Shown here: positions 1-59,486 of the stretch, piece by piece
Layout of the letters: every line of letters starts with the position of its first letter
Position numbering within the stretch: the stretch's first letter is position 1
Assembly (NCBI GenBank): GCA_947589425.1
Contig: CANQAV010000012.1
Span: 1-59,486, forward strand
Length of the DNA stretch: 59,486 nucleotides
Reading direction: 5' to 3'
Source: Candidatus Gastranaerophilales bacterium
GTDB lineage: Bacteria > Cyanobacteriota > Vampirovibrionia > Gastranaerophilales > Gastranaerophilaceae
Position numbers and translations under genes: made by a program
Notes under the pieces: model-generated
What the model was told of the DNA's origin: nothing
What the model saw: only the letters and a program-made list of their open reading frames with translations
Database searches by the model: none

Positions 1-65
1 AAACAAATGATAATCTGACAATTTTTTGAAAGAAAAATAATTTAATTTTGCCCCATGATTAAATA

Positions 66-80
66 TGCTATAATAAACTT
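66..80 (+). promoter_or_regulatory. Extended -10 promoter, probably leaderless
   Basis: A TG at 66-67 followed by a perfect TATAAT at 69-74 forms an extended -10 element. Only six bases separate it from the ATG at 81 and they contain no Shine-Dalgarno site, so transcription should begin at or next to the start codon. The -35 region is poor. Confidence 0.6.
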
Positions 81-575
81 ATGAAAACTACCCTTTTAAA
101 AATATTCTTTCTAATTTCAATCTTATCTTTTAGCTTTTGTTTTGCAAAAGAAACTTATACAACACAAGAAGAACTTAAAAAAATAGATAACGATACACAA
201 AAATGTATTGATAAAAACTATATGACAGATTATGATATGATGCAATGTTCTCTTAAAGGTATAGAAAAATATAATAAAGAAATAGATAGAACAATATCTG
301 CCGCAAAAGATATGTTATCTAAAGAACAATACGAACAATTCTTAAAAACTCAAAAAGCTTGGGAAAACTTCATGAAAGAAGAGGACAATCTATTAAAAGA
401 AATGTTTGAAAAAAATTGTCCTCCTTATTTACCTTGTTTAACTGCAACGGGTGATAAATATTTTTATACCAAAGAAAGAGCCGAAGATTTAAGCGGATTT
501 TTAGGCGTATGGAAGTTGTTTAAGAAAAAAGGTGTTTTAGATGATGAATTAAACTTCGTTCCGTTTAATAATTAG
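81..575 (+). CDS. Secreted LprI-like protein (DUF1311 family)
   Basis: This 164-residue protein has a signal peptide (basic start, hydrophobic core to about residue 20, cleavage near FCFA-KE). The mature part has the LprI N-terminal/DUF1311 pattern: a Cys in the QKCID context, a second Cys in MQCSLKG, a helix with KAWENFMKEE, and two late Cys residues (NCPPYLPC). Family members are small periplasmic or cell-wall proteins; LprI of Mycobacterium inhibits lysozyme, but most members have no known role. It ends four bases into the convergent membrane-protein gene. Periplasmic location is well supported and lysozyme inhibition is only a family-level guess. Confidence 0.75.
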   Translation: MKTTLLKIFFLISILSFSFCFAKETYTTQEELKKIDNDTQKCIDKNYMTDYDMMQCSLKGIEKYNKEIDRTISAAKDMLSKEQYEQFLKTQKAWENFMKEEDNLLKEMFEKNCPPYLPCLTATGDKYFYTKERAEDLSGFLGVWKLFKKKGVLDDELNFVPFNN

Positions 576-1162
576 CCTTTATTACCTATTTTATATTTCA
601 GCTTCCCTATAACATCCTTCATAAATTCAATTGAAGTATAGTATCCAATTCTTTCAAAAGGTGTTGGAAATTTTTTAGCCAAAAAATTAAAGAATTTAAA
701 TACAATAAAATTAAAAGTAGTTAAAAACCAAATGTCATTTATATTTATCCCATAATAAACTGTTTTAATCCTTGGATATAATTGTACCCTTGTATTTATA
801 GAAATATTTAATAATATATCAACAAAAACTATAATTAAAATTGCAAAGAATATATTCAGATGATTTATCTTTTTAAATAACCCGCAGAGTTTTGCAAACA
901 GATATAGTTGAACCATAGATAAAACAAATTCTAATATTACCCAATCATCACCCGTTTTATCAAATTGTTTATAAAAATCTGTTATAGGGCTGTGAATATA
1001 ATCAATAGCAAAACTCCAAACAAAACCTCTGTTTAATAATAAAAATGCTGCTACCCTAAGGAGATATAAAAATATCTCCTTGTAGGTATTAAAACTGCAA
1101 AACATATCAACTAAATTATGGTATATCTTTTTAAATGTCGGAAATGTTTTATCTATTTCCAT
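572..1162 (-). CDS. Four-helix membrane protein, candidate immunity protein
   Basis: This 196-residue protein is not a family I recognise. It has about four hydrophobic segments: around residues 28-52 (FLYLLRVAAFLLL), 74-96 (WVILEFVLSMVQLYLFAKL), 102-122 (IFFAILIIVFVDILL) and 145-165 (FLTTFNFIVFKFF). The C-terminus is basic. Its start lies 10 bases inside the end of the upstream toxin-like gene, so the two are translationally coupled. That tight pairing with a modular toxin-like protein suggests immunity, but this is inference; it could be any small inner-membrane protein. Confidence 0.5.
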   Translation of the reverse strand: MEIDKTFPTFKKIYHNLVDMFCSFNTYKEIFLYLLRVAAFLLLNRGFVWSFAIDYIHSPITDFYKQFDKTGDDWVILEFVLSMVQLYLFAKLCGLFKKINHLNIFFAILIIVFVDILLNISINTRVQLYPRIKTVYYGININDIWFLTTFNFIVFKFFNFLAKKFPTPFERIGYYTSIEFMKDVIGKLKYKIGNKG

Positions 1163-2142
1163 AATTCATTAACCTTATCTTTTGGGATAATTATATCATG
1201 AATGGTAAAATATGGAATTAAATTGCCTTTTAACATTTGATTTCTTCCCGCTTGATTTAACAGAGTTTTATTTTCTTTATTAAATTCATAGGTATCATAT
1301 ACTTTTATTCTTAGATTACCTTCTTTATCAAGATAGCCGTTTCTTATATCAACATGACCTAAAGCAAAATGTAAATTTGATTTTTTATTATCCTCATACC
1401 TTGGAAAATGCATAGATATATCTTTTCCGTTTAAAATATTTTCCTTGTTTTCTTTTATTGTTTTTAAAAAATCCGGGTCTTGAGAAATTCTCATTGAAGG
1501 TTCGGAATTATTTTTAAAGAAATAGCCTTTAATATCTTCAATATTTGTCACCTGAGTGTATTCGTTATTAAATTGTCCGAATAATTTTTTTGCAAGATAG
1601 TTTTTATCCGATGCCACTCTTGGGTCGTCAAAATTTTTTAGTTCAATAGCGTCTTTAATATAATCAGGATTTTTCATTTCTTTATGAGCCATATCTACCA
1701 TACCCACGGTGTCAGGACCAAAATCCTTCTTTGCCTTGTTATAGCCAAACGGATTATATACAGGACCTAGACCGGCTTCAAATATTCCTTGTTTCGTTTT
1801 ATCAATTAATCCATAATCCTCGTGCTTATTATCAACCCCACTTGCTCCTCCCGTTAATACTCCTTTTATTTTTCCTAATCCTTCTTCTTCAATTTTTTTT
1901 TCCAAATCCTTGGGTGTTCCATATAGTATATCCGCACTTGTTGCTTTCTTGCCTAAAATATTAAGAAGTTCTTTTTTTCTTCTTTGAATTTGTTCATTTT
2001 CTTCTTTTTGTTTTCTTGTGTTGGAGAATAATATATTTGCCATTTCTTCTCTTGACATGTGAGAGGTAGAAGTTGCCCCTCCGTTTTTAAATGTAAATTT
2101 GCCATCGTCATCTCTTGGATGCTCTTTTTCATTCCATACCAT
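1153..2142 (-). CDS. Phage-tag-bearing modular protein, candidate toxin
   Basis: This 329-residue protein starts at an ATG preceded by a strong GAGGAGG site. The N-terminus (WNEKEHPRDDDGKF) resembles the short HPRD-x-x-GKF module found in phage structural and MuF-linked toxin proteins. A lysine/glutamate-rich helix (about 40-75) and a Gly-rich patch (GVLTGGASG, about 95-103) follow. The C-terminal 90 residues form a distinct module with ALGHVDI, VYDTYEFN and IPYFTIHDIIIP. The D-x-Y-[DE]-F-N element is reminiscent of colicin M-type lipid II-cleaving domains, but I cannot align the full active site. No signal peptide is present. It is coupled to the downstream membrane gene. The function is unproven. 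Confidence 0.45.
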   Translation of the reverse strand: MVWNEKEHPRDDDGKFTFKNGGATSTSHMSREEMANILFSNTRKQKEENEQIQRRKKELLNILGKKATSADILYGTPKDLEKKIEEEGLGKIKGVLTGGASGVDNKHEDYGLIDKTKQGIFEAGLGPVYNPFGYNKAKKDFGPDTVGMVDMAHKEMKNPDYIKDAIELKNFDDPRVASDKNYLAKKLFGQFNNEYTQVTNIEDIKGYFFKNNSEPSMRISQDPDFLKTIKENKENILNGKDISMHFPRYEDNKKSNLHFALGHVDIRNGYLDKEGNLRIKVYDTYEFNKENKTLLNQAGRNQMLKGNLIPYFTIHDIIIPKDKVNELWK

Positions 2143-2467
2143 AACATTCCTCCTCGATTAAATTGATATGCCTATTAGAAAATGGGGATTTAATTTTTAA
2201 AATCTTTAATTATCAAATCCATATTTATAGTATAACTAATTATTTATTTTTGTCAAGTGTTTATTTATTTAGTAAATTATTAGTATTTTGTTTTATAAAT
2301 TTCTTGCCCCAATTACACATTGCATATAGCAACTCTGTTTTATCAAAACTTTCAACACTTTTTAAACAATTTTTTTCCTGCATATTTACAGTTGCCTTTA
2401 TTACCGTACTTGTAAAAACTATACCGTTAATTTAATATAGTAAAAGTTAATAGGAAAGAGGTTAAAA
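2143..2467. other. Intergenic region between the toxin-like and NTF2-like genes
   Basis: This 325-base AT-rich gap holds the ribosome site of the reverse toxin-like gene at its left edge and the promoter of the forward NTF2-like gene at its right edge. A 90-codon forward frame inside it is Phe/Leu/Ile-rich with no usable ribosome site and is not believed. Nothing else stands out. Confidence 0.5.
2410..2438 (+). promoter_or_regulatory. Sigma70-type promoter of the NTF2-like gene
   Basis: TTGTAA at 2410-2415 and TAATAT at 2433-2438 are separated by 17 bases. A ribosome site (AGGAAAGAGG) lies just before the ATG at 2468, so this transcript has a normal leader. Confidence 0.6.
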
Positions 2468-2851
2468 ATGAGAGATGATATTAAAGAATTTAGCGCAGTG
2501 GAGCAAGTTGCAAGAAAATTTTGTGAAGCCGTAAAAAAGGGCGATAGCTCAATCGTTAAACCATATTTTTATGAAAAAGCCTGTTTTTTTGGGCAATTAA
2601 ACGAACAAACTTATCAATCAGGCTCAATTGAAGAATTTTATAAAACCATTGATACCTTTGGTGCATGTGATGATAATTATATTTCAAGAGTTGATGTAAT
2701 ATCGCTTGAAAAAACTATTGCAACAGTTAGAGTAATTGAAGACAACTGGCACGGATATAAATTTACCGACTTTTTAATTATGAATAAAATTAATGGCACT
2801 TGGAAAATAGTTTCAAAAGTTTATGATACATTAGAAAACTTAAATGAATAA
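2468..2851 (+). CDS. NTF2-like protein (putative lumazine-binding family)
   Basis: This 127-residue cytoplasmic protein matches the NTF2/SnoaL fold of the putative lumazine-binding family: an N-terminal helix (AVEQVARKFCEAVKKGD), the YFYEKACFFGQ segment, an ISRVDVISLEKTIATVRV strand pair, and the closing TDFLIMNKINGTWKIVSKVY motif. These domains form a cone that binds small molecules; most stand-alone members have no assigned substrate. It is monocistronic with its own promoter and a hairpin terminator straight after the stop. Confidence 0.75.
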   Translation: MRDDIKEFSAVEQVARKFCEAVKKGDSSIVKPYFYEKACFFGQLNEQTYQSGSIEEFYKTIDTFGACDDNYISRVDVISLEKTIATVRVIEDNWHGYKFTDFLIMNKINGTWKIVSKVYDTLENLNE

Positions 2852-2856
2852 TAAAT

Positions 2857-2888
2857 AAGCCGATAGTTCAATCGCTATCGGCTTTTTA
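2857..2888. terminator. Intrinsic terminator, probably bidirectional
   Basis: Ten-base perfect arms (AAGCCGATAG at 2857-2866, CTATCGGCTT at 2875-2884) with an 8-base loop run into a T tract. On the reverse strand the hairpin is followed by TTATTTATTATT, so it can also stop the dxs-like transcript. Confidence 0.85.
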
Positions 2889-2910
2889 TAAAATTACTTT
2901 GAGAAATTTA

Positions 2911-4665
2911 TTACTTAATAAATTCTTTAATGACATTTGCAAGATTTTCTGATGAAATGCCGTTTTCTTTTAATAGTTCATCAGCGTCAAAATCCGTATG
3001 GAATGCTTTAGATATGCCGTAATTTAAGACTTTCATGCCGCTATTTCCATAGAATGATGCAATGTTTTGTCCGTATCCGCTCATCAGTTCGCCATCTTCT
3101 ATTGTGATAACAAGTTGATGTTCTTTTTTTAATTCATTTAGCAGTTCTTCATCTAAGCCTGTCAAAAACCTTGGATTTATAACCGTAATATCAAGCCCTG
3201 TTTCATCTTTAACTTTTTTAGCAGTTTTCAAAGCTAAGGGCATTAAAATACCAACAGCAAATAATGCTACAATAGAGCCCATTTTTTCAACTTTATTTTT
3301 ATTATATTTTGAATAATCGGTTGTGTCTTTAATTCCTGTTTCAGGTAAATTTGCAGGCACTCTAATTCCAATCGGGTGTTCCTTTTGCGTGGTTGCAAAT
3401 TTAAACATTTGGAAATATTCTTCTTTAGTTGTAGGTGCTAAATAGATTAAATTTGGAATATGAGCAAACATTTGAATATCGCATAAACCGATATGTGTAT
3501 TAGAATTCAATCCATATACCCCCGGCTGCAATACGAGCATAGTTGCAGGTGCGTCATTTAAGCATAAGTCGTGAGATATTTGATCATATGTCCTTTGAAA
3601 AAATGGTGCAAATGTACCAAAAACAACTGTTGCGCCATTTTTTGCAAGACCTGTGCTCATAGCAACCATATTTTCTTCTGCAATTCCGACATCAATAAAT
3701 TGACCACTACTAACATATTCTTCCCTTACTCCTTTTACCATTCCAAGCCCCATGGGAGTCGCTGCATTTAAAACTATCGCTCTTGAATTTGTATCAAGCA
3801 ATTCTTTAATGCTCTTGAATACGGGGTCATCAACTTCTTGCACCTTATATTTAGGACTTCCGTCTTCTACGTTAAACGGGCCTCCGGCATGCCAGGATTC
3901 TCTATCTTTTTCGGCATAGGCTAAGCCTTTTCCTTTTATTGTATGGATATGTAATACTATCGGGTGGTCAATATCTTTTACGCTTTTGAATAAATCAACA
4001 AGGCTTTTTATATCATGCCCGTCATCTAAATATTTGTAGTCCAAACCGAAAGATTTAAAAATATTGTTTGTGGAATTGCCGTTTGTTTCTCTTAATTCTT
4101 TTAATGTTTTATACATACCGCCATGGTTTTCTGCGATACTTTGGTCATTGTCGTTTAGAATAATAATTAAGTTTTTATTATATTCTCCTGCGTAATCTAA
4201 GCCTTCTAATGCTTCACCGCCTGATAGAGAGCCATCTCCGATAATTGCTACAATATTACCTTTTGCGTGATTTAAATCTCTTCCCTTAGCAAGACCTAAA
4301 GCTAAAGAAACAGAGGTTGAAGTGTGTCCTACGGTAAAAATATCGTGTTCACTCTCAAGTGGGTTAGTGTATCCCGTTACATCGCTAAAATGATTGCTGT
4401 CTAAAAACGCTTCTTTTCTTCCCGTTAAGATTTTATGCGGATAACACTGATGTGAAACGTCAAACACAATTTTATCTTTAGGGGAATCAAAAACATAATG
4501 AAGTGCAACCGTCATTTCAACCATTCCCAAATTCGGGCCGCTATGACCTCCGGCTTTACTGATTTTATTTATCAAAGCTTTTCTTGTTTCATCCGCTAAA
4601 ACTTTCAGTTCTTCAATATTTAATTTTTTAATGTCCTGTGGGCCATTGATATTTTCTAAATACAT
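2911..4665 (-). CDS. 1-deoxy-D-xylulose-5-phosphate synthase-like transketolase
   Basis: This 584-residue enzyme has the DXS three-domain plan: a thiamine diphosphate domain with His41, His114 (GHTSTS), the GDGSLSGG motif (143-150) and NDND (171-174), then a pyrimidine-binding domain and a C-terminal transketolase domain. DXS condenses pyruvate and glyceraldehyde 3-phosphate into the first MEP-pathway intermediate. It is shorter than usual DXS (about 620-640) and reads FDVSHQCYPHKILTG and SIAENHGG where canonical enzymes have a VGHQ and a different SI-x-x-N loop. These are marks of the DXS-like subgroup often found as an extra copy. It is co-transcribed with, and 15 bases after, a TetR regulator, which argues for a conditional role rather than the housekeeping MEP step. 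Confidence 0.8.
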   Translation of the reverse strand: MYLENINGPQDIKKLNIEELKVLADETRKALINKISKAGGHSGPNLGMVEMTVALHYVFDSPKDKIVFDVSHQCYPHKILTGRKEAFLDSNHFSDVTGYTNPLESEHDIFTVGHTSTSVSLALGLAKGRDLNHAKGNIVAIIGDGSLSGGEALEGLDYAGEYNKNLIIILNDNDQSIAENHGGMYKTLKELRETNGNSTNNIFKSFGLDYKYLDDGHDIKSLVDLFKSVKDIDHPIVLHIHTIKGKGLAYAEKDRESWHAGGPFNVEDGSPKYKVQEVDDPVFKSIKELLDTNSRAIVLNAATPMGLGMVKGVREEYVSSGQFIDVGIAEENMVAMSTGLAKNGATVVFGTFAPFFQRTYDQISHDLCLNDAPATMLVLQPGVYGLNSNTHIGLCDIQMFAHIPNLIYLAPTTKEEYFQMFKFATTQKEHPIGIRVPANLPETGIKDTTDYSKYNKNKVEKMGSIVALFAVGILMPLALKTAKKVKDETGLDITVINPRFLTGLDEELLNELKKEHQLVITIEDGELMSGYGQNIASFYGNSGMKVLNYGISKAFHTDFDADELLKENGISSENLANVIKEFIK

Positions 4666-4680
4666 AGCTATCCTTTCTTT

Positions 4681-5289
4681 TTACTTTTTCATTTCTTTAT
4701 TTAAATAGGGGTATATAATTGAGCCTAAAATTTTTTTACAGAATTTTTCCATGCGTTCGCTATAACTATATTCTCCGCCTGAAATATCCCAGCAGAGCAT
4801 TTGACCGTAGAGGATATCTGCTAAAGTTTGCGTTAGCAATTCAACAGGAGTATCTTTTTTTAACTCGCCCCTTAGAATTGCATCATTTAATAATCTGCTA
4901 ATTGCAGAGATATCCGCTGACAGTTTGTTTTTTCCGTCAGGGAAAATATCAGGGTCAACTGAATTTCTAACCCATTCCTGACATAATTTCAGACTGCTAT
5001 TTTCGATATATTGCGCAAAACTTGTCATATAGACTGCAAGGCGTTCTATAATTCCTGCATTATATGCTAAAGCCTCATCATAAAGTTTTTTGAACATATA
5101 GTCACTCAGAGCAAAAACAATATCTTCCTTGCGTTTAAAATAGGTATAAAATGTTCCGTTCGATACACCCGAGGCTTTTGTAATTTCTTCAATAGATGTA
5201 TTTATGAGCCCTTTTTTGCATATAATATTTTTAGCCGTTTCAATAAGTTTCTTTTTTGTTTCTTGAGCTGCAAGCTGTCTGTTTGTCAC
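4681..5289 (-). CDS. TetR/AcrR-family transcriptional regulator
   Basis: This 202-residue protein has the TetR N-terminal helix-turn-helix at about residues 12-58, including INTSIEEITKASGVSNGTFY and TYFKRKEDI. A helical ligand and dimer domain of the usual length follows. The start is GTG, supported by an AGAGGT site nine bases upstream; there is no better ATG. It is the first gene of an operon with the DXS-like enzyme. A 10-base inverted repeat overlaps its promoter, so autorepression with release by a small ligand is the likely control. The ligand cannot be read from the sequence. Confidence 0.85.
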   Translation of the reverse strand: MTNRQLAAQETKKKLIETAKNIICKKGLINTSIEEITKASGVSNGTFYTYFKRKEDIVFALSDYMFKKLYDEALAYNAGIIERLAVYMTSFAQYIENSSLKLCQEWVRNSVDPDIFPDGKNKLSADISAISRLLNDAILRGELKKDTPVELLTQTLADILYGQMLCWDISGGEYSYSERMEKFCKKILGSIIYPYLNKEMKK

Positions 5290-5319
5290 AATTACTACCT
5301 CTTTACTTTTATAATTTTT

Positions 5320-5355
5320 ATTGTACCATATTCATTGAATATAAGTCAATGAATA
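5320..5355 (-). promoter_or_regulatory. TetR-type operator over the tetR-dxs promoter
   Basis: On the reverse strand a -35 TTGACT (complement of 5344-5349) and -10 TACAAT (complement of 5320-5325) are 18 bases apart. A perfect inverted repeat, TATTCATTGA at 5329-5338 and TCAATGAATA at 5346-5355 with a 7-base centre, covers the spacer and -35. This placement would block RNA polymerase when the TetR dimer binds. Confidence 0.75.
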
Positions 5356-5394
5356 ATATTCAATTTTTGTATAAATTAAAAAAGCAAGATAATT

Positions 5395-5502
5395 ATGGAA
5401 GAAATTGGAATTGATATCATAAATCAAGCGCCGAAGCGAATTGAAGAAAAAAAGAAACAGTCGGTGTTTGCCTTTATATTAACAATATCAGGCGATATTT
5501 AA
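5395..5502 (+). CDS. Possible 35-codon small ORF
   Basis: An ATG at 5395 opens 35 codons (MEEIGIDIINQAPKRIEE, a lysine-rich stretch, then SVFAFILTISGDI). There is no convincing ribosome site. It may be the remnant of a longer gene or chance; it is listed because it is the only coding-like content of the 325-base gap between tetR and the repeat-protein gene. Confidence 0.15.
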   Translation: MEEIGIDIINQAPKRIEEKKKQSVFAFILTISGDI

Positions 5503-5614
5503 ATGCTCATTTGTAACAATTTTTCATATAATACTTTACAATAAAGCATTTTTTTAGTTCTACCGACATTACTATTGTTGTATCTTCAAAAATTTCAAGG
5601 AAGCTTTAGCCAAA

Positions 5615-8395
5615 ATGAACATAAACCCCTTAAATTTATATTTTAAGCCGATAACAAATAATATAGGGCAAGGACACAGGCTGCATGAAAAATCCGAAAT
5701 AAATTTATTGAAAAGAATTGAAAACTGCGATACTTTTGAAGCTTCAACTCCCCCTCGGCAAAATTTTGACATTTCAAAATATAATTTTATGCTTGACCCT
5801 GAAAAAAAGGAAATAATTCATGAAAAGTTTGAAGGTATTGAATTTACAAATGTAAATGCACAGCTTGCAGATATAATTTTATCAAACGAAAAACTATATA
5901 ACAGTAAAAACGGCTCCGTAAGAATAGGGGCAATCATGAAATCTGCCAAAACGCCTGAACAAGCCGAAGTTGCACAGACAATTCTTTCTGATGAAAATTT
6001 ATACGGAGCCGAAAACGTGATGATACACGTTAAAGAAATTATTCAAAGCGCAACAAGCCAAAACATTAAAGAAAAAGGCGATATAATGCGCTTATATTGC
6101 TCTGATGAAAAATTTTATAATAACAAAAATATATCAGGCCGGCTCGGAGAAATTATCTTATCAACAACCCCCGAAAATGCACAAGCAAGAGCGGATATAA
6201 TGAACTTATACCGTTTCGACGAAAAACTTTGGGGCAATTCGAATATGGCTCAACGGTTTGGGGATATTATAATTAACACTAACTCAGAAAACGTAAAAAC
6301 AAAAACCAACATAATGAAATTATATTGCTCTGATGAAAAACTGAATAACGGTACTGCAGCCAAATACGCAGGAGACATTATAAGGGCGGCGGATACTCAA
6401 GAGCGTGAAGAATTGGTAAAAACAATTCTTTCGGATGAAAAACTTTTTAACAATAAAAATATTATGGATAATATTTGGAAAATCATTTGTTTTTCATCTT
6501 CCGCCGAAAATATTAAAGCAAAAACGGATTTCATGAATTTTTACTGCCGTAATGAACAGTTCGGCAATAATTGGAATATAGAAGAATATCTTGGCGAAAT
6601 TATTGAAAATATAGATTGCAATAATTATGAACTTATGGAACAAATTCTTTCAACCAAAGGCCTTAGTCTTAAGATTGATGATATTTTTACCATTTTAAAA
6701 AGCTCTCATGGCAAAGGGGGAATGGAATATTTATCTCAAAAAGATTTAAACTCAGTCTTTGATGCTTTGGAGCTTCAAAAACAAAAGGCATTAGGAACAC
6801 CCGAATTATATGTTAACAGGGAATTTGAGTCTGATAATGAAGCTAAACAGGCGGTTGAGAATTTCTTCAATACTAACATAGTTAATTTAATGGTTATGTC
6901 GTCAATATTTGACAAAGAAGCTTTTAACGGCTTGCTGCGCATGAGGTTTAATGATGCCGAAGAATATTTTGAAATTATTGAAAATTTTACAAAAGAAGAA
7001 CTTGAACTTATCGAAAACTTAAGTAAATCTTGCAATATTGACGGCAAGCCTTTCATGCCCGTGCAAAAAATTGAATTTATAGATTTAATTATGGCATATA
7101 AAGAAAATAATTTGTCATACGAAAAAATATATTCAATGTTGGAAAACGGCAAAATTGATATAGGACAGCTCAATTTCGATTTGTTTTACGCAATAATGAA
7201 AAATTCGGGTTTAACGGAAGAAGAAATTCAATCCGTACCAAAAGAAAAATTGTTCGCTTGGGATATTAAATATATACATTTATTGTCAAAAGAAATTAAT
7301 GAAGATGAAGATATTGCATTTAACGATTTATTAAGAGCGGGAAATTTGGAAAAAGACTTTCTTCAATATATTCACGACACAAATAATGTTTACGGAAAAG
7401 CAAACGCAACAACAAAAGCTTTATATGAGGAATTAGGATTAAATTACGATAAGTGGCTGAGTCCGTCCAAAGAAAACAAAGTTCATTTTATTGCAAAAGA
7501 CAAAAATACGGAGCGGTTATCGCAAATTGTAAATCAAATTACTCAAGATATGAATGTTCTGATAAAAACACCGGCAGGACCTTTCTTAAAAAAACAATTC
7601 CCTAAGTTTATAAAAGGAGATGATTTTTTTATACCGAATGAATATTCAACCAATAAAGCAAAATTACAAGAATTATTAATTTTATTTACCGATACATCAG
7701 ACAAAGGACAGCTTTCTCAAATTTGGAAAAGAGCAAAAATTAATTCAGCTAATTCAAATCCTTCTAAGGCTTCAAGTGCAAAAAATACTCTGACTGTTTT
7801 AGAGCACTTAAATCAAAGATTAGAGGACTTGTCAAAAATTCAAGAAACAAAAACAGCCAAAACATTAGATTTAACAATTAAAATGTGGGATAGAGCTCCT
7901 CAAAAAGATATTTTCCAAGGCAATTATTCCTCTTGCTGTATTGCAATGGGCGGAGGAAACGGCTCTGCAATGCCGCATTATATTATGAACAGTTTATATA
8001 ATATGATAGAGCTTGTTGATAATCAAACCGGCAAAACAGTAGGAAATGCGCTTTGCTATTTTATTACAGACGAAGACAATAAACCTGCGTTTGTTATAGA
8101 CAATGTAGAAATTATGAACAATATAAAACCATCGTCGCAAACGGGAATTCAATTAAGAAATTCAATTACTCAATATGCTTCAAATATTTTAAAAGAAATT
8201 GCACCCGGTATTGAGATACCTATTTATATGGGTACATTATATAACGATATACCTTGCGAAGGTTTAAACAAAGGAGAAGGAAAGATATCCTTGTCGGGCG
8301 ATACGGACTGTGAAAAAATTTATATGGATTTATACGGCGGATGGGTTGTTAAAAGTAATTATACCGGTAAACAAAAATTTTATATTTTGAAATAA
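5615..8395 (+). CDS. Large repeat protein with lineage-type tag and C-terminal domain
   Basis: I do not recognise this 926-residue protein by family. It begins MNINPLN and carries DTFEAS near residue 40, like other tagged proteins in this window. Residues 85-330 hold seven copies of a 34-39 residue helical repeat centred on [DN]E[KNQ][LF]-x-[NG] (residues 91, 126, 164, 202, 240, 274, 313) followed by GEII or GDII, so an alpha-solenoid is likely. The middle (400-720) is helical and charged. A compact, different C-terminal domain (about 770-926) contains YSSCCIAMGGGNG, MPHYIMNSLYNMIEL and FVIDNVEI and looks enzymatic or ligand-binding. There is no classical signal peptide. AAGGAAG lies 11 bases before the ATG. 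It is monocistronic. Confidence 0.55.
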   Translation: MNINPLNLYFKPITNNIGQGHRLHEKSEINLLKRIENCDTFEASTPPRQNFDISKYNFMLDPEKKEIIHEKFEGIEFTNVNAQLADIILSNEKLYNSKNGSVRIGAIMKSAKTPEQAEVAQTILSDENLYGAENVMIHVKEIIQSATSQNIKEKGDIMRLYCSDEKFYNNKNISGRLGEIILSTTPENAQARADIMNLYRFDEKLWGNSNMAQRFGDIIINTNSENVKTKTNIMKLYCSDEKLNNGTAAKYAGDIIRAADTQEREELVKTILSDEKLFNNKNIMDNIWKIICFSSSAENIKAKTDFMNFYCRNEQFGNNWNIEEYLGEIIENIDCNNYELMEQILSTKGLSLKIDDIFTILKSSHGKGGMEYLSQKDLNSVFDALELQKQKALGTPELYVNREFESDNEAKQAVENFFNTNIVNLMVMSSIFDKEAFNGLLRMRFNDAEEYFEIIENFTKEELELIENLSKSCNIDGKPFMPVQKIEFIDLIMAYKENNLSYEKIYSMLENGKIDIGQLNFDLFYAIMKNSGLTEEEIQSVPKEKLFAWDIKYIHLLSKEINEDEDIAFNDLLRAGNLEKDFLQYIHDTNNVYGKANATTKALYEELGLNYDKWLSPSKENKVHFIAKDKNTERLSQIVNQITQDMNVLIKTPAGPFLKKQFPKFIKGDDFFIPNEYSTNKAKLQELLILFTDTSDKGQLSQIWKRAKINSANSNPSKASSAKNTLTVLEHLNQRLEDLSKIQETKTAKTLDLTIKMWDRAPQKDIFQGNYSSCCIAMGGGNGSAMPHYIMNSLYNMIELVDNQTGKTVGNALCYFITDEDNKPAFVIDNVEIMNNIKPSSQTGIQLRNSITQYASNILKEIAPGIEIPIYMGTLYNDIPCEGLNKGEGKISLSGDTDCEKIYMDLYGGWVVKSNYTGKQKFYILK

Positions 8396-8530
8396 TTATT
8401 AAGCATTTCAGGGAAATGATTGCCCCTGAGATATTAAACAGCTAAAATTTATAATTCAAGCGTGTTTGGTTTGAAAAAAACAAAAAACCATGATAGCATG
8501 AGTGCAGTTGTTGAGAAAAGGGGGCAGTAT

Positions 8531-9046
8531 ATGTTTTGTTCTAATTGCGGAAAAGAAATAAAAGACGGAAGTAAATTTTGCGACGGTTGTGGTGCCAGCG
8601 TTGAAGGGGGAGCGGATAACGCTTCCTTACGGTCCGAACAGCCAAAAAAGAAAATGCATGGCTGTTTAAAAGCGTTTTTAATATTTATCGGTATTTCATT
8701 TGTCTTTGGTATTATAGGCTCTTTACATGATAGCAGCGGACAAAGTCAAACTCCCGTGAGTACAAATACTGTTCAAAAAAAGGCTGACTTGGAACTTGTC
8801 GAAAGCAGCTTTTGCCAATTAGATTATGGGGTCAAGGGTGTATGCGGAACGATTAAGAACAATTCGGATAAAACATACAGTTACGCACAAGTTTCAATAA
8901 ATCTGTATGATGCAAGCGAAAATCTTATAGGCAGTACATTGGCAAACATAAATAACTTAGCTCCTCAAAAACAGTGGAAATTTCAAGCCATAATTTCGGA
9001 AGATAATCCTGCAAGCTATAAAGTTGAAGACATTACGGGTTTTTAA
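8531..9046 (+). CDS. Zinc-ribbon membrane protein with FxLYD domain
   Basis: The ATG at 8531 is chosen because AAAGGGGG sits just before it and the product then opens directly with the zinc ribbon FCSNCGKEI...FCDGCG (two CxxC pairs). The longer GTG reading from 8462 lacks a ribosome site. The 171-residue protein has one membrane helix (about residues 45-65, FLIFIGISFVFGIIGSL), a Ser/Gln/Thr linker, and a C-terminal FxLYD-type beta domain (GTIKNNSDKTYSYAQVSINLYD). Such proteins are common single-pass proteins of unknown role; the FxLYD domain should lie outside the cytoplasm. Confidence 0.75.
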   Translation: MFCSNCGKEIKDGSKFCDGCGASVEGGADNASLRSEQPKKKMHGCLKAFLIFIGISFVFGIIGSLHDSSGQSQTPVSTNTVQKKADLELVESSFCQLDYGVKGVCGTIKNNSDKTYSYAQVSINLYDASENLIGSTLANINNLAPQKQWKFQAIISEDNPASYKVEDITGF

Positions 9047-9160
9047 TTAAGCTGCCGAAAATAAAACAAAAGCATAAACATGCTTATGACATATTTTGAC
9101 ATAAGTTCGAGTTACAATAATAAAATTATGTTATAAAACAAACTCGGAAAGATTAAATAT

Positions 9161-9860
9161 ATGAAATACGAAGAAATATTAAATAAACTCAAGCAGGATT
9201 GAAAACAATTAAACGAATTAAAATCATTATGGAAAAAATCTAAAGGCAAACCCGAACATGAAGACAAATATAAGATTTTTAAACTCTTAAATTTAAGAGA
9301 AGACGACCACAGCACATTATTCAAATGGTTGATTAATGTAAGATTGATTAATGCAAACGAAAAAAAATTATGAAACAAAATTGTTTTTACTTCTTGGTCC
9401 TAAGTTAAGCGGAGGAGATAATGGCGATATAACAAGAAAACCCCTATCCGATGCAAAAATTTGCGGTAAAAAACCGATATATCCGGGTAATTCAACGGAA
9501 GATATAAGTAATATGAAATTTAATGATTATCTAAAAAAAATTGAACTATGAAACAATTGAATACAGCGATATCATCCTTATGCTTTATCGGGTTTTAAAA
9601 AATAAAGGCAAAAAACCCCTGATGAACTAAAATTTAGTGAAGAAGAAAAAGAAGAAATCACGCAAAAAATGCAAAACGGTTGCAAACTTACGGAACTGTT
9701 TGAAAATAAAAGCGAAGACTATATTTTAAAATTTATAGCCGAATATATCCAATATTGGGAATATTATGATGAATTTATCAAAGGGTATTCAAAAATAGTT
9801 GATGTAAAAACAGATGATAAATTTTATCCTATAAATTTATGTTCTGTAAAAGGTTTATAA
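9161..9860 (+). pseudogene. Broken PD-(D/E)XK nuclease-superfamily gene
   Basis: Pieces of one protein can be read in different frames. From 9161 the frame gives KYEEILNKLKQD, then KLLNLREDDHSTLFKWLIN, typical of the N-terminus of PDDEXK_4-type proteins (which have DxHSRFLAWLL there). It is cut by TGA at 9200-9202 and another TGA near 9371. A second frame gives LFLLLGPKLSGGDNGDI, a third YETIEYSDIILMLYRVLKN, and a fourth a tail with DYILKFIAEYIQYWEYYDE ending at 9860. At least two frameshifts and two stops make it nonfunctional. It lies just upstream of the WYL island and may be a decayed defence gene. Confidence 0.65.
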
Positions 9861-9966
9861 AAAAATAAAACAAGGGGTTGGGACACAAACAAACGATTGC
9901 TTTGAACGGCATAGTAACATTTTATTTACAATATCATAATTTAACTTTAATTTTAAAAAACATCTT

Positions 9967-9999
9967 GCATCAAAATTTGTCGCAGGGGTTATTTATAAT
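9967..9999 (+). promoter_or_regulatory. WYL-type operator and promoter of the WG-repeat gene
   Basis: GCATCAAAATTTGTCGC (9967-9983) matches the perfect dyad at 12552-12568 at 15 of 17 positions. Ten bases later comes TATAAT (9994-9999), and 26 bases after that the ATG at 10026. The dyad at 12552 has exactly the same 10- and 26-base spacings. The dyad occupies the -35 region. Confidence 0.65.
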
Positions 10000-10025
10000 T
10001 TTCATATAGATTAAAGGAGAAAATT

Positions 10026-10778
10026 ATGAACAAAACTCAAAACGAAACATCGGGCGAAGCAAAAGATATTATTGAAAATGCTCAAATTGAAGCTCAAAAA
10101 ATTATAAATCTTGCCCTAAAAAAAGCAAGATTTATACTGAATGAAAGATCGCTTGTAAATAAAGTTCGAAAAGAAAGCGAATTGATAAAAGAACAAGCCC
10201 TAAAAGATTGTTTAAAGATAAGAGAAGAAAATTCTTTAACCCATTCAATTTATAGTTACCACGAAACTCGCTACATCGGCTCAAATCGCTGGATTGTGCG
10301 AAATATAGAAAGTATGAAATACGGTCTTTTGAATGAAAAAGGTGATTTTGTTGTCCCTTGTCAATATGATGATATGAATACAAGCATTGAAGAATTTCTT
10401 GAAGGGGAACAGAAGTGTATTAATGTGATTGTTGATGAATACGGATATAGCGAGGGCGAAACTTGCCGTAATTGTTTGAGCGAAAAGCGAGGGATTATGG
10501 ATTTAGACGGGAACTTTATAATTGAACCTAAGTATTCGGATTATATTTATTTTAGCGAGGGGCTTGCTGCCGTTTGCATAATTGACGAATCTCGAGCGTA
10601 TGGAGTTAAATACGGCTTTATTGATGAAAATGATAATACAATTATTCCTTTTATATATGACTATGCGCAAAATTTTATTAACGGCAAGGCTCGAGTGCTA
10701 TTAAACAGTGAAGAATATTTTATTAATAAAAACGGTGACAGAATAAGTAAAAAACTAAAAAGAGAAATTATAAGATGA
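10026..10778 (+). CDS. WG-repeat protein with N-terminal coiled coil
   Basis: This 250-residue protein has an Ala/Glu/Lys-rich helix at residues 8-75 (EAKDIIENAQIEAQKIINLA), then at least three WG-type repeats: YGLLNEKGDFVVPCQYDD, RGIMDLDGNFIIEPKYSD and YGFIDENDNTIIPFIYDY. WG repeats are beta-hairpin units found in bacterial binding or effector proteins. No signal peptide is seen. AAAGGAG precedes the ATG. It overlaps the next gene by four bases (ATGA) and shares its promoter geometry with the gene at 12611. Role unknown; membership of a WYL regulon is inferred. Confidence 0.7.
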   Translation: MNKTQNETSGEAKDIIENAQIEAQKIINLALKKARFILNERSLVNKVRKESELIKEQALKDCLKIREENSLTHSIYSYHETRYIGSNRWIVRNIESMKYGLLNEKGDFVVPCQYDDMNTSIEEFLEGEQKCINVIVDEYGYSEGETCRNCLSEKRGIMDLDGNFIIEPKYSDYIYFSEGLAAVCIIDESRAYGVKYGFIDENDNTIIPFIYDYAQNFINGKARVLLNSEEYFINKNGDRISKKLKREIIR

Positions 10779-11065
10779 AAAAAGTAATTTTTGCCCCAAT
10801 ATTAATAATAATTTTAATTGTTTTGTTCTTTCCCTATTCGCTGTTGTCAGATTATAAAAAGGCACTTAACCATTGCACACAACAAAACCCCTCAACAAGA
10901 GGGGAATTTGCTGGTTGTGCGGAAGAATATTTAATACAAAAAAATCGCAAAAACTATGAAAAATATAAAAGAATAAAAAGTTTCTGCGATTTTTTATATA
11001 ATAGCGAATACGATAAAGAACAATGTATGGATAGAATTATGCTTTATCCTTATAATTATGATTAA
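10775..11065 (+). CDS. Small single-pass membrane protein with four cysteines
   Basis: This 96-residue protein is not a recognised family. It has an N-terminal membrane anchor (about residues 4-24, IFAPILIIILIVLFFPYSLL) and a charged outer domain with four Cys in HC, GC, FC and QC contexts that could form two disulfides. It is translationally coupled to the WG-repeat gene (ATGA overlap), so the two probably act together, possibly with this protein anchoring or sensing at the envelope. Its last 29 bases overlap the convergent HNH gene. Confidence 0.6.
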   Translation: MKKVIFAPILIIILIVLFFPYSLLSDYKKALNHCTQQNPSTRGEFAGCAEEYLIQKNRKNYEKYKRIKSFCDFLYNSEYDKEQCMDRIMLYPYNYD

Positions 11066-11552
11066 CTTTATTGTGTATGAATTTTGGCAAGTAAACCAGG
11101 TTATCTATTCTATTGTCACCTTTGTTGCAGATATGATGCAATTCTAATTCACAATCAAGATATATTTTTATTATTTCCTTGTATTCATTTTCTAGCCATG
11201 TGGTTTTTTTCATAAAATAATCATAAATTATTTCTTCTGCTGCAACGGTTTTGTCATAAAATTTTTCCTTATCAAGTTTCCAGTTCCATTTTTCATCTTG
11301 GCGTTGAGGAATAACTTTACCATCACGGAATTTAATTCTGCCCAAATTGCTTACAAGATAATTTTTATTTTCGATTTGAACAAATTCTTCTCCTGACAAT
11401 TTATCAACAACACAGGTTTTATAATCTAAGCCCTTAAATTCTTTTTCAAGTTTTTCATTGTTTACACAGGAATTTAATAAATCTATTAAATTTTTTTCAT
11501 TTTTTTCTTTTAAAAGCCTTATAATTTCTTTTTTTGCTTCTTTTAATGTCAT
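11037..11552 (-). CDS. HNH endonuclease
   Basis: This 171-residue protein has an N-terminal helical part and a NUMOD4-like segment (NYLVSNLGRIK, about residue 79). The C-terminal HNH nuclease has ELHHICNKGDNRIDNLVYL followed by HNKVNH. The two adjacent His, the Asn of DN-L and the late His form the metal-binding beta-beta-alpha site. It starts 56 bases inside the WYL gene, with AAGGGGA before its ATG, so it is co-transcribed with the regulator. HNH domains nick or cut DNA; here it could be a defence nuclease or a homing-type relic. Confidence 0.8.
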   Translation of the reverse strand: MTLKEAKKEIIRLLKEKNEKNLIDLLNSCVNNEKLEKEFKGLDYKTCVVDKLSGEEFVQIENKNYLVSNLGRIKFRDGKVIPQRQDEKWNWKLDKEKFYDKTVAAEEIIYDYFMKKTTWLENEYKEIIKIYLDCELELHHICNKGDNRIDNLVYLPKFIHNKVNHNYKDKA

Positions 11553-12510
11553 CTTGGTTCCCCTTTTTTATACTATTATACATATTTTCAACGGTTTTTA
11601 TATATTCATCTTTTAGGCTTTTTGGGCTTATGATTTTTACACAATCTCTCCATTTTAAAAGTTCTGTTATAATTTCATAATTTCCGCTTGCTCTAAGACT
11701 AACTTGAATTTTCCCGTTTTCAAGAGGGGTAATTTTTTGGCTTTTGTGAAAATGATACTCCATAACATCATCTTTGGCGCATTTTTCAAATTCTAAAACC
11801 ACATCCGTTATCTCGCCTTGATATATCCCGAAAGATTTATCGCTAAACTCTTGAATATTAAAATTCTCATCTTTTTCAAAATAGTTATTGGTTAACTCAA
11901 TTTCTTTTAATTTTGAAATTCGATATATCCAAATATACTGAGCAAAAGGATTGTAAGCCACAAGATAAATTTTTTCGCCATAAATAAGCCCGTAAGGGTT
12001 TATAAGATATTTTTTATCAATCTTAATTTGTTTTTGAGATAAAATTGCTTCATTAATTGTAGTTAAAATATCAATTGATATATCTTCTCTAAAGCCGATA
12101 TGAGCGCAGTAAGCTTGGTTTAAAAGCAATTCATCCACATCATTTTTTGAAAATTTATCAGGATTTATTGCTTTTATTTTTTCTATAATTGCACTCAATT
12201 CTTTCTTTTTAGCGTTTGATTTTTCACAATTTTTATAGTGTTCAAGTAGCGCAAAATCATCTGAATTAAACTTAATTAAAGAATTTAAACTCCCTTTTTT
12301 CAGTCTTCTTCGTTTTTTGTTATCGGTTTTATTTTGAACAGTTTCAATATAGGCCCCGTATTTTTCACCAATCGCACTCATCATGCGCTCTGCCGTTCTT
12401 TTGGAGCATTCAAAATGCTCTGCAATATCGGATGTCGTAAGCCCACTGTAGCTATTTTGAAGCATTATAATCAACTCTATAATTTCATCAATTTTTTTAT
12501 TTGCGCTCAT
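11497..12510 (-). CDS. WYL-domain transcriptional regulator
   Basis: This 337-residue regulator has an N-terminal winged helix (about residues 15-55, TTSDIAEHFECSKRTAERMM), a WYL domain (about 150-215, with the family signature as YLVAYNPFAQYIWIYRISKLKEI), and a C-terminal WCX domain (about 225-320). WYL domains bind nucleic acid or nucleotide ligands and such regulators often control phage-defence and DNA-damage loci. The ATG has AAAGGA upstream. A perfect dyad at 12552-12568 lies in the divergent promoter region, so it probably regulates itself and the gene at 12611. The last 20 residues are Lys/Arg-rich and overlap the HNH start. Confidence 0.88.
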   Translation of the reverse strand: MSANKKIDEIIELIIMLQNSYSGLTTSDIAEHFECSKRTAERMMSAIGEKYGAYIETVQNKTDNKKRRRLKKGSLNSLIKFNSDDFALLEHYKNCEKSNAKKKELSAIIEKIKAINPDKFSKNDVDELLLNQAYCAHIGFREDISIDILTTINEAILSQKQIKIDKKYLINPYGLIYGEKIYLVAYNPFAQYIWIYRISKLKEIELTNNYFEKDENFNIQEFSDKSFGIYQGEITDVVLEFEKCAKDDVMEYHFHKSQKITPLENGKIQVSLRASGNYEIITELLKWRDCVKIISPKSLKDEYIKTVENMYNSIKKGNQDDIKRSKKRNYKAFKRKK

Positions 12511-12551
12511 AATTTTTCCTTTAATCTATATTTTTATTTTAAATCAAAATA

Positions 12552-12584
12552 GCGACAAAATTTGTCGCAATAAAATCATATAAT
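12552..12584 (+). promoter_or_regulatory. WYL-type dyad operator and divergent promoter
   Basis: GCGACAAAATTTGTCGC (12552-12568) is an 8-base inverted repeat around one central base, midway between the reverse WYL gene (start 12510) and the forward gene at 12611. TATAAT follows ten bases later at 12579-12584, and the ATG is 26 bases after it. The dyad replaces the -35 hexamer, which fits repression by occlusion or activation by contact. Confidence 0.75.
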
Positions 12585-12610
12585 TTTTTGTAAACAGAAG
12601 GGAGTTTAAT

Positions 12611-13033
12611 ATGAGAATATCAACAAAGGATTTTTTAAAGAAATATGATGAATTTATGAATAAGAAAGATAATTCAAACGAACTTGATACATCTATTCTA
12701 AACATAGCTAAAGCTGTCAAAAAACCGAGCCTTATTTCAATTGATGAAAAAGAGTTTAAAAATTATCTCAAAAAATCAAAATTTGTTGCGTTTGATTATA
12801 CAAAGGTTAAAAATGATACTTTTGAAATCATAAAAGCATTAAAAACCTATTCCCTATGGAATAAAGCGGAATTTATTTGTTTTATAATAAGCCACAGCAA
12901 TAAATTTGGTCTGTTTAATGTTTCTGAAGTTATGAGTACCGCACAAAAATATTTTAACAATTTTCAAATAGCATCTTTTGAAGATGACAATTTAAACAAT
13001 GAAATAGGACTTGGTTTTTATAAGGCTTATTAG
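12611..13033 (+). CDS. Unknown protein with possible FtsZ C-domain-like half
   Basis: I do not recognise this 140-residue cytoplasmic protein by family. GAAGGGAG precedes the ATG. Residues 1-80 are helical and lysine-rich. Residues 82-140 have an order of elements like the FtsZ C-terminal domain: a helix ending in a short polar break (EIIKALKTYSLWN), a strand (AEFICFIISHS), a second helix (LFNVSEVMSTAQKYF), then a strand and turn FEDDNLNNEIGLGFY, where FtsZ has D-x-x-M-N-D-E. This is a by-eye resemblance only. It is divergent from the WYL regulator and shares the operator architecture of the WG-repeat operon. Confidence 0.5.
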   Translation: MRISTKDFLKKYDEFMNKKDNSNELDTSILNIAKAVKKPSLISIDEKEFKNYLKKSKFVAFDYTKVKNDTFEIIKALKTYSLWNKAEFICFIISHSNKFGLFNVSEVMSTAQKYFNNFQIASFEDDNLNNEIGLGFYKAY

Positions 13034-13541
13034 TAAATTTAAAAAACTTTTGGTAAAATTTTGTTATTTATAAGTCCCATAAATGTCCAATTCGACCGTT
13101 TTGGTGCTTGAGATAATCAATCAATTTCCGACTGCTTTAAAGCCCGACGAATTACCACACTTCGCTCACAATAACTGAGCAATACTTCCGACCAAAACGG
13201 TCTTTCAATATACAACCCCAATGGGTAAGTTTCACGAGAGGGCAAAAGCGAAGCGGTTGCTCCGAGATGCAGTCCGCACAAATTTGCTCCTGAGGAAATC
13301 AAAGATTTCCACGTCGCCATAGAAATGTCTACGCCCTGTTCGCCAGACTTCAACAGTCTGCCGTCACGGGCTTCGCACCCTTGTGCCCTCGTATTCGTTC
13401 GTCAAGTTCGCCCTGCGAACTAAGACTCACTCTGCTCGGGTTAGCTCCTGAGGAAATCAAAGATTTCCACGTCGCCATCGTACAGCTCCGGCGAAAGCTC
13501 ACCGCTTCCGCCTGGGAGCCTCGGCTTACGCATAAAAAATT
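13034..13541. repeat. GC-richer structured repeat cluster next to tRNA-Phe
   Basis: This stretch is clearly GC-richer than its neighbours. A 35-base direct repeat occurs at 13286-13320 and 13444-13478, each with an internal hairpin GGAAATC-AAA-GATTTCC. A hairpin CAGACT-TCAAC-AGTCTG lies at 13344-13360. Several overlapping frames can be translated but share these repeats and look noncoding. On the reverse strand the units read GGCGACGTGGAAATC...CAGGAGC, resembling the GTGGCAATC-type intergenic palindromes of many bacteria. Confidence 0.6.
13094..13202. repeat. 12-bp inverted repeat flanking 85 bp
   Basis: GACCGTTTTGGT at 13094-13105 and its exact complement ACCAAAACGGTC at 13191-13202 flank 85 bases without a gene. 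This could be a long-stem RNA or the ends of a tiny mobile element; no transposase or target duplication is visible. Confidence 0.5.
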
Positions 13542-13614
13542 TGCCGCGTCTCGGAATCGAACCAAGGACACAGGGATTTTCAGTCCCTTGCTCTACCAAC
13601 TGAGCTAACGCGGC
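13542..13614 (-). tRNA. tRNA-Phe (GAA)
   Basis: This 73-base cloverleaf on the reverse strand has acceptor GCCGCGT pairing with ACGCGGC, D arm GCTC...GAGC, anticodon stem AGGGA/TCCCT with loop CTGAAAA (anticodon GAA), T arm CTTGG-TTCGATT-CCGAG and discriminator A. CCA is not encoded. Repeats flank its 3' side. Confidence 0.95.
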
Positions 13615-13803
13615 AAATCTATTCAATTTTCAGCAAATCTATTCAATTTTCAATTATTTTTTGCTTATGTCAGCTCAGTTGGTGAAATGTCTTAACGGCT
13701 CCGTTTCACTCGCCTAGGCTAACAAAATAAATCCGTTCAATTAGCATATAGCTACTTAAGCCTTTATCATCATATCAACTAAAGCCTTGAAGTCAAGAAA
13801 AAT

Positions 13804-14841
13804 TTAAGGCTCGAGCAAAACCTTTATAACTTCGCCTGCTCCGTGCATTTCAATGGCTTTTTTTGCATATTTTAAAGGCATTTTCTTTGTAATCAATTTT
13901 TGGACATCAACCTTGCCTTGAGAAATTAAATCAAGCGCTTCTCTAAAATATTTCGGAGTGTGGTGAAAAACGCTTATAATATTTACTTCATCATAATGAA
14001 GTCTCTTTGTATCAATATTAATACTTGTTCCGGAAGCGCACCCGCCAAACAAATGCACAGTTCCGCCCCTTCTCACCAATTTAAACATCCTTTCCCAAAT
14101 TTCAGGCAATCCGACACATTCAATTGCCACATCAAGCCCTCTTTTTTCTTCCGTCATGGACAAAACCAGCTCTGTCGGGTCTTGATATTTCTTTAAATCT
14201 ATAACTTCATCAACATGGGCAAATTCTTTTGCAAGCTTCATTTTAAGAGGATTTCTTCCCATGGCGATTACTTTTGCGCCTTTTAATTTCGCCAGAGCGC
14301 AAAACATAAGCCCGATAGGTCCAATCCCGATAACCCCTACAGTATCACCTTTGTTAATCGGAGTTCTTGCAATCCCATGCACAACATTTGCCAGAGGCTC
14401 GGAAAACGCAGCAAGCTCATAAGGCAGATTATCAGGTATTTTAACAAGATTTTTTTCAACAATATTTTTCGGAATTGTGATATATTCAGCATAAGCACCG
14501 TTTAAAAGGTAAAGATTTTCACATAGATTTTCTTCATTATGCCTGCAAAAAAAACATTCTCCGCAAGGAGCGGAATTAGCCGCAACAACTCTGTCGCCGA
14601 TATTAAAACCCTGAGTATTTTCACCCAATTTTACAATTTCGCCCGAAAACTCATGCCCGAATCCGCTCGGAGTTTTCTTAATCAAAACGGGATGACCTCT
14701 TTTATAGGTTTTAACATCCGTTCCGCAGGTAAGGGCAGCTTTTACTTTAACGAGCACTTCGCCTTCCTGAGGCTCAATAACGTTAACTTCCTCATACCTT
14801 ATATCTTTTGGAGCATAATATCTTACGGCTTTCATTTTCAT
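13804..14841 (-). CDS. Zinc-dependent medium-chain dehydrogenase
   Basis: This 345-residue MDR enzyme has catalytic-zinc ligands Cys39 and His63-Glu64 (GHEFSGEIV), four structural-zinc Cys at 93, 96, 99 and 107, and a Rossmann motif VIGIGPIG at about 170-177. The family oxidises alcohols or polyols with NAD(P). The substrate cannot be read, though the overall look (EPLANVVHG, VRRGGTVHLFGG) is sorbitol/threonine-dehydrogenase-like. Its ATG overlaps the preceding dehydrogenase gene by four bases, with AAGGCG upstream, and it is last in the pgpH-ybeY-dgkA operon. Confidence 0.85.
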   Translation of the reverse strand: MKMKAVRYYAPKDIRYEEVNVIEPQEGEVLVKVKAALTCGTDVKTYKRGHPVLIKKTPSGFGHEFSGEIVKLGENTQGFNIGDRVVAANSAPCGECFFCRHNEENLCENLYLLNGAYAEYITIPKNIVEKNLVKIPDNLPYELAAFSEPLANVVHGIARTPINKGDTVGVIGIGPIGLMFCALAKLKGAKVIAMGRNPLKMKLAKEFAHVDEVIDLKKYQDPTELVLSMTEEKRGLDVAIECVGLPEIWERMFKLVRRGGTVHLFGGCASGTSINIDTKRLHYDEVNIISVFHHTPKYFREALDLISQGKVDVQKLITKKMPLKYAKKAIEMHGAGEVIKVLLEP

Positions 14842-15806
14842 ATTTCAATATACGCCTTAAAAACTTTATTCTCGAAACTGTCATCAACTGCTTTTTGAAG
14901 GTCTTTTAACTTATATTTTGTGCTTAAATTTTTAACTTTAACATCACCATTATTCAACAATCTGCAAGATAATTCAATATCTTTAACGCCCGGCGAATAA
15001 CTTGCAATAATGCTAAGCTCCCGATAGTATATTTCATTATTTGCAAATCCCTTAAAATCATCTTCAACGGATGAAAATACAATTATTTTACCCCCGTCAA
15101 TAACATATTTAAGGGCAGTTTGTATTGCATTTGAACTTCCTGCCGTCAAAAAGACAACATCATATTTTTTATTTTCCTCGAAATTAAATCCCTCTTTTTC
15201 GGCTAATTCGCTTCTTTCTTTGGATATATCAAACCCAAAAGCATTAACCCCGAAAGCCCTGAGCCCTTTAAGCATCAAAAGCCCGATTGAGCCAAGCCCG
15301 ATTGTAAGAGCGCAATAATTTGAATTATCCTTTTCATATGAAAAACCCGCACGCTCAATTGCACGAATACAGCAGGAAAGAGGCTCTAAAAATGCGGCTT
15401 CGTCATCTTCCAATCGGTCATTCATTTTATACACCGTATATTTAAGATGATTTTCGTCAACTCTTATATATTCACTAAACCCTCCGGGAAATATATTTGA
15501 GTTTTTAAAAGTTTTACACATTGAATATGAGCCGTTTTTGCAATAATTACAGCTAAAACAGGGGTAATGATGCCCGAGCGCCACCCTGTCTCCTTTTTTA
15601 AGAAGAGTTTCGGAATTAATTTCTTCAATAATTCCCACAACCTCATGGCCTAAAATAATATTTTCTTTTTTGTGTTTAATTTTAACCAAATCGGATCCGC
15701 AAAGCCCGCACCCTAAAACCTTTATAATTGCACCTTTTGAGTTAAGAGAAGGCTTTTTGATTTCAATAATACTTATTTTGCCGTCTTTAAAAATTGCGTT
15801 TTTCAA
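14838..15806 (-). CDS. Second zinc-dependent medium-chain dehydrogenase
   Basis: This 322-residue MDR protein has catalytic Cys36, His54-Glu55 (GHEVVGIIEE), structural Cys83, 86, 89 and 97, and the cofactor motif GLGSIGLLMLKG. It is only distantly similar to the next gene, so the two may catalyse successive steps or form a heteromer. The start is TTG: TTGA overlaps the stop of the C_GCAxxG gene and AAGGTG lies just before it. No in-frame ATG gives a complete GroES-like domain. Confidence 0.83.
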   Translation of the reverse strand: MKNAIFKDGKISIIEIKKPSLNSKGAIIKVLGCGLCGSDLVKIKHKKENIILGHEVVGIIEEINSETLLKKGDRVALGHHYPCFSCNYCKNGSYSMCKTFKNSNIFPGGFSEYIRVDENHLKYTVYKMNDRLEDDEAAFLEPLSCCIRAIERAGFSYEKDNSNYCALTIGLGSIGLLMLKGLRAFGVNAFGFDISKERSELAEKEGFNFEENKKYDVVFLTAGSSNAIQTALKYVIDGGKIIVFSSVEDDFKGFANNEIYYRELSIIASYSPGVKDIELSCRLLNNGDVKVKNLSTKYKLKDLQKAVDDSFENKVFKAYIEI

Positions 15807-16207
15807 TATTCACCTTTTAACATTTCATCAAGAATTTTTGCAGACTCTTTAACAATTTCAACACAATGATTTTTTCTCTCGGGAGAATGAAAATCCTTAA
15901 ATTGTGCAGTTAAAACCTTACAGCATGTAACTTTGCGGTTTTGAGTAAATCTGGTATAAAATTCTTTAGCCAAAGCACGTGCTCTGTCATCTTGATTTTT
16001 ACCGTGCAAAAGTCCTATTATCATTTGCGCTCCGGCAACCGCACCGCACAAACAACGAGAGGACATTCCGCCCGAAAAACTTGTTGCAATTGAAACCAAA
16101 TCATCTTTTGCAAGCCCCATTTCAACCGCAGCCCTTGAGAAACTTTCCGAACAGGAATATCCTTCCTTAAAATATTTAGGGGCTAATTCCGTGAATGTTT
16201 TTTCCAT
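15803..16207 (-). CDS. C_GCAxxG_C_C family protein
   Basis: This 134-residue protein fits the C_GCAxxG_C_C family: Cys19 in YSCSES, the core RCLCGAVAGA (Cys52, Cys54), the pair Cys95-Cys96 and Cys115. Members are short redox- or metal-binding proteins of unknown function, often next to oxidoreductases. Here two zinc dehydrogenases follow with overlapping genes, so a redox-partner or metal-handling role is plausible. The six conserved cysteines are all present. Confidence 0.85.
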   Translation of the reverse strand: MEKTFTELAPKYFKEGYSCSESFSRAAVEMGLAKDDLVSIATSFSGGMSSRCLCGAVAGAQMIIGLLHGKNQDDRARALAKEFYTRFTQNRKVTCCKVLTAQFKDFHSPERKNHCVEIVKESAKILDEMLKGEY

Positions 16208-16215
16208 TTTTAATC

Positions 16216-16596
16216 CTAACTAAAGTATAGTGCATAAATTTTATCAGCATAAATTAACAAAGATATTATAACACTAACAACGCTTGATAAAAGTACCGCA
16301 CCGGCAGCAATATCTTTGGAAAGTTTTGCTAATTTCGCCCATTTATTTTTATAATATGCATCAATTACAAATTCAATAACCGAATTGAACATCTCGCACA
16401 CAAGTACAAACATATTTGCAAACATAATGATGCAAAATTCAGTCACATTAACCCTTAAAAATAAAGCCAAAGTTAAAGTCAAAAATGCGATAACCAGATG
16501 TTTTCTGAAATTTCTCTGCGAGCGAAACGCAAGCCTTAATCCGTTTAGTGCAAAACCTAAGCTTTTTTGGAAGCTTCTTGATTGAAATTTTTTCAT
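16216..16596 (-). CDS. dgkA: Diacylglycerol/undecaprenol kinase
   Basis: This 126-residue membrane protein has three transmembrane helices (about 30-47, 53-72 and 94-115) and the family core EMFNSVIEFVID at residues 63-74, plus KLSKDIAAGAVLL. It phosphorylates diacylglycerol or undecaprenol at the inner membrane, recycling lipid carriers. The length is typical. It overlaps ybeY by four bases and keeps the familiar pgpH-ybeY-dgkA order. Confidence 0.92.
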   Translation of the reverse strand: MKKFQSRSFQKSLGFALNGLRLAFRSQRNFRKHLVIAFLTLTLALFLRVNVTEFCIIMFANMFVLVCEMFNSVIEFVIDAYYKNKWAKLAKLSKDIAAGAVLLSSVVSVIISLLIYADKIYALYFS

Positions 16597-17078
16597 AATT
16601 CCTTAATGACTTTCTTTTGAATTCCGACAACAAAATCGTAATCTTTTTTTTCTAAATGGTCAAATCCAAAAAGATGCAAAATTCCATGAGCAATCAAAGT
16701 TAAAATTTCAAGCCTTAAATCTTCTCCCTGTTCATACGCTTTTTCAATTGAAATTATAATTTGCCCCAAATCTGCAGTTTTTCTGTATATAAAAGAGTTT
16801 TCATCATCATAAAACAAGCTGAATGTAATAACGTCGGTGGGTTTATTTTTACTGCGGTATTTTGAATTTATTTTTTTAATTGTTTCATTTGTACAAAAAG
16901 AAATTTCAAACCTTACTTTAGATATTTCAGGACAAAATACTCTGCTTTTTTTTAGCTCAGGCAGATTAAGCAAGATATCGACAAGTTTTTTTATATCTTT
17001 TTTAAGAGCTTTTTGGGTAATTTTATATTTTCTTAAATTAATATTATCAAGTTTTGAAATTGAAAATACGCTATTCAT
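16593..17078 (-). CDS. ybeY: Endoribonuclease YbeY
   Basis: This 161-residue metalloprotein carries the zinc motif HGILHLFGFDH (three His) in the C-terminal third. It matures 16S rRNA 3' ends and takes part in ribosome quality control. The ATG at 17078 is preferred because AAGAGGA precedes it and it overlaps the pgpH-like stop by eight bases; a TTG reading from 17129 would add 17 basic residues without a ribosome site. Confidence 0.93.
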   Translation of the reverse strand: MNSVFSISKLDNINLRKYKITQKALKKDIKKLVDILLNLPELKKSRVFCPEISKVRFEISFCTNETIKKINSKYRSKNKPTDVITFSLFYDDENSFIYRKTADLGQIIISIEKAYEQGEDLRLEILTLIAHGILHLFGFDHLEKKDYDFVVGIQKKVIKEL

Positions 17079-19272
17079 CTTCCTCTTTCTTGTGAGCTTT
17101 TGCTTGAAGTTCCTGAATTTTCTTTTCAAATTCTTCGTCCTGAGCGTTTTGGATTGTTATTTTGTTTTTATCCTTGAGCTCATCAATCACTCTTTCCTGA
17201 TATTTAATTCTTTCATGCTGCATTCCTCTTAAAATCTTATTAAAAGTCATTGCAATAATTTTAATATCTTTAAGAGTAAGAGGACTGTCCGATAATTGAC
17301 CGTCATTTAATCTTTCGGTAAATATCTTGTTAACTATGTTTTCTATTTCTTCCTGTGTCGGGTTTTTGACCGCACGAACGGCACTTTCCAGTGCATCTGC
17401 AAGCATCAAAATCGCTGTTTCTTTAGTTTGCGGTTTCGGTCCCGGATAGCGGAATTGCCCTTCCGTGACATTTTCTTCCCCTTCCTGTTCAACCGCCTTG
17501 TTATAAAAATGACCGGCAAGGCTTTCGCCGTGGTGTTGTTGAATAAAATCAATTATAACCTGAGGAAGTTTGTATTTTTTTGCTATATCAACCCCGTCTT
17601 TGGTATGCTGTGTAATCACCATTTTGCTTTGTCTCGGAGTAAGATTTGTATGAGGATTTTCAACCCCGAAATAAGATTGGTTTTCAATAAAAAACAAAGG
17701 ACGCTGTAATTTGCCTATATCATGGTAAAATGCTCCCACGCGGGCTAAAATCGAATTTGCTCCGATTGCGGAAGCTGCCGCTTCACATAAATTTGCAACC
17801 ATCAAAGAATGATGAAAAGTCCCGGGAGCCGTACTTCTCATTTTTGAAAGCAATTCCTGGTTTTGATCGGCAAGTTCAATCAGGGAATACGGGGATACGA
17901 TTTTACAAAGTTTTTCTATAATAGGAATTAAAAACATTGCAATCATTGAAGAGAAAAGTCCGTTTATAATTCCCAAAAACGGATTTTGTACGTTAAAATG
18001 TATAAGGCGGGTAATCGCTCCGGTTTGAATTTCAAAAAACAGAAGGAAAAACATGGCAAAAAACATTACAACTCCCACCTGAAAACCGCACCAGATAATA
18101 TCAAACCTTTTTGAATAAGATATTTTTGAAACAAGATAGCTTGATGATAAAATTGCGCAAATAAATACGTAAATAACCTGCGAATCCAAAAACAATGCCG
18201 CCGATAATATTGCAAGCATTAAAATTGAAACCAAAAAAGATAATACGGGATTTGTAAATATGGCTAATATCATAGTATAAGCCACAAACGGCATCATATA
18301 ATTTGAAACGTCATTTGAATTCGATATTACTATGCAAGCATATGTCAAAATAATTGAGGACAAAGCAATATAGAGTATATAACGGGGATTATAATATTGT
18401 TTTTCATACTTTTTAATATATAAAATAAGAGAATACATTGTTAAACAAACAAGAGCAAAAATACCGAAAATACCCCCTTTATTAAGTTCAAAAGCGTTAT
18501 AGCCCGATAATTTAAGTGCATCTTTTTGTAATTCCGTTACTTTTTCGTTTTCCGTTAAAATTTTATCTCCTTTTTTGAAAGTTACAACATAAGGCTCAAC
18601 ATTGCTTTTTGCAACTTTTCTTATGTTTTCGGTTGCATATTCATCAATTATTAAATTAGGAATTACACTGTGTTCTATAAGACCGATAATTAAAGGATAC
18701 TGGCTTTTTTTAACATGGGTTGAAAGGGTTTTTTCAATAAAGCCGTCATTTATAAAATTCATTACTTCGGTATCAAAAATTCCAACTGTCAAAACTTCAT
18801 TTAATATATATTTTGTATTTGTAAATGCCGAGTTCAAATTCTGTTCGGAGCTAGTTAAAATAAATGATACCGCTGAGTTTTTTCGGTCAGCATCGCTTAT
18901 ATCAAGAAGTTCCATTAATTCTTTTTGTTTCGCCTGATAAGATTTTTTTTCTTTCTTAATGTGTTCAATATCATCCATTACCTTTTGAAGGTCTGTTTTA
19001 ATATATTCTCCTTCAACGGGAACAACCACGGGGCGGATATTTTTTTCCGCCTGGCGTTTTTTTAATTCGGTGCGCTGTTTATCAACAACTTCAAACGTAC
19101 TTTTTGCAACAATTGTTTTTTTTGCAATCCCGTTAACGATTAAATCCTGATAAAGATAATATCTTACCGATAAAAGCGCCGTGATTATTATTGCAACAAA
19201 TAAAAAAACGCAGAAAGCAAAAGGCTTTGAACTTTGAAATATATCTTCATTTTTAAAAATATTATTTATCAT
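17071..19272 (-). CDS. Cyclic-di-AMP phosphodiesterase, PgpH/7TM-HD type
   Basis: This 733-residue protein has an N-terminal helix (17-37), a large extracytoplasmic 7TMR-HDED domain (about 40-265), seven membrane helices (about 268-455) and a cytoplasmic HD domain (about 480-680) with His487-His488, the FYHDIGK motif (His517-Asp518) and later HHGES. PgpH-type enzymes hydrolyse c-di-AMP to pApA, linking the envelope to osmotic and potassium control; trkH-trkA are in this same window. It opens a six-gene reverse operon. No ribosome site is visible at the ATG. Confidence 0.88.
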   Translation of the reverse strand: MINNIFKNEDIFQSSKPFAFCVFLFVAIIITALLSVRYYLYQDLIVNGIAKKTIVAKSTFEVVDKQRTELKKRQAEKNIRPVVVPVEGEYIKTDLQKVMDDIEHIKKEKKSYQAKQKELMELLDISDADRKNSAVSFILTSSEQNLNSAFTNTKYILNEVLTVGIFDTEVMNFINDGFIEKTLSTHVKKSQYPLIIGLIEHSVIPNLIIDEYATENIRKVAKSNVEPYVVTFKKGDKILTENEKVTELQKDALKLSGYNAFELNKGGIFGIFALVCLTMYSLILYIKKYEKQYYNPRYILYIALSSIILTYACIVISNSNDVSNYMMPFVAYTMILAIFTNPVLSFLVSILMLAILSAALFLDSQVIYVFICAILSSSYLVSKISYSKRFDIIWCGFQVGVVMFFAMFFLLFFEIQTGAITRLIHFNVQNPFLGIINGLFSSMIAMFLIPIIEKLCKIVSPYSLIELADQNQELLSKMRSTAPGTFHHSLMVANLCEAAASAIGANSILARVGAFYHDIGKLQRPLFFIENQSYFGVENPHTNLTPRQSKMVITQHTKDGVDIAKKYKLPQVIIDFIQQHHGESLAGHFYNKAVEQEGEENVTEGQFRYPGPKPQTKETAILMLADALESAVRAVKNPTQEEIENIVNKIFTERLNDGQLSDSPLTLKDIKIIAMTFNKILRGMQHERIKYQERVIDELKDKNKITIQNAQDEEFEKKIQELQAKAHKKEEDE

Positions 19273-19350
19273 TATTTTTATTTTTCATCCGCTTCGTAAT
19301 ACCCGGATATATTATACAATAAATTTCATGTTTACTATATACTTTTTGTT

Positions 19351-20862
19351 ATGAGAAAAGAATTAGTTTTATTGTTAACCCTATCGTTATTTCAGCTGAA
19401 TGTTACGGCAAGAGAAAATCTCCGCCAGGTTTTTAAAAACAATTCGGCAATTATTTATACGATAAACATAAGAAACTTTGCCTCAATTGATAAAGACGGA
19501 AACGGAATAATTGAAGAAAATAAAGGGGATACAAGAGGAACATTTTTAAATGCAAAAAATAAATTAAAAACCTTGAAAAATGAAGGCATCAATACGATTT
19601 ATCTTCTTCCCGTAACAAAAACGGGGAAATTAAAAGCTCTTGGCACGGCAGGCTCTTTATATGCAATGGATTCTTTTGATGAAATAAATGAACAATTGGA
19701 TGATAAAACAAATTCCCTAAGCGTGTTTGAAGAAGCAAAAGAATTTGTTGATGAAGCTCACAGACTTAATTTAAACGTTATAGCAGACCTTCCCGCATGC
19801 GGATCGTACGATATGAGCCTTAAAAATCCCGATTGGTTTTTATCGGACAATAACAATAAAAACATAATTCCCGCAGATTGGAGCGATGTAAGGCTTTTTA
19901 AAGATAATGAGGCTTTGATTGAAAACTATAAAAAATTTGTCGATATGGCTTTAAATCTGGGAATAGACGGAATAAGAGCAGATGTTGCGGGAATTAAAAC
20001 GCCCGAATTTTGGAAAAACATAATTACATATACAAGAAGCAAAAACAAAAATTTCTTATTCTTGGCAGAAGCATCACCCGATTGGACAAATCCCGCAGAA
20101 GGCGCAATAGAACACTACAGCTCGGTTGATGAACTTTTAAATTCCGGATTTGATGCATATTACGGCTCATTCAGCGACTTTAAAAGCTTAAGCACAAAAA
20201 CGCAATTTGATGAAAAAATAAAAAAGAATTTAAAAATATTGAAAAATCATAAAAATTCTTCAATTATAGGCGCTCTTGCAACGCACGACCAGCAAGCACC
20301 CGTGTTAAGAGGGATAAATTATTGGAATATGGTTTTGTGGCTTAATGCTACACTTCCTTTAAATTCATACTTTTTAGACGGCTTTTCAACGGGAGATGAT
20401 TACAATTTCGGGTATGAAAACAAAAAAGCAGCTTATACATTAACGGATGACGAATATTATTTTGTGCACAGCGGAATGTTTGATATATTTAATCTTTCAG
20501 CTTCTTCAAAAGAAAAATATCCTCAATTAAAAGCCAGCTATCTTAAAGCAATAGATTTTAAAATAAAAAATCGTGATTTAATCTCAAACGGAACTTTTAA
20601 ACTTATAAAAACAGGCAATGAAAAAGTATTCGGCTATTCAATAACAAATAAGGACAGGGAGCTTATTGTATTGGGGAATTTGGATGAAAATAACAATCAA
20701 AATGCAAATGTCAAATCTAAATATATGAAGCGGGATTACTTATTCTATGTTGCAAATGCCATAAACAGTCCGCTTTATGAAAATGCACAAATAAAAGCAA
20801 ACTTGGAACCTTTAGAATTGCAGGTATATTTAATAAATCTTGCAAAATATAGAGCGCAGTAG
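19351..20862 (+). CDS. Secreted GH13 alpha-amylase-family protein
   Basis: This 503-residue protein has a short signal peptide (about residues 1-20, ending NVTA-RE). The GH13 barrel shows the expected sites: nucleophile Asp211 in DGIRADVAG, acid/base Glu240 in FLFLAEASP, and His312-Asp313 in ALATHDQ, then a small C-terminal beta domain. It also has an early Ca-binding-like loop (DKDGNGIIEEN, 48-58). GH13 enzymes cut or transfer alpha-glucans; the substrate is unresolved. There is no ribosome site; a TATACT ends seven bases before the ATG. Confidence 0.82.
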   Translation: MRKELVLLLTLSLFQLNVTARENLRQVFKNNSAIIYTINIRNFASIDKDGNGIIEENKGDTRGTFLNAKNKLKTLKNEGINTIYLLPVTKTGKLKALGTAGSLYAMDSFDEINEQLDDKTNSLSVFEEAKEFVDEAHRLNLNVIADLPACGSYDMSLKNPDWFLSDNNNKNIIPADWSDVRLFKDNEALIENYKKFVDMALNLGIDGIRADVAGIKTPEFWKNIITYTRSKNKNFLFLAEASPDWTNPAEGAIEHYSSVDELLNSGFDAYYGSFSDFKSLSTKTQFDEKIKKNLKILKNHKNSSIIGALATHDQQAPVLRGINYWNMVLWLNATLPLNSYFLDGFSTGDDYNFGYENKKAAYTLTDDEYYFVHSGMFDIFNLSASSKEKYPQLKASYLKAIDFKIKNRDLISNGTFKLIKTGNEKVFGYSITNKDRELIVLGNLDENNNQNANVKSKYMKRDYLFYVANAINSPLYENAQIKANLEPLELQVYLINLAKYRAQ

Positions 20863-21051
20863 CTAATCAAGAAGATTTTCAAGAATAATTGCGTTGTCTT
20901 GAGCTTTTTTGGGAGATACCATATTTGCTCTTTTAATATAATTTCTAAGCGCTTCTCTAACAAGTTCGGAACGTGTCCTGTTTTCTTTTTGAGCTAATTC
21001 ATCAATAGATTCAAGGAAATTATCCCTCATTGATATTAAAATTCTTGCCAT
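20863..21051 (-). CDS. Ribbon-helix-helix (CopG-type) DNA-binding protein
   Basis: This 62-residue protein has the CopG/MetJ fold: an N-terminal strand ARILISM, then FLESIDELAQKEN, RTRSELVREALRNYI. The start at 21051 (MARIL) is chosen because AGGGGTG sits just upstream and the family begins at the strand; a longer frame reaches 21111. Such dimers repress their own genes and are often antitoxins, but no toxin gene adjoins: the convergent neighbour is the amylase. Confidence 0.8.
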   Translation of the reverse strand: MARILISMRDNFLESIDELAQKENRTRSELVREALRNYIKRANMVSPKKAQDNAIILENLLD

Positions 21052-21235
21052 TTTTACACCCCTAAAAGTCCCTATATAGTTATTATAACCGTTATTTTGC
21101 TTAATGTCCATACCAACGGATTTAAAATAATATTAATTTTTGTTACAAAATTATCATAAAATCTAAAGTTTGGTTGTAATTATTCCGACATTCATTATGT
21201 AGATAATGAAAAACAATAGGAATAAGGAGCAGACA

Positions 21236-21619
21236 ATGGACGTTAATCAGGTTAAATTCGGAAATTATACCGTAAACAACTGGGGAAGCGGAGCAAAAAG
21301 GAAAGAAGAACAAAAGGAAGAATCTCAAGCACCGCAAGCAAAAGAAACAACAATGCAAAATGTGAGTGCCGAAGAAGTTTTCGACGTACTTGATGTTAAA
21401 GGAATGCAGAACAAGTCCGTTATCAGTTTTGTGTCAAAAACGGAAATCAATCCTAAAGATTATTTATCTGATGAACGTATTAGAAACATTGAAGCCATGA
21501 TGGCGGAATTTGAAAACGGAGTTAATAAATCCGCCGAAGTAATTGACAAAGAATTTGGAGGATTGCTTCCGGCAGATCAAAAAATGGCTCTTGCCGCAAA
21601 AGTATTTGCTCAAGAGTAA
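21236..21619 (+). CDS. Lineage-type hypothetical protein
   Basis: I do not recognise this 127-residue protein. AAGGAG precedes the ATG at 21236, which is favoured over 21206. It opens MDVNQVKFGNYTVNN, a short N-terminal pattern like other tagged proteins here, followed by a low-complexity Glu/Gln/Lys stretch (about 22-42) and a helical C-terminal half (VFDVLDVKGMQNKS, IRNIEAMMAEFENGV). It is monocistronic with a strong terminator. Confidence 0.6.
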   Translation: MDVNQVKFGNYTVNNWGSGAKRKEEQKEESQAPQAKETTMQNVSAEEVFDVLDVKGMQNKSVISFVSKTEINPKDYLSDERIRNIEAMMAEFENGVNKSAEVIDKEFGGLLPADQKMALAAKVFAQE

Positions 21620-21658
21620 AGAGAAGTTTTTCCTTATTCTCCTCTATTGTTTAATTTT

Positions 21659-22990
21659 TTAGCCGTTAAGTTGCTTAACGGCTTTGTTTTTTATAAACTC
21701 AAGCGCTTCTTCTTTTGTTTGAACGGTTTTTTCAAGCTGGGCTTCAAGAAGTTTTTCAATTATTTCGCCTACCTGTTTTGAAGGTTTTAAATTTAATATA
21801 TTCATTATCTCATCCCCGCTAAGCAAAGGTTTTGGAGCTTTTAGAATTGATTGGACTTCAAGGTAATATTTTTTTAATTCTTCAAGATGAGATAATGACT
21901 TATCAAGCATTTCTTTTGTAACGGCGCTTCCGAGAGCGGATAACCTGTCTGCTTTAGATAATTCAATAACATCTAAAGAATTTTTTCCGAGTTTTCTTAC
22001 AAACTTTGCAAATGCTTTCTTTTTATCTTCGCAATTCACAAGCGCAGCGGGATAAATATGATATTTAATCATTTGGGTAATATATGAAATCTGTTTTTTT
22101 GAAAATTTTAAATCTTTTAATTCGCTTTTGGCAATTTCCGCTCCTTTTACATCATGACCTATAAACCTGTGTCTTCCTACGGGCTCAATAGTCCAAACCG
22201 AGGGCTTGCCTATATCATGATAAAAAGCCGCAATTTTAAGCAGAGGATTATTTGTTTCTATATTTTTTACCGTTTCAATCGAATGATGAATTAAATCAAG
22301 ATGATGATGAGAATTGGGAGGAACTCTTTTAATTTCACTCACAAAAGGAAAAACAATTTCCAAAACACCATCATCATACATTTCAATAAGGGTTTGAGAA
22401 ATACTGTTTCCTTCAAACATTTTTATTATTTCATAATTAATTCTTTCTTTTGCGGAGTTTTTTATAAGAGAGAAATTTTGAACTGCATATTTTTTTAAAG
22501 TTTCATCAATTTCAAAACCCGTCAGAGATTTAAACCTGTACATCCTCAAAAGTCTTAAGGGGTCATCTTTCAAATTATTTAAATCGGGTGTTCTGATGAT
22601 TTTATTTTCAATATCCGAAATGCCGTTATTTAAATCATAAAGCTCATCCGAAATTAAATCATAAAAAATGGAATTAATTGTAAAATCACGCCTTTTCGCA
22701 TCTTCTTCAAAAGAATTATTCAGGGCTTTTGAAATATCAAAATAATTTGTTTTATCTTTTAAAACAACCCGATATATTTCATTTTCCCTATCAAGCTCAA
22801 CAAACGTTGCATCAAGTTTTTCCGCAATTTCAAAAGAGAGCTCCTTAGCGTTATTTTGGCACACCAAATCTCTGTCCGTTGAAATTTCACCCGTTAAAAA
22901 ATAATTTCTTAAATATCCTCCGACAAGATATACCTTATAGTTTTTTATAATCGGTTTTATTTTGTCTAAAATTTCATCTTTAATCAGCAT
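21659..22990 (-). CDS. cca: CCA tRNA nucleotidyltransferase with HD domain
   Basis: This 443-residue class II nucleotidyltransferase has GGYLRN (24-29) and the metal-binding Asp39 and Asp41 in STDRDL, then RRDFTINSI and DDPLRLLRMYRF, the head and neck motifs. A C-terminal HD domain has FYHDIGKP. It adds or repairs the 3' CCA of tRNAs (tRNA-Phe and tRNA-Cys here do not encode CCA) or may act as poly(A) polymerase. It overlaps rsmE by seven bases. Confidence 0.9.
   Translation of the reverse strand: MLIKDEILDKIKPIIKNYKVYLVGGYLRNYFLTGEISTDRDLVCQNNAKELSFEIAEKLDATFVELDRENEIYRVVLKDKTNYFDISKALNNSFEEDAKRRDFTINSIFYDLISDELYDLNNGISDIENKIIRTPDLNNLKDDPLRLLRMYRFKSLTGFEIDETLKKYAVQNFSLIKNSAKERINYEIIKMFEGNSISQTLIEMYDDGVLEIVFPFVSEIKRVPPNSHHHLDLIHHSIETVKNIETNNPLLKIAAFYHDIGKPSVWTIEPVGRHRFIGHDVKGAEIAKSELKDLKFSKKQISYITQMIKYHIYPAALVNCEDKKKAFAKFVRKLGKNSLDVIELSKADRLSALGSAVTKEMLDKSLSHLEELKKYYLEVQSILKAPKPLLSGDEIMNILNLKPSKQVGEIIEKLLEAQLEKTVQTKEEALEFIKNKAVKQLNG
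21661..21692 (+). terminator. Intrinsic terminator inside the cca 3' end
   Basis: Ten-base perfect arms AGCCGTTAAG and CTTAACGGCT (21661-21670, 21674-21683) with a 3-base loop are followed by TTGTTTTTT. It ends the forward 127-residue gene and overlaps the last codons and stop of the convergent cca gene, whose own strand has A rather than T after the stem. Confidence 0.85.
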
Positions 22991-23715
22991 TCATCAAGCC
23001 TCGAAACTATGTTTGCAATCCCCGAAGTTATAGCATTCGGAGCTTTTAATATCATTTTGCCCAGTGTAATTAATTTAAATTTATTTTCATTAAAAAATTT
23101 AAATTCTTCCTCTGAAAACCCGCCTTCAGGACCCGTCACAAGGGCAATTTCAGAATTTATATCAATATCTTGCAGGCAATTATTCAAAGTCGTATTTTCA
23201 TATTTTTCGGCAAAAATTAATACGTTTTCTTTTTTAAACCCTGAAATGACCTCTCTTAAAGGTTTGATATCGTCAATTATTGCAATATCGGCTCTTTCGC
23301 ACTGTTTAAAATTTTCAATCATCACTTTTTGCCATTTTTCTTTTTTGCCTTTCAGGGCTTTTTGAGATATTGAAGTATTGTCCGAAATAACGGGATAAAT
23401 CTTTTTAATTCCGCACTGCACGGCATTTGCAATTGCAAGATTTTGAGCATCATTTGCCAAAATTGATTGAACTAAAGAAATATTAAATTTTAAAAATCTT
23501 TCGGATTTTGTTTTTTCAATTATTTTTGCTTTAAGAAAATTTTTTTTAATTTCTTCAATTTCGCAAAGATATAAATTCTTATCTTCATCAATAAATTTAA
23601 TCTTTTCACCCGTTTTAAAGCGCAAAACCGAAGTTATGTGAAACAAATTATCATTTGTTGATAACTCTATATAATTATTTTTTATTTCTTCTTTTTGTAC
23701 TAAAAAATGCGGCAT
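22984..23715 (-). CDS. rsmE: 16S rRNA (uracil-1498-N3) methyltransferase
   Basis: This 243-residue SPOUT-class methyltransferase has the knot motif VTGPEGGFSEEE, a following TLGKMILKAPNA segment, and an N-terminal PUA-like part. It methylates U1498 of 16S rRNA. The start at 23715 (MPHFLV, the usual RsmE opening) is chosen over 23733 because the extra codons overlap an extended -10 (TG at 23731-23732, TAAAAT at 23724-23729, reverse strand) that ends eight bases before this ATG. Confidence 0.88.
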   Translation of the reverse strand: MPHFLVQKEEIKNNYIELSTNDNLFHITSVLRFKTGEKIKFIDEDKNLYLCEIEEIKKNFLKAKIIEKTKSERFLKFNISLVQSILANDAQNLAIANAVQCGIKKIYPVISDNTSISQKALKGKKEKWQKVMIENFKQCERADIAIIDDIKPLREVISGFKKENVLIFAEKYENTTLNNCLQDIDINSEIALVTGPEGGFSEEEFKFFNENKFKLITLGKMILKAPNAITSGIANIVSRLDEC

Positions 23716-23849
23716 AATAAAATATTTTATCATAAAACGCTATTTACGCCATATAAAAATCCGTTGAGGACGAGCTTACATTTTACCGATTTGAGCACTC
23801 GACATTAATAATTGATATTCTATAATATTATTAAGATAAGGAGGACAAG

Positions 23850-24464
23850 ATGGAAGACAACAAAAATCCTTTCAGAGAAAATGACGAAAACAAAGAAATT
23901 GAAGATATAAAAACAGAAGAACAAGAAAAAGATTCCGTTGAAACTTCGGCTGAAGTTAAAGAGGAAAATAAAGAAGCGCAAGAAAAAGAAGAAATAAAAA
24001 CACAAGAAAAAGACGAGCTTCAAGAAAAATATGACGATTTAAATAATAAATATATCCGTCTTGCCGCTGATTTTGATAATTTCAGAAAAAGAACAATTCA
24101 AGAAAAAGATGAATTATCAAAATATGCAACAAGCGAAGTATTGAAAAAATTAACAACCGTGCTTGATACATTTGACAGAGCTCAAGAGCACCTTAAGGAA
24201 ATTGATAACCCGAAAACGGTAAAAGAAAGCTATGAACTTGCGTTTAAACAATTAATTGATACATTGAAAAAAATCGGCATGGAAGAAATTGAAGCATTGG
24301 GGCAAGATTTTGACCCTAATTTGCACGAAGCAATTACACAAATACAAACGGATGAATTTGAGCCCGATACCGTTGCCGTAGTTGCTCAAAAAGGATATAA
24401 ATATGCCGATAAAATCATAAGACCCGCACTTGTCGGAGTTGCAAAGAAAAAGGACAACGAATAA
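23850..24464 (+). CDS. grpE: Nucleotide exchange factor GrpE
   Basis: This 204-residue protein has an acidic low-complexity N-terminus (1-60), a long coiled coil ([20 protein letters not shown] then [12 protein letters not shown]) and the C-terminal beta wing ([26 protein letters not shown]). It releases ADP from DnaK. A perfect AAGGAGG site precedes the ATG. It is followed two bases later by dnaJ. No dnaK or hrcA is adjacent. Confidence 0.95.
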
Positions 24465-24466
24465 AA

Positions 24467-25585
24467 ATGGATTACTATGAAATACTTGGGGTAGGAAAAG
24501 ACGCAACAAAAGATGAATTAAAAAGAGCCTTCAGACAAAAAGCAAGGCAATATCACCCCGACGTTAATAAAGCGCCCGATGCGGCGGAAAAATTTAAAGA
24601 AATAGGCAAAGCCTATGAAACCTTATCTGATGATAATAAAAGACAAATATATGACAGATATGGCGAAGACGGGCTTCAAAATGCCGGATTTAATCCAAAC
24701 ACCTTTAATATGGGCGATATTGACCTCTCTGACATATTTTCATCGTTTTTCGGAGGGGGTTTCGGCGGTTTTTCTTCATATGAATCCGACCCGAACACTC
24801 CCCAAAGAGGAGATGATTTAAGGCTTGATATTGAAGTTGAATTTCAAGAAGCATGCTTCGGAGTTGAAAAAGAAATTAAAATAAAACATCTTGTTCCTTG
24901 TGAAGAATGTAATTCAACGGGTATCCAAAAAGATGCAAAAGATACAGTCTGCCCCGTATGCCACGGTCAAGGCAGAGTTCAAAAAAGTACAAGAACGCTC
25001 TTAGGCTCTTTTACATCCGTTACAACCTGTCCTAATTGCCACGGTAGCGGAAAAAACCCGAAAGCATTCTGTAAAAAATGCCACGGAAGAGGTGTTGTAG
25101 AAGAAGAAAAAACTCTTACAATAAAAATTCCGCACGGAATTGAACACGGCTCTAAAATGCGTGTTGCAAACGAAGGTAATGCCGGTATAAACGGCGGAAG
25201 AGCGGGAGATTTATATGTCGTTGTACATGTTAAACCTTCAAAAGAATTTATACGTCAAGGTTTTGACATATTTACCCAAATTAACATCTCTACTCCTCAA
25301 GCCGTATTAGGTGATGAGATTAGTATTAAAACCATACACGGAGCCGCAATGGCGAAAATCCCCGCAGGAATTCAAAATGAAGATAGAATTACTCTAAAAG
25401 GACAGGGCGTACCTTACCTTGGCAGCGACTCGCAAAAAGGCAATCATTATATTACAATTAAGGTGACAGTTCCGAAAAAACTCTCACAAAAGGAAGAAGC
25501 CTTATATAAAGAACTGTTCAAACTATCTAAAACACAAGATAGCGACGGAATATTTGACAGAATAAAATCTGCTTCCGGAAAATAA
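24467..25585 (+). CDS. dnaJ: Chaperone DnaJ (Hsp40, type I)
   Basis: This 372-residue protein has the J domain (1-65) with HPD at 30-32, a Gly/Phe-rich linker ([10 protein letters not shown]), four CxxCxGxG zinc repeats ([32 protein letters not shown], about 144-205) and the C-terminal substrate domains. It stimulates DnaK ATPase and delivers unfolded clients. It is co-transcribed with grpE. Confidence 0.96.
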
Positions 25586-25610
25586 ACCGAAAGCAGAGGG
25601 AGTAAAGATT

Positions 25611-27074
25611 ATGAACATTAAAAAAGTTGTAATATTACTGTTTTTAACGGTTTTTTTGGGATTAAACAAAAGTGCTTATGCAACAAAACTTCCTTCCGAT
25701 GTCTGGGATTATGTTAAAGCAAACCTTCCTCAAGCCCAGCAAAGATTTGACAGCGTTATTGTTATATCGGATAACTTAATGTATATACCTTTATATCCGC
25801 CAAGCGATATAAATGTTGATGATATTAAAATAGAATATTCATATCCCGACAAAACTCCCTTAAGCAAATATCCCGAAGTAGTTTTATTAAATAACGGATA
25901 TTCCTTTCTAAAAGTTACAAGAGATAAAGACGGAAATTATTCCCTTACAAAAAAAGATGACCTTCCGATTAAAGTAAGACTGGGTTTAATGCCTCAGGAT
26001 ATGCTTACTCCCGTTGGTTTAAAAATGCCCGAAAGTTTAAAACTGACTTTAGGTGACCTTTTAATTCCTTCAAAAGAAGAAAGCTCCCTTGTTTTAAAAG
26101 AAGGAGAGAAAGAAAAAGTAAGAAATTCATACACAAATGCCGTATTTAAAAACGAATTTATTTCGGCTCAGGAATTGAAAAATAAAAGAACTCTTATAAA
26201 TCCCCGCAATTCAAAATTTATTGAAGTATATGACAATACTTCCCAAAATCCTTTATATGAATTGAAACTGAGTTCAATGCCTTTAAAAATAATAACCTCT
26301 GAAAAGTCAAATGCCGCTCTTGTTCTTTATTGGAGCGGAAGAGAGGTTGAAATCATAAATCTTGCGGATGAAAATACAATTGCAAAAATTCAAATTGATG
26401 CAAATGCATCTGACGTTGTTTTAAATAAAAAAGATAACATTGCCTATATCACTTCTCAAAATGCAAACACAATATATTTGGTTGACCTTAATTCAATGAA
26501 ACTTACAAAAGCAATAAAGCTTGACCAAAGACCTTCAAAAATTGCATATTGCGAAGAAGATGACACAATAGCTTTCTTTGATGAATTTGCTTCAAAAATT
26601 TATAAAATGAAACAGCAAAGTTCGCAATATACCGTTGAAGTTCTCGGAAGTGCGATGAATATTTCAAAATTACTGTGTGATGAAACAAATGTTTATGCAA
26701 TTTCAAGAACTCAAAATGAACTCTATGTTTTTGATAAAGCTTCACTAAAACTTACAAACACAATAGAAACGGATAAAAAACCGACGGATGTTATAAGATA
26801 TAACAACAAATTATTTATTTTATGCTCAAAAGAAGGTTATTTGGATGTATATGATATTGAAGAAGCCAAATTAATCTCAAGAGAACAACTCTCAAAAGAC
26901 GGCTTCTATTCAAAAATGACTTTCATTCCAAACGACAACAATATTTTAATAACGGGAATAAATTCAAAAAGCTATTTGATATATAACCTTGATACAATGA
27001 AGCTTGTTAAAAAACAAGACAGCTATATTGACGTTGCAAACATAATTATATTAAATAAAACTCAAAGGCTCTGA
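25611..27074 (+). CDS. Secreted beta-propeller protein
   Basis: This 487-residue protein has a signal peptide (about 1-24, ending SAYA). The N-terminal 190 residues are an unrecognised beta-rich domain. The rest shows YVTN/NHL-like propeller blades: AALVLYWSGREVEIINLAD, NIAYITSQNANTIYLVDLN, NVYAISRTQNELYVFDKAS and LFILCSKEGYLDVYDIEE. Such periplasmic propellers bind partners or polymers; no enzyme motif is visible. Its TGA overlaps the next ATG (TGATG), so it is coupled to the methyltransferase. Confidence 0.7.
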   Translation: MNIKKVVILLFLTVFLGLNKSAYATKLPSDVWDYVKANLPQAQQRFDSVIVISDNLMYIPLYPPSDINVDDIKIEYSYPDKTPLSKYPEVVLLNNGYSFLKVTRDKDGNYSLTKKDDLPIKVRLGLMPQDMLTPVGLKMPESLKLTLGDLLIPSKEESSLVLKEGEKEKVRNSYTNAVFKNEFISAQELKNKRTLINPRNSKFIEVYDNTSQNPLYELKLSSMPLKIITSEKSNAALVLYWSGREVEIINLADENTIAKIQIDANASDVVLNKKDNIAYITSQNANTIYLVDLNSMKLTKAIKLDQRPSKIAYCEEDDTIAFFDEFASKIYKMKQQSSQYTVEVLGSAMNISKLLCDETNVYAISRTQNELYVFDKASLKLTNTIETDKKPTDVIRYNNKLFILCSKEGYLDVYDIEEAKLISREQLSKDGFYSKMTFIPNDNNILITGINSKSYLIYNLDTMKLVKKQDSYIDVANIIILNKTQRL

Positions 27075-27682
27075 TGTTAACTCAAATTAAAAAAATAAAC
27101 CCCGTATATTTTGATGATAAAACCGAGAGCGTTTTATCCGAACTTGAAAAAACCCAAAAAGAATTTTGGAATTTGGATAGAGAATGCGCACATTTTTTGA
27201 ACATGTTAATTAAAATCAATAAATCAAAAAATGTTCTTGAAATCGGTACTTCAAACGGATATAGCGGATTGTGGATATTGGATGCTCTTAAAGACACAAA
27301 CGGAGTGCTCACAACAATTGAATTTTGGGAAAAAAGACAGTCAATTGCAAGAAAAAACTTTGAAAATTTAATGCCAAATTCAAAAGTTATTCCAAAAATC
27401 GGCTCAGCTGTTGTTATTTTAGAAGATATTTATGATGAAATTGAATCGGGCAAAAAAGAAAAGTTTGATTTTATCTTCATTGATGCCAACAAAAAAGAAT
27501 ACGTAAAATATTTTGAACTTGTTGATAAAATGCTCATTAAAGGCGGTTTAATTCTTGCGGATAATATATTATCTCATTATGAAAAAGTGGAAGATTACGT
27601 TGAAATTTTGTTTAATCATAAAAACTATCAATCTCAAATTCTTGATTTCGGCGCAGGAATGATGTTGTCAAAAAAAATATAG
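27074..27682 (+). CDS. SAM-dependent O-methyltransferase (class I)
   Basis: This 202-residue protein has the methyltransferase_3 (COMT-like) pattern: LEIGTSNGYSGLWIL at about 55-69 (SAM loop), acidic LTTIEFWEKR, FDFIFIDANKKEY (metal-binding Asp, about 133-145) and GGLILADNIL. These enzymes methylate small hydroxylated molecules using a divalent metal. The substrate is unknown. It is translationally coupled to the propeller gene. Confidence 0.85.
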   Translation: MLTQIKKINPVYFDDKTESVLSELEKTQKEFWNLDRECAHFLNMLIKINKSKNVLEIGTSNGYSGLWILDALKDTNGVLTTIEFWEKRQSIARKNFENLMPNSKVIPKIGSAVVILEDIYDEIESGKKEKFDFIFIDANKKEYVKYFELVDKMLIKGGLILADNILSHYEKVEDYVEILFNHKNYQSQILDFGAGMMLSKKI

Positions 27683-27728
27683 GCAAAAACCAAAAAATAT
27701 TGTAAACTCATTTTAAAGGGGAGTTAAT

Positions 27729-28424
27729 ATGAAAAAGATTTTAATTTTTTTGTTTTTAATATGTGCACCTTCTTTTGCTTCAAACAGACTGCACGTTAAG
27801 GCGCTTGATGATTTTAAAAGCGCAGAGCCTAAAAAATATTTTTCAATGGAAGTGATTGAGGATGGGCAAATTGACGATATCGTGATTATAAGAGGGGATA
27901 TTCTTAATTGCGAAGTAAAAAAAATAACAGACCCGACAAGGGCAAAAAGGGATGCTAAAATATTTTTCAAAGTCTACAGCTTAAGGGATAATAAGGGCGA
28001 ACACCAATTTTCACCCTCATATATCGGCAAATATTCTAAAAGTGCTATCACAAAAGAAGAAATAAAAAAGACGGACCCTAAAAAAGTTGCAAAAAAAACA
28101 GCGGGTGTTGTAGGCGGTTTTTTTGTGAAGGGTTTTTCATACGGGGTTTCTTTTGTTGACGGAGCCGTTAATAACAAAGAAAATAACAGATTAAAATCAG
28201 GTGCAAAACAGATGTATCAAGATTCCGTTTTCTCATACGTTGAATTCGGAAAAGATGTCGAAATTAAAAAAGGAGATGAATTTTATCTTTTTGTAAAAAA
28301 AGATAAAGATGCAATTAAAGAATTAAGTGAAGATATAGAAGATGAAAAAGATTCTTCAAAAGAAGAAACAACCGCCCCTCTTCCCGTGGAAGAAGCGCCT
28401 CAGCCCGAAGAAAATGAAAATTGA
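27729..28424 (+). CDS. Exported protein of unknown function
   Basis: This 231-residue protein has a signal peptide (1-17, ending PSFA-SN). A beta-rich domain with FSMEVIEDGQIDD and IVIIRGDILNCEV is followed by a hydrophobic patch (TAGVVGGFFVKGFSYGVSFV, about 131-150), a YVEFGKDVEIKKGDEFYLF strand region and an acidic Glu/Pro-rich tail. The repeated -IKKGD- and -IRGD- turns suggest a structural envelope protein. I do not recognise the family. A GGGGAG ribosome site is present. Confidence 0.6.
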   Translation: MKKILIFLFLICAPSFASNRLHVKALDDFKSAEPKKYFSMEVIEDGQIDDIVIIRGDILNCEVKKITDPTRAKRDAKIFFKVYSLRDNKGEHQFSPSYIGKYSKSAITKEEIKKTDPKKVAKKTAGVVGGFFVKGFSYGVSFVDGAVNNKENNRLKSGAKQMYQDSVFSYVEFGKDVEIKKGDEFYLFVKKDKDAIKELSEDIEDEKDSSKEETTAPLPVEEAPQPEENEN

Positions 28425-28439
28425 AATGTTTTTTAGCTT

Positions 28440-29708
28440 CTATTCTAAAAATTTTTTGACAAATAAAACCATATCATTGATTTCATAAGGTTTTGGAAGG
28501 TAAAGGTCGGCGCCTGAGGATAATATTTCTTTTTTATTTAAATAAGAGGATGAAAAAATAAGTTTGATATCATCTTTTGAAATTTCTTTTGCAATTGAGA
28601 GGGTTTCCCCTTCCTTACCCCAGTCAAGAACAACCACATTGGGCTTAAAACTTTCATACAAATTCATAAATTCTTCTTTATCGGATGAAGCTTGAGTGTA
28701 AATTCCTTCCAATTCCAATACATTTTTAAGCAGATATTGAAGGGCGCTGTCTTTTTCATATATTAAGACTCTGTTTTTTATGACATCTTCTGAAACTTCT
28801 CCTTTTAATTTAATTCTATCCATCAAATAGGTAGATTTATCGCCCTTATCGCATAATTTAATAAGCCGTGCAAGACGATTCAGGATATCTTTAAAATTGT
28901 TATCACTTTTTTCAACAGATGCTATATTGAGCCTCATAAGAGGGTTTCTTGCCTCTTTTGTTAAATCCGAAGTCTGAATTGTAAAATTGTTTTCTATTTC
29001 ATCGTTTGAATAGAATTTATTTATTATGTTATCAAAGGCAAAAGTTAAAAATGATGCTATTTTTTCGGCTTTTTCACTTTGGGTTATTAAAATAAATTCT
29101 TCATCGTTTATATGTCCGATAAAATCTTCCTGTGCAAGCGTAGAATTAATTATTGCACTCAAGGTCTGTAAAACTTTTTCAAAGGCAATTTCGCCGTGGG
29201 TATCTGAATATAGATTTAAATTGTTAATTTTAAGCAAAAGATAAGATAATTTTTCCTTGCTTGATAGAGAGCGGTTAATTGCTTTGATTGTAATATTTTT
29301 ATTTAAAATGTGCGTTATGGGATTTAATGAACTTTCAATATATCTTCTCAGATGAGCTTTAAATCTCATCAAAAATTCCTGTTTCGGTATTTCTTCGCCT
29401 AAAAAATCATCCGCACCCGCTTCAAGGGTATCGACTCTATCTTGCAAGTCGCCTGATTTAGACACTGCAAGAATAATAGGGCGGAAATTATAAGTTAAAA
29501 TTCTGATTTTTTTAACAAAATCGCTCAATTTTTCTTTGATTGTATCTGAAATTACAATAAATTCCATATCCTGTTTTTGAATTAAAGAAAGGGCAACAGA
29601 TAAATTGTTTGTGTATAAAACATCCTGATTTAAACCTTCGATTATTTTTTTATACTTAATCGATAGTTCTTTCCTTCCGCTTATAATGAGTATTTTTGTT
29701 CTATACAA
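28440..29708 (-). CDS. REC-GGDEF-like-REC response regulator, degenerate
   Basis: This 422-residue protein has a receiver domain (1-125), a GGDEF-fold domain (about 130-300) and a second receiver (about 310-422) with phosphoacceptor Asp in VVVLDWGKEG and Lys in YLPKPYE. The GGDEF signature is replaced by HINDEEF, so diguanylate cyclase activity is doubtful; it may bind GTP or serve as a dimer scaffold. In the first receiver the expected Asp position reads VISDT, so it too looks altered. The start is TTG with AGGA eight bases before. It follows the histidine kinase by 12 bases and is its likely partner. Confidence 0.75.
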   Translation of the reverse strand: MYRTKILIISGRKELSIKYKKIIEGLNQDVLYTNNLSVALSLIQKQDMEFIVISDTIKEKLSDFVKKIRILTYNFRPIILAVSKSGDLQDRVDTLEAGADDFLGEEIPKQEFLMRFKAHLRRYIESSLNPITHILNKNITIKAINRSLSSKEKLSYLLLKINNLNLYSDTHGEIAFEKVLQTLSAIINSTLAQEDFIGHINDEEFILITQSEKAEKIASFLTFAFDNIINKFYSNDEIENNFTIQTSDLTKEARNPLMRLNIASVEKSDNNFKDILNRLARLIKLCDKGDKSTYLMDRIKLKGEVSEDVIKNRVLIYEKDSALQYLLKNVLELEGIYTQASSDKEEFMNLYESFKPNVVVLDWGKEGETLSIAKEISKDDIKLIFSSSYLNKKEILSSGADLYLPKPYEINDMVLFVKKFLE

Positions 29709-29720
29709 CTTGATTGTCCT

Positions 29721-30434
29721 TTATATTTTAGTTGCTTTTTCAATTTCATATACGGGTAAATATATTAAAAATTCGGTTTCCTGTTTTTTCTCGTCGGATA
29801 AAACTTCAATTTTACCCTGCATTTTTTTAATTAAATTACCTGCTATATAAAGCCCGAGCCCGCTTCCTTGAGCTTTTGAATTAAGATATGAATCTATTCT
29901 TGTAAATTTTTCAAAAATTTTTGCCCTGTCGCTTTGTTTGATGTAGCTTCCCCAATTTTTAACCGAAACAACATTAAAGTCATTATTTGTATATGTTCTA
30001 ATCAAAATTTTTGTTGAAGCATTTGAATATTTAACTGCATTATCAAGAATATTTAAAAATATCTGCTGAGTTTTATCAACGTCTGAAAGAGAATATAATT
30101 CGTTTTTTGATTTTTTAAAAATAAATTCAAAATCTTTTCGGGAAATTTTAATGATATTTATGCAATTTAAAAGAGTGTTGTTGATATCAACTTTGCTTAA
30201 GATTAAATTATCGTTATTTGAATCAATTTTTGCAACATTTAAAACATTTTCAACAAGATTTATAAGCCTTTGAGACTGATTTAAAATTATATTTAAAAAT
30301 TCCTTTTTTTTATTTTCTTCAATTTTATCCCAATTATCAAGCATTGTTTGAGAAAACCCCTTAATGCTTGTAAGAGGAGTTCTGATTTCATGAGAGAGAG
30401 TTGAGATAAATTCTTCTTTAATATTATTTTCCAT
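29721..30434 (-). CDS. Soluble sensor-less histidine kinase
   Basis: This 237-residue protein is only a kinase core: the HisKA phosphorylation site His15 in STLSHEIRTPLTSIKGF, then HATPase_c with N box FLNILDNAVKYSN and G2 box GSGLGLYIAG. There is no sensor, membrane or PAS domain, so it must receive its signal from another protein or a ligand of the core. A perfect TATAAT ends six bases before the ATG. The paired regulator follows 12 bases downstream. Confidence 0.85.
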   Translation of the reverse strand: MENNIKEEFISTLSHEIRTPLTSIKGFSQTMLDNWDKIEENKKKEFLNIILNQSQRLINLVENVLNVAKIDSNNDNLILSKVDINNTLLNCINIIKISRKDFEFIFKKSKNELYSLSDVDKTQQIFLNILDNAVKYSNASTKILIRTYTNNDFNVVSVKNWGSYIKQSDRAKIFEKFTRIDSYLNSKAQGSGLGLYIAGNLIKKMQGKIEVLSDEKKQETEFLIYLPVYEIEKATKI

Positions 30435-30468
30435 AGCTTTATTATAAATTTTTATTTTAATTCTTCAA
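30435..30468 (-). promoter_or_regulatory. Leaderless promoter of the histidine kinase
   Basis: On the reverse strand, TTGAAG (complement of 30463-30468), a 16-base spacer and perfect TATAAT (complement of 30441-30446) end six bases before the ATG at 30434. The six bases AAAGCT hold no proper ribosome site. Confidence 0.65.
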
Positions 30469-30817
30469 GATGATTTTTAATCATTTCAAAAAATTCATGG
30501 AGCCTTTCTTTTTTATTTAAATAAAGATAACCCAAGAGCGCTTCAAAAGAAGTTGCAAGAGAATGAATTTTGGGATTATTTCTTTTATTTATAGTAATTT
30601 TCAGGTTTCTTGCTCTTTTTTGAATATCTTGTTCGTCGGGGGATAATTTATCAATAATCAAATTTAAAATATCCGCCTGTGCATTAGCACACACATATTT
30701 TGTTGAAAGATTGTGCATTTTGCTCTGAGAAGCGGTTTTTTTAATTACAAGCTCCCGAATAAACAATTCCCAGATGCAATCACCGATATATGCATAATGT
30801 TTTAAATTGTAATTCAT
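30452..30817 (-). CDS. mrnC: Mini-ribonuclease III
   Basis: This 121-residue protein is a stand-alone RNase III domain without an RNA-binding domain: AYIGDCIWELFIREL (catalytic Asp), KYVCANAQADIL, QKRARNLK and ATSFEALLGYLYL (catalytic Glu). Mini-III matures 23S rRNA ends. The ATG at 30817 is chosen over a TTG at 30832 because a promoter overlaps the extra codons and the family starts near this Met. Confidence 0.92.
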   Translation of the reverse strand: MNYNLKHYAYIGDCIWELFIRELVIKKTASQSKMHNLSTKYVCANAQADILNLIIDKLSPDEQDIQKRARNLKITINKRNNPKIHSLATSFEALLGYLYLNKKERLHEFFEMIKNHLEELK

Positions 30818-30852
30818 CTTTAAATAATACAAAAAACGTTACACTATAGCAA
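30818..30852 (-). promoter_or_regulatory. Leaderless promoter of mrnC
   Basis: TTGCTA (complement of 30847-30852), a 17-base spacer and TATTAT (complement of 30824-30829) end six bases before the ATG at 30817. The geometry is ideal for a start at or beside the A of ATG. Confidence 0.65.
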
Positions 30853-30895
30853 TTTTTTTAAAAAATAAAACTTTATTTCATTAAGGAGTTTTATA

Positions 30896-32095
30896 ATGTC
30901 AGGTGAAAATTCTGTAGATAATAATCCTTCATTGGGTTCATATTTGGCATTTCCTGCTGCTACAGCAGGCTTTGGAGCATTAACAGCTCTGAAAAGAGCA
31001 GATTGGAAACCATCTGATGCTATTAAAAACTTAGAAATTGAAAACTTCAAAAAACTCGGAGTTACACTAAAAGACAATGGCGCAAAGGATATTTTTTCAA
31101 GAGGCACTGCTCTTGCAAAAAATTATGAAGCATATAAAAGCGCTTCAAAAGAAGCATATAAATGGGGCAAAAGGGCAAAAAAAGCCGCAAAGGGAAAAAT
31201 CGGCTTAAAAGATACTATTCTTAATTTCTTCAGAAAAGATAACAAAGTTACGGTTGATACAATAAAAGAAGCAAATGAAGCTGCGGCTAAAAAATTAAGC
31301 TCAATGAAAAAAAACCTCTCTCAAGGAAAAGAAATTGCCGAAGAAATTGTTGAAAACTCTGCAAAAACAGCAGCAAAAACAGGTTTTAAAGAAACCGCAA
31401 AAGGACTTGCAAAAAAAGAATTAACAAGCAAATTCAACCTCTTTATTTCCGTTGCAACAACGTTTATCCCTGCAATGAAAGATAAAGTTATCCCCGCATT
31501 TAAAAATGAAGGATTTATAAGCGGTATTAAAGAACTTGGTAAAGCGGCAGCTCAAACTGCAACCGACTTTATCGGTTATGCATTTGGCGGTGCAATAGGA
31601 AGAACAATAGGTACCGCAATAGGTACTGCTTTATGTCCCGGAGCAGGCTCATTTATAGGCGGTAATTTGGGCGATATGATTGGCTCTATGTTTATTGGCG
31701 GAAAAACAATGAAAGCGGTTAATAAATTAATTAAAGCGGACGATGGTCAATCGGCTCAAAAAGCATCTGATGAAGCTCAACAAATAAGCCAAAACAATCC
31801 TCAAATACAAGCTCCTTCAATGGAAACTACCAAGCAAAGTGATACGGATAATACGGCTGTAGCTCAAGGACAAAGCGAAGAAATTCAACCGCAGCCCCCT
31901 CAAAAAGATTTCAGCAATATCCCAAGCTTTGAAGAAGCACAGAAAATGGGCTTAGTAAAAGCACCCTCAAGACCAAAAACCGGCACAAGAAGAAGAAAAG
32001 TTGTTTTTAGGGGAACGGACGGATTTTATAAAAATAATGTAAAACAAAATCTTGTTACAAATAATAAACAAAACAAGTTTGACACTATTATGTAA
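30896..32095 (+). CDS. Lineage-type protein with Gly-zipper membrane segment
   Basis: I do not recognise this 399-residue protein. The N-terminal 160 residues are basic and helical (KWGKRAKKAAKGK). A Gly/Ala-rich hydrophobic stretch at about 224-280 (GYAFGGAIGRTIGTAIG, then PGAGSFIGGNLGDMIGSMFI) resembles glycine-zipper segments that insert into membranes. The tail is Gln/Pro/Ser-rich with a basic end (RPKTGTRRRKVVFRG). No signal peptide is present. AAGGAG precedes the ATG. It could be a membrane-inserting or scaffold protein. Confidence 0.55.
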   Translation: MSGENSVDNNPSLGSYLAFPAATAGFGALTALKRADWKPSDAIKNLEIENFKKLGVTLKDNGAKDIFSRGTALAKNYEAYKSASKEAYKWGKRAKKAAKGKIGLKDTILNFFRKDNKVTVDTIKEANEAAAKKLSSMKKNLSQGKEIAEEIVENSAKTAAKTGFKETAKGLAKKELTSKFNLFISVATTFIPAMKDKVIPAFKNEGFISGIKELGKAAAQTATDFIGYAFGGAIGRTIGTAIGTALCPGAGSFIGGNLGDMIGSMFIGGKTMKAVNKLIKADDGQSAQKASDEAQQISQNNPQIQAPSMETTKQSDTDNTAVAQGQSEEIQPQPPQKDFSNIPSFEEAQKMGLVKAPSRPKTGTRRRKVVFRGTDGFYKNNVKQNLVTNNKQNKFDTIM

Positions 32096-32318
32096 GAAGA
32101 TTATCAAGCGCAGCTAAATTTTCGTAAGGAACACCCGCTTCAGAGAGCTCTTCCGCCGTTATTCCGAAAAGACTTATTGTATCAAGGACTTTTTTATAGT
32201 CCCCGTCTTTTTTTATTGTCTTTGAAATAGTTTTAAAAACATTGTTCACGGCTTCTTCTCTTGTCATAAAATATGAAGAAGAAGATTTATAGAGAGTTCT
32301 TTTTTTACATTTTCCCAT
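32088..32318 (-). CDS. Small hypothetical protein
   Basis: This 76-residue helical protein (TREEAVNNVFKTISKTIKKD, ITAEELSEAGVPYENLAAL) overlaps the end of the convergent gene by eight bases. No clear ribosome site is present and an internal Met at residue 18 is an alternative start. The composition is protein-like, so it is kept with modest confidence. Confidence 0.45.
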   Translation of the reverse strand: MGKCKKRTLYKSSSSYFMTREEAVNNVFKTISKTIKKDGDYKKVLDTISLFGITAEELSEAGVPYENLAALDNLLT

Positions 32319-32420
32319 AACAAATATTTTCTATCAGGCTGTTTTTTTTGTAAATAAGTTATTGCTTAATGTAAATTTTTTAGCAAATTTATTTTTTTAT
32401 GTTCGTTGTAGTAAAAAGAT

Positions 32421-33584
32421 ATGTTTATTAGACCGCTTAATATTATAAATACTTCAACAAATATTTTTCGCACAAAGGAAAACACTTCGACTTCACCTTT
32501 TGTACCTTCTGCGAAAAGTAAAATTTTATCACCTTTAACTCAAGATACAGTAAGCTTTAGCGGCTCGACCGCCCTAAATCATTCCCTTTTAGAGGCATTT
32601 GATAATTATAATGTCTGCAGAGATATAAGCCAAAATGCAGAGCCTGCCGAAACTTATCTTAAAAAAACTCTAAAAAATGCTCTGAGTGAATTTGTTGAAA
32701 GCGATACTAACAACGGGGTAATTTTGCCTGTTGTTTCAAGAGTTAAAACTCCCGACAGTATAAGAGAAAAAGTTGCAAGCGAACTTGAAAACATAATTTT
32801 AAAAGAGCCCTACAAGGCATTCAGCCCCAATGATATTGAAGCCGTTAAAAAAGTTTGCGGTGATATTATCGGAAGCAGAATAATTTTAAAAAGATCGGCT
32901 CCCGAGTATACTTCTAAAATAATAGATGCTCTTATAAAAGAGGTGGAAGCGGGAAGACTTAAAATTACAAAAATTGAAAACTATGAGCCTGATGACATTG
33001 AAGAAAACTGGAAATATTTCCAAAAACAAGATTTAGAAAGATTGCTGGATGCGGTTAACAGCAAAAGAAAAGAATACGGGCAAAAACCAATCGAGCTTAA
33101 TGAAACGCATAAAAGCACGGGATACATGGCGCTTCATCTTGATGTAGATTTATCAAATCCTGATTTTAAAGCAAAAAATAATAACTACAGAGGTGAAATC
33201 CAAATTGTCGGATACGACGTTTCGGGACTTAAAGATGTTGAGGATTTTTGTTATAAATTAAAATCCAAAAAAGATATAAAAAGCGGAAATTTAGCATATA
33301 AACCCTTTGTTGAATATTTTAATCAAAATATGGCAAAAACGGACGAATACCCCGAACTGGACAAAAATTTCCTTGAATATACAAGAAAAGCATATTCAAT
33401 TCAAAGACACAAAGCACCCATGGAAGGAAAATCAAAAGCAAGAAGAAAATACCACATACTTCCCACAATTGAGCAGTGCGGTCTTGAAGGAAAAATCCCC
33501 GAAGCTCTTGATTTTAATAAATTATCAAAGATTAAACACTATTGCGATAAAATTTATGAATTAACAAGCGAAATGAACTCATAA
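32421..33584 (+). CDS. RelA/SpoT-like nucleotidyltransferase with N-terminal tag
   Basis: This 387-residue protein begins MFIRPLN and has a disordered N-terminus ending in DTVSFSG (42-48). Residues about 100-285 carry the alarmone synthetase signatures in order: SRVKTPDSIREK (106-117, the R-x-K-x-x-x-S-I-x-x-K element), DIIGSRIIL (148-156), TGYMALHL (233-240, the G-loop Tyr and His) and GEIQIVG (258-264, Glu for Mg). The (p)ppGpp hydrolase and TGS/ACT regions are absent, so it resembles small alarmone synthetases or toxSAS enzymes that pyrophosphorylate nucleotides or tRNA CCA ends. The C-terminal 100 residues are basic and unassigned. It is monocistronic with no adjacent antitoxin. Confidence 0.68.
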   Translation: MFIRPLNIINTSTNIFRTKENTSTSPFVPSAKSKILSPLTQDTVSFSGSTALNHSLLEAFDNYNVCRDISQNAEPAETYLKKTLKNALSEFVESDTNNGVILPVVSRVKTPDSIREKVASELENIILKEPYKAFSPNDIEAVKKVCGDIIGSRIILKRSAPEYTSKIIDALIKEVEAGRLKITKIENYEPDDIEENWKYFQKQDLERLLDAVNSKRKEYGQKPIELNETHKSTGYMALHLDVDLSNPDFKAKNNNYRGEIQIVGYDVSGLKDVEDFCYKLKSKKDIKSGNLAYKPFVEYFNQNMAKTDEYPELDKNFLEYTRKAYSIQRHKAPMEGKSKARRKYHILPTIEQCGLEGKIPEALDFNKLSKIKHYCDKIYELTSEMNS

Positions 33585-33657
33585 TATCTTATTTTGTTGT
33601 AAATATTTTATTTTTGTCACATTATTAATAGTGATAACAATTTAAAAGGGAGATATT

Positions 33658-34875
33658 ATGAACTGTGTTGAATTAGTTAAAAAATGCAGCAGCGAGCAAT
33701 TCGACGAATTTGCAAAAACAGCCGTTAAAGAAGTGAAATCACGCATGGGAAAACAGGGTCAATTTTTAAATTGGATTGAAGTTTTGCCCAATAATCAAAT
33801 TAAAAATTTGGATATGCTCTATGATATGGCACAAAGCGCAAAATGCAATAAATATACAGACCTTGCGATATTGGGTATAGGAGGCTCACGCCATACAACC
33901 GAAAACATAACAAAACTTTTAGGGCTTGATGAACATGTTCATTTCTTTTCATCCGTTGAGCCTTTAAGTTTTGAAAGATTTATCAACAGATTAAATTTAG
34001 ACAAAACTCTTTTCCTTGTTGTTTCAAAATCGGGTACAACTTTGGAAACAACAATAGGATATCAAAAAGCAAAAGAAGCGCTTGAAAAATATACCAAAAA
34101 TCAGGATACATCAAGCCAATTTGTTGCAATGACGGATAAAAACGCTGAAAAATCAGCTTTAAGAAGGATAGTTGAAAGCGGAGAAATCAAGCTGTCAGGC
34201 TATGTTCACGATGATGTAGGCGGAAGATTTTCGATTTTTGATGATGCAACACTCTTTACTCTTTTCTTTTTGGGTGCTTCAAAAAATGATGTTTTAGATA
34301 TGCTGAAAGCTTCACTTGATGCTCAAAGCGAATTTTTAAACGAAAACCGGGAAGAAAATGAAGCTTTAAAACTTGCATATTTTAACGTTAAAGCAAAAAA
34401 TTCAGGCAAAAATAAACATTTTGTAGAATACTTTGGCGACGAATTTTTTGGCACTACATTGTGGGAAAAACAATTAAAAAATGAATCTTTAAAAGCACGC
34501 ATTTCAACGGATACAAACGTAGGACCCGGATATCTTCACTACAATGCGGAAGCTGATTTAGACGTTAATAATACGGATTCTTTCTTTACTTTTGTATACA
34601 CTAAAACCTCTGATAAAGTTATGAATGCCGTTATGGAAGGCGTTATAAGCGCATATAGCGCACAACATCCCGTTTCAAAAATTGTTCTTGATGATTTATC
34701 ATATAAATCAATTGCAAGATTTATTGAATTAAAACATTTTGAAACACTTTACACGGGTATAATTTTAAGAGCGCAAAAAGGCGATTATACTCCATCTGAC
34801 ATAGCTTTAGACGAAGTTCTACAGCCTAACGTGGAAAAATACAAAAAAGAAGTTAAAAAAGCTTTAAATAAATAA
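33658..34875 (+). CDS. pgi: Glucose-6-phosphate isomerase
   Basis: This 405-residue SIS-domain enzyme has LGIGGSRHTT (sugar-phosphate loop), VVSKSGTTLETT (phosphate-binding), DDVGGRFSIFDD and a late KHFETLYTGIILRA segment. It interconverts glucose 6-phosphate and fructose 6-phosphate in glycolysis. It is shorter than the 550-residue E. coli type and fits the compact bacterial class. AAAGGGAG precedes the ATG. A strong terminator follows. Confidence 0.9.
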   Translation: MNCVELVKKCSSEQFDEFAKTAVKEVKSRMGKQGQFLNWIEVLPNNQIKNLDMLYDMAQSAKCNKYTDLAILGIGGSRHTTENITKLLGLDEHVHFFSSVEPLSFERFINRLNLDKTLFLVVSKSGTTLETTIGYQKAKEALEKYTKNQDTSSQFVAMTDKNAEKSALRRIVESGEIKLSGYVHDDVGGRFSIFDDATLFTLFFLGASKNDVLDMLKASLDAQSEFLNENREENEALKLAYFNVKAKNSGKNKHFVEYFGDEFFGTTLWEKQLKNESLKARISTDTNVGPGYLHYNAEADLDVNNTDSFFTFVYTKTSDKVMNAVMEGVISAYSAQHPVSKIVLDDLSYKSIARFIELKHFETLYTGIILRAQKGDYTPSDIALDEVLQPNVEKYKKEVKKALNK

Positions 34876-34882
34876 ACTTCAT

Positions 34883-34912
34883 AAAAAGGCAGATAAAATA
34901 TCTGCCTTTTTT
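34883..34912. terminator. Bidirectional intrinsic terminator
   Basis: The 13-base arms AAAAAGGCAGATA and TATCTGCCTTTTT (34883-34895, 34899-34911) around AAA give T tracts on both strands, serving pgi and the convergent ybaB-recR unit. Confidence 0.92.
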
Positions 34913-34916
34913 AAAA

Positions 34917-35513
34917 TTAAATTTCAACCCTTCCTTCAAGAGCTTTTGCAAGGGTCATTTCGTCGGCATATTCAAGCTCAGAGCCCATCGGGAGCCCGAA
35001 CGCTATTCGGGAAAGCTTAATATTGAAAGGTTTTAAAAGTTTAGTTAAATATAAACTTGTTGCCTCGCCTTCAACGGAAGGGTTTAGGGCAATAATAATT
35101 TCTTTTATATCGTTTTGATTAACCCTGTATAAAAGTTCTTTTATTCTTATATCATCCGGCCCTATTCCGTCAATCGGAGAAATAAGCCCTTGAAGAACAT
35201 GATAGAGCCCATGGTATTCGTTTGTTTTTTCGATTGCCATAAGGTCTTTTGTTTCGCTTACCACGCAAATTATGGCTTTATTTCGTGACATATCGGAACA
35301 AATTTCACAAGGGTCCGAGCATGACATATTAAAGCATGTTTTGCAGTATGATATCTGCCTTTTAGCATCAAGCATTGATGAAGCAAAATTTTCCACTTCA
35401 TTTTCACTCATTTTTAATATATATAAAGCAAGTCTTTGTGCGGTTTTTGGTCCGATTGAAGGAAGTTTTTGAAAATATTCAATCAAACGTGCTAAGGGTT
35501 TTGTATATTCCAT
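34917..35513 (-). CDS. recR: Recombination protein RecR
   Basis: This 198-residue protein has the HhH region (KLPSIGPKTAQRLALYIL), the zinc finger C-x2-C...C-x2-C (CKTCFNMSCSDPCEICSD) and a Toprim domain (ICVVSETKDLMAIE). With RecFO it loads RecA at gaps. It starts three bases after ybaB, the common ybaB-recR pair. Confidence 0.96.
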   Translation of the reverse strand: MEYTKPLARLIEYFQKLPSIGPKTAQRLALYILKMSENEVENFASSMLDAKRQISYCKTCFNMSCSDPCEICSDMSRNKAIICVVSETKDLMAIEKTNEYHGLYHVLQGLISPIDGIGPDDIRIKELLYRVNQNDIKEIIIALNPSVEGEATSLYLTKLLKPFNIKLSRIAFGLPMGSELEYADEMTLAKALEGRVEI

Positions 35514-35516
35514 TAA

Positions 35517-35852
35517 TTAAAATAACCCCGGAATTGAAATACCGCCTGTAACAGCTTTCATTTTAGATTCCATTTGAGTGTTTGCCTGATTTGTAGCATC
35601 ATTCATTGCCTGGGTAATTAAATCTTCAAGCATTTCAATGGTATCGCCGTCAACCGCTTCGGGGTTTGCCGGATTAATTGCTTCAGGTTTAATTTTAATT
35701 GAAATGAATTTTGCCTGTCCGTTTAAAGTAACGGTTACTGCGCCGTTTCCTGCCTGAGAAGAAATTTCCGATTGTTCAAGCTCCGCTTGAGTTTCTTTTA
35801 TTTTTTTCTGCATTTTTTGAGCTTGCTGCATTACCTGCATCATATTCATCAT
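35517..35852 (-). CDS. ybaB: Nucleoid-associated protein, YbaB/EbfC family
   Basis: This 111-residue protein has the family helix (MQQAQKMQKKIKETQAELEQ), the strand TVTLNGQAKFISIKI, and DGDTIEMLEDLI. It binds DNA as a dimer and is linked with RecR. The ATG at 35852 is used because the family starts with this Met-rich helix; a longer frame adds 32 unrelated residues. GGGGA lies nine bases before it. Confidence 0.93.
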   Translation of the reverse strand: MMNMMQVMQQAQKMQKKIKETQAELEQSEISSQAGNGAVTVTLNGQAKFISIKIKPEAINPANPEAVDGDTIEMLEDLITQAMNDATNQANTQMESKMKAVTGGISIPGLF

Positions 35853-35894
35853 AATTTTATATCCCCATAAAAGTCGTAAATAATTAATATTATA

Positions 35895-35911
35895 TGCTAT
35901 TATATATTTAT
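35895..35911 (+). promoter_or_regulatory. Extended -10 promoter of the metzincin gene, probably leaderless
   Basis: TG at 35895-35896 and TATTAT at 35898-35903 end eight bases before the ATG at 35912. There is no ribosome site. Confidence 0.55.
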
Positions 35912-36688
35912 ATGCAAACAAATACTTATCTTTATGATTGTTTTTCAAAAGGCAAATTGTCCCGCTGGGATGAAAAAGTTATGCCCTTAAAGGTTTTTAT
36001 CGGTAAATTTAACTGGTATCAAAAAGGGTCAAATGACGAATATAAATTTACCCAGATGATAATAGACGGTTTTAATTTTTGGGAACAGGCTTCGGGCGGT
36101 ATTGTTTCTTTTGAAAGAACGCTTGATATGTATGACTCTCAAATTAATGTCGAGTGGAGAAGGGTGGATAGAAAATCTTTAGGTCATTGCCAATATAACT
36201 GGGATAAATTGGGAAGATACTATAGCGCCGAGGTTTCAATAGGTTTATCGGACGGTATTATTCATCATCAGTATATGGATGATAATGAAGTATATCATAC
36301 AATATTACACGAAATCGGTCATTCGGTGGGTTTGGGACATTCCAAAACAAAAGGGGATATAATGTATGTGCCCCATGAATACGGAAGTGTTAATGTATCT
36401 AAAAACGATATAGAAACTCTTAAATGGCTTTATAAATTCCCCGTCGGAAAAACACAGAGCGAAATACTTGCCCAATATTCTTCTTATCAGGCAAAAAGTC
36501 TTGATGAACTGGTTTATAAAATCAATAATCAAGGCTATAAATCGGAATTTGAAAAAACAAAAGATGCTCTTTTAAATAATGCTCCGCCTCAAAAAGACCT
36601 TCTTGAAGAAAATGCCAATATAGGAGATCTTAAAAAATATCTTATGCAGGTAAATGATATAAAAATCAACTATAAACCCAAAAAATAA
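35912..36688 (+). CDS. Metzincin (M10-like) zinc metalloprotease
   Basis: This 258-residue protein has the matrixin signature HEIGHSVGLGH (His133, Glu134, His137, His143) and the Met-turn DIMY (Met151) seven to eight residues later, with the upstream INVEWRR and GHCQYNW strands typical of the fold. The C-terminal 80 residues are helical and unassigned. No signal peptide is seen, so export, if any, is non-classical. Start 35912 is favoured over 35894 because the -10 element lies between them. It overlaps the convergent TIM-barrel gene by 19 bases. Confidence 0.82.
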   Translation: MQTNTYLYDCFSKGKLSRWDEKVMPLKVFIGKFNWYQKGSNDEYKFTQMIIDGFNFWEQASGGIVSFERTLDMYDSQINVEWRRVDRKSLGHCQYNWDKLGRYYSAEVSIGLSDGIIHHQYMDDNEVYHTILHEIGHSVGLGHSKTKGDIMYVPHEYGSVNVSKNDIETLKWLYKFPVGKTQSEILAQYSSYQAKSLDELVYKINNQGYKSEFEKTKDALLNNAPPQKDLLEENANIGDLKKYLMQVNDIKINYKPKK

Positions 36689-37485
36689 TCCTTTAAAATT
36701 TTGGTATCAATTTCGATATTCGGGCTTTCGCAAACCAAAACACCTTTAACATCAAAGGTTTTTAAAGCCTTTAATAAATCTTTATAGTTAAAATCGCTTT
36801 CTTCAAATATCAAATGTTTTTTTTCGCCCTTTGAAGAATATTCAATCCCTGCAGCATGCCCGTGAAAATTATTTAAAGCGGATCCACCCAATTCTTTTCC
36901 CAGGTGTTCTAAAATATAGCAAAATTCATCATAACTGTTAAATTTGCCGTCCTCTCTTGCGTGGATATGAGCAAAATCAATACATGGAAGCACTTGAGAA
37001 AAGTTTTTTGATAATTTAATTATTTCATCCAAAGTGCCCCATTGACTTTTTTTACCTGTTGTTTCGGGTCTTATCCAGATATTATTGTTTTCCTTTTGAA
37101 GGGTATCAACAATTATTTGATGTCTTTCAATCAGTTTTTTTAACACCGTATCGGAGTCATCCCCGAGATAAAAAGCGGCATGGTAAGTAATCGAATAAGC
37201 TCCTAAATCAAGCCCCGCTCTTGCAGTTTCTATAACTCTTCTTATGCTTGCATTAACTTTTTCTTCTTCTTTTGCGTTTAAATTAATATAATAAGGTCCG
37301 TGGTGAGTTATAACTTTATTTTTTTTATTCAATATAAATTCTTTTGTTTTTGGCGAATATCTGACTCCGTGCACAAATTCAACCTCAAGCCCGTCTAAAT
37401 TTAATTCTTCCAATTTATCAAAAGCATCCGAATAATCTTTTGCACTCATCGGTATTCCGGCTGTTAAAAAATTAAGTTTGTCCAT
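36670..37485 (-). CDS. Endonuclease IV-like TIM-barrel protein
   Basis: This 271-residue protein has AP-endonuclease-2/Nfo-type elements: VITHHGPYYINL, ITYHAAFYLG, WIRPETTGKKSQWGTLDEI, LPCIDFAHIHAREDG and LNNFHGHAAG, which supply the His, Glu and Asp ligands of a trinuclear zinc site. Endonuclease IV cuts DNA at abasic sites. It is clearly of this superfamily and the repair role is likely. GGAG precedes the ATG and it follows fmt by two bases. Confidence 0.82.
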   Translation of the reverse strand: MDKLNFLTAGIPMSAKDYSDAFDKLEELNLDGLEVEFVHGVRYSPKTKEFILNKKNKVITHHGPYYINLNAKEEEKVNASIRRVIETARAGLDLGAYSITYHAAFYLGDDSDTVLKKLIERHQIIVDTLQKENNNIWIRPETTGKKSQWGTLDEIIKLSKNFSQVLPCIDFAHIHAREDGKFNSYDEFCYILEHLGKELGGSALNNFHGHAAGIEYSSKGEKKHLIFEESDFNYKDLLKALKTFDVKGVLVCESPNIEIDTKILKDYFLGL

Positions 37486-37487
37486 AT

Positions 37488-38414
37488 TTACTCCATTATT
37501 TCTCCCGTTTTAGGAGAAAATATATTATAAAAATCTTTTTGTACAAAATTTCCCCATGTGCCGGGGGATATTACTTCAATTGATAAATACCCGCCCCCTG
37601 CTGCAACAAGAAGAGTGTTATTATCAGCTTTTACTATTGTACCGTTTTTTTCATCGTGTTTTTGTGAAATTGCGGATGCGGATATTATCTTTACTCCGAC
37701 CCCTCTAAATTTTGTCCAAACATTATAAAAAGGATTTGTTGCTCTTATCAATCTTTCGATTTTAAAAACATCATCGCTCCAGTTGATTTTAAAGCTGCCT
37801 TCCACGTGGGGCGCTTTTACAAAATTTCCTTTCGGCTGGGGATATCTTTTAATTTCTTCATTTGAATTAATTTTATCTAAAATTTTAATTAAAGCATCCG
37901 AGAGCATATAAGTCGTTCGATTAAATATTGTGCCCATTGTTTCATTCGGAAGCAAGTCAAATTTTTCCTGATAGATGATATCGCCGCTGTCAAACTTTTC
38001 ATCAATAAAATGCAAAGTTATACCCGAGATTTTTTCGCCGTTATTAACAATATGAAAATATGGTGCAGCGCCTCTGTAATAAGGCAAAAGGGAAGGATGA
38101 CAGTTAATATATCCTAATTTTGTCGTGTTTATAAAATCTTTTGATAATTTATCGTTATAAGAACAAATAACCCCTATATCGGCTTCAAGCGCCTTAATTT
38201 TATCAATACAGTTTTTTTCATTTGGAGATTTTTCGAATTCAATTAAATTAAGTCCTTTTTCTAAAACGAATTTTGAAAAGTAATAATATGTTTCATGATT
38301 TTTTTTGGGAGGGACAACACCTATAATATTAAAATTTGCCTTAAGAAGATTTTCAAGGCAGATTAGCGCCATATCAGGAATTCCGACAAATATAATTTTG
38401 AGATTTTTTTTCAT
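37488..38414 (-). CDS. Methionyl-tRNA formyltransferase-like protein
   Basis: This 308-residue protein has a formyltransferase N-domain with the catalytic Asn-His-Asp set (INCHPSLLPYYRGAAP and DEKFDSGDII) and a C-terminal OB-like domain (about 210-300). It most likely formylates initiator Met-tRNA, whose gene is in this window, but the sequence is divergent enough that a sugar-nucleotide formyltransferase cannot be excluded. The start at 38414 overlaps the trkH stop by one base (TAATG). Confidence 0.72.
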   Translation of the reverse strand: MKKNLKIIFVGIPDMALICLENLLKANFNIIGVVPPKKNHETYYYFSKFVLEKGLNLIEFEKSPNEKNCIDKIKALEADIGVICSYNDKLSKDFINTTKLGYINCHPSLLPYYRGAAPYFHIVNNGEKISGITLHFIDEKFDSGDIIYQEKFDLLPNETMGTIFNRTTYMLSDALIKILDKINSNEEIKRYPQPKGNFVKAPHVEGSFKINWSDDVFKIERLIRATNPFYNVWTKFRGVGVKIISASAISQKHDEKNGTIVKADNNTLLVAAGGGYLSIEVISPGTWGNFVQKDFYNIFSPKTGEIME

Positions 38415-39865
38415 TAATTTTTCCATAAATCTTTGTTTAAAATAGCTAAAAACGGTATTATTTCAAGCCTGCCGATTAACATTAAAAGTATTAAAACCCA
38501 TTTGCTTACAACATGAAGATGTGCAAAATTATCCAAAGGTCCGATTGAACTAAATCCCGGCCCTATATTGCCGATTGCGGATGCGGAAGCACTTAAAGCA
38601 AGGGTTGTATTGTTTTCCAAAAGCACTATAATAAAAGCGCCCAGAGCAAATATAACAAGATAAAATACAATAAATGCAATCATTTGAGAAATAACATCGT
38701 TATTAATTGCGCTTCCTTCAAGTTTAATCGGATACACTCCCTGCGGATGAATTATTTTATTGAGCTCTCTTTTTAAATATTTTCCGACAAACACCCACCT
38801 TACAATTTTAATACCGCCCGAAGAAGATGTTGCGCATCCGCCTATAAAGAATGCAACAAACAATATGACTTTACTTGCGGCATCCCAATTTATGTAATTG
38901 TCTATCGCAAAACCCGTTGAAGTCATTGTTGCAACAATTTCAAAAGACGAATTTAAAAATGCGGTTTTAAGATTATATCCTGAATTAAAAATCAAGCTCA
39001 AACCAAGGATGAGGCTTAATACAAAAGCAATTGAAAAATATGCTTTAAATTCTTCGCTTTTGAAAAACGGGGTAAGTCTTTTTGATTTTAAGCTTCGATA
39101 AATTAAAATATAGTTAATTCCCGATATAAACATAAAAAATAAAATACAAAAACTTATTTTTGCACTGTGAAAATCAATAATGCTGTTGGGAAGCGGGGAA
39201 AATCCGCCGGTTGAGATAGTTGAAAGCGAAGTTATTCCCGCATCATAAAATCCTAATCCCAAATATTTTAATATAGCAGTTTCAATTAAGGTAAAAGCCA
39301 AATACAAACCCCACAGCCAGCTTGCTGTAAACCTTATTCTCGGAGTTGCTTTATCTTCCGTAGGCGCAGGCACTTCGGCATAAAACATTTGACGTCCCGC
39401 AACGGATATTTTAGGCAAAACGGCAATAAATAATACAACTATACCCATTCCCCCAAACCATTGGGTCAAAGAGCGGAAGAAAAACAGAGTCCTCGGGTAA
39501 AGGGAAAAATCCCTCAATATTGTTCCGCCTGTGGTTGTTGTTCCGGAAGTTGCTTCAAACAGTGCGTTTGTAAAATTAAATCCGTGGAACAGATATGGAA
39601 TTGTGCAGATAAGCGAAAATAAAACCCATGCAAAAAACACAATCGTTAACGATTCGGATTTTTTTATGTTGTCTATTTCCTTCTGCTGTGCTTTATTTAT
39701 TGAAAACAAATATCCTAATAATATTGCTCCCAATCCCGTATATAAAAAAGGGTAAATTTCACCCTGCTCCTTTATGCACAGGGCGCACAAAACGGGAATT
39801 ATAAACATCAAACCGATATATTTTGAAATCATCCCCAATATATTTAAAATAAGATTATATCTCAT
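38414..39865 (-). CDS. trkH: TrkH-type potassium transporter subunit
   Basis: This 483-residue polytopic membrane protein has the four pore-loop repeats of the Trk/Ktr/HKT family, e.g. TSGTTTTGGTILRD, STISTGGFSPL, MTSTGFAI and GNIGPGFSSIGP. It carries K+ across the inner membrane with TrkA as gate regulator; trkA overlaps upstream by four bases. C-di-AMP often regulates such systems, and a PgpH-like phosphodiesterase is in the window. Confidence 0.93.
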   Translation of the reverse strand: MRYNLILNILGMISKYIGLMFIIPVLCALCIKEQGEIYPFLYTGLGAILLGYLFSINKAQQKEIDNIKKSESLTIVFFAWVLFSLICTIPYLFHGFNFTNALFEATSGTTTTGGTILRDFSLYPRTLFFFRSLTQWFGGMGIVVLFIAVLPKISVAGRQMFYAEVPAPTEDKATPRIRFTASWLWGLYLAFTLIETAILKYLGLGFYDAGITSLSTISTGGFSPLPNSIIDFHSAKISFCILFFMFISGINYILIYRSLKSKRLTPFFKSEEFKAYFSIAFVLSLILGLSLIFNSGYNLKTAFLNSSFEIVATMTSTGFAIDNYINWDAASKVILFVAFFIGGCATSSSGGIKIVRWVFVGKYLKRELNKIIHPQGVYPIKLEGSAINNDVISQMIAFIVFYLVIFALGAFIIVLLENNTTLALSASASAIGNIGPGFSSIGPLDNFAHLHVVSKWVLILLMLIGRLEIIPFLAILNKDLWKN

Positions 39866-41202
39866 CTTAAGTGTTCCTTAACTTTTGTCACATCATCGGT
39901 TTTGGTAAATATTAAAAGAGTGTCATTGGGTTTAATTGTTGTCTGTCCTTTAGGTATTATAACTTTCGAGCCTCTCCTTACAATTGCAATTACGCATGGT
40001 ACCGGCATTTTGATTTCGCATAAAGGACGAGGAGTAAAATTAGAATTTAATTTAATTTCGAGGATTTCCCCCTGTCCTCTTTCAACCGTATCAATAACTC
40101 CAGCTCTTGAATCCATAATCCTGTTTTTAATTTCGTTAACACAAGCATCTCTTTGCGACATTGCAACATCCACTCCGACACGTTCGAATAAATTTGCGGC
40201 AGCGCCTTGAGAAACTCTCGTTATTACTTTATCTGCTCCTAATTGCTTGGAAAGAAGGGAGCACAAAAGATTTTTTTCATCATTATTTGTAATTGCAACA
40301 ACAACATCGCATCTTCCTATATCTTCATCCTCTAAAAGTTCAAGATCGGTACCCGAGCCGTTCAAAACAAGGGTTTTAGTTAAATTTAAAGAAAGGAATT
40401 CGCATCTTGGCATATCATATTCAATTATTTTTGTTTTCATTGATGTTTTTTCAAGTTCCAAAGAAAGCTCATATCCCAAAGAGCCTCCGCCTATTATTGC
40501 AAGCTTTTTAACCCTTCCTTTCGAATCAAAAAATTCACTTGCCGCAATATCAAGCCCTACCGGCGTACCCATTAAAATTGCTTTATCATTAAGCATAAAT
40601 TCACTGTTGCCGTTCGGGATAAATAGTTCATCATTTCTTACTATTCCGACAACAAGAACTTCGGAATTAAAGTAGCAGTCTTTTAACTTTTTACCTAAAA
40701 GTTCGGTATCTTCTTTAATTCGATATTCCAAAAGGCGGGCCCTTCCGTGTGCAAAGTTTTCAACATCCACTGCCTCGGGCACGGTAATTATTTTAAATAT
40801 TTCCTGAACAAGAAGTTTTTGAGGCCAAATAACACTGTCAAGCGACTGTGCGTATGAAGATTTATAGTCATCCTTGAGGGTATTTAAATATTCCTGCGAC
40901 TCTTTTTTGTTTACAAAACATATATTTTGGATTTCATGGTTTGCTTCTTTTGCCATAAGACAAGCTATGATATTTGATTCGTCGCTGTTTGAGCAGGCAA
41001 TGAAAGCATCTGCGGATTTAATACCCGCTTCGTTTATGATTTTAATATCCAATGCATTAGCGCAAATTACACCTATATCAAGTTTTGAAAACAATTCAAG
41101 ATTTTTTGAGTTTGGGTCAATTACAATAACGTCATGGTCTTCAAAAAACTCTGCAGCAATTGCGGAAGACATCTCATTTGCACCGTATATTACAATTCTC
41201 AT
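39862..41202 (-). CDS. trkA: Trk system regulator TrkA
   Basis: This 446-residue cytoplasmic protein has two RCK units, each an N-terminal Rossmann domain (IYGANEMSSAIA near residue 3; IGGGSLGYELSLELE near 231) plus a TrkA_C domain. It binds NAD(H) and nucleotides and gates TrkH. AGAGGAG precedes the ATG. It follows ffh by 11 bases. Confidence 0.93.
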   Translation of the reverse strand: MRIVIYGANEMSSAIAAEFFEDHDVIVIDPNSKNLELFSKLDIGVICANALDIKIINEAGIKSADAFIACSNSDESNIIACLMAKEANHEIQNICFVNKKESQEYLNTLKDDYKSSYAQSLDSVIWPQKLLVQEIFKIITVPEAVDVENFAHGRARLLEYRIKEDTELLGKKLKDCYFNSEVLVVGIVRNDELFIPNGNSEFMLNDKAILMGTPVGLDIAASEFFDSKGRVKKLAIIGGGSLGYELSLELEKTSMKTKIIEYDMPRCEFLSLNLTKTLVLNGSGTDLELLEDEDIGRCDVVVAITNNDEKNLLCSLLSKQLGADKVITRVSQGAAANLFERVGVDVAMSQRDACVNEIKNRIMDSRAGVIDTVERGQGEILEIKLNSNFTPRPLCEIKMPVPCVIAIVRRGSKVIIPKGQTTIKPNDTLLIFTKTDDVTKVKEHLR

Positions 41203-41213
41203 AATTAACTCCT

Positions 41214-42569
41214 CTAAAACGGAAATTTAGGCATTGAAAAAGGTATTTTGCCTTTTCCTTTTTTCATTGATTTTTTAAACCCGCCAAGACCTTTCATCAT
41301 CTTTTTCATTGTTTCAAATTGAGCTATAAAAGCGTTTAATTCGTTTATATCCATACCGGCGCCGTTTGCTATCCTTTTTTTTCTTGATGCATTTAAAATA
41401 TCGGGATTTTTTCGCTCCTGCGGGGTCATAGATTGTATAAACACCTCAATTTTTTTAAACTGCTTCTCCCCTTCATGAGAAATTTTATCACTGTCGTCTT
41501 TTGATATGCCCAGAGGAAGCATGGATAAAATTCCGCCAAAAGAGCCCAGCGCCTTTATCTGTTTTTGAATTTTTAAAAAGTCCTCAAAATTAAATTCACT
41601 TTTGAGCATTTTTTCTTCAAGAGCCTTTGCTTCTTGAACATCAATATTTTTTTGCGCACGTTCAACAAGAGTTACAATATCACCCATTCCCAAAATTCTG
41701 TTCGCCATTCTTTCGGGATGAAATTCTTCAAGAGGGGTAATGTTTTCGCCGGTTGCAATTAATTTTATGGGCTTTTTAATTGTCTGAACAATGCTGAGTG
41801 CGCATCCGCCTTTTGTATCGCCATCCAATTTTGTTAAAATAACACCGTCTATTCCCAATTGCTCATTAAAATTAAGCGCAACTTCAATAGCGCTCTGCCC
41901 AATCATGGAATCTACCACAAGCAATTTTTCATTGATATCAAAACTATGATTTAATAAAACAAGCTCTGCCATCATTTCGGTATCAATTTCAAGACGTCCC
42001 GCAGTATCAAAAATTAAAACCGTATTGTTGTTTTCTTTGGCATATTTTAGAGCTTCTTTTGCAATTTTTATAACATCTTTTTCTTCATCAATTGAAAAAA
42101 ACGGAATATTATTATCTAAAGCCAAAGTCTTTAACTGTAAAATTGCAGCGGGTCTGTATACATCAAGCCCGACAAGAAGAGGAGATTTTCCTTCCTGCTT
42201 TAACTTAAGAGCAAGTTTTGCACTTGATGTTGTTTTACCCGAGCCTTGAAGCCCGAGCATCATAATAATTGAGGGATTTGTATCGAGCTTTAGGGGCGCA
42301 TTTGATTTACCCAAAAGCTCCGTTAATTCATCATTTACAATTTTAATAAGAGTTTGGGAAGGATTTGTTGATTGAATTACTTTTTCACCTTCCGCATGTT
42401 CTTTTATTGATGAAATAAATGATTTTACAACATTTAAAGATACGTCCGCACCCAGAAGAGCTCTTCTGATTTCTCTTAGGGCATCTTGCATATTTTCTTC
42501 GGTGAGAGTAGAATTGGCACCTGTTTTTGATATTATTTCCTGTAATTTTTGAGATAGTGAATCAAACAT
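41214..42569 (-). CDS. ffh: Signal recognition particle protein Ffh
   Basis: This 451-residue SRP54 GTPase has an N helical bundle, G1 GLQGSGKTTSSAKLA (about 105-119), VLIFDTAGRLEID, LTKLDGDTKGG, and a methionine-rich M domain (MTPQERKNPDIL, GAGMDINELNAFI). It binds 4.5S RNA and signal sequences and targets ribosomes to the membrane. A TAAAAT element (complement of 42576-42581) ends six bases before the ATG and there is no ribosome site, so the mRNA may be leaderless. Confidence 0.96.
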   Translation of the reverse strand: MFDSLSQKLQEIISKTGANSTLTEENMQDALREIRRALLGADVSLNVVKSFISSIKEHAEGEKVIQSTNPSQTLIKIVNDELTELLGKSNAPLKLDTNPSIIMMLGLQGSGKTTSSAKLALKLKQEGKSPLLVGLDVYRPAAILQLKTLALDNNIPFFSIDEEKDVIKIAKEALKYAKENNNTVLIFDTAGRLEIDTEMMAELVLLNHSFDINEKLLVVDSMIGQSAIEVALNFNEQLGIDGVILTKLDGDTKGGCALSIVQTIKKPIKLIATGENITPLEEFHPERMANRILGMGDIVTLVERAQKNIDVQEAKALEEKMLKSEFNFEDFLKIQKQIKALGSFGGILSMLPLGISKDDSDKISHEGEKQFKKIEVFIQSMTPQERKNPDILNASRKKRIANGAGMDINELNAFIAQFETMKKMMKGLGGFKKSMKKGKGKIPFSMPKFPF

Positions 42570-42636
42570 ATTATGATTTTACTACAAATAAAAATATTGG
42601 CGAATTTGTGACATATTTTCAAAATAAATATACAAA

Positions 42637-42663
42637 TTGCCCGCATAAAATCCATGCGGGCAA
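42637..42663 (-). terminator. Terminator of the hom-thrC-leuS unit
   Basis: Ten-base arms TTGCCCGCAT and ATGCGGGCAA (42637-42646, 42654-42663) with a 7-base loop are followed on the reverse strand by TTTGTATATTTATTTT. Confidence 0.75.
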
Positions 42664-42671
42664 TAAGACAA

Positions 42672-45137
42672 TTATTTAACAACAATATTTACAAGCTTAT
42701 TCGGAACAACTATGGTTTTAACTATAGTTTTACCGCTCAGTGCTTCAAGCACCCTCTCGGACGCTTTTGCAACCGCTTCAAGCTCTTCGTTTGAAGAATC
42801 CTGAGAAACTTCAATTTTATCTTTTATTTTTCCGTTAACCTGAACAATCAATGTAATTTGAGACATTTTTGCAAGCGCTTCATCATATTTTGGCCAAGGC
42901 TCTTCGTGGATTGAATTTTGTGCGCCCAGTTGAGAATATATTTCTTCCGCCAAAAATACGCAAACGGGAGAGATTAATTTTAAAAGAGTTAAAAGCGCAA
43001 AACTTAAAACATCGTTATTAATCGAATTTTCATCTTTAATATAATCATAAATTGCATTCGTTAATTCTCTGTAGCGGGAAATTACGGTATTAAATTGAAA
43101 TTCGTTTTCGATATCATTTGTTATTTTTTTAATTGAGATGTGTACTTCTCTTACCATATTTTCGTCTTTTTTAGTCAGAGCTTTAACATCAAAGTTATAT
43201 TTAAGCGAAATTTTATCCTGATATTTTGAATACAGACGGTAAACTCTTGATATAAATTTATAGCATCCTTCAACGCCCGCATCAGTCCAGTCAAAATCAC
43301 GTGCGGGAGGAGAATCGGACAATATAAATAATCTTGCCGTATCTGCTCCGTAATTTTGATATATTTCATCGGGGTCAACCGTGTTGCCTTTTGATTTAGA
43401 CATTTTAGAGCCGTCTTTTAATACCATACCCTGCGTTAAAAGATTTTTAAAAGGCTCGTCAAAATCAAGAAGTTTACAATCACGAAGTGCTTTTGTGAAA
43501 AATCTTGAATATAAAAGGTGAAGTATCGCATGCTCAATTCCGCCGACATATTGGTCAACGGGAAGCCACTTGTTAATAATGTCACGATTGAAGCATTCTT
43601 TGTCGTTTTTAGCATCCGTGTATCTCATATAATACCAGCTTGAACATACAAAAGTATCCATAGTATCCATATCACGAGTTGCTTTTCCCCCGCATTTCGG
43701 GCATGTTGTATATCTGAATGTCGGGCTTGTTTCAATCGGAGATTTTCCTTTAACCGAAAAATCAACATCTTCGGGAAGTAATACCGGTAAATCCTTTTCA
43801 TCAACGGGGACTTCACCGCAATTAGGGCAATATACCACGGGAATAGGAGCTCCCCAGTATCTCTGACGTGAAATCAGCCAGTCACGAAGCCTGAATTGTG
43901 TTTGAAATTCTCCAAAGCCGTTTTTAATTGCATATTTTGTAATTTCTTCTTTTGCCTTCTGTGCATCAAGTCCGTTAAATTCACCGCTGTTTACCAGAGT
44001 TCCTTTTTGTATATAAACCTTGCCTTCAACAAAATCTTCACCGTCAATTACTTGCACCATGGGAAGATTATATTTTTTTGCAAAGTCAAAATCTCTTTCA
44101 TCATGATACGGTACAGCCATAACAGCGCCCGTTCCGTAATCTACAAGGGCATAATCGGCAACCCATACCGGACAAACTCTTCCCGTAAAAGGATTTATTA
44201 TATGAGTACCCAGAGGAACTCCCGTTTTTATTCTTTCATTTGATAATCTTTCGATTTCCGAAAGTTTTTTTGCATTTTGTCTGTATTTTTCAACCTGTTC
44301 TTTGTTTTCGGGAGTTGTTAATTTTTCAATATCTTTATATTCCGGCGCAACAACCAAATATGTAATACCGTATGCGGTATCTGCTCTTGTTGTATATACG
44401 GGGATTTCAAGTCCTTCAATTTCTTTTACTTTAAATTTCAAAAGAGAGCCTTGAGATTTGCCAATCCAGTTTCTCTGCATTGTTTTAACATTATCTCCCC
44501 AGCCTTCCAATTTATCCAAATCTTCAAGCAATTCTTCGGAATATTCGGTTATTTTGAAAAACCATTGGGAAAGATTTTTCTTTGTAACTTCGCTTCCGCA
44601 TCTCCAGCATTTTCCTTCGATTACCTGTTCATTTGCAAGAACTGTTGCACATTTTTCACACCAGTTAACGGGAGCCGTTTTTTTATATGCAAGCCCTTTT
44701 TTATATAATTGCAAAAACAGCCATTGAGTCCATTTATAATAATCAGGCAGACAGGTTGTTGCTTCTCTGTCCCAATCAATTGAAAGACCGAGCATTTTAA
44801 GCTGTTTTTTCATATATGCTATATTATCAAGCGTCCATTTTTTAGGGTCGGCATTGTGCTGAATTGCGGCATTTTCTGCGGGAAGCCCGAAACTGTCCCA
44901 GCCCATGGGATGTAAAACATTATAACCCTGAGCTTTTTTAAAGCGGGCAATAACATCCGTTATGGTATAGTTTCTTACATGCCCCATGTGAAGCTTGCCC
45001 GAAGGATAGGGAAGCATGGATAATGCGTAATATTTCGGTTTCGGGGAATTGTTGTCCGCCTTATAAGGCTTTGTTTTATCCCATGTTTCACACCATTTTT
45101 TTTCAATTTGCTGAGGGTAATATTCTTTTTCTAACAT
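42672..45137 (-). CDS. leuS: Leucine-tRNA ligase
   Basis: This 821-residue class I synthetase has the HIGH motif as HMGH in PYPSGKLHMGHVRNY (about 43-57), zinc-type Cys pairs (WCEKCATV, CWRCGSE; CPNCGEVP, CPKCGGK), the CP1 editing domain (GYIT-like TRADTAYG, then GTGAVMAVPYHDERD) and KMSKS in KMSKSKGNTV. The anticodon-binding and C-terminal domains are complete. It lies nine bases after thrC. Confidence 0.97.
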   Translation of the reverse strand: MLEKEYYPQQIEKKWCETWDKTKPYKADNNSPKPKYYALSMLPYPSGKLHMGHVRNYTITDVIARFKKAQGYNVLHPMGWDSFGLPAENAAIQHNADPKKWTLDNIAYMKKQLKMLGLSIDWDREATTCLPDYYKWTQWLFLQLYKKGLAYKKTAPVNWCEKCATVLANEQVIEGKCWRCGSEVTKKNLSQWFFKITEYSEELLEDLDKLEGWGDNVKTMQRNWIGKSQGSLLKFKVKEIEGLEIPVYTTRADTAYGITYLVVAPEYKDIEKLTTPENKEQVEKYRQNAKKLSEIERLSNERIKTGVPLGTHIINPFTGRVCPVWVADYALVDYGTGAVMAVPYHDERDFDFAKKYNLPMVQVIDGEDFVEGKVYIQKGTLVNSGEFNGLDAQKAKEEITKYAIKNGFGEFQTQFRLRDWLISRQRYWGAPIPVVYCPNCGEVPVDEKDLPVLLPEDVDFSVKGKSPIETSPTFRYTTCPKCGGKATRDMDTMDTFVCSSWYYMRYTDAKNDKECFNRDIINKWLPVDQYVGGIEHAILHLLYSRFFTKALRDCKLLDFDEPFKNLLTQGMVLKDGSKMSKSKGNTVDPDEIYQNYGADTARLFILSDSPPARDFDWTDAGVEGCYKFISRVYRLYSKYQDKISLKYNFDVKALTKKDENMVREVHISIKKITNDIENEFQFNTVISRYRELTNAIYDYIKDENSINNDVLSFALLTLLKLISPVCVFLAEEIYSQLGAQNSIHEEPWPKYDEALAKMSQITLIVQVNGKIKDKIEVSQDSSNEELEAVAKASERVLEALSGKTIVKTIVVPNKLVNIVVK

Positions 45138-45146
45138 TTTTAATTC

Positions 45147-46199
45147 CTAACCGTTTATAACTTTTATAATGTCATCCAATTTTGAAGAAGTTTTATGAAT
45201 TGAATTTTTTGAGTAATCAATTGCGCAATTCGGGTCTTTTAATCCGTTGCCCGTTAAAATGCAGACAACGGTTGAATTTTCTTCAATTTTATCTTTTAGT
45301 TTGATAAGTCCCGCAACGGATGCACAAGAGGCGGGCTCTGCAAAAACACCTTCTTCACGTGTTAAATATCTGTATGCCTGAAGAATTTCTTCATCATCAA
45401 CCATATCAATCGTTCCTTTGGACTCATCCCGTGCGGCTTGCGCATATTTCCAGCTTGCAGGGTTGCCTATTCTTATTGCGGTTGCAATAGTTTCGGGGTT
45501 ATCTACTTTATGTCCCAGAACTATAGGAGCTGCGCCCGAAGCTTGAATGCCCATCATTTTAGGTAATTTTGTACATTTTTTATCTTCAAAATATTCTTTA
45601 TATCCCTTCCAATATGCCGTGATATTACCTGCATTTCCGACGGGGATAAAATGATAATCCGGAGCATCATCAAGCGCATCGACAATTTCAAATGCGCCGG
45701 TTTTTTGTCCTTCAATTCTGTATGGATTTACGGAATTAACAAGCGTTATCGGATATTTTGAAGAAATTTCCCTCACCGCATCAAGCGCTTCATCAAAATT
45801 GCCGTCTATTGCAATGATTTTAGCACCGTACATCATAGCCTGAGATAATTTTCCCATGGCAATATGACCGTCGGGAATTAAAACCGCACATTTCATTTTT
45901 GCTCTTGATGCATAAGCCGCAGCAGATGCCGAAGTATTACCCGTTGAAGCACAGATGATTGCGTTTGAGCCGTTTTCTTTTGCTTTGGAAACAGCCATTG
46001 TCATTCCTCTGTCTTTAAAGCTTCCCGTCGGGTTTAATCCTTCATATTTAAGATAAAGATTTATATTAAGTCCGATTTTTTTAGCTAAATTATCCGCCTT
46101 AATAAGCGGTGTATTTCCTTCGCAAAGTGAAATAACCGGAGTTTTTTCGCTTACGGGAAGATATTTTTCATATTTTTTAATTAATCCCTGATATCTCAT
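45147..46199 (-). CDS. thrC: Threonine synthase
   Basis: This 350-residue PLP enzyme has the lysine site [15 protein letters not shown], the phosphate loop [14 protein letters not shown] and [15 protein letters not shown]. It converts O-phosphohomoserine to threonine. Its ATG overlaps the hom stop by one base (TAATG), so hom and thrC are coupled and leuS follows in the same transcript. Confidence 0.95.
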
Positions 46200-47467
46200 T
46201 ACATTACCCTTATTTTGTTTACAATTTTCGTATAATTATCGCTTTCGAGTTTGTTAATCATTTTATTTATATTTTTCTCAATACTGTTTTCGGTGATTAC
46301 GATAATTGTTGCGGAGCCGTCTTGATTTGTGCCTTTTTGAATTATACAGGAAAGATTTATTCCGAACTCTCCGCATGCTGTTCCTATTTTTCCGATTTCA
46401 CCGGGGTTATTTCTTGTTGAAATTCTTATATAGTAACAGTTTATGGTATCTTCAATATCTGCCTGTTCGGCATAAACACTGTGGTGGCAAGCCATTAAAG
46501 GCAGAATTTCTTCCCTTCTATTGATTTCCGCTTTAAGAGTTAAAATATCTCCTGCGACAGAGCTTGAAGTAGGGAATTGCCCCGCTCCCGGCCCGACAAA
46601 CATAACTTTGTCAACAGGAAAACCGTCAAGCATAACCGCATTTGTAGCATTTTTAATTTCGGATATAGCTTTTGATTTTTGAACAAGCATTGGATGTACT
46701 CTTATATCAAGCATTTCTTTGTTATCGTATTGCGCTTTTTTTGCTTGTGCTATAAGTTTAATTTTATATCCCAATTCATCTGCAATTTGAATATCAAAAG
46801 CGGTAATCTTAGTTATTCCTTCACGATAGATTTTATTTATATCAATTCTTTTGTTAAATACAATGTTTGCAAGAATTGCAATTTTATACATTGCATCATA
46901 TCCTTCAACATCGCTCCAGGGGTCAGCTTCGGCATATCCTAATTCTTGAGCTTTTTTAAGGCATTCTTCATAGGAAAGATTTTCTTCTTCCATTTTCGTT
47001 AAAATGTAATTTGTTGTTCCGTTTAAAATACCGGCAACAAAATTAAACGAATTAGCCTTAAGACTTGTTTTAATAGGCATAATAATCGGAATACCGCCCG
47101 CAACCGCAGCTTCATAAAGAATTGAAACTCCGTTTTCCTTTGCCAAATCAAAAAGCATTGCGCCATGGCGGGCAAGAAGCTCCTTGTTTGCCATAACAAT
47201 ATGTTTTTTATTTTTTACCGCCTCAACTAAAACATCCAAAATTTCACATCCGCCCGCAACTTCAACGATAACGTCTATATCGGCGTTTCTTGCAAGCTCA
47301 TAAGGGTCTTGAGTTAAATTTTGAACCGTTACTTCTCTTTGTTTATTAATATTTTTGACCGCAGCGGAAACAATTTCGATATCATCATATTTTGATAATA
47401 CTTTTACAACTCCCTGTCCGACCGTTCCTAAGCCGATTATACCAATTTTTAATTTATTATTTTCCAT
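46199..47467 (-). CDS. hom: Homoserine dehydrogenase
   Basis: This 422-residue enzyme has an N-terminal NAD(P) motif [13 protein letters not shown], the catalytic block [12 protein letters not shown]...[28 protein letters not shown] and a C-terminal ACT domain for feedback control by threonine. The ATG at 47467 is chosen because the longer frame adds 52 unrelated residues. An extended -10 (TG complement of 47481-47482, TATTAT complement of 47474-47479) ends six bases before it, with no ribosome site. Confidence 0.95.
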
Positions 47468-47482
47468 AGAAAAATAATAACA
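47468..47482 (-). promoter_or_regulatory. Leaderless promoter of hom
   Basis: On the reverse strand, TG-T-TATTAT (complement of 47474-47482) ends six bases before the ATG at 47467. The gap reads TTTTCT and has no ribosome site. The -35 is weak, as expected for an extended -10 promoter. Confidence 0.6.
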
Positions 47483-47537
47483 TAAATTTATTTTTGTTGT
47501 ACTATAAATCTTGAAAGTTAATAAAAGAGGAATTTTT

Positions 47538-48977
47538 ATGATTAGTGATAAAGTAAGAGTGAGGATTGCACCTTCCCCTTCGGGAAATTTACATATAGGA
47601 ACCGCAAGAACGGCATTATTCAACTATCTTTTTGCAAAAAAAACAGGCGGAGAATATGTTCTTCGAATTGAAGATACCGACTTGGACAGAAGCTCTGAAG
47701 CATATAAACAAAATATTTTTGACAGCTTAAAAGCCCTCGGGCTTAATTGGGATGAAGGACCCGATGTAGGAGGACAATACGGTCCTTATAAGCAATCCGA
47801 AAGGTTTGATATCTATCCTAAATTTGCTCAAATGTTAATAGATAAAGGCTATGCTTATGAATGCTTCTGCTCAAACGAAGATTTGGATAAAGAACACGAA
47901 GAAGCAAATGCCAAAAAAATTCCCTATAAGTATTCAAGAAAATGTTTAAATTTAACAAAAGAAGAGCGTGATGCCCTTAAAGCAAAAGGAATTGTTCCTT
48001 CAATCCGCTTTAAAGTTGACTCTAAAGAACTTGTGTTCCATGACCTTGTTAAAGGAGAATTAAAATTTGATACAAGCCTTATCGGCGACTTTGCGATTAT
48101 GAAATCAAACGGAACACCGACATATAATTTTGCGGTTGTTGTAGATGATATGCTGATGAAAATAACTCACGTTATAAGAGGCGAAGACCATATCTCAAAC
48201 ACGCCAAAACAAATTTTAATATATGAAGCTCTGGGTGCCGAAGTTCCTCAATTCGGACATTTGGGAATGATTTTAGCGCCTGATAGAAGCAAGCTTTCAA
48301 AACGCCATGGCGCAACTGCCGTATCCGATTTTATTAAACAGGGATATTTGACGGATGCGCTTTTAAACTTTGTTGCAATGTTAGGCTGGGCGCCAAGCGA
48401 CGGAGTTGAAATTAAAAATGTTGATGAAATTGCGGCAGATTTTAGAATTGGCGAATTATCAAGTTCAAATTCAATTTTTGAATATGAAAAATTAAACTGG
48501 ATGAACGGTCAATATATTAAAAAAATGGATATATCACGCTTAACAGATTTAGCGCTTCCTTTTTTGGATTGTTACGATACATCAAAATATTCAAGAGAAA
48601 AGCTTGAACACATTATCGAAGTTACAAGAGAGCCGATTACCCTATTAAAAGACCTTGTATACGATACGCAATATTTCTTTGAAAAACCTGTTTATGAAGA
48701 AGATTCAAAAGAAATTTTAAAATCCGATTTATCAAAAACAGTGCTTGAAAAATTTAAAAAAGACGTTCTTGAATATGACTTTGATAACCTTGAAGACGTA
48801 CACAACAAACTTGCAGACTTAAGAGCATATTTTAAAGAAAATCACGGCTTCAAACCTAAAGAAACAATGTGGGCAGTCCGCTGTAAAATAACGGGCAGAA
48901 CAAGAGGTGCGGATATGGCTGCGATATTAAATATACTCGGAAAAGAAGAAGTAATTGAAAGATTGAGTGCCGTGTAA
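47538..48977 (+). CDS. gltX: Glutamate-tRNA ligase
   Basis: This 479-residue class I synthetase has APSPSGNLHIGTARTALFNY (HIGH-type), the GEDHISNTPKQ segment and KLSKRHG (KMSKS-type), followed by the helical anticodon-binding domain. It charges tRNA-Glu. AGAGGA precedes the ATG at 47538; a TTG reading from 47511 is less likely. It is divergent from hom. Confidence 0.96.
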   Translation: MISDKVRVRIAPSPSGNLHIGTARTALFNYLFAKKTGGEYVLRIEDTDLDRSSEAYKQNIFDSLKALGLNWDEGPDVGGQYGPYKQSERFDIYPKFAQMLIDKGYAYECFCSNEDLDKEHEEANAKKIPYKYSRKCLNLTKEERDALKAKGIVPSIRFKVDSKELVFHDLVKGELKFDTSLIGDFAIMKSNGTPTYNFAVVVDDMLMKITHVIRGEDHISNTPKQILIYEALGAEVPQFGHLGMILAPDRSKLSKRHGATAVSDFIKQGYLTDALLNFVAMLGWAPSDGVEIKNVDEIAADFRIGELSSSNSIFEYEKLNWMNGQYIKKMDISRLTDLALPFLDCYDTSKYSREKLEHIIEVTREPITLLKDLVYDTQYFFEKPVYEEDSKEILKSDLSKTVLEKFKKDVLEYDFDNLEDVHNKLADLRAYFKENHGFKPKETMWAVRCKITGRTRGADMAAILNILGKEEVIERLSAV

Positions 48978-48997
48978 TTTATACGGCACCGCTTTTT
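48967..48997 (+). terminator. Terminator over the gltX/kdsD stop codons
   Basis: GTGCCGTGT at 48967-48975 pairs with ATACGGCAC at 48981-48989 (one G-T wobble), then CGC and five T. It lies on the stop codons of both convergent genes. Confidence 0.65.
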
Positions 48998-49947
48998 AAA
49001 AGGTCGTGTATGTGCACTGCACCTATCGGCTTTTTGTTTTCAACAACAAATATATTTGTTATCTTTCTTTCGTTCATCAATTTAACGGCTTGCGCACTGT
49101 ATAATTCCTTATCAACCGTTATCGGGTTTTTAGTCATTATATCAATTGCTTTTGAATTTTTTAAATCGTTTTTTATACATCTTCTTAAGTCGCCGTCGGT
49201 GAAAATGCCCGTTAATTCCATTTTATCGTTAACAAGACCGACACAGCCCAATCTTTTTGATGTCATTTCAAGGATAAGTTCGTTTAGGTTAGCGTTTTCG
49301 CTTAATATAGGCATCTCATCCCCTGTGTGCATAAGGTCTTTAACCTTTTGAAGAATTGAGCCCAGTTTGCCTCCGGGGTGGCGCTCATTAAATTGAGTTT
49401 TTGAAAATCCTTTTCTTTCAATCATTCCGACAGTTATAATATCTCCTAAAACCAAAGTTGCGGTAGTGGAAGAAGTCGGCGCAAGCCCTAAAGGACATGC
49501 TTCTTTTGAAGAAGGAAGAAGAAGAACAATATCTCCCGCCTTAGCGAGCGAACTTTCAGGATTTTTTGTAATTGCAATAAGTTTTATGCCAAATCTTTTT
49601 GAATAATTTAAAATATCAATTAATTCTTTTGATTCTCCGCTGTTTGAAATTGCAATTATAACATCATCTTCCGTCACCATTCCCAAATCGCCGTGGCTTG
49701 CTTCTGCAGGATGTAAAAAGAAAGACGGCGTTCCGGTTGAAGCTAAAGATGCTGCAATTTTTTTTGCAATATGCCCTGATTTACCCATGCCTGATAAGAT
49801 TATTCTGCCTTTTGCGTTTTGAATTAAATCAAGAGCACGGGTTAAGTTTTCATCAAGAAGATTTTTCAACTCCTGAATTGCATTAAGCTCAATTTCAATA
49901 GTTTTATATGCACTCAGGATATCGGAATTTTGAAGTTTGTTAATCAT
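48979..49947 (-). CDS. kdsD: Arabinose-5-phosphate isomerase (KdsD/KpsF/GutQ family)
   Basis: This 322-residue protein has an N-terminal SIS domain (GMGKSGHIAKKIAASLASTG, EASHGDLGMV, SNSGES) and two C-terminal CBS domains (about 205-320). It converts ribulose 5-phosphate to arabinose 5-phosphate for Kdo, implying lipopolysaccharide. The full KdsD length including CBS pair is present. AAGGTG precedes the ATG. Confidence 0.92.
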   Translation of the reverse strand: MINKLQNSDILSAYKTIEIELNAIQELKNLLDENLTRALDLIQNAKGRIILSGMGKSGHIAKKIAASLASTGTPSFFLHPAEASHGDLGMVTEDDVIIAISNSGESKELIDILNYSKRFGIKLIAITKNPESSLAKAGDIVLLLPSSKEACPLGLAPTSSTTATLVLGDIITVGMIERKGFSKTQFNERHPGGKLGSILQKVKDLMHTGDEMPILSENANLNELILEMTSKRLGCVGLVNDKMELTGIFTDGDLRRCIKNDLKNSKAIDIMTKNPITVDKELYSAQAVKLMNERKITNIFVVENKKPIGAVHIHDLLKSGAV

Positions 49948-50078
49948 TAAAACAGCACCTTATTAACTTTTACAGTTTTATTTTATATTAAATATTTAAA
50001 TGTGTTAATATTATTTTAAAAAATATCAATTTTTTTATTCCTTTGTTTTTATATAAACAGGAAGGTTATTGTGTTTTA

Positions 50079-51467
50079 ATGTTAAACGGTATTAATTTTA
50101 ATACAAATTATAATAAAAATATAACTTTTAAGGCAGATACTCCCCTGAAACAGGATAGTTTTGCATCAAAAAAACAAAATGCTAAAGCCGTTACTTCTTC
50201 GCCAATTCTTCCTTCAATAAGAACAACCCTTTCTCAAGATGAGCAATTTAAATATCTTTTTCTTTTAAATATGTTAAAAGATTTACCAAAAAGCGAAAAT
50301 GCGCAGGATTTAACCCCTGCAAAACAGCTTGAAACGCTTTTAAAAAACGGTAAATTGCTCTCACGCTCAAACGATAATACAACAGCTCTTGATAACCTTT
50401 ATTCAATGGCATCTGAAGAAAGAGCCTATAATTTATCCCCTCAAAATTTAATTACAAACACTCTTGATATTTTGGTCAACCCGAAAATAATAACTCAAGA
50501 GTTCGGCGACATTCCTCAAGCTGAAAAACAAAAAATAATTTCATACCTTCCTAAAAATCACCCTGCAAGATTAAACCCCGACCTTTTAAATGTTCAAGCA
50601 TCGGGCACATGCGCCGCAGCATCAAACGAAGTAAATCTTGCCGATAAATATCCTGCCGAATTTGCAAGGTGGGTTAACCATTTATCCGGAAAAGAAAAAT
50701 CTCTTTATTTAAATACGAAATTAAGCTCAATTTCAAGCAACAAACTTGATGCGATAACAATTCTCAAACTGCTAAAAGCAAACACAAAAGACTTTAATTT
50801 TGACTCCGTTAAAATTAAAGTCGAAACCGATCCTTATGCTTATGCAAGAGCTTATATTCAAGATAAATATTGGAACAAGGGCGAAAGAAACGTTGCAGAT
50901 GTTCTTGTACAGTCTGCCATTATGCAGTTGGGCTCTCAAAATACTTATGATTCTTTAACCGATATGAGAGGCGGGGAATTTAACTCCAATCCTCAAGGGC
51001 TTGTTGAAATTGAAAAAACTTATGTTGAATCTTTAATTAAAAACGAAGAAATAACTTCCCTCGTATATCAAAAAATTGATGAAAATCAAAATCTAATCGG
51101 CTATTCCTGCTCGTTTGAAAAAATGCAAAAACATATTCTTGATGCACTTGACAGCAGAAATAACGTCATAGTGGGCTATATTTTAACAAACGAAACTTCG
51201 GGAAGAAATACTCTTGAAGGATATAACCCCGCCGTTGACGGAGCTTCAAACAAAGTAATCAACGGACATGAAATTACAATTGTTGACTATAAAAAAGATG
51301 AAAACGGAAAAGTTACGTTCATTTGTATTGATACGGATGACGACAGTTCGGAATTTGTTGAATATTCTGCCGATTGGCTTCTTCCCAAAATACATCATGC
51401 CGGCTATGTTTCAGCCCAGGTAAAAGATGATGAGGAAGCAATTTTAAAAGAAGCGAGTGTTATTTAA
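50079..51467 (+). CDS. Papain-fold cysteine-peptidase-like protein with N-terminal tag
   Basis: I do not recognise a named family for this 462-residue protein. It opens MLNGINFNTNYNKNITFKAD, the lineage tag (ITFKA, 15-19). A helical part (50-170) precedes a block with ASGTCAAASNEV (Cys178), and the C-terminal part has INGHEITIVDY (His397) and CIDTDDD (Asp418). This Cys...His...Asp order with hydrophobic strands after His fits a papain/C39-like thiol peptidase or transglutaminase fold. No classical signal peptide is present. ATG 50079 is used; AGGAAGG is further than ideal (about 14 bases). It overlaps the convergent hydrogenase gene by four bases. Confidence 0.6.
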   Translation: MLNGINFNTNYNKNITFKADTPLKQDSFASKKQNAKAVTSSPILPSIRTTLSQDEQFKYLFLLNMLKDLPKSENAQDLTPAKQLETLLKNGKLLSRSNDNTTALDNLYSMASEERAYNLSPQNLITNTLDILVNPKIITQEFGDIPQAEKQKIISYLPKNHPARLNPDLLNVQASGTCAAASNEVNLADKYPAEFARWVNHLSGKEKSLYLNTKLSSISSNKLDAITILKLLKANTKDFNFDSVKIKVETDPYAYARAYIQDKYWNKGERNVADVLVQSAIMQLGSQNTYDSLTDMRGGEFNSNPQGLVEIEKTYVESLIKNEEITSLVYQKIDENQNLIGYSCSFEKMQKHILDALDSRNNVIVGYILTNETSGRNTLEGYNPAVDGASNKVINGHEITIVDYKKDENGKVTFICIDTDDDSSEFVEYSADWLLPKIHHAGYVSAQVKDDEEAILKEASVI

Positions 51468-52921
51468 TCGCATTTTTCTATGTCTTTACTTTTTAAAAGC
51501 AGGTTATCAATTTGTTTTTTTGCGTCGCTTTTTGTATTTATTACCGCATTTCCGCCGATACATCCGCCTTCACAGCACATAACTTCGATTAAATTACAGT
51601 CGTTATTGCATTTTCCTTCTTTGGCAAATTTTCTAAGCTCTCTGATACTGTCTTTGTTTAATCCGTTAACAAGATAGCTTTTTACATCGCTATCATCCCC
51701 CAAAGAAGCCTTGACGGACTGTTCCACCCCGCCTGTTACGCCGAAATTTCTTCCTTGCTTTGATGCTTCAATATTGAATTTTGTTTCTTCGCATTGAGTA
51801 ATGTCGATTTTTTTAGCAATAAACAATGCGCTCAGCTCCTCGCAATTCATTACAAAGTCTATGTTTTTGTTTTCATAGCCTTCCGTTCTTTTTGCCACGC
51901 AAGGGCTTATAAACACGCTCAGCGCATCCGGATTTTCTTTTTTTACAAGCTCTGCCGTATAAAAAAGAGGTGTCTTTGTGTTTGAAACAAAGGGTTTTAT
52001 TTCGCTTAAATGTTTTTCTATCAGCTGATTATATCCCGCACAGCAGGATGTTGTCATAAAGCTTTGATTGGCGCTCATTCTTTCCCTAAATTCTTTTGCT
52101 TCATTGCATGCTGTTATATCGGCTCCTTGCGCCACTTCATATACATCATCAAAACCCGCAATCATAATTGCCGTTTTCAGTTGATAAATGTTTCCTAAGA
52201 ATTGCCCCGCAATGGAAGGAGCTATCATTGCAATAACTTTTTTCTCGGATTTTATTGCTTTTAAGATATCTATTATTTGGCTTTTTTCATGTATTGCTCC
52301 GAAAGGACATGCAAAAGTACATTTACCGCAGTTTATACATCTTGAATAGTCAATGCTTGCAAAACCCGATTCATCTTTTTTAATTGCACCGACAGGACAG
52401 GAATCTTCGCAAGGTACCGTAACTTTAACAATTGCGTTATAAGGACAAACCTTAGCGCACATTTGACATTTCTTACATTTTTCATCATCAATTACGGATT
52501 TTGAATTAACAATTGATATTGCGCCGAACTTACACGCACTCTGGCATGGGCGGGCAACACATCCCTGACATAAATCCGTTACATAAATTCTGTTTGTTGA
52601 GCAGCCTTTGCAGGCAGCCTGTAAAACCGTTAAATTTTTATTATCAAGATTATTTCTCTCTATTGCTTTTTTTGCATAAGCCGACAACGAAACGGTTTCA
52701 TCATCTTCTTCAATTGGAAAACCAAGAGCGGCTATTGTTCTGTCTTTTATTATTGCTCTTTCTTTATAAATACAGCATCTGTAAGGAACTTCCATACCTT
52801 TAGGGCGCATCTTAAAGGGGATTAAGCGGGCTTGTTCCGCAAAGTCATCAGATAAAAATGCTTCAATTGTTTTTACTAAAATCTCTTTTTTTAAGTGGGT
52901 AACTTGACCTGGTATATTCAT
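51464..52921 (-). CDS. Monomeric [FeFe]-hydrogenase, group B-like
   Basis: This 485-residue protein has a Cys-rich N-terminal part with several 4Fe-4S motifs (CKKCQMCAKVC near 149-159, CEDSCPVGAI, CINCGKCTFAC near 195-205) and an H-cluster domain: L1 TTSCCAGY (Cys293-294), L2 ISPCVAKRTE (Cys341) and L3 VMCCEGGCIGG (Cys450, Cys454). [FeFe]-hydrogenases make or oxidise H2 in anaerobes. L1 has Ala where TSCCP is usual. No HydEFG maturase gene is nearby. No ribosome site is clear at the ATG. Confidence 0.85.
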   Translation of the reverse strand: MNIPGQVTHLKKEILVKTIEAFLSDDFAEQARLIPFKMRPKGMEVPYRCCIYKERAIIKDRTIAALGFPIEEDDETVSLSAYAKKAIERNNLDNKNLTVLQAACKGCSTNRIYVTDLCQGCVARPCQSACKFGAISIVNSKSVIDDEKCKKCQMCAKVCPYNAIVKVTVPCEDSCPVGAIKKDESGFASIDYSRCINCGKCTFACPFGAIHEKSQIIDILKAIKSEKKVIAMIAPSIAGQFLGNIYQLKTAIMIAGFDDVYEVAQGADITACNEAKEFRERMSANQSFMTTSCCAGYNQLIEKHLSEIKPFVSNTKTPLFYTAELVKKENPDALSVFISPCVAKRTEGYENKNIDFVMNCEELSALFIAKKIDITQCEETKFNIEASKQGRNFGVTGGVEQSVKASLGDDSDVKSYLVNGLNKDSIRELRKFAKEGKCNNDCNLIEVMCCEGGCIGGNAVINTKSDAKKQIDNLLLKSKDIEKCD

Positions 52922-52963
52922 CGTTGTTTTAGCTTTCGGTAATGCTTAAAATTCAAAATAAAA

Positions 52964-53034
52964 AGGCGACACCCGGATTCGAACCGGGGGTAAGAGCTTT
53001 GCAGGCTCCTGCCTTACCACTTGGCCATGTCGCC
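52964..53034 (-). tRNA. tRNA-Cys (GCA)
   Basis: This 71-base reverse-strand cloverleaf has acceptor GGCGACA/TGTCGCC, anticodon loop CTGCAAA (anticodon GCA), T arm CCCGG-TTCGAAT-CCGGG and discriminator T, the usual U73 of tRNA-Cys. CCA is not encoded. It lies 54 bases after uvrC on the same strand. Confidence 0.95.
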
Positions 53035-53088
53035 TTAGACTGTTTCCATGGTATTAAATAAAAAAAATATGTCAATAAACCACAGAGA

Positions 53089-54765
53089 TTATTTCAACAT
53101 GGTTTTACTTCTTAATTGCCTGTGGAATGTAATTGCAAACCTGTGAGCTTCATCTCTTATTCTTTGAAATAAATAAAGCGCACCCGAATTTACTGGCAGA
53201 ATAATCGGAGTGTTTTTATGGGGCAAAAATATTTCTTCTTCCCTTTTTGCCAAAGATACAACATCAAGCTCAAGTTTATATTCGTTCATTACCTGTACAA
53301 CGCCCGAAAGCTGACCTTTTCCGCCGTCTATAATAATAAGATCCGGAGCATCCGTCTGCCCTTGTACAATTCTTTTAAATCTTCTCGATAAAATTTCTCT
53401 TAAAGATTTAAAATCATCCACTTCCCCTTTTTCAATTGTCCTTAATTTATATTTTCGATATTTTGATTTTTTCGGCTGTCCGTTTTCAAAATATACTCCG
53501 GAAGCCACGGTATTTGTCCCTTGTATGTGAGAAATGTCATAGCATTCAATTGTGTGAGGAAATTTTTTTAATTTCAATTTCTCTTGAAGATAAGCACCTA
53601 TTTCATTGTAATCGTTTTGAATTTCGGTTAAATCTTTCAGTTTTTGCTGTTCGATATTAAAATCTGAATTTTTTTGCGCAATGGATAAAATTTCTTTATC
53701 TTTTTTTGTTGAGGCTTTTATTATGTTTACCTTTTTATTAAGCCTTAAAGAAAGCCATTTTTTATAAATTTCAACATCCGAAAAAGTATCCGATAAAATA
53801 ATTTTAGAAGGCAATTCCTCGTCATTGAGCATAATATAATATTCTCTTATTGCGCTTTGTATAATCTCGTCTCGATTGTTGTCCTCTAAAAATTGAGAAA
53901 AGGAAAAATCTTTTTTGTTGATAAGTCTGCCTTGTCTTATCTGTAGTATGGTGATACAGATAATTTTAGACGAATTTGATATTCCGATATAATCATAATC
54001 CGCATTTGTTGAATCAAGCACGACATTTTGCTTTTCAAGAGTTTTTTCAATATCGGATATGCTGTTCCTTAAAAGAAGGGCACGCTCAAAATCCTGTGTT
54101 TTGCTTGCCTTTTCCATTTCCTGCTTTAAAATTTTTGTCAGTTCTTTTCTTTTGCCCGATAAAAACAATTCCGCATTTTTTATGATTTTTTTATAATCTT
54201 CGCTTGAAATTTTGTTCTGGCAGGGGGCGCTGCATTGACCTATGTCGTAATAAAGACAGGGGCGGGATTTATATTTTGGTGTTTTGCATTTTTTTAAAGG
54301 AAAAATTTTTCCCAATATGTCTAATGTTGCATACATTGCCCTTGAATCGGTATATGGACCGTAATATTTTCCTTTAAGAGGGTTTTTGTTTGCTTTTCTT
54401 ACAACCAAAATTCTGGGATAGTCTTCTTTTGTAATTAAAAAATAAGGGAATTTTTTATCATCTTTTAAAAGAATGTTGTATTTTGGCTTATGTTTTTTTA
54501 TCAGTTCGTTTTCAAGAATTAATGCCTCAATTTCGGAATTTACGACAATGCATTCGATTTTTTTAATCTGAGGCACCATAACAAGAAGCTTGGGAGAATC
54601 TTTTTTATTTCCGACAAAATAGCTGTTTACCCTGTTATAGAGGTTTTTTGCTTTTCCTATGTAGATAATTTCGCCTGTTTTATCATAGTATTTATAACAC
54701 CCCGGAAGTTTGGGCATTAATTTAACCTGTTGTTTTACATTTTCATCAACTTTAAAAAAACTCAT
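53089..54765 (-). CDS. uvrC: Excinuclease ABC subunit C, short form
   Basis: This 558-residue protein has the GIY-YIG nuclease (GCYKYYDKTGEIIYIGKAKN, about 16-35), the UVR helical motif (TKILKQEMEKASKTQDFERA) and the RNase H-like nuclease with CYDISHIQG, IIIDGGKGQLSG and RDEAHRFAI. It makes both incisions in nucleotide-excision repair. It stops at FHRQLRSKTMLK, just where the C-terminal helix-hairpin-helix pair normally begins, so about 50-60 residues are missing. No such codons are present in the 54 bases before tRNA-Cys. A TG-T-TAGTAT element ends six bases before the ATG. Confidence 0.92.
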   Translation of the reverse strand: MSFFKVDENVKQQVKLMPKLPGCYKYYDKTGEIIYIGKAKNLYNRVNSYFVGNKKDSPKLLVMVPQIKKIECIVVNSEIEALILENELIKKHKPKYNILLKDDKKFPYFLITKEDYPRILVVRKANKNPLKGKYYGPYTDSRAMYATLDILGKIFPLKKCKTPKYKSRPCLYYDIGQCSAPCQNKISSEDYKKIIKNAELFLSGKRKELTKILKQEMEKASKTQDFERALLLRNSISDIEKTLEKQNVVLDSTNADYDYIGISNSSKIICITILQIRQGRLINKKDFSFSQFLEDNNRDEIIQSAIREYYIMLNDEELPSKIILSDTFSDVEIYKKWLSLRLNKKVNIIKASTKKDKEILSIAQKNSDFNIEQQKLKDLTEIQNDYNEIGAYLQEKLKLKKFPHTIECYDISHIQGTNTVASGVYFENGQPKKSKYRKYKLRTIEKGEVDDFKSLREILSRRFKRIVQGQTDAPDLIIIDGGKGQLSGVVQVMNEYKLELDVVSLAKREEEIFLPHKNTPIILPVNSGALYLFQRIRDEAHRFAITFHRQLRSKTMLK

Positions 54766-54780
54766 ATAAATATACTAACA
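54766..54780 (-). promoter_or_regulatory. Leaderless promoter of uvrC
   Basis: TG (complement of 54779-54780) and TAGTAT (complement of 54772-54777) end six bases before the uvrC ATG at 54765. There is no ribosome site. Confidence 0.55.
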
Positions 54781-54822
54781 TATTGAAAATATGTTATAAA
54801 CCACTTTTTTGTGGAATATTGT

Positions 54823-54835
54823 TACTACAGTAGTA
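54823..54835. promoter_or_regulatory. Palindrome in the uvrC divergent region
   Basis: TACTACAGTAGTA is a 6-base inverted repeat around one base, between uvrC and the forward gene at 54881. It could be an operator. It does not match the LexA boxes I know. Confidence 0.3.
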
Positions 54836-54880
54836 TGCATACAAAAAGCTTATTTGCGGTCACGGAAAGACAGGTGGATT

Positions 54881-55168
54881 ATGATACTAGAATTTAAAGT
54901 AGATGAATTATCAGTACAGGGTGCGTGGTTAAAAACGCTATACGATTTAATCGAAGAATTAAATTGTAAGTGCCAGACATTTATGGAAGAAAAATACAAC
55001 ACGAACAGAAACTGCTTTGCCCCTGTCCGTGTAGTTAAAATTTTTGGCTCAAATTCAATGTTAAGCTGGTTGAAATTGAGAATGGAAAGATATAACCATT
55101 TTATTGATTCGCTTAATTCTCAAGATGTTTTTTCAGCTTCGTTTTTAGATGAAGATGAAGCTATATAA
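54881..55168 (+). CDS. Small hypothetical protein
   Basis: This 95-residue protein (MILEFKVDELSVQGAWL...) is unrecognised. It is helical, with ELNCKCQTFMEEKYN and APVRVVKIFGSNSML, and no signal or membrane segment. AGGTGG lies four bases before the ATG at 54881; a longer frame from 54809 lacks a site. It is divergent from uvrC and overlaps the convergent L25 gene by eight bases. Confidence 0.55.
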   Translation: MILEFKVDELSVQGAWLKTLYDLIEELNCKCQTFMEEKYNTNRNCFAPVRVVKIFGSNSMLSWLKLRMERYNHFIDSLNSQDVFSASFLDEDEAI

Positions 55169-55439
55169 GCGCAAATTCAACGTTTAAAAATTCATTTGTA
55201 GCGTAATTCACCTGTAATTCTTGAATTTTAGCGTTTAATTTTTCTTTTCCCAATTGAATTTCCCAAACACTGTCTTTGTTGTTTTTATATTCCATTTCAA
55301 ATTCATGTGTATTAATTTGGATATTTTTAGACTCAATTCCTTTGCCGTATATTGAGCCGGGGAGATTTCCCGTGCTTCTTATTTGACGAGGGTTTTTGCC
55401 TTCTTCTCTAACTTCGGCGGTAATTTTAGCGTTTGCCAT
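55161..55439 (-). CDS. rplY: 50S ribosomal protein L25
   Basis: This 92-residue protein is the short, single-domain L25/Ctc form: KITAEVREEGKNPRQIRSTGNLPGSIYG in segments at residues 5-32, the 5S-rRNA-binding face, then WEIQLGKEKLNAKIQELQ. AAGGAG precedes the ATG. It lacks the C-terminal TL5 domain of longer homologues. Confidence 0.9.
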   Translation of the reverse strand: MANAKITAEVREEGKNPRQIRSTGNLPGSIYGKGIESKNIQINTHEFEMEYKNNKDSVWEIQLGKEKLNAKIQELQVNYATNEFLNVEFALI

Positions 55440-55514
55440 TTTATTCTCCTTGACTTAAATTTTTGCTTAAACTATTAATATAGAGTAACTTTATTATATT
55501 TGTTAAATAAAAAA

Positions 55515-56672
55515 ATGCAATTTTTATCAAAAACAGTTTTAAAAAAGTTTATAAAAGAAGAAATTAAAGGTGTGGGATTTGATGAAAGCTATGTTGAAAG
55601 CGCCGTTAAAAAACATACTTTTCTGTCAATTAAAATTTTTGATGTCACCCCTTCTCAGGCAACAATAATAAAACAAACGGCACTTTCGTGCGATTGTGAT
55701 TGTGCGGTTAACAGAGGGGTTATTGACTGTTCGATTAATTATTCAAATTGCATTCTGTCGGGAACGTTATCTCAAATTAAAAATGTTGCAAAAAAGCTTA
55801 TGCATCAGCCTTTTTCTCTTTCAAAACTTGCGGATAATTTATTTGAACAGCTGAATATTCAAACGCTTCCTCAAAAATCTCCTAAAATCATGGGTATTTT
55901 AAATATTACTTTAAATTCATTTTCGGACGGGGGAGAGTTTTTTGAAATTGATAAAGCAATTAACCATGCCGTTGATATGATTGAAGAAGGAGCTGATGTT
56001 ATTGATATCGGTGCTCAATCAACAAAACCGATGGCGGAGCTTATTAATACGGCATGTGAGCTCGAGCGTGTTATTCCCGTTGTAGCGGCGCTTAAGAGTG
56101 CATATCCCAATATTGAGATAAGTGTTGATACAATGAATTATGCCTGCGCCAAAGCATCAATTGAAGCAGGGGCGGATATTATTAATGATGTCAGCTTTTT
56201 TAACAACCCCGAATTTGCAAAACTTTGCTCTGAATTTGACAAAAAACTTGTCATAATGCATTCTCGAGGAAATTCAATGACAATGGATTCTCTGGCATTT
56301 TATTCAAATTTAATTGATGATATATATCAAGAACTTTACGAAAAAACCCAAAATGCCCTGTCTCAAGGGCTTAAAAAAGAGAATATAATTGTTGATGTCG
56401 GCTTTGGTTTTGCAAAAACAATTGAACAGAACTTTGAATTGCTGAATCGGATTAATGAATTTAAATCGCTCGGATATCCTATTTTGGCAGGTATTTCAAG
56501 GAAAAGATTTTTGCAGGATGTAATTAATACAAAAGAGCCTAAAGATGCCGATATTCAGACTTTGCTGGCATCAAGCTTTTTAATTCAGCAAAATGTTGAA
56601 TATATAAGAGTGCACAACTGTGCTCTTATAAAAGAGGCAAAGCTTTTTTGGGAAAGACTCAACGTAATTTAA
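55515..56672 (+). CDS. folP: Dihydropteroate synthase with N-terminal extension
   Basis: This 385-residue protein has the DHPS TIM barrel from about residue 125: IMGILNITLNSFSDGGEFF, VIDIGAQSTKP (pterin site), ISVDTMNY, DIINDVSFF and LAGISRKRF. It joins pterin pyrophosphate and p-aminobenzoate in folate synthesis. The first 120 residues are an extra domain also known from some Clostridial DHPS proteins. Start 55515 (ATG) is used over TTG 55500; neither has a ribosome site. Confidence 0.9.
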   Translation: MQFLSKTVLKKFIKEEIKGVGFDESYVESAVKKHTFLSIKIFDVTPSQATIIKQTALSCDCDCAVNRGVIDCSINYSNCILSGTLSQIKNVAKKLMHQPFSLSKLADNLFEQLNIQTLPQKSPKIMGILNITLNSFSDGGEFFEIDKAINHAVDMIEEGADVIDIGAQSTKPMAELINTACELERVIPVVAALKSAYPNIEISVDTMNYACAKASIEAGADIINDVSFFNNPEFAKLCSEFDKKLVIMHSRGNSMTMDSLAFYSNLIDDIYQELYEKTQNALSQGLKKENIIVDVGFGFAKTIEQNFELLNRINEFKSLGYPILAGISRKRFLQDVINTKEPKDADIQTLLASSFLIQQNVEYIRVHNCALIKEAKLFWERLNVI

Positions 56673-57102
56673 TTTTTGATTTTTTTGAAATTCTCGCCAA
56701 TACTTCATCAAAGCTTACAATCGGTTTAAAGTCAAATCCGCATCCTTCTTGTAATTGTGCGCCGAAAGAAAAAATTTCTTCGCTGGGGTAGTTTTTACAG
56801 ATTGAGGGTCTTTTTTTGTGGTCTTTACAGAGTTTTTTCTCTTTATCATACCAATCACATTCAAATATAAGACCGAAATCATCTTCCCCGATAACCGTTA
56901 TGTGATGATAGAAACTGTAATTGTCCGTTTTTTTAATTTCTTCAAATTCTTCCTTTGTTTTGATTACTTTTCCGCAGTGCCTTACATAAATATTTTGACA
57001 GCAAGCACCGCATTTTAGGCAGGAGCCCGTTCTGTAATATTTTTTTTTCAAGATTTTTGTATGGTAATATTTTTTTATTGTGTTACGGATTTTCGGAAAC
57101 AT
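56659..57102 (-). CDS. YkgJ-family cysteine-cluster protein
   Basis: This 147-residue protein has the family set CLKCGACCQNIYV, then ECDWYDKEKKLCKDHKKRP, SICKNYP and GCGF: about eight Cys that bind a zinc or iron-sulfur cluster. The role of the family is unknown. It overlaps the 3' end of folP by 14 bases (convergent) and the upstream gene by 20 bases. Confidence 0.85.
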   Translation of the reverse strand: MFPKIRNTIKKYYHTKILKKKYYRTGSCLKCGACCQNIYVRHCGKVIKTKEEFEEIKKTDNYSFYHHITVIGEDDFGLIFECDWYDKEKKLCKDHKKRPSICKNYPSEEIFSFGAQLQEGCGFDFKPIVSFDEVLARISKKSKIKLR

Positions 57103-57379
57103 CGTTTAAAAAGTCTTTATTTTCCAATATTTCTTGTATGAAATCATCTTCATCAAGCTTGATTTCACCATTAAATATTTTTTTTAAAACCAAAGCGTCG
57201 GCTTCTTTTTCGTCTGTTTGATGAAAAATTTTGCTAAAGTATTCAATGTCATGTTTTTTTTGTAACTTTTCTGCCTCTTCATTTTGCGCACAACTTTTTA
57301 TTACATCTTTATTTTTTTGATGCATTTTTTTTGATTTTATGTCTTTTGCGCTGTTTATGTTGTTGATTTTATCCGACAT
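57083..57379 (-). CDS. Small charged hypothetical protein
   Basis: This 98-residue Lys/Glu-rich helical protein is unrecognised. TATACA (complement of 57387-57392) ends seven bases before its ATG with no ribosome site, a probable leaderless start. It overlaps the YkgJ gene by 20 bases, so the two form an operon. Confidence 0.55.
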   Translation of the reverse strand: MSDKINNINSAKDIKSKKMHQKNKDVIKSCAQNEEAEKLQKKHDIEYFSKIFHQTDEKEADALVLKKIFNGEIKLDEDDFIQEILENKDFLNDVSENP

Positions 57380-57452
57380 GTTATTTTGTATACTTTAGTT
57401 CCATCATAGCTAAAATTATAGAACTAAATGCGACATGCCGCAATTAAGTTAA

Positions 57453-58049
57453 TTATTTGGAATGTAATTTTTCTCCCAGAAAATCATTTTTTTGATATTC
57501 ATAATTTTTTATATAATCAAGCGCATCTTTTGGAGATGACGTAATATGGTATAGTTTTTGGGAAATTTCGGGGGCGAATTTTTCTTTTATTGCATTTTGA
57601 AAAAATTCATTCAAAGAATTATAATATCCGTTCGTGTTTAAGATTACAATGGGTTTGTTGTTATAGCCGAGCTGTTTTTGAACAATCATTTCGCTGAGTT
57701 CTTCAAGAGTTCCAAACCCTCCGCAAAGAGCAATCACAGCTTGTGAAAGCTCGTCCATCTTTGCTTTTCTTTCTCTCATTCCTTTTGTTAAGATAAATTT
57801 TGTGCAATCACCGGGTTTAATTCCGATATTATAAAGCTTTTCGGGCATTACACCTATTATTTCGCTTCCGTGCATTCTTGCCGCATTTGTTACTTCGCCC
57901 ATTAAGCCGAGATTTGATGCGCCATAGACAATATTAAAATGATTTTTTGCTATTTCAACCCCTAATTCATAGGCTGATTGAAAATATATTTTATCAATGT
58001 CATTTGATGAACTTGCAAAAACGCAGATTGATTCAATTTTTGCTTCCAT
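57453..58049 (-). CDS. LOG-family Rossmann-fold nucleotide phosphoribohydrolase
   Basis: This 198-residue protein has the LOG/TIGR00730 signatures: ICVFASSS at the N-terminus, YGASNLGLMGEV, the MRERKAKMDELSQA segment and the catalytic CGGFGTLEELSE. Members hydrolyse nucleoside 5'-monophosphates to base and ribose 5-phosphate (cytokinin activation in plants). The bacterial role is usually purine turnover. AAGGAAAG precedes the ATG. Confidence 0.88.
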   Translation of the reverse strand: MEAKIESICVFASSSNDIDKIYFQSAYELGVEIAKNHFNIVYGASNLGLMGEVTNAARMHGSEIIGVMPEKLYNIGIKPGDCTKFILTKGMRERKAKMDELSQAVIALCGGFGTLEELSEMIVQKQLGYNNKPIVILNTNGYYNSLNEFFQNAIKEKFAPEISQKLYHITSSPKDALDYIKNYEYQKNDFLGEKLHSK

Positions 58050-58147
58050 ATTCTTTCCTTAATCCTTAAATAATAATATTTTAACAAAAAAATGTTTTTT
58101 TGTGTTTTGATATAAATAGTTAACATAAAAACATTTGAGAAACTTAT

Positions 58148-58828
58148 ATGGATTGTGCCAAAATTAACTGCGAGCCAAAACCGGCTGTAATTAAAAAGAA
58201 AAATATAAATAAAAAAGTTACGCTTGCAAGCGTTGCAGGAAGCGCCGCAGGTATTGCGGGGGCTTTAGGCGGAATATATTTAGCTTCCAGAAAGAACAAA
58301 ACACCGATAAACTTTAAAAATTATTCATATTCCGAAGGCGACGTTCTTTTAATTGGGGCAGGCTCCGTATTAGGCGGACTTGCGGGCGGATTAATCTCGG
58401 ATGATAAAAAAAATATAAAATCAAAGCTAAGAGAAGCTTCTCAGCAGTTTGTGGGAAGCATGGTTTTTCCGATAGGGATTCTTGCGGGCGTAAATAAACT
58501 GATTGATAATTATTTATTCAAATCTTCTTTAAATTTTTCATCAACTCAGCAAAAAGTAATAAAAGTATTAGCATGTGTCGCATCTTTAATTAGCGGTATG
58601 GAGCTTGGTAACAAGGTGATGAATATGGTTAACAATAAAATATTTAAAGAAGAAGTTAAACACGATGTTCGTCCGGAAGACTATCTTGTACATACGGATG
58701 ATTTATGCCTTTGCGCAAATATGCTGTTAAAAGATTTTAAATCCGTATCGGCAATTACTTCAAAGCTTCTGCCCCTTTCTTTTATAATTGCGGGCTCTAA
58801 AACTGGAGTTCAGCAATCGCGGGAATAA
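58148..58828 (+). CDS. Lineage-type membrane protein of unknown function
   Basis: I do not recognise this 226-residue protein. It has Gly/Ala-rich hydrophobic helices at about 24-48 (VTLASVAGSAAGIAGALGGIYLA), 64-84 (VLLIGAGSVLGGLAGGLI), 99-115 and 141-158 (LACVASLISGM). A Cys pair (LCLCANML) and a conserved-looking tail (LPLSFIIAGSKTGVQQ) follow. There is no signal peptide and no ribosome site. A membrane protein is likely; no function is assigned. Confidence 0.55.
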   Translation: MDCAKINCEPKPAVIKKKNINKKVTLASVAGSAAGIAGALGGIYLASRKNKTPINFKNYSYSEGDVLLIGAGSVLGGLAGGLISDDKKNIKSKLREASQQFVGSMVFPIGILAGVNKLIDNYLFKSSLNFSSTQQKVIKVLACVASLISGMELGNKVMNMVNNKIFKEEVKHDVRPEDYLVHTDDLCLCANMLLKDFKSVSAITSKLLPLSFIIAGSKTGVQQSRE

Positions 58829-58963
58829 GATATTTTAAGGTTATATTCCTTGCTTTTTGATTTGTTTATTATAGAGAATATTTTAAGCGATATTTTATAA
58901 GGGTTGATTTTTAGTTTTCAGCGTATAATAATTTATGTGTAAATTGAGTTTACTTTGAGGAAA

Positions 58964-59027
58964 GGTCAGTCTGAACCGGACTGCTCCAAGAGTAAACGCA
59001 AAAAGTGAAAATTGAATATCGCGGGAT
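58964..59027 (+). repeat. Upstream copy of the tRNA-fMet 5' flank
   Basis: This 64-base segment matches 59189-59251 apart from a few bases in the hairpin and one A deletion. It includes the first eight tRNA bases (CGCGGGAT), so the 5' end of the tRNA gene was duplicated with its flank. Both copies can fold CAGTCTG-type hairpins, one stem using a G-T pair. Confidence 0.75.
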
Positions 59028-59188
59028 ACTCTGCCGACGAAAAATGCGGTAGCCGGTGTTCCCAAACGAGCTTGCGAGGAGCAAGCGAGTTGGAACATTA
59101 CAACGGCGACGTAGGATAATCGAGCAATGCGAAGCACTTGCGAGATACCCACAGGAGCCAAATATGAATGGTTAACATTTTTCAAGAG

Positions 59189-59300
<112 letters not shown>

Positions 59301-59320
<20 letters not shown>

Positions 59321-59377
59321 TTTATCCTTCCACACGGAAGGATTTTTTATTATGGAGCTTACTTATACAGGCTCACA
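59301..59377 (+). repeat. tRNA 3'-end/terminator repeat, copy 1
   Basis: This 77-base segment, covering the last 20 tRNA bases, the terminator and 29 further bases, recurs exactly at 59410-59486, 109 bases on. Confidence 0.85.
59324..59348 (+). terminator. Terminator of tRNA-fMet
   Basis: ATCCTTCC-ACAC-GGAAGGAT followed by six T. Confidence 0.92.
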
Positions 59378-59409
59378 ATCTTCGCCAAAGCTCAGATGTT
59401 CGCTTTGTA

Positions 59410-59486
59410 AAATCCAGCTCCCGCAACCATTTATCCTTCCACACGGAAGGATTTTTTATTATGGAGCTTACTTATACAGGCTCACA
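59410..59486 (+). repeat. tRNA 3'-end/terminator repeat, copy 2
   Basis: An exact second copy of 59301-59377, including a partial tRNA 3' end without the rest of the gene and a second terminator hairpin (59433-59457). It reaches the window edge, so the repeat may continue. Confidence 0.85.

What the first reader, a model, noticed from the sequence alone, without database searches (positions are those of the whole stretch)
5615..8395. 926-residue solenoid-plus-enzyme-like protein
Seven helical repeats with a clear [DN]E[KNQ][LF] core at a near-regular 34-39 residue period precede a compact C-terminal domain with YSSCCIAMGGGNG and FVIDNVEI. The layout (binding solenoid plus activity domain, N-terminal tag, monocistronic) resembles host-interaction effectors.
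Basis: partly seen in the sequence, partly recalled or inferred. Interest (0 to 1): 0.6.

Follow-up and report, generated by a model that had tools for sequence, protein, structure and literature searches.

The report
Repeat-armed GNAT-fold protein of Gastranaerophilales
A gut relative of cyanobacteria carries a 926-residue protein made of a repeat arm that probably grips a target and an acetyltransferase-shaped end with an unusual invariant pair of cysteines; it belongs to a large, arm-swapping family that looks like enzymes aimed at other proteins, but what it modifies, and where, is not known.

Summary
The 926-codon ORF is intact, and seven [DN]E[KNQ][LF] motifs at 34-39 residue spacing are far above chance. 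Relatives lie almost entirely in MAGs titled Gastranaerophilales or equivalent. The conserved unit is residues ~372-926. AlphaFold models it confidently (pLDDT 90.8), and its last ~190 residues have the GNAT (Gcn5-related acetyltransferase) fold: folded alone, 41 PDB matches at E<=1e-3, nearly all titled as GNATs. No Pfam, NCBIfam or PHROG family recognises it, and the canonical acyl-CoA motif is absent in 68 of 68 members. Instead F767, G769, C774, C775, E832 and G895 are invariant. The module sits behind unrelated upstream arms (43 of 47 relatives show no detectable arm similarity to this protein) and inside very large proteins, sometimes twice. The same repeat arm also precedes other C-termini. 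No downstream partner gene is conserved. "Host-interaction effector" is plausible but unproven: no secretion signal was shown in this protein, though the genome has a flagellar type III export apparatus and some relatives carry a lineage-specific N-terminal tag. New variant of a known fold; moderate interest.

The parts
5395..5456 (+). 5' remnant (about 21 codons) of a maltose-acetyltransferase-like gene; homology to the duplicated block stops at about 5456, a breakpoint about 160 bases before the start codon
   Evidence: blastn of the window against L130/L131 ends at 5447-5456; intact gene at L131:8610-9212 and in L130 and L110; window sequence
5615..8395 (+). whole ORF, 926 aa plus stop
5615..5794 (+). 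residues 1-60: N-terminal lead (MNINPLNLYF...CDTFEAS); no Sec-type hydrophobic signal by eye; tag-like start only
   Evidence: sequence; tag tests not met
5822..6649 (+). residues 70-345: seven ~37-residue repeats with [DN]E[KNQ][LF] core, alpha-solenoid by inference
6728..7480 (+). residues 372-622: conserved, almost all-helical part of the C-terminal module
   Evidence: alignment; model
7481..7501 (+). residues 623-629: strand preceding the helical insertion; in 4 of 27 relatives it joins straight to the GNAT core
   Evidence: model (E252-258)
7514..7858 (+). residues 634-748: helical insertion, absent in 4 of 27 aligned relatives
7859..8392 (+). residues 749-926: GNAT-fold core
   Evidence: model; fold matches; alignment
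7934..7939 (+). C774-C775, invariant cysteine pair (68 of 68)
8108..8110 (+). E832 in the strand VIDNVEI, invariant (68 of 68); candidate general base
   Evidence: the role is inference

Best explanation
It is a targeted modifying enzyme. The N-terminal repeats (70-345) form an alpha-solenoid that binds a particular protein or other macromolecule. The conserved C-terminal module (372-926) carries a GNAT-fold transferase that modifies what the arm holds. Because the canonical acyl-CoA pyrophosphate loop is missing while C774-C775, E832, N830, E799, D802, R760 and Y903 are kept, I expect transfer through a cysteine (a ping-pong acyl or aminoacyl intermediate, with E832 as base) or from a donor other than free acetyl-CoA. 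Shown: ORF, repeats, conserved module, GNAT fold of the model, arm/module recombination, patchy presence in one bacterial family. Inferred: solenoid binding, enzyme activity, the roles of the cysteines and E832, and that the target lies outside the cell (host, protist or neighbouring microbe).
For: GNAT fold: domain model pLDDT 90.6, pTM 0.84; Foldseek 41 PDB matches E<=1e-3, best 1.3e-5 (AtaT), the 50 listed rows GNATs by title except a few whose titles do not say, such as 7byy and 3i9s; VIA Z up to 9.4 (7n1l_O, rmsd 3.5 over 126), 106 of 1000 chains with Z>=8, the 50 rows shown GNAT or GNAT-related as far as titles tell. Active-site-like conservation of polar residues across 68 divergent sequences. 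Modularity: for the window's module against 47 relatives, only 4 have a detectably similar upstream arm; at 50-69% module identity 20 of 173 pairs share an arm. Repeat arms are also found on proteins without the module. Accessory behaviour: 53 of 191 family genomes, 2 of the 10 listed in the same genus; a 93-aa remnant in G145.
Against: No catalytic assay or known homologue. The canonical GNAT motif is absent (0 of 68), so the domain might bind something without catalysis. No secretion signal was shown in this protein. TM-scores to solved GNATs are modest (0.38-0.58 normalised by target), and VIA Z of 8-9 is only somewhat above that tool's background. Sequence-profile comparison with a GNAT of the same genome finds nothing. 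Arm similarity was judged by blastp, so old shared ancestry of arms could be missed.
Confidence: 0.5

Rival explanations
1. An intracellular regulatory or housekeeping transferase: the repeats dock onto a bacterial complex (ribosome, tRNA, envelope machinery) and the GNAT-fold domain modifies it inside the producing cell.
For: Nearest folds include intracellular enzymes (RimI-type 7n1l, NatD, tRNA-acetylating AtaT/TacT). No signal peptide by eye.
Against: Present in only 53 of 191 family genomes and 2 of the 10 listed in the genus; arms exchanged wholesale; up to 8 matching places (pieces) in one genome; decay in a relative. A housekeeping enzyme would be stable and single.
Confidence: 0.2
2. 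A toxin for competition between bacteria, of the polymorphic-toxin kind, with the GNAT-fold domain as the toxic tip and an immunity gene beside it.
For: Modular build; tRNA-acetylating GNAT toxins are among the best fold matches (6ajm, 5zgn).
Against: No conserved neighbour: first downstream ORFs of 64 copies fall into many clusters, the largest of 6. The module is often internal or doubled in very large proteins rather than a swapped C-terminal tip. It is the N-terminal arm that varies.
Confidence: 0.13
3. A non-catalytic binding or assembly module that keeps the GNAT fold as a scaffold, with the cysteine pair structural or metal/redox sensing.
For: Absent acyl-CoA motif, 0 of 68; helical insertion inside the domain in 23 of 27 rows.
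Against: Six invariant and eight nearly invariant positions, several polar and concentrated in the CC loop and central strands of the sequence, are typical of active sites.
Confidence: 0.17

Closest known systems
GNAT superfamily (fold matches: AtaT 6ajm, RimI-like 7n1l, NatD 4u9w, SSAT 2b3v)
   Same: Order of strands and helices of the core and overall fold; a conserved acidic residue in the central strand, as in Gcn5 (recalled)
   Different: No [QR]xxGx[GA] pyrophosphate loop (0 of 68); invariant vicinal cysteines; helical insertion; not recognised by Pfam, NCBIfam or PHROGs
VipF, GNAT effector of Legionella (structure 7wx7; PMC10936415, seen as search listing and start of abstract only)
   Same: GNAT fold (Z 8.3 over 114 residues); idea of a GNAT-type effector with a protein target
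   Different: VipF belongs to the Dot/Icm-delivered effectors (listing); no repeat arm is recalled for it; no sequence relation found here; delivery and target unknown here
Repeat-armed effector enzymes such as IpaH/SspH (LRR arm plus E3 ligase) and ankyrin effectors (recalled)
   Same: Architecture: variable repeat arm chooses the target, constant enzyme follows
   Different: Other repeat, other enzyme fold, known secretion systems; comparison is of layout only, not tested
PcfJ-like proteins (PF14284)
   Same: Cysteine motif before beta strands (LSHCVG in the L122 sequence); one weak fold match in the viral library (rank 6, E 0.037)
   Different: Profile comparison with a PcfJ of the same genus gives nothing

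Membership tests
GNAT superfamily (acyl-CoA N-acyltransferases) | GNAT fold of the core | tested here: met
GNAT superfamily (acyl-CoA N-acyltransferases) | Motif A, [QR]xxGx[GA], after strand 4 (acyl-CoA pyrophosphate binding; motif recalled) | tested here: not met
   0 of 68 members of A2 between residues 829 and 854
GNAT superfamily (acyl-CoA N-acyltransferases) | Recognition by GNAT sequence profiles | tested here: not met
   68 members against Pfam at E<=1: the 25 families shown (of 40) hold no GNAT catalytic family; one PHROG acetyltransferase match in 1 of 68 at 0.039; hhalign with a RimI-like protein of the same genome, no match
GNAT superfamily (acyl-CoA N-acyltransferases) | Acyl-CoA binding and transfer activity | not testable with these tools
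   needs protein
Alpha-solenoid repeat proteins | Tandem repeats of regular period | tested here: met
   4-17 copies at mostly 34-38 residues in relatives
Alpha-solenoid repeat proteins | Helical repeat fold | not tested
Secreted effector | Secretion signal in this protein | tested here: inconclusive
   strict tag regex and tag matrix not met; no general type III predictor at hand
Secreted effector | A dedicated secretion system in the genome | tested here: inconclusive
   no VirD4-like protein; full-length FlhA, FliF and flagellin present, i.e. a flagellar export apparatus
Secreted effector | Translocation into or release towards a target cell | not testable with these tools
   needs experiment
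Polymorphic toxin / toxin-immunity pair | Conserved adjacent immunity gene | tested here: not met
   largest cluster of first downstream ORFs is 6 of 64
PcfJ (PF14284) | Profile similarity | tested here: inconclusive
   hhalign against one member, no match

The most novel reading that the evidence does not exclude
Gastranaerophilales, gut relatives of cyanobacteria with no effectors known to me, deploy a lineage-specific arsenal of large, often tagged, arm-swapping effector enzymes exported through their flagellar type III apparatus. This protein represents a new class of GNAT-fold transferases in it that work through an invariant Cys-Cys/Glu centre instead of the acyl-CoA loop.
Probability: 0.18. 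Interest if true: 0.85.

Novelty: new variant of a known kind. Interest (0 to 1): 0.52.

Why it matters
Gastranaerophilales live in animal and human guts, and little is known of how they deal with hosts, protists or neighbours. A family of recombining repeat-armed transferases gives concrete genes to test. If the GNAT fold here really works without the acyl-CoA loop and with two cysteines, it would add a chemistry to one of the commonest enzyme folds. The shared N-terminal tag seen on unrelated proteins would, if it is a sorting signal, reveal the whole repertoire at once.

Tried and rejected
Weak Pfam matches of the whole protein (GAPDH C-terminal domain 7e-4, below its cut-off; Imm26 0.086) were taken as chance: the matched GAPDH stretch (701-766) starts in the helical insertion and ends in the core, and the solved-structure search gave only E 0.65.

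Phage origin: no relative in viral contigs (21 pattern stretches, 0 relatives) and none in phage records. PcfJ kinship: not supported. Toxin-immunity pairing: not supported.

N-terminal tag as a property of this protein: not shown. The loose tag regex itself barely exceeds chance in the genome sample (9 of 379 ORFs; shuffles 5.1 +/- 2.1), although family members have it more often (10 of 46; Fisher p 4e-6, relatedness not corrected).

Pfam matches of the repeat arms of relatives (e.g. UAE_UbL 1.3e-12 summed over 7 stretches in L136) are read as artefacts of repetition, as no known repeat family matched. Families absent from the structure lists are not excluded by them. Residues 1-371 were never folded, and the helical part 372-622 was not searched on its own.

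Paper searches: 'Gastranaerophilales' (467 papers, 30 listed), 'Melainabacteria+effector+secretion' (34, 20 listed), 'Vampirovibrionia+ankyrin' (1), 'GNAT+effector+solenoid+acetyltransferase' (5), 'Melainabacteria+type III secretion' (3), and two more. No listed title named this protein family or an effector of Gastranaerophilales; this is no proof of absence. In PMC4451040 I read 12 passages only.

Full report
Observation. The ORF at 5615-8395 is intact and encodes 926 residues. The seven [DN]E[KNQ][LF] motifs and their 34-39 residue spacing are exactly as described and far beyond chance; self-comparison peaks at 38 residues. GC of the gene is 31.7% against 33.2% for the window.

Organism and distribution. 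The window lies in a 1.87 Mb genome, 99.8% complete. A scan of named genomes with the C-terminal alignment returned 71 relatives among 83 pattern stretches. Nearly all record titles say Candidatus Gastranaerophilales, Melainabacteria, 'Cyanobacteria' or unclassified/uncultured bacterium, many from gut or rumen. The few others (Muribaculaceae, Clostridia, Brachyspira) are probably mis-titled; for the Muribaculaceae one the next gene matches the one beside a Melainabacteria copy. By whole-genome search 53 of 191 genomes of the GTDB family match the protein, 2 of the 10 listed in the same genus. With the domain profile 39 of 386 genomes across the phylum match, all labelled as the same family f1. 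There is one copy in the own genome. No relative was found in viral contigs or phage records. So this is an accessory, lineage-bound family.

Anatomy. Residues 1-60 are a lead without evident Sec signal; 70-345 are the repeats; 372-926 are the conserved module. AlphaFold with 27 aligned sequences models 372-926 at pLDDT 90.8, pTM 0.85: a long run of helices, then a mixed alpha/beta domain. The last 193 residues folded alone with 68 sequences give pLDDT 90.6. With the long model Foldseek lists GNATs first (E 0.02, probability 1.00) and the VIA-align rows are GNATs and N-myristoyltransferases, which share the fold. With the domain alone the match is clear: 41 PDB chains at E<=1e-3, best 1.3e-5, and Z up to 9.4, the rows shown being GNAT or GNAT-related as far as their titles say. 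A strand at 623-629 and a helical insertion (633-739) precede the core; the insertion has no residue in 4 of 27 relatives, so the strand is probably part of the same sheet.

What is conserved. In 68 non-redundant domains (cut at 85% identity from 107 found) F767, G769, C774, C775, E832 and G895 are invariant, and R760, N770, N796, E799, D802, N830, Y854 and Y903 reach 90%. The canonical GNAT motif [QR]xxGx[GA] after the fourth strand occurs in 0 of 68. No member hits a GNAT family in the Pfam rows shown (25 of 40 families), NCBIfam finds nothing for the window protein, and PHROGs give one weak acetyltransferase match in 68. Hence fold: GNAT. Membership of the acyl-CoA family in the strict sense: a defining feature was tested and not met.

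Modularity. The module's relatives carry unrelated upstream arms. Against 47 other modules with at least 220 residues upstream, blastp finds a similar 400-residue arm in 4. Over all pairs, 20 of 173 at 50-69% module identity share an arm, against 6 of 7 at 80% or more. The module also sits inside open frames of 2300-4052 residues, twice in L037, L038, L046, L047 and L048 (the last three look near-identical). Conversely the repeat arm, with 4 to 17 copies in ORFs having at least four, stands before other C-termini; two of eight scanned show weak HD-domain matches. The first downstream gene is not conserved (largest cluster 6 of 64), which speaks against a toxin-immunity pair.

Locus. A block of transketolase-like gene, TetR gene and the first 21 codons of a maltose-acetyltransferase-like gene (about 2851-5456) is 87.6% identical to another contig of the same genome and 88.5% to a relative. 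In both, and at a third place in the own genome, the acetyltransferase gene is intact. In the window it is cut at about 5456, so the DNA with our gene was probably joined there by a rearrangement. A same-genus genome, G145, keeps a 93-residue ORF consisting of a start like those of family members and the last ~50 residues of one.

Delivery. The protein itself fails my tag tests. Yet a motif PLxxDTVSFxG recurs in the lineage: the DNA pattern for PLxxD[T/I]V[S/T/C]F gives 24 matches in 40 genomes against 2 for the reversed pattern, and 21 of 24 lie 25-44 residues after an ATG. Among those ORFs are RelA/SpoT-like proteins (6 of 20 scanned at E<=1e-3, 4 of them over Pfam's cut-off), a pentapeptide protein and one member of the present family (L171). 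One repeat-arm protein, L136, has it too. The genome has a full-length FlhA, FliF and flagellin, and an extra soluble FlhA-cytosolic-domain homologue, but no VirD4-like protein. A flagellar-type export route is thus possible, not shown. PMC4451040 (passages read) proposes type IV secretion of effectors for the related predator Vampirovibrio and notes flagella in some Gastranaerophilales.

Judgement. Structural reading (repeat arm plus GNAT-fold domain in an arm-swapping family): about 0.9. That it is an enzyme: about 0.75. That it acts outside the producing cell: about 0.5. The chemistry through C774/C775 and E832 is a proposal.

Noticed in passing
window 32421-33584 (tag at 32532-32558); L155-L178: Lineage-specific N-terminal motif LxPLxxDTVSFxG, 25-44 residues after the start, on unrelated proteins (RelA/SpoT-like, pentapeptide, a GNAT-module protein, unknowns); 24 matches in 40 genomes against 2 for the reversed pattern. 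Possible sorting or export signal.
   Followed up: partly
L179:10082-11530 (G000:C13): Free-standing homologue of the cytosolic domain of FlhA (E 2.7e-23 to 3mix) without the membrane part, beside the genome's complete FlhA at C3.
   Followed up: partly
window 2851-5456; L130; L131: Transketolase-like/TetR/maltose-acetyltransferase-like block duplicated within the genome and truncated at about 5456 in the window.
   Followed up: partly
window 13283-13483: Dispersed ~200-bp repeat beside tRNA-Phe (13541-13615); copies in the sampled stretches L104, L106, L108 and L121.
   Followed up: no
L133:915-6112 (G145): Cluster holding a repeat ORF that ends in a kinase-like sequence (by eye), a remnant of a family member, and an ORF with an HELGH motif and a weak metalloprotease match.
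   Followed up: no
L032 downstream ORF (136 aa) and L133:3547-3894: Small related-looking proteins (xKPLDIN motif, by eye) next to members or tagged ORFs; possible chaperones.
   Followed up: no
L111:7905-10877 (own genome): 990-residue ankyrin-repeat protein starting MKISPI...YFSGQ.
   Followed up: no
window 10026-10778: WG-repeat protein (Pfam WG_beta_rep 2.2e-23) downstream of the finding.
   Followed up: no

What the first reader, a model, noticed from the sequence alone, without database searches (positions are those of the whole stretch)
32421..33584. Tagged RelA/SpoT-like nucleotidyltransferase without hydrolase domain
All four alarmone synthetase motifs occur in order (106-117, 148-156, 233-240, 258-264), but the protein has a disordered N-terminus ending in DTVSFSG and a 100-residue basic tail, unlike RelQ/RelP. 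It could make (p)ppGpp or (p)ppApp, modify tRNA CCA ends, or be an exported effector acting on other cells.
Basis: partly seen in the sequence, partly recalled or inferred. Interest (0 to 1): 0.75.

Follow-up and report, generated by a model that had tools for sequence, protein, structure and literature searches.

The report
Tagged alarmone synthetase of gut cyanobacteria
A non-photosynthetic gut cyanobacterium carries, besides its normal stringent-response enzyme, a second and very divergent alarmone-making enzyme whose floppy front end holds a short address-like motif that also occurs on at least nineteen unrelated protein families of the same bacterial order and whose purpose is unknown.

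Summary
It belongs to a divergent RelA/SpoT-fold family found in 27 of 28 genomes of the genus and in 57 loci from GTDB species, nearly all titled Gastranaerophilales. All catalytic residues (R107, K109, S113, K117, D148, R153, Y235, E259, Q261) are essentially invariant. An AlphaFold model (pLDDT 87, pTM 0.82) aligns over residues 58-340 with whole RelP/RelQ (Z about 13). There is no hydrolase domain; the genome has a separate long Rel. The family differs from RelP/RelQ: the Arg-Thr of EIQIRT is missing, the ribose-binding His of LEH is an invariant Asp, about 35 residues are inserted before the G-loop, and about 47 residues follow. The 'basic tail' is folded and only mildly basic. Context argues against a toxin-antitoxin module. 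The surprise is the tag: LxPLxxDTVSFxG is better conserved than the enzyme domain, and a profile finds it at the N-terminus of 19 unrelated families of the order (FtsH-like, M29 peptidase, GH130, ankyrin, LRR-like), with no hit in a reversed control. Best reading: an active pyrophosphotransferase, probably making (p)ppGpp, directed by an undescribed targeting motif. Activity and acceptor are untested.

The parts
32421..33584 (+). CDS of the tagged RelA/SpoT-fold protein (387 aa)
   Evidence: homologous open frames in 27 of 28 same-genus genomes
32421..32525 (+). residues 1-35: disordered, poorly conserved N-terminal tail
   Evidence: pLDDT < 50 for 1-32; mean entropy 2.66 bits
32526..32564 (+). 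residues 36-48: N-terminal tag LSPLTQDTVSFSG
   Evidence: D42 and F46 invariant in 57/57; mean entropy 1.37 bits versus 2.0 for the catalytic domain; same motif in 19 unrelated families, 0 hits in reversed control
32739..32771 (+). residues 107-117: ATP/pyrophosphate-donor motif RxKxxxSIxxK
   Evidence: equivalent to SaRelP R78/K80/S84/K88 (PMC5794853) and FaRel2 R64/K66/S70/K74 (PMC11782079); R107 54/57, K109, S113, K117 invariant
32862..32879 (+). residues 148-153: DxxGxR; Mg-binding Asp and adenine-stacking Arg
   Evidence: D148 57/57, R153 56/57; SaRelP D107/R112 (PMC5794853)
32991..33110 (+). residues about 191-230: family-specific insert before the G-loop, with helix 202-218 and invariant Y199
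   Evidence: profile alignment to YwaC skips about residues 190-222; helix in the models; Y199 57/57
33120..33137 (+). residues 234-239: G-loop GYMALH, acceptor-base tyrosine Y235
   Evidence: Y235 57/57, H239 56/57
33195..33212 (+). residues 259-264: EIQIVG; catalytic E259 and Q261, Arg-Thr of EIQIRT missing
   Evidence: E259, Q261, G264 57/57; position 263 always hydrophobic
33240..33257 (+). residues 274-279: EDFCYK; D275 stands where RelP has the ribose-binding His190
   Evidence: E274 and D275 57/57; PMC5794853
33441..33581 (+). residues 341-387: C-terminal extension beyond the RelP/RelQ-like domain, conserved LPTI..CG..GK.P..LDFN
   Evidence: structural match to RelP ends at about 340; D364 57/57

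Best explanation
The protein is a catalytically competent, single-domain RelA/SpoT-type pyrophosphotransferase, an example of a Gastranaerophilales-specific small alarmone synthetase family. It binds Mg-ATP between R107 and R153, uses D148 and E259 for metal and catalysis, stacks the acceptor base on Y235, and moves pyrophosphate from ATP to the 3'-OH of a purine nucleotide, most likely GDP/GTP, giving (p)ppGpp. The long Rel of the same genome would degrade the product. The N-terminal tail is not part of the enzyme: residues 36-48 form a short docking motif, shared by unrelated proteins of the order, that brings the enzyme to a particular partner or site. Shown: homology, fold, residue conservation, tag recurrence, core-gene distribution. 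Inferred: activity, acceptor, cytoplasmic location, docking role of the tag.
For: Profile-to-PDB match to SAS enzymes at E 1.2e-6. AlphaFold model pLDDT 87.4, pTM 0.82 with RelP/RelQ at Z 12.5-13.0 over 182-197 residues, well above the unrelated polymerase rows at about Z 7. Nine catalytic residues near-invariant in 57 homologues. Present in 27 of 28 same-genus genomes with fixed synteny and no partner gene; no homologue in phage or plasmid collections. Own genome has one other RelA_SpoT protein, a 751-753 aa Rel. Tag more conserved than the domain, in 20 families including this one, among them relatives of FtsH, M29 peptidase and GH130 phosphorylase. The tag segment stays unstructured in the model, as expected of a motif bound by something else.
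Against: This protein alone is below Pfam's curated cut-off. Positions used by RelP are changed: R91 is S120, His190 is D275, and the Arg-Thr after EIQI is gone. The Lys four residues before the G-loop Tyr is not conserved (20/57), so the acceptor-side positive patch may be reduced. The family evolves faster than most neighbours (45.5% median identity versus 67-81%). No activity data exist and the tag's receptor is unknown.
Confidence: 0.55

Rival explanations
1. Exported alarmone synthetase: the tag is a signal for a non-Sec export route (for example the flagellar or type III-like apparatus) and the enzyme acts outside the cell or in another cell.
For: About 600 exported alarmone synthetases are known, many without immunity genes (PMC12691689), and the solved one (8vx3) is among the structural matches (Z 11.7, rmsd 3.4, 189 residues). 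FlhA-type export genes are in 57 of 58 relatives. The tag is disordered and N-terminal, and other carriers look effector-like (ankyrin, LRR-like). A related SYNTH domain sits at the C-terminus of a large protein.
Against: No Sec-like hydrophobic segment. Tagged proteins also include relatives of ordinary cytoplasmic enzymes, GH130 phosphorylase and FtsH-like protease. FlhA is near-universal in the order, so its co-occurrence says nothing. Core-gene distribution and fixed synteny are unlike most injected effectors.
Confidence: 0.2
2. toxSAS-like toxin that pyrophosphorylates tRNA 3'-CCA ends or makes toxic (p)ppApp, possibly with the C-terminal extension as built-in antitoxin.
For: CapRel aligns well (Z 12.1, rmsd 4.7, 216 residues) and Tas1 matches (Z 9.6, rmsd 4.0, 168 residues). 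The acceptor-side positive patch may be smaller than in (p)ppGpp synthetases, as described for FaRel2 (PMC11782079).
Against: No adjacent antitoxin-type gene and fixed housekeeping neighbours; no mobile homologue; in the final model CapRel is aligned only to its residue 275, not through its C-terminal antitoxin domain; no conserved basic pair at the FaRel2 K28/R29 region.
Confidence: 0.1
3. Pyrophosphotransferase with a different acceptor (GMP, another nucleotide or another 3'-OH substrate): the missing Arg-Thr, the invariant Asp275 and the G-loop insert mark a changed acceptor site.
For: The changes are fixed in all 57 homologues, while the giant and gly-zipper-linked relatives keep QIR/KG and VEH/CEH, so the change looks derived and specific to the tagged family.
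Against: Y235 and H239 of the G-loop are kept; no alternative acceptor is indicated by any data.
Confidence: 0.15

Closest known systems
[quoted passage not shown]
   Same: Whole-domain fold match over residues 58-340 (Z about 13), same donor-site Arg/Lys/Ser/Lys/Asp/Arg/Glu and G-loop Tyr, no hydrolase domain
   Different: 16-21% identity; RelP R91, His190 and the Arg-Thr of EIQIRT absent; about 35-residue insert before the G-loop; about 47-residue C-terminal extension; tagged disordered N-terminus
Exported alarmone synthetases (SaEAS, 8vx3; PMC12691689)
   Same: SYNTH fold (Z 11.7, rmsd 3.4, 189 residues), stand-alone gene without immunity gene, N-terminal appendage
   Different: No Sec peptide; a peptide tag instead of a known secretion domain; conserved housekeeping locus
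toxSAS and CapRel (FaRel2, CapRel-SJ46)
   Same: SYNTH fold (CapRel Z 12.1) and the same ATP-donor residues
   Different: No antitoxin gene, not mobile, tRNA-binding basic pair not conserved
Long RSH enzymes (Rel, RelA, SpoT)
   Same: Homologous synthetase domain
   Different: No HD hydrolase, TGS or ACT domains; the genome has a separate 751-753 aa Rel

Membership tests
RSH synthetase (SYNTH) superfamily, Pfam RelA_SpoT | Homology to the RelA_SpoT region | tested here: met
   E 2.7e-4 in this protein, <= 0.001 in 26 of 44 members, best 1e-9; profile to YwaC E 1.2e-6
RSH synthetase (SYNTH) superfamily, Pfam RelA_SpoT | Score above Pfam's curated cut-off for this protein | tested here: inconclusive
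   21.6 bits versus 27; inserts stretch the match over 158 residues for 90 profile positions
RSH synthetase (SYNTH) superfamily, Pfam RelA_SpoT | Synthetase fold | tested here: met
   AlphaFold model versus RelP/RelQ Z 12.5-13.0, 182-197 residues
RSH synthetase (SYNTH) superfamily, Pfam RelA_SpoT | Donor-site RxKxxxSIxxK, catalytic Asp and Glu, adenine-stacking Args, G-loop Tyr | tested here: met
   residue roles from PMC5794853 and PMC11782079
RSH synthetase (SYNTH) superfamily, Pfam RelA_SpoT | Alarmone synthesis | not testable with these tools
   needs a nucleotide assay
RelP/RelQ subfamily | RelP R91 and His190 at the ATP site | tested here: not met
   S120 (variable) and D275 (57/57 Asp)
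RelP/RelQ subfamily | Arg-Thr following EIQI | tested here: not met
   position 263 always hydrophobic, 264 always Gly
RelP/RelQ subfamily | Homotetramer | not testable with these tools
   single-chain prediction only
toxSAS toxin-antitoxin modules | Adjacent or fused antitoxin | tested here: not met
   no partner conserved across both synteny groups; the divergent 76-aa neighbour is absent from the second group
toxSAS toxin-antitoxin modules | Basic tRNA-binding pair in the alpha2-alpha3 loop | tested here: inconclusive
   residues 72-76 carry no conserved basic pair, but the register to FaRel2 was not structurally verified
Exported alarmone synthetases | Sec signal peptide | tested here: not met
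   polar, disordered N-terminus without a hydrophobic segment
Exported alarmone synthetases | Presence outside the cytoplasm | not testable with these tools
   needs fractionation or reporter fusions

The most novel reading that the evidence does not exclude
The LxPLxxDTVSFxG tag is an undescribed protein-targeting signal of Gastranaerophilales, recognised by a dedicated receptor (a scaffold, a compartment or an export gate), and one of its cargoes is an alarmone synthetase that makes its nucleotide at that place instead of in the bulk cytoplasm.
Probability: 0.4. Interest if true: 0.85.

Novelty: new variant of a known kind. Interest (0 to 1): 0.6.

Why it matters
It adds a second, order-specific alarmone synthetase to the near-uncultured gut cyanobacteria. 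It also exposes a peptide motif shared by at least 20 otherwise unrelated protein families, in the style of a sorting signal. If the receptor is found, it would show where such cells send an alarmone enzyme, a peptidase, an FtsH-like protein and repeat proteins, and whether alarmone signalling can be local or exported.

Tried and rejected
Single-sequence scans of viral and genome collections found nothing; the alignment query was needed. No relatives in viral contigs, phages or plasmids. NCBIfam, PADLOC and PHROGs gave no useful hit for the protein itself. The strict tag at DNA level occurs once in the own genome; the profile was needed to see it elsewhere. Encapsulin (PF04454) and microcompartment shell (PF00936) as tag receptors: no match in the own genome. 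Link of the tag to a flagellar or type III export type: FlhA is in 57 of 58 genomes, so uninformative. The whole genome was not available as a file, so about 1.26 Mb was read as stretches and tag statistics in the own genome rest on that part. No paper was found in the held library on alarmones or such a motif in Gastranaerophilales. A CapRel-type YxxY motif in the C-terminal part is not a family feature (30 of 57). The last 47 residues were not folded alone, so a hidden fold match there is not excluded.

Full report
WHAT IS THERE. The ORF 32421-33584 (+) encodes 387 residues. The window is contig 12 of a 1.87 Mb, 99.8% complete genome. Close relatives are recorded as Candidatus Gastranaerophilales, non-photosynthetic gut Cyanobacteria. 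A homologue is found in 27 of 28 genomes of the genus by single-sequence search, and 57 loci in GTDB species genomes encode relatives; the records that name a lineage are Gastranaerophilales or Cyanobacteria except one titled Clostridia; the others are unnamed 'bacterium' bins.

IS IT A RELA/SPOT PROTEIN? Yes. Pfam RelA_SpoT is the only meaningful family hit, sub-threshold for this member but E <= 0.001 in 26 of 44 members (best 1e-9). A family profile finds YwaC, RelP and the streptococcal SAS in the PDB (best E 1.2e-6). AlphaFold2 on 44 sequences gives pLDDT 87.4 and pTM 0.82. The structure matches RelP/RelQ over residues 58-340 (Z 12.5-13.0), CapRel (12.1), the exported Streptomyces enzyme (11.7) and Tas1 (9.6), with unrelated polymerases near 7. 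The donor-site residues described for SaRelP (PMC5794853) and FaRel2 (PMC11782079) map to R107, K109, S113, K117, D148, R153, E259 and Q261, and the acceptor tyrosine to Y235; all are invariant or nearly so in 57 homologues.

HOW IT DIFFERS. Relative to RelP: R91 is S120 and variable; the ribose-contacting His190 is an invariant Asp275; Arg-Thr after EIQI is missing; about 35 residues with a helix are inserted before the G-loop; and about 47 conserved residues follow the domain. Other Gastranaerophilales SYNTH proteins (a 528-aa protein in L030, a 1209-aa protein in L199, a 478-aa protein in L201) keep QIR/KG and VEH/CEH-like sequences, so the tagged family looks derived. It is a relative of RelP/RelQ, not a member of that subfamily.

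CONTEXT. Upstream are a histidine kinase, a MrnC-like protein, a gly-zipper protein and a divergent 76-aa gene; downstream is glucose-6-phosphate isomerase (the last two names judged from sequence). This order is kept through most of the genus. A second group has another fixed neighbourhood. No antitoxin-like partner accompanies the gene, and no phage or plasmid homologue was found. Most neighbours are 67-81% identical (median) to the window's copies, the gene itself 45.5% and the gly-zipper gene 36.8%. The genome has one other RelA_SpoT protein, a long Rel whose sequence carries an HD-type N-terminus (judged by eye). The simplest role is a second, stand-alone alarmone synthetase whose product Rel can remove; this is inference.

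THE TAG. Residues 36-48, LSPLTQDTVSFSG, lie in a disordered tail. Mean column entropy over residues 34-48 is 1.37 bits, versus 2.66 for the rest of the tail and 2.0 for the enzyme domain. D42 and F46 are invariant. The family profile unexpectedly matched unrelated ORFs through this stretch alone. A 26-column tag profile built from 32 segments finds 89 tagged ORFs in the DNA held, in 20 families after the tag is removed, starting at residue 18-65 (median 28), with no hit in the same proteins reversed. Caveat: many of the loci searched had been fetched because they matched, and some segments of the profile come from these proteins, so the count is not a census. In 58 relatives 49 genomes have a hit at E <= 0.1. 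In an even sample of 117 genomes of the phylum, all 24 genomes with hits at E <= 1e-4 belong to the window's own family, while one search also shows hits below 1e-5 in other families of the order. Tagged proteins include an FtsH-like AAA/M41 protein, an M29 peptidase, a GH130 phosphorylase, ankyrin and LRR-like proteins and many of unknown function. A looser relative of the tag, M[KR]I[NS]P[IV] followed by [IV][ST]F[KQG]G, occurs on further proteins of the window's genome; its statistics are modest (Fisher p 1.4e-4, some false members).

WHAT THE TAG MIGHT DO. It stays unstructured in the model, so it probably binds another protein. Carriers resembling cytoplasmic enzymes argue for an intracellular address; effector-like carriers and a near-universal FlhA-type export apparatus leave export open. 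No encapsulin or microcompartment shell was found. I favour an intracellular docking role, without strong conviction.

VERDICT. The enzyme is a new variant of a known kind. The tag, shared by unrelated families, is the part that would surprise a specialist.

Noticed in passing
L183-L198, L232-L251 (N-termini); window 32526-32564: N-terminal motif [YN]xNLxPLxxD[TS][VI]SF[STG][GSA] shared by 20 unrelated protein families of Gastranaerophilales.
   Followed up: partly
own genome C2:76007-78370, C5:24918-30877, C10:24443-26128; window 5615-8395 and 50043-51467: A looser N-terminal tag (MKI[NS]P[IV]...[IV][ST]F[KQG]G) on a triple-AAA protein, an ankyrin protein, possibly a starch-synthase-like protein, and unknowns; a shorter GlgA-like protein without such a tail lies at C1:82490.
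   Followed up: partly
L199:1895-5524, L200:2896-6774: Proteins of about 1200-1300 aa in the same genus; L199 has a divergent SYNTH-like domain at its C-terminus (residues 860-1171) with QIRG and VEH kept. L200 matched the profile in the genome search but no Pfam family.
   Followed up: partly
own genome C13:18114-19148 and relatives: A protein of about 485 aa matching only the C-terminal half of FlhA, in most genomes of the order beside one or two full-length FlhA paralogues.
   Followed up: no
window 30896-32095: Fast-evolving 399-aa protein with a glycine-zipper-like stretch, two genes upstream of the synthetase throughout most of the genus.
   Followed up: no
window 32088-32318 (-): 76-aa conserved gene divergently oriented to the synthetase; 67% median identity in the genus, absent from the second synteny group.
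   Followed up: no
window 35894-36688: Matrixin-like (Peptidase_M10) metalloprotease without an obvious signal peptide.
   Followed up: no
L018 / L051 (G015:C71): One relative has the synthetase split into two open frames (152 and 196 aa), possibly a pseudogene or an assembly error.
   Followed up: no
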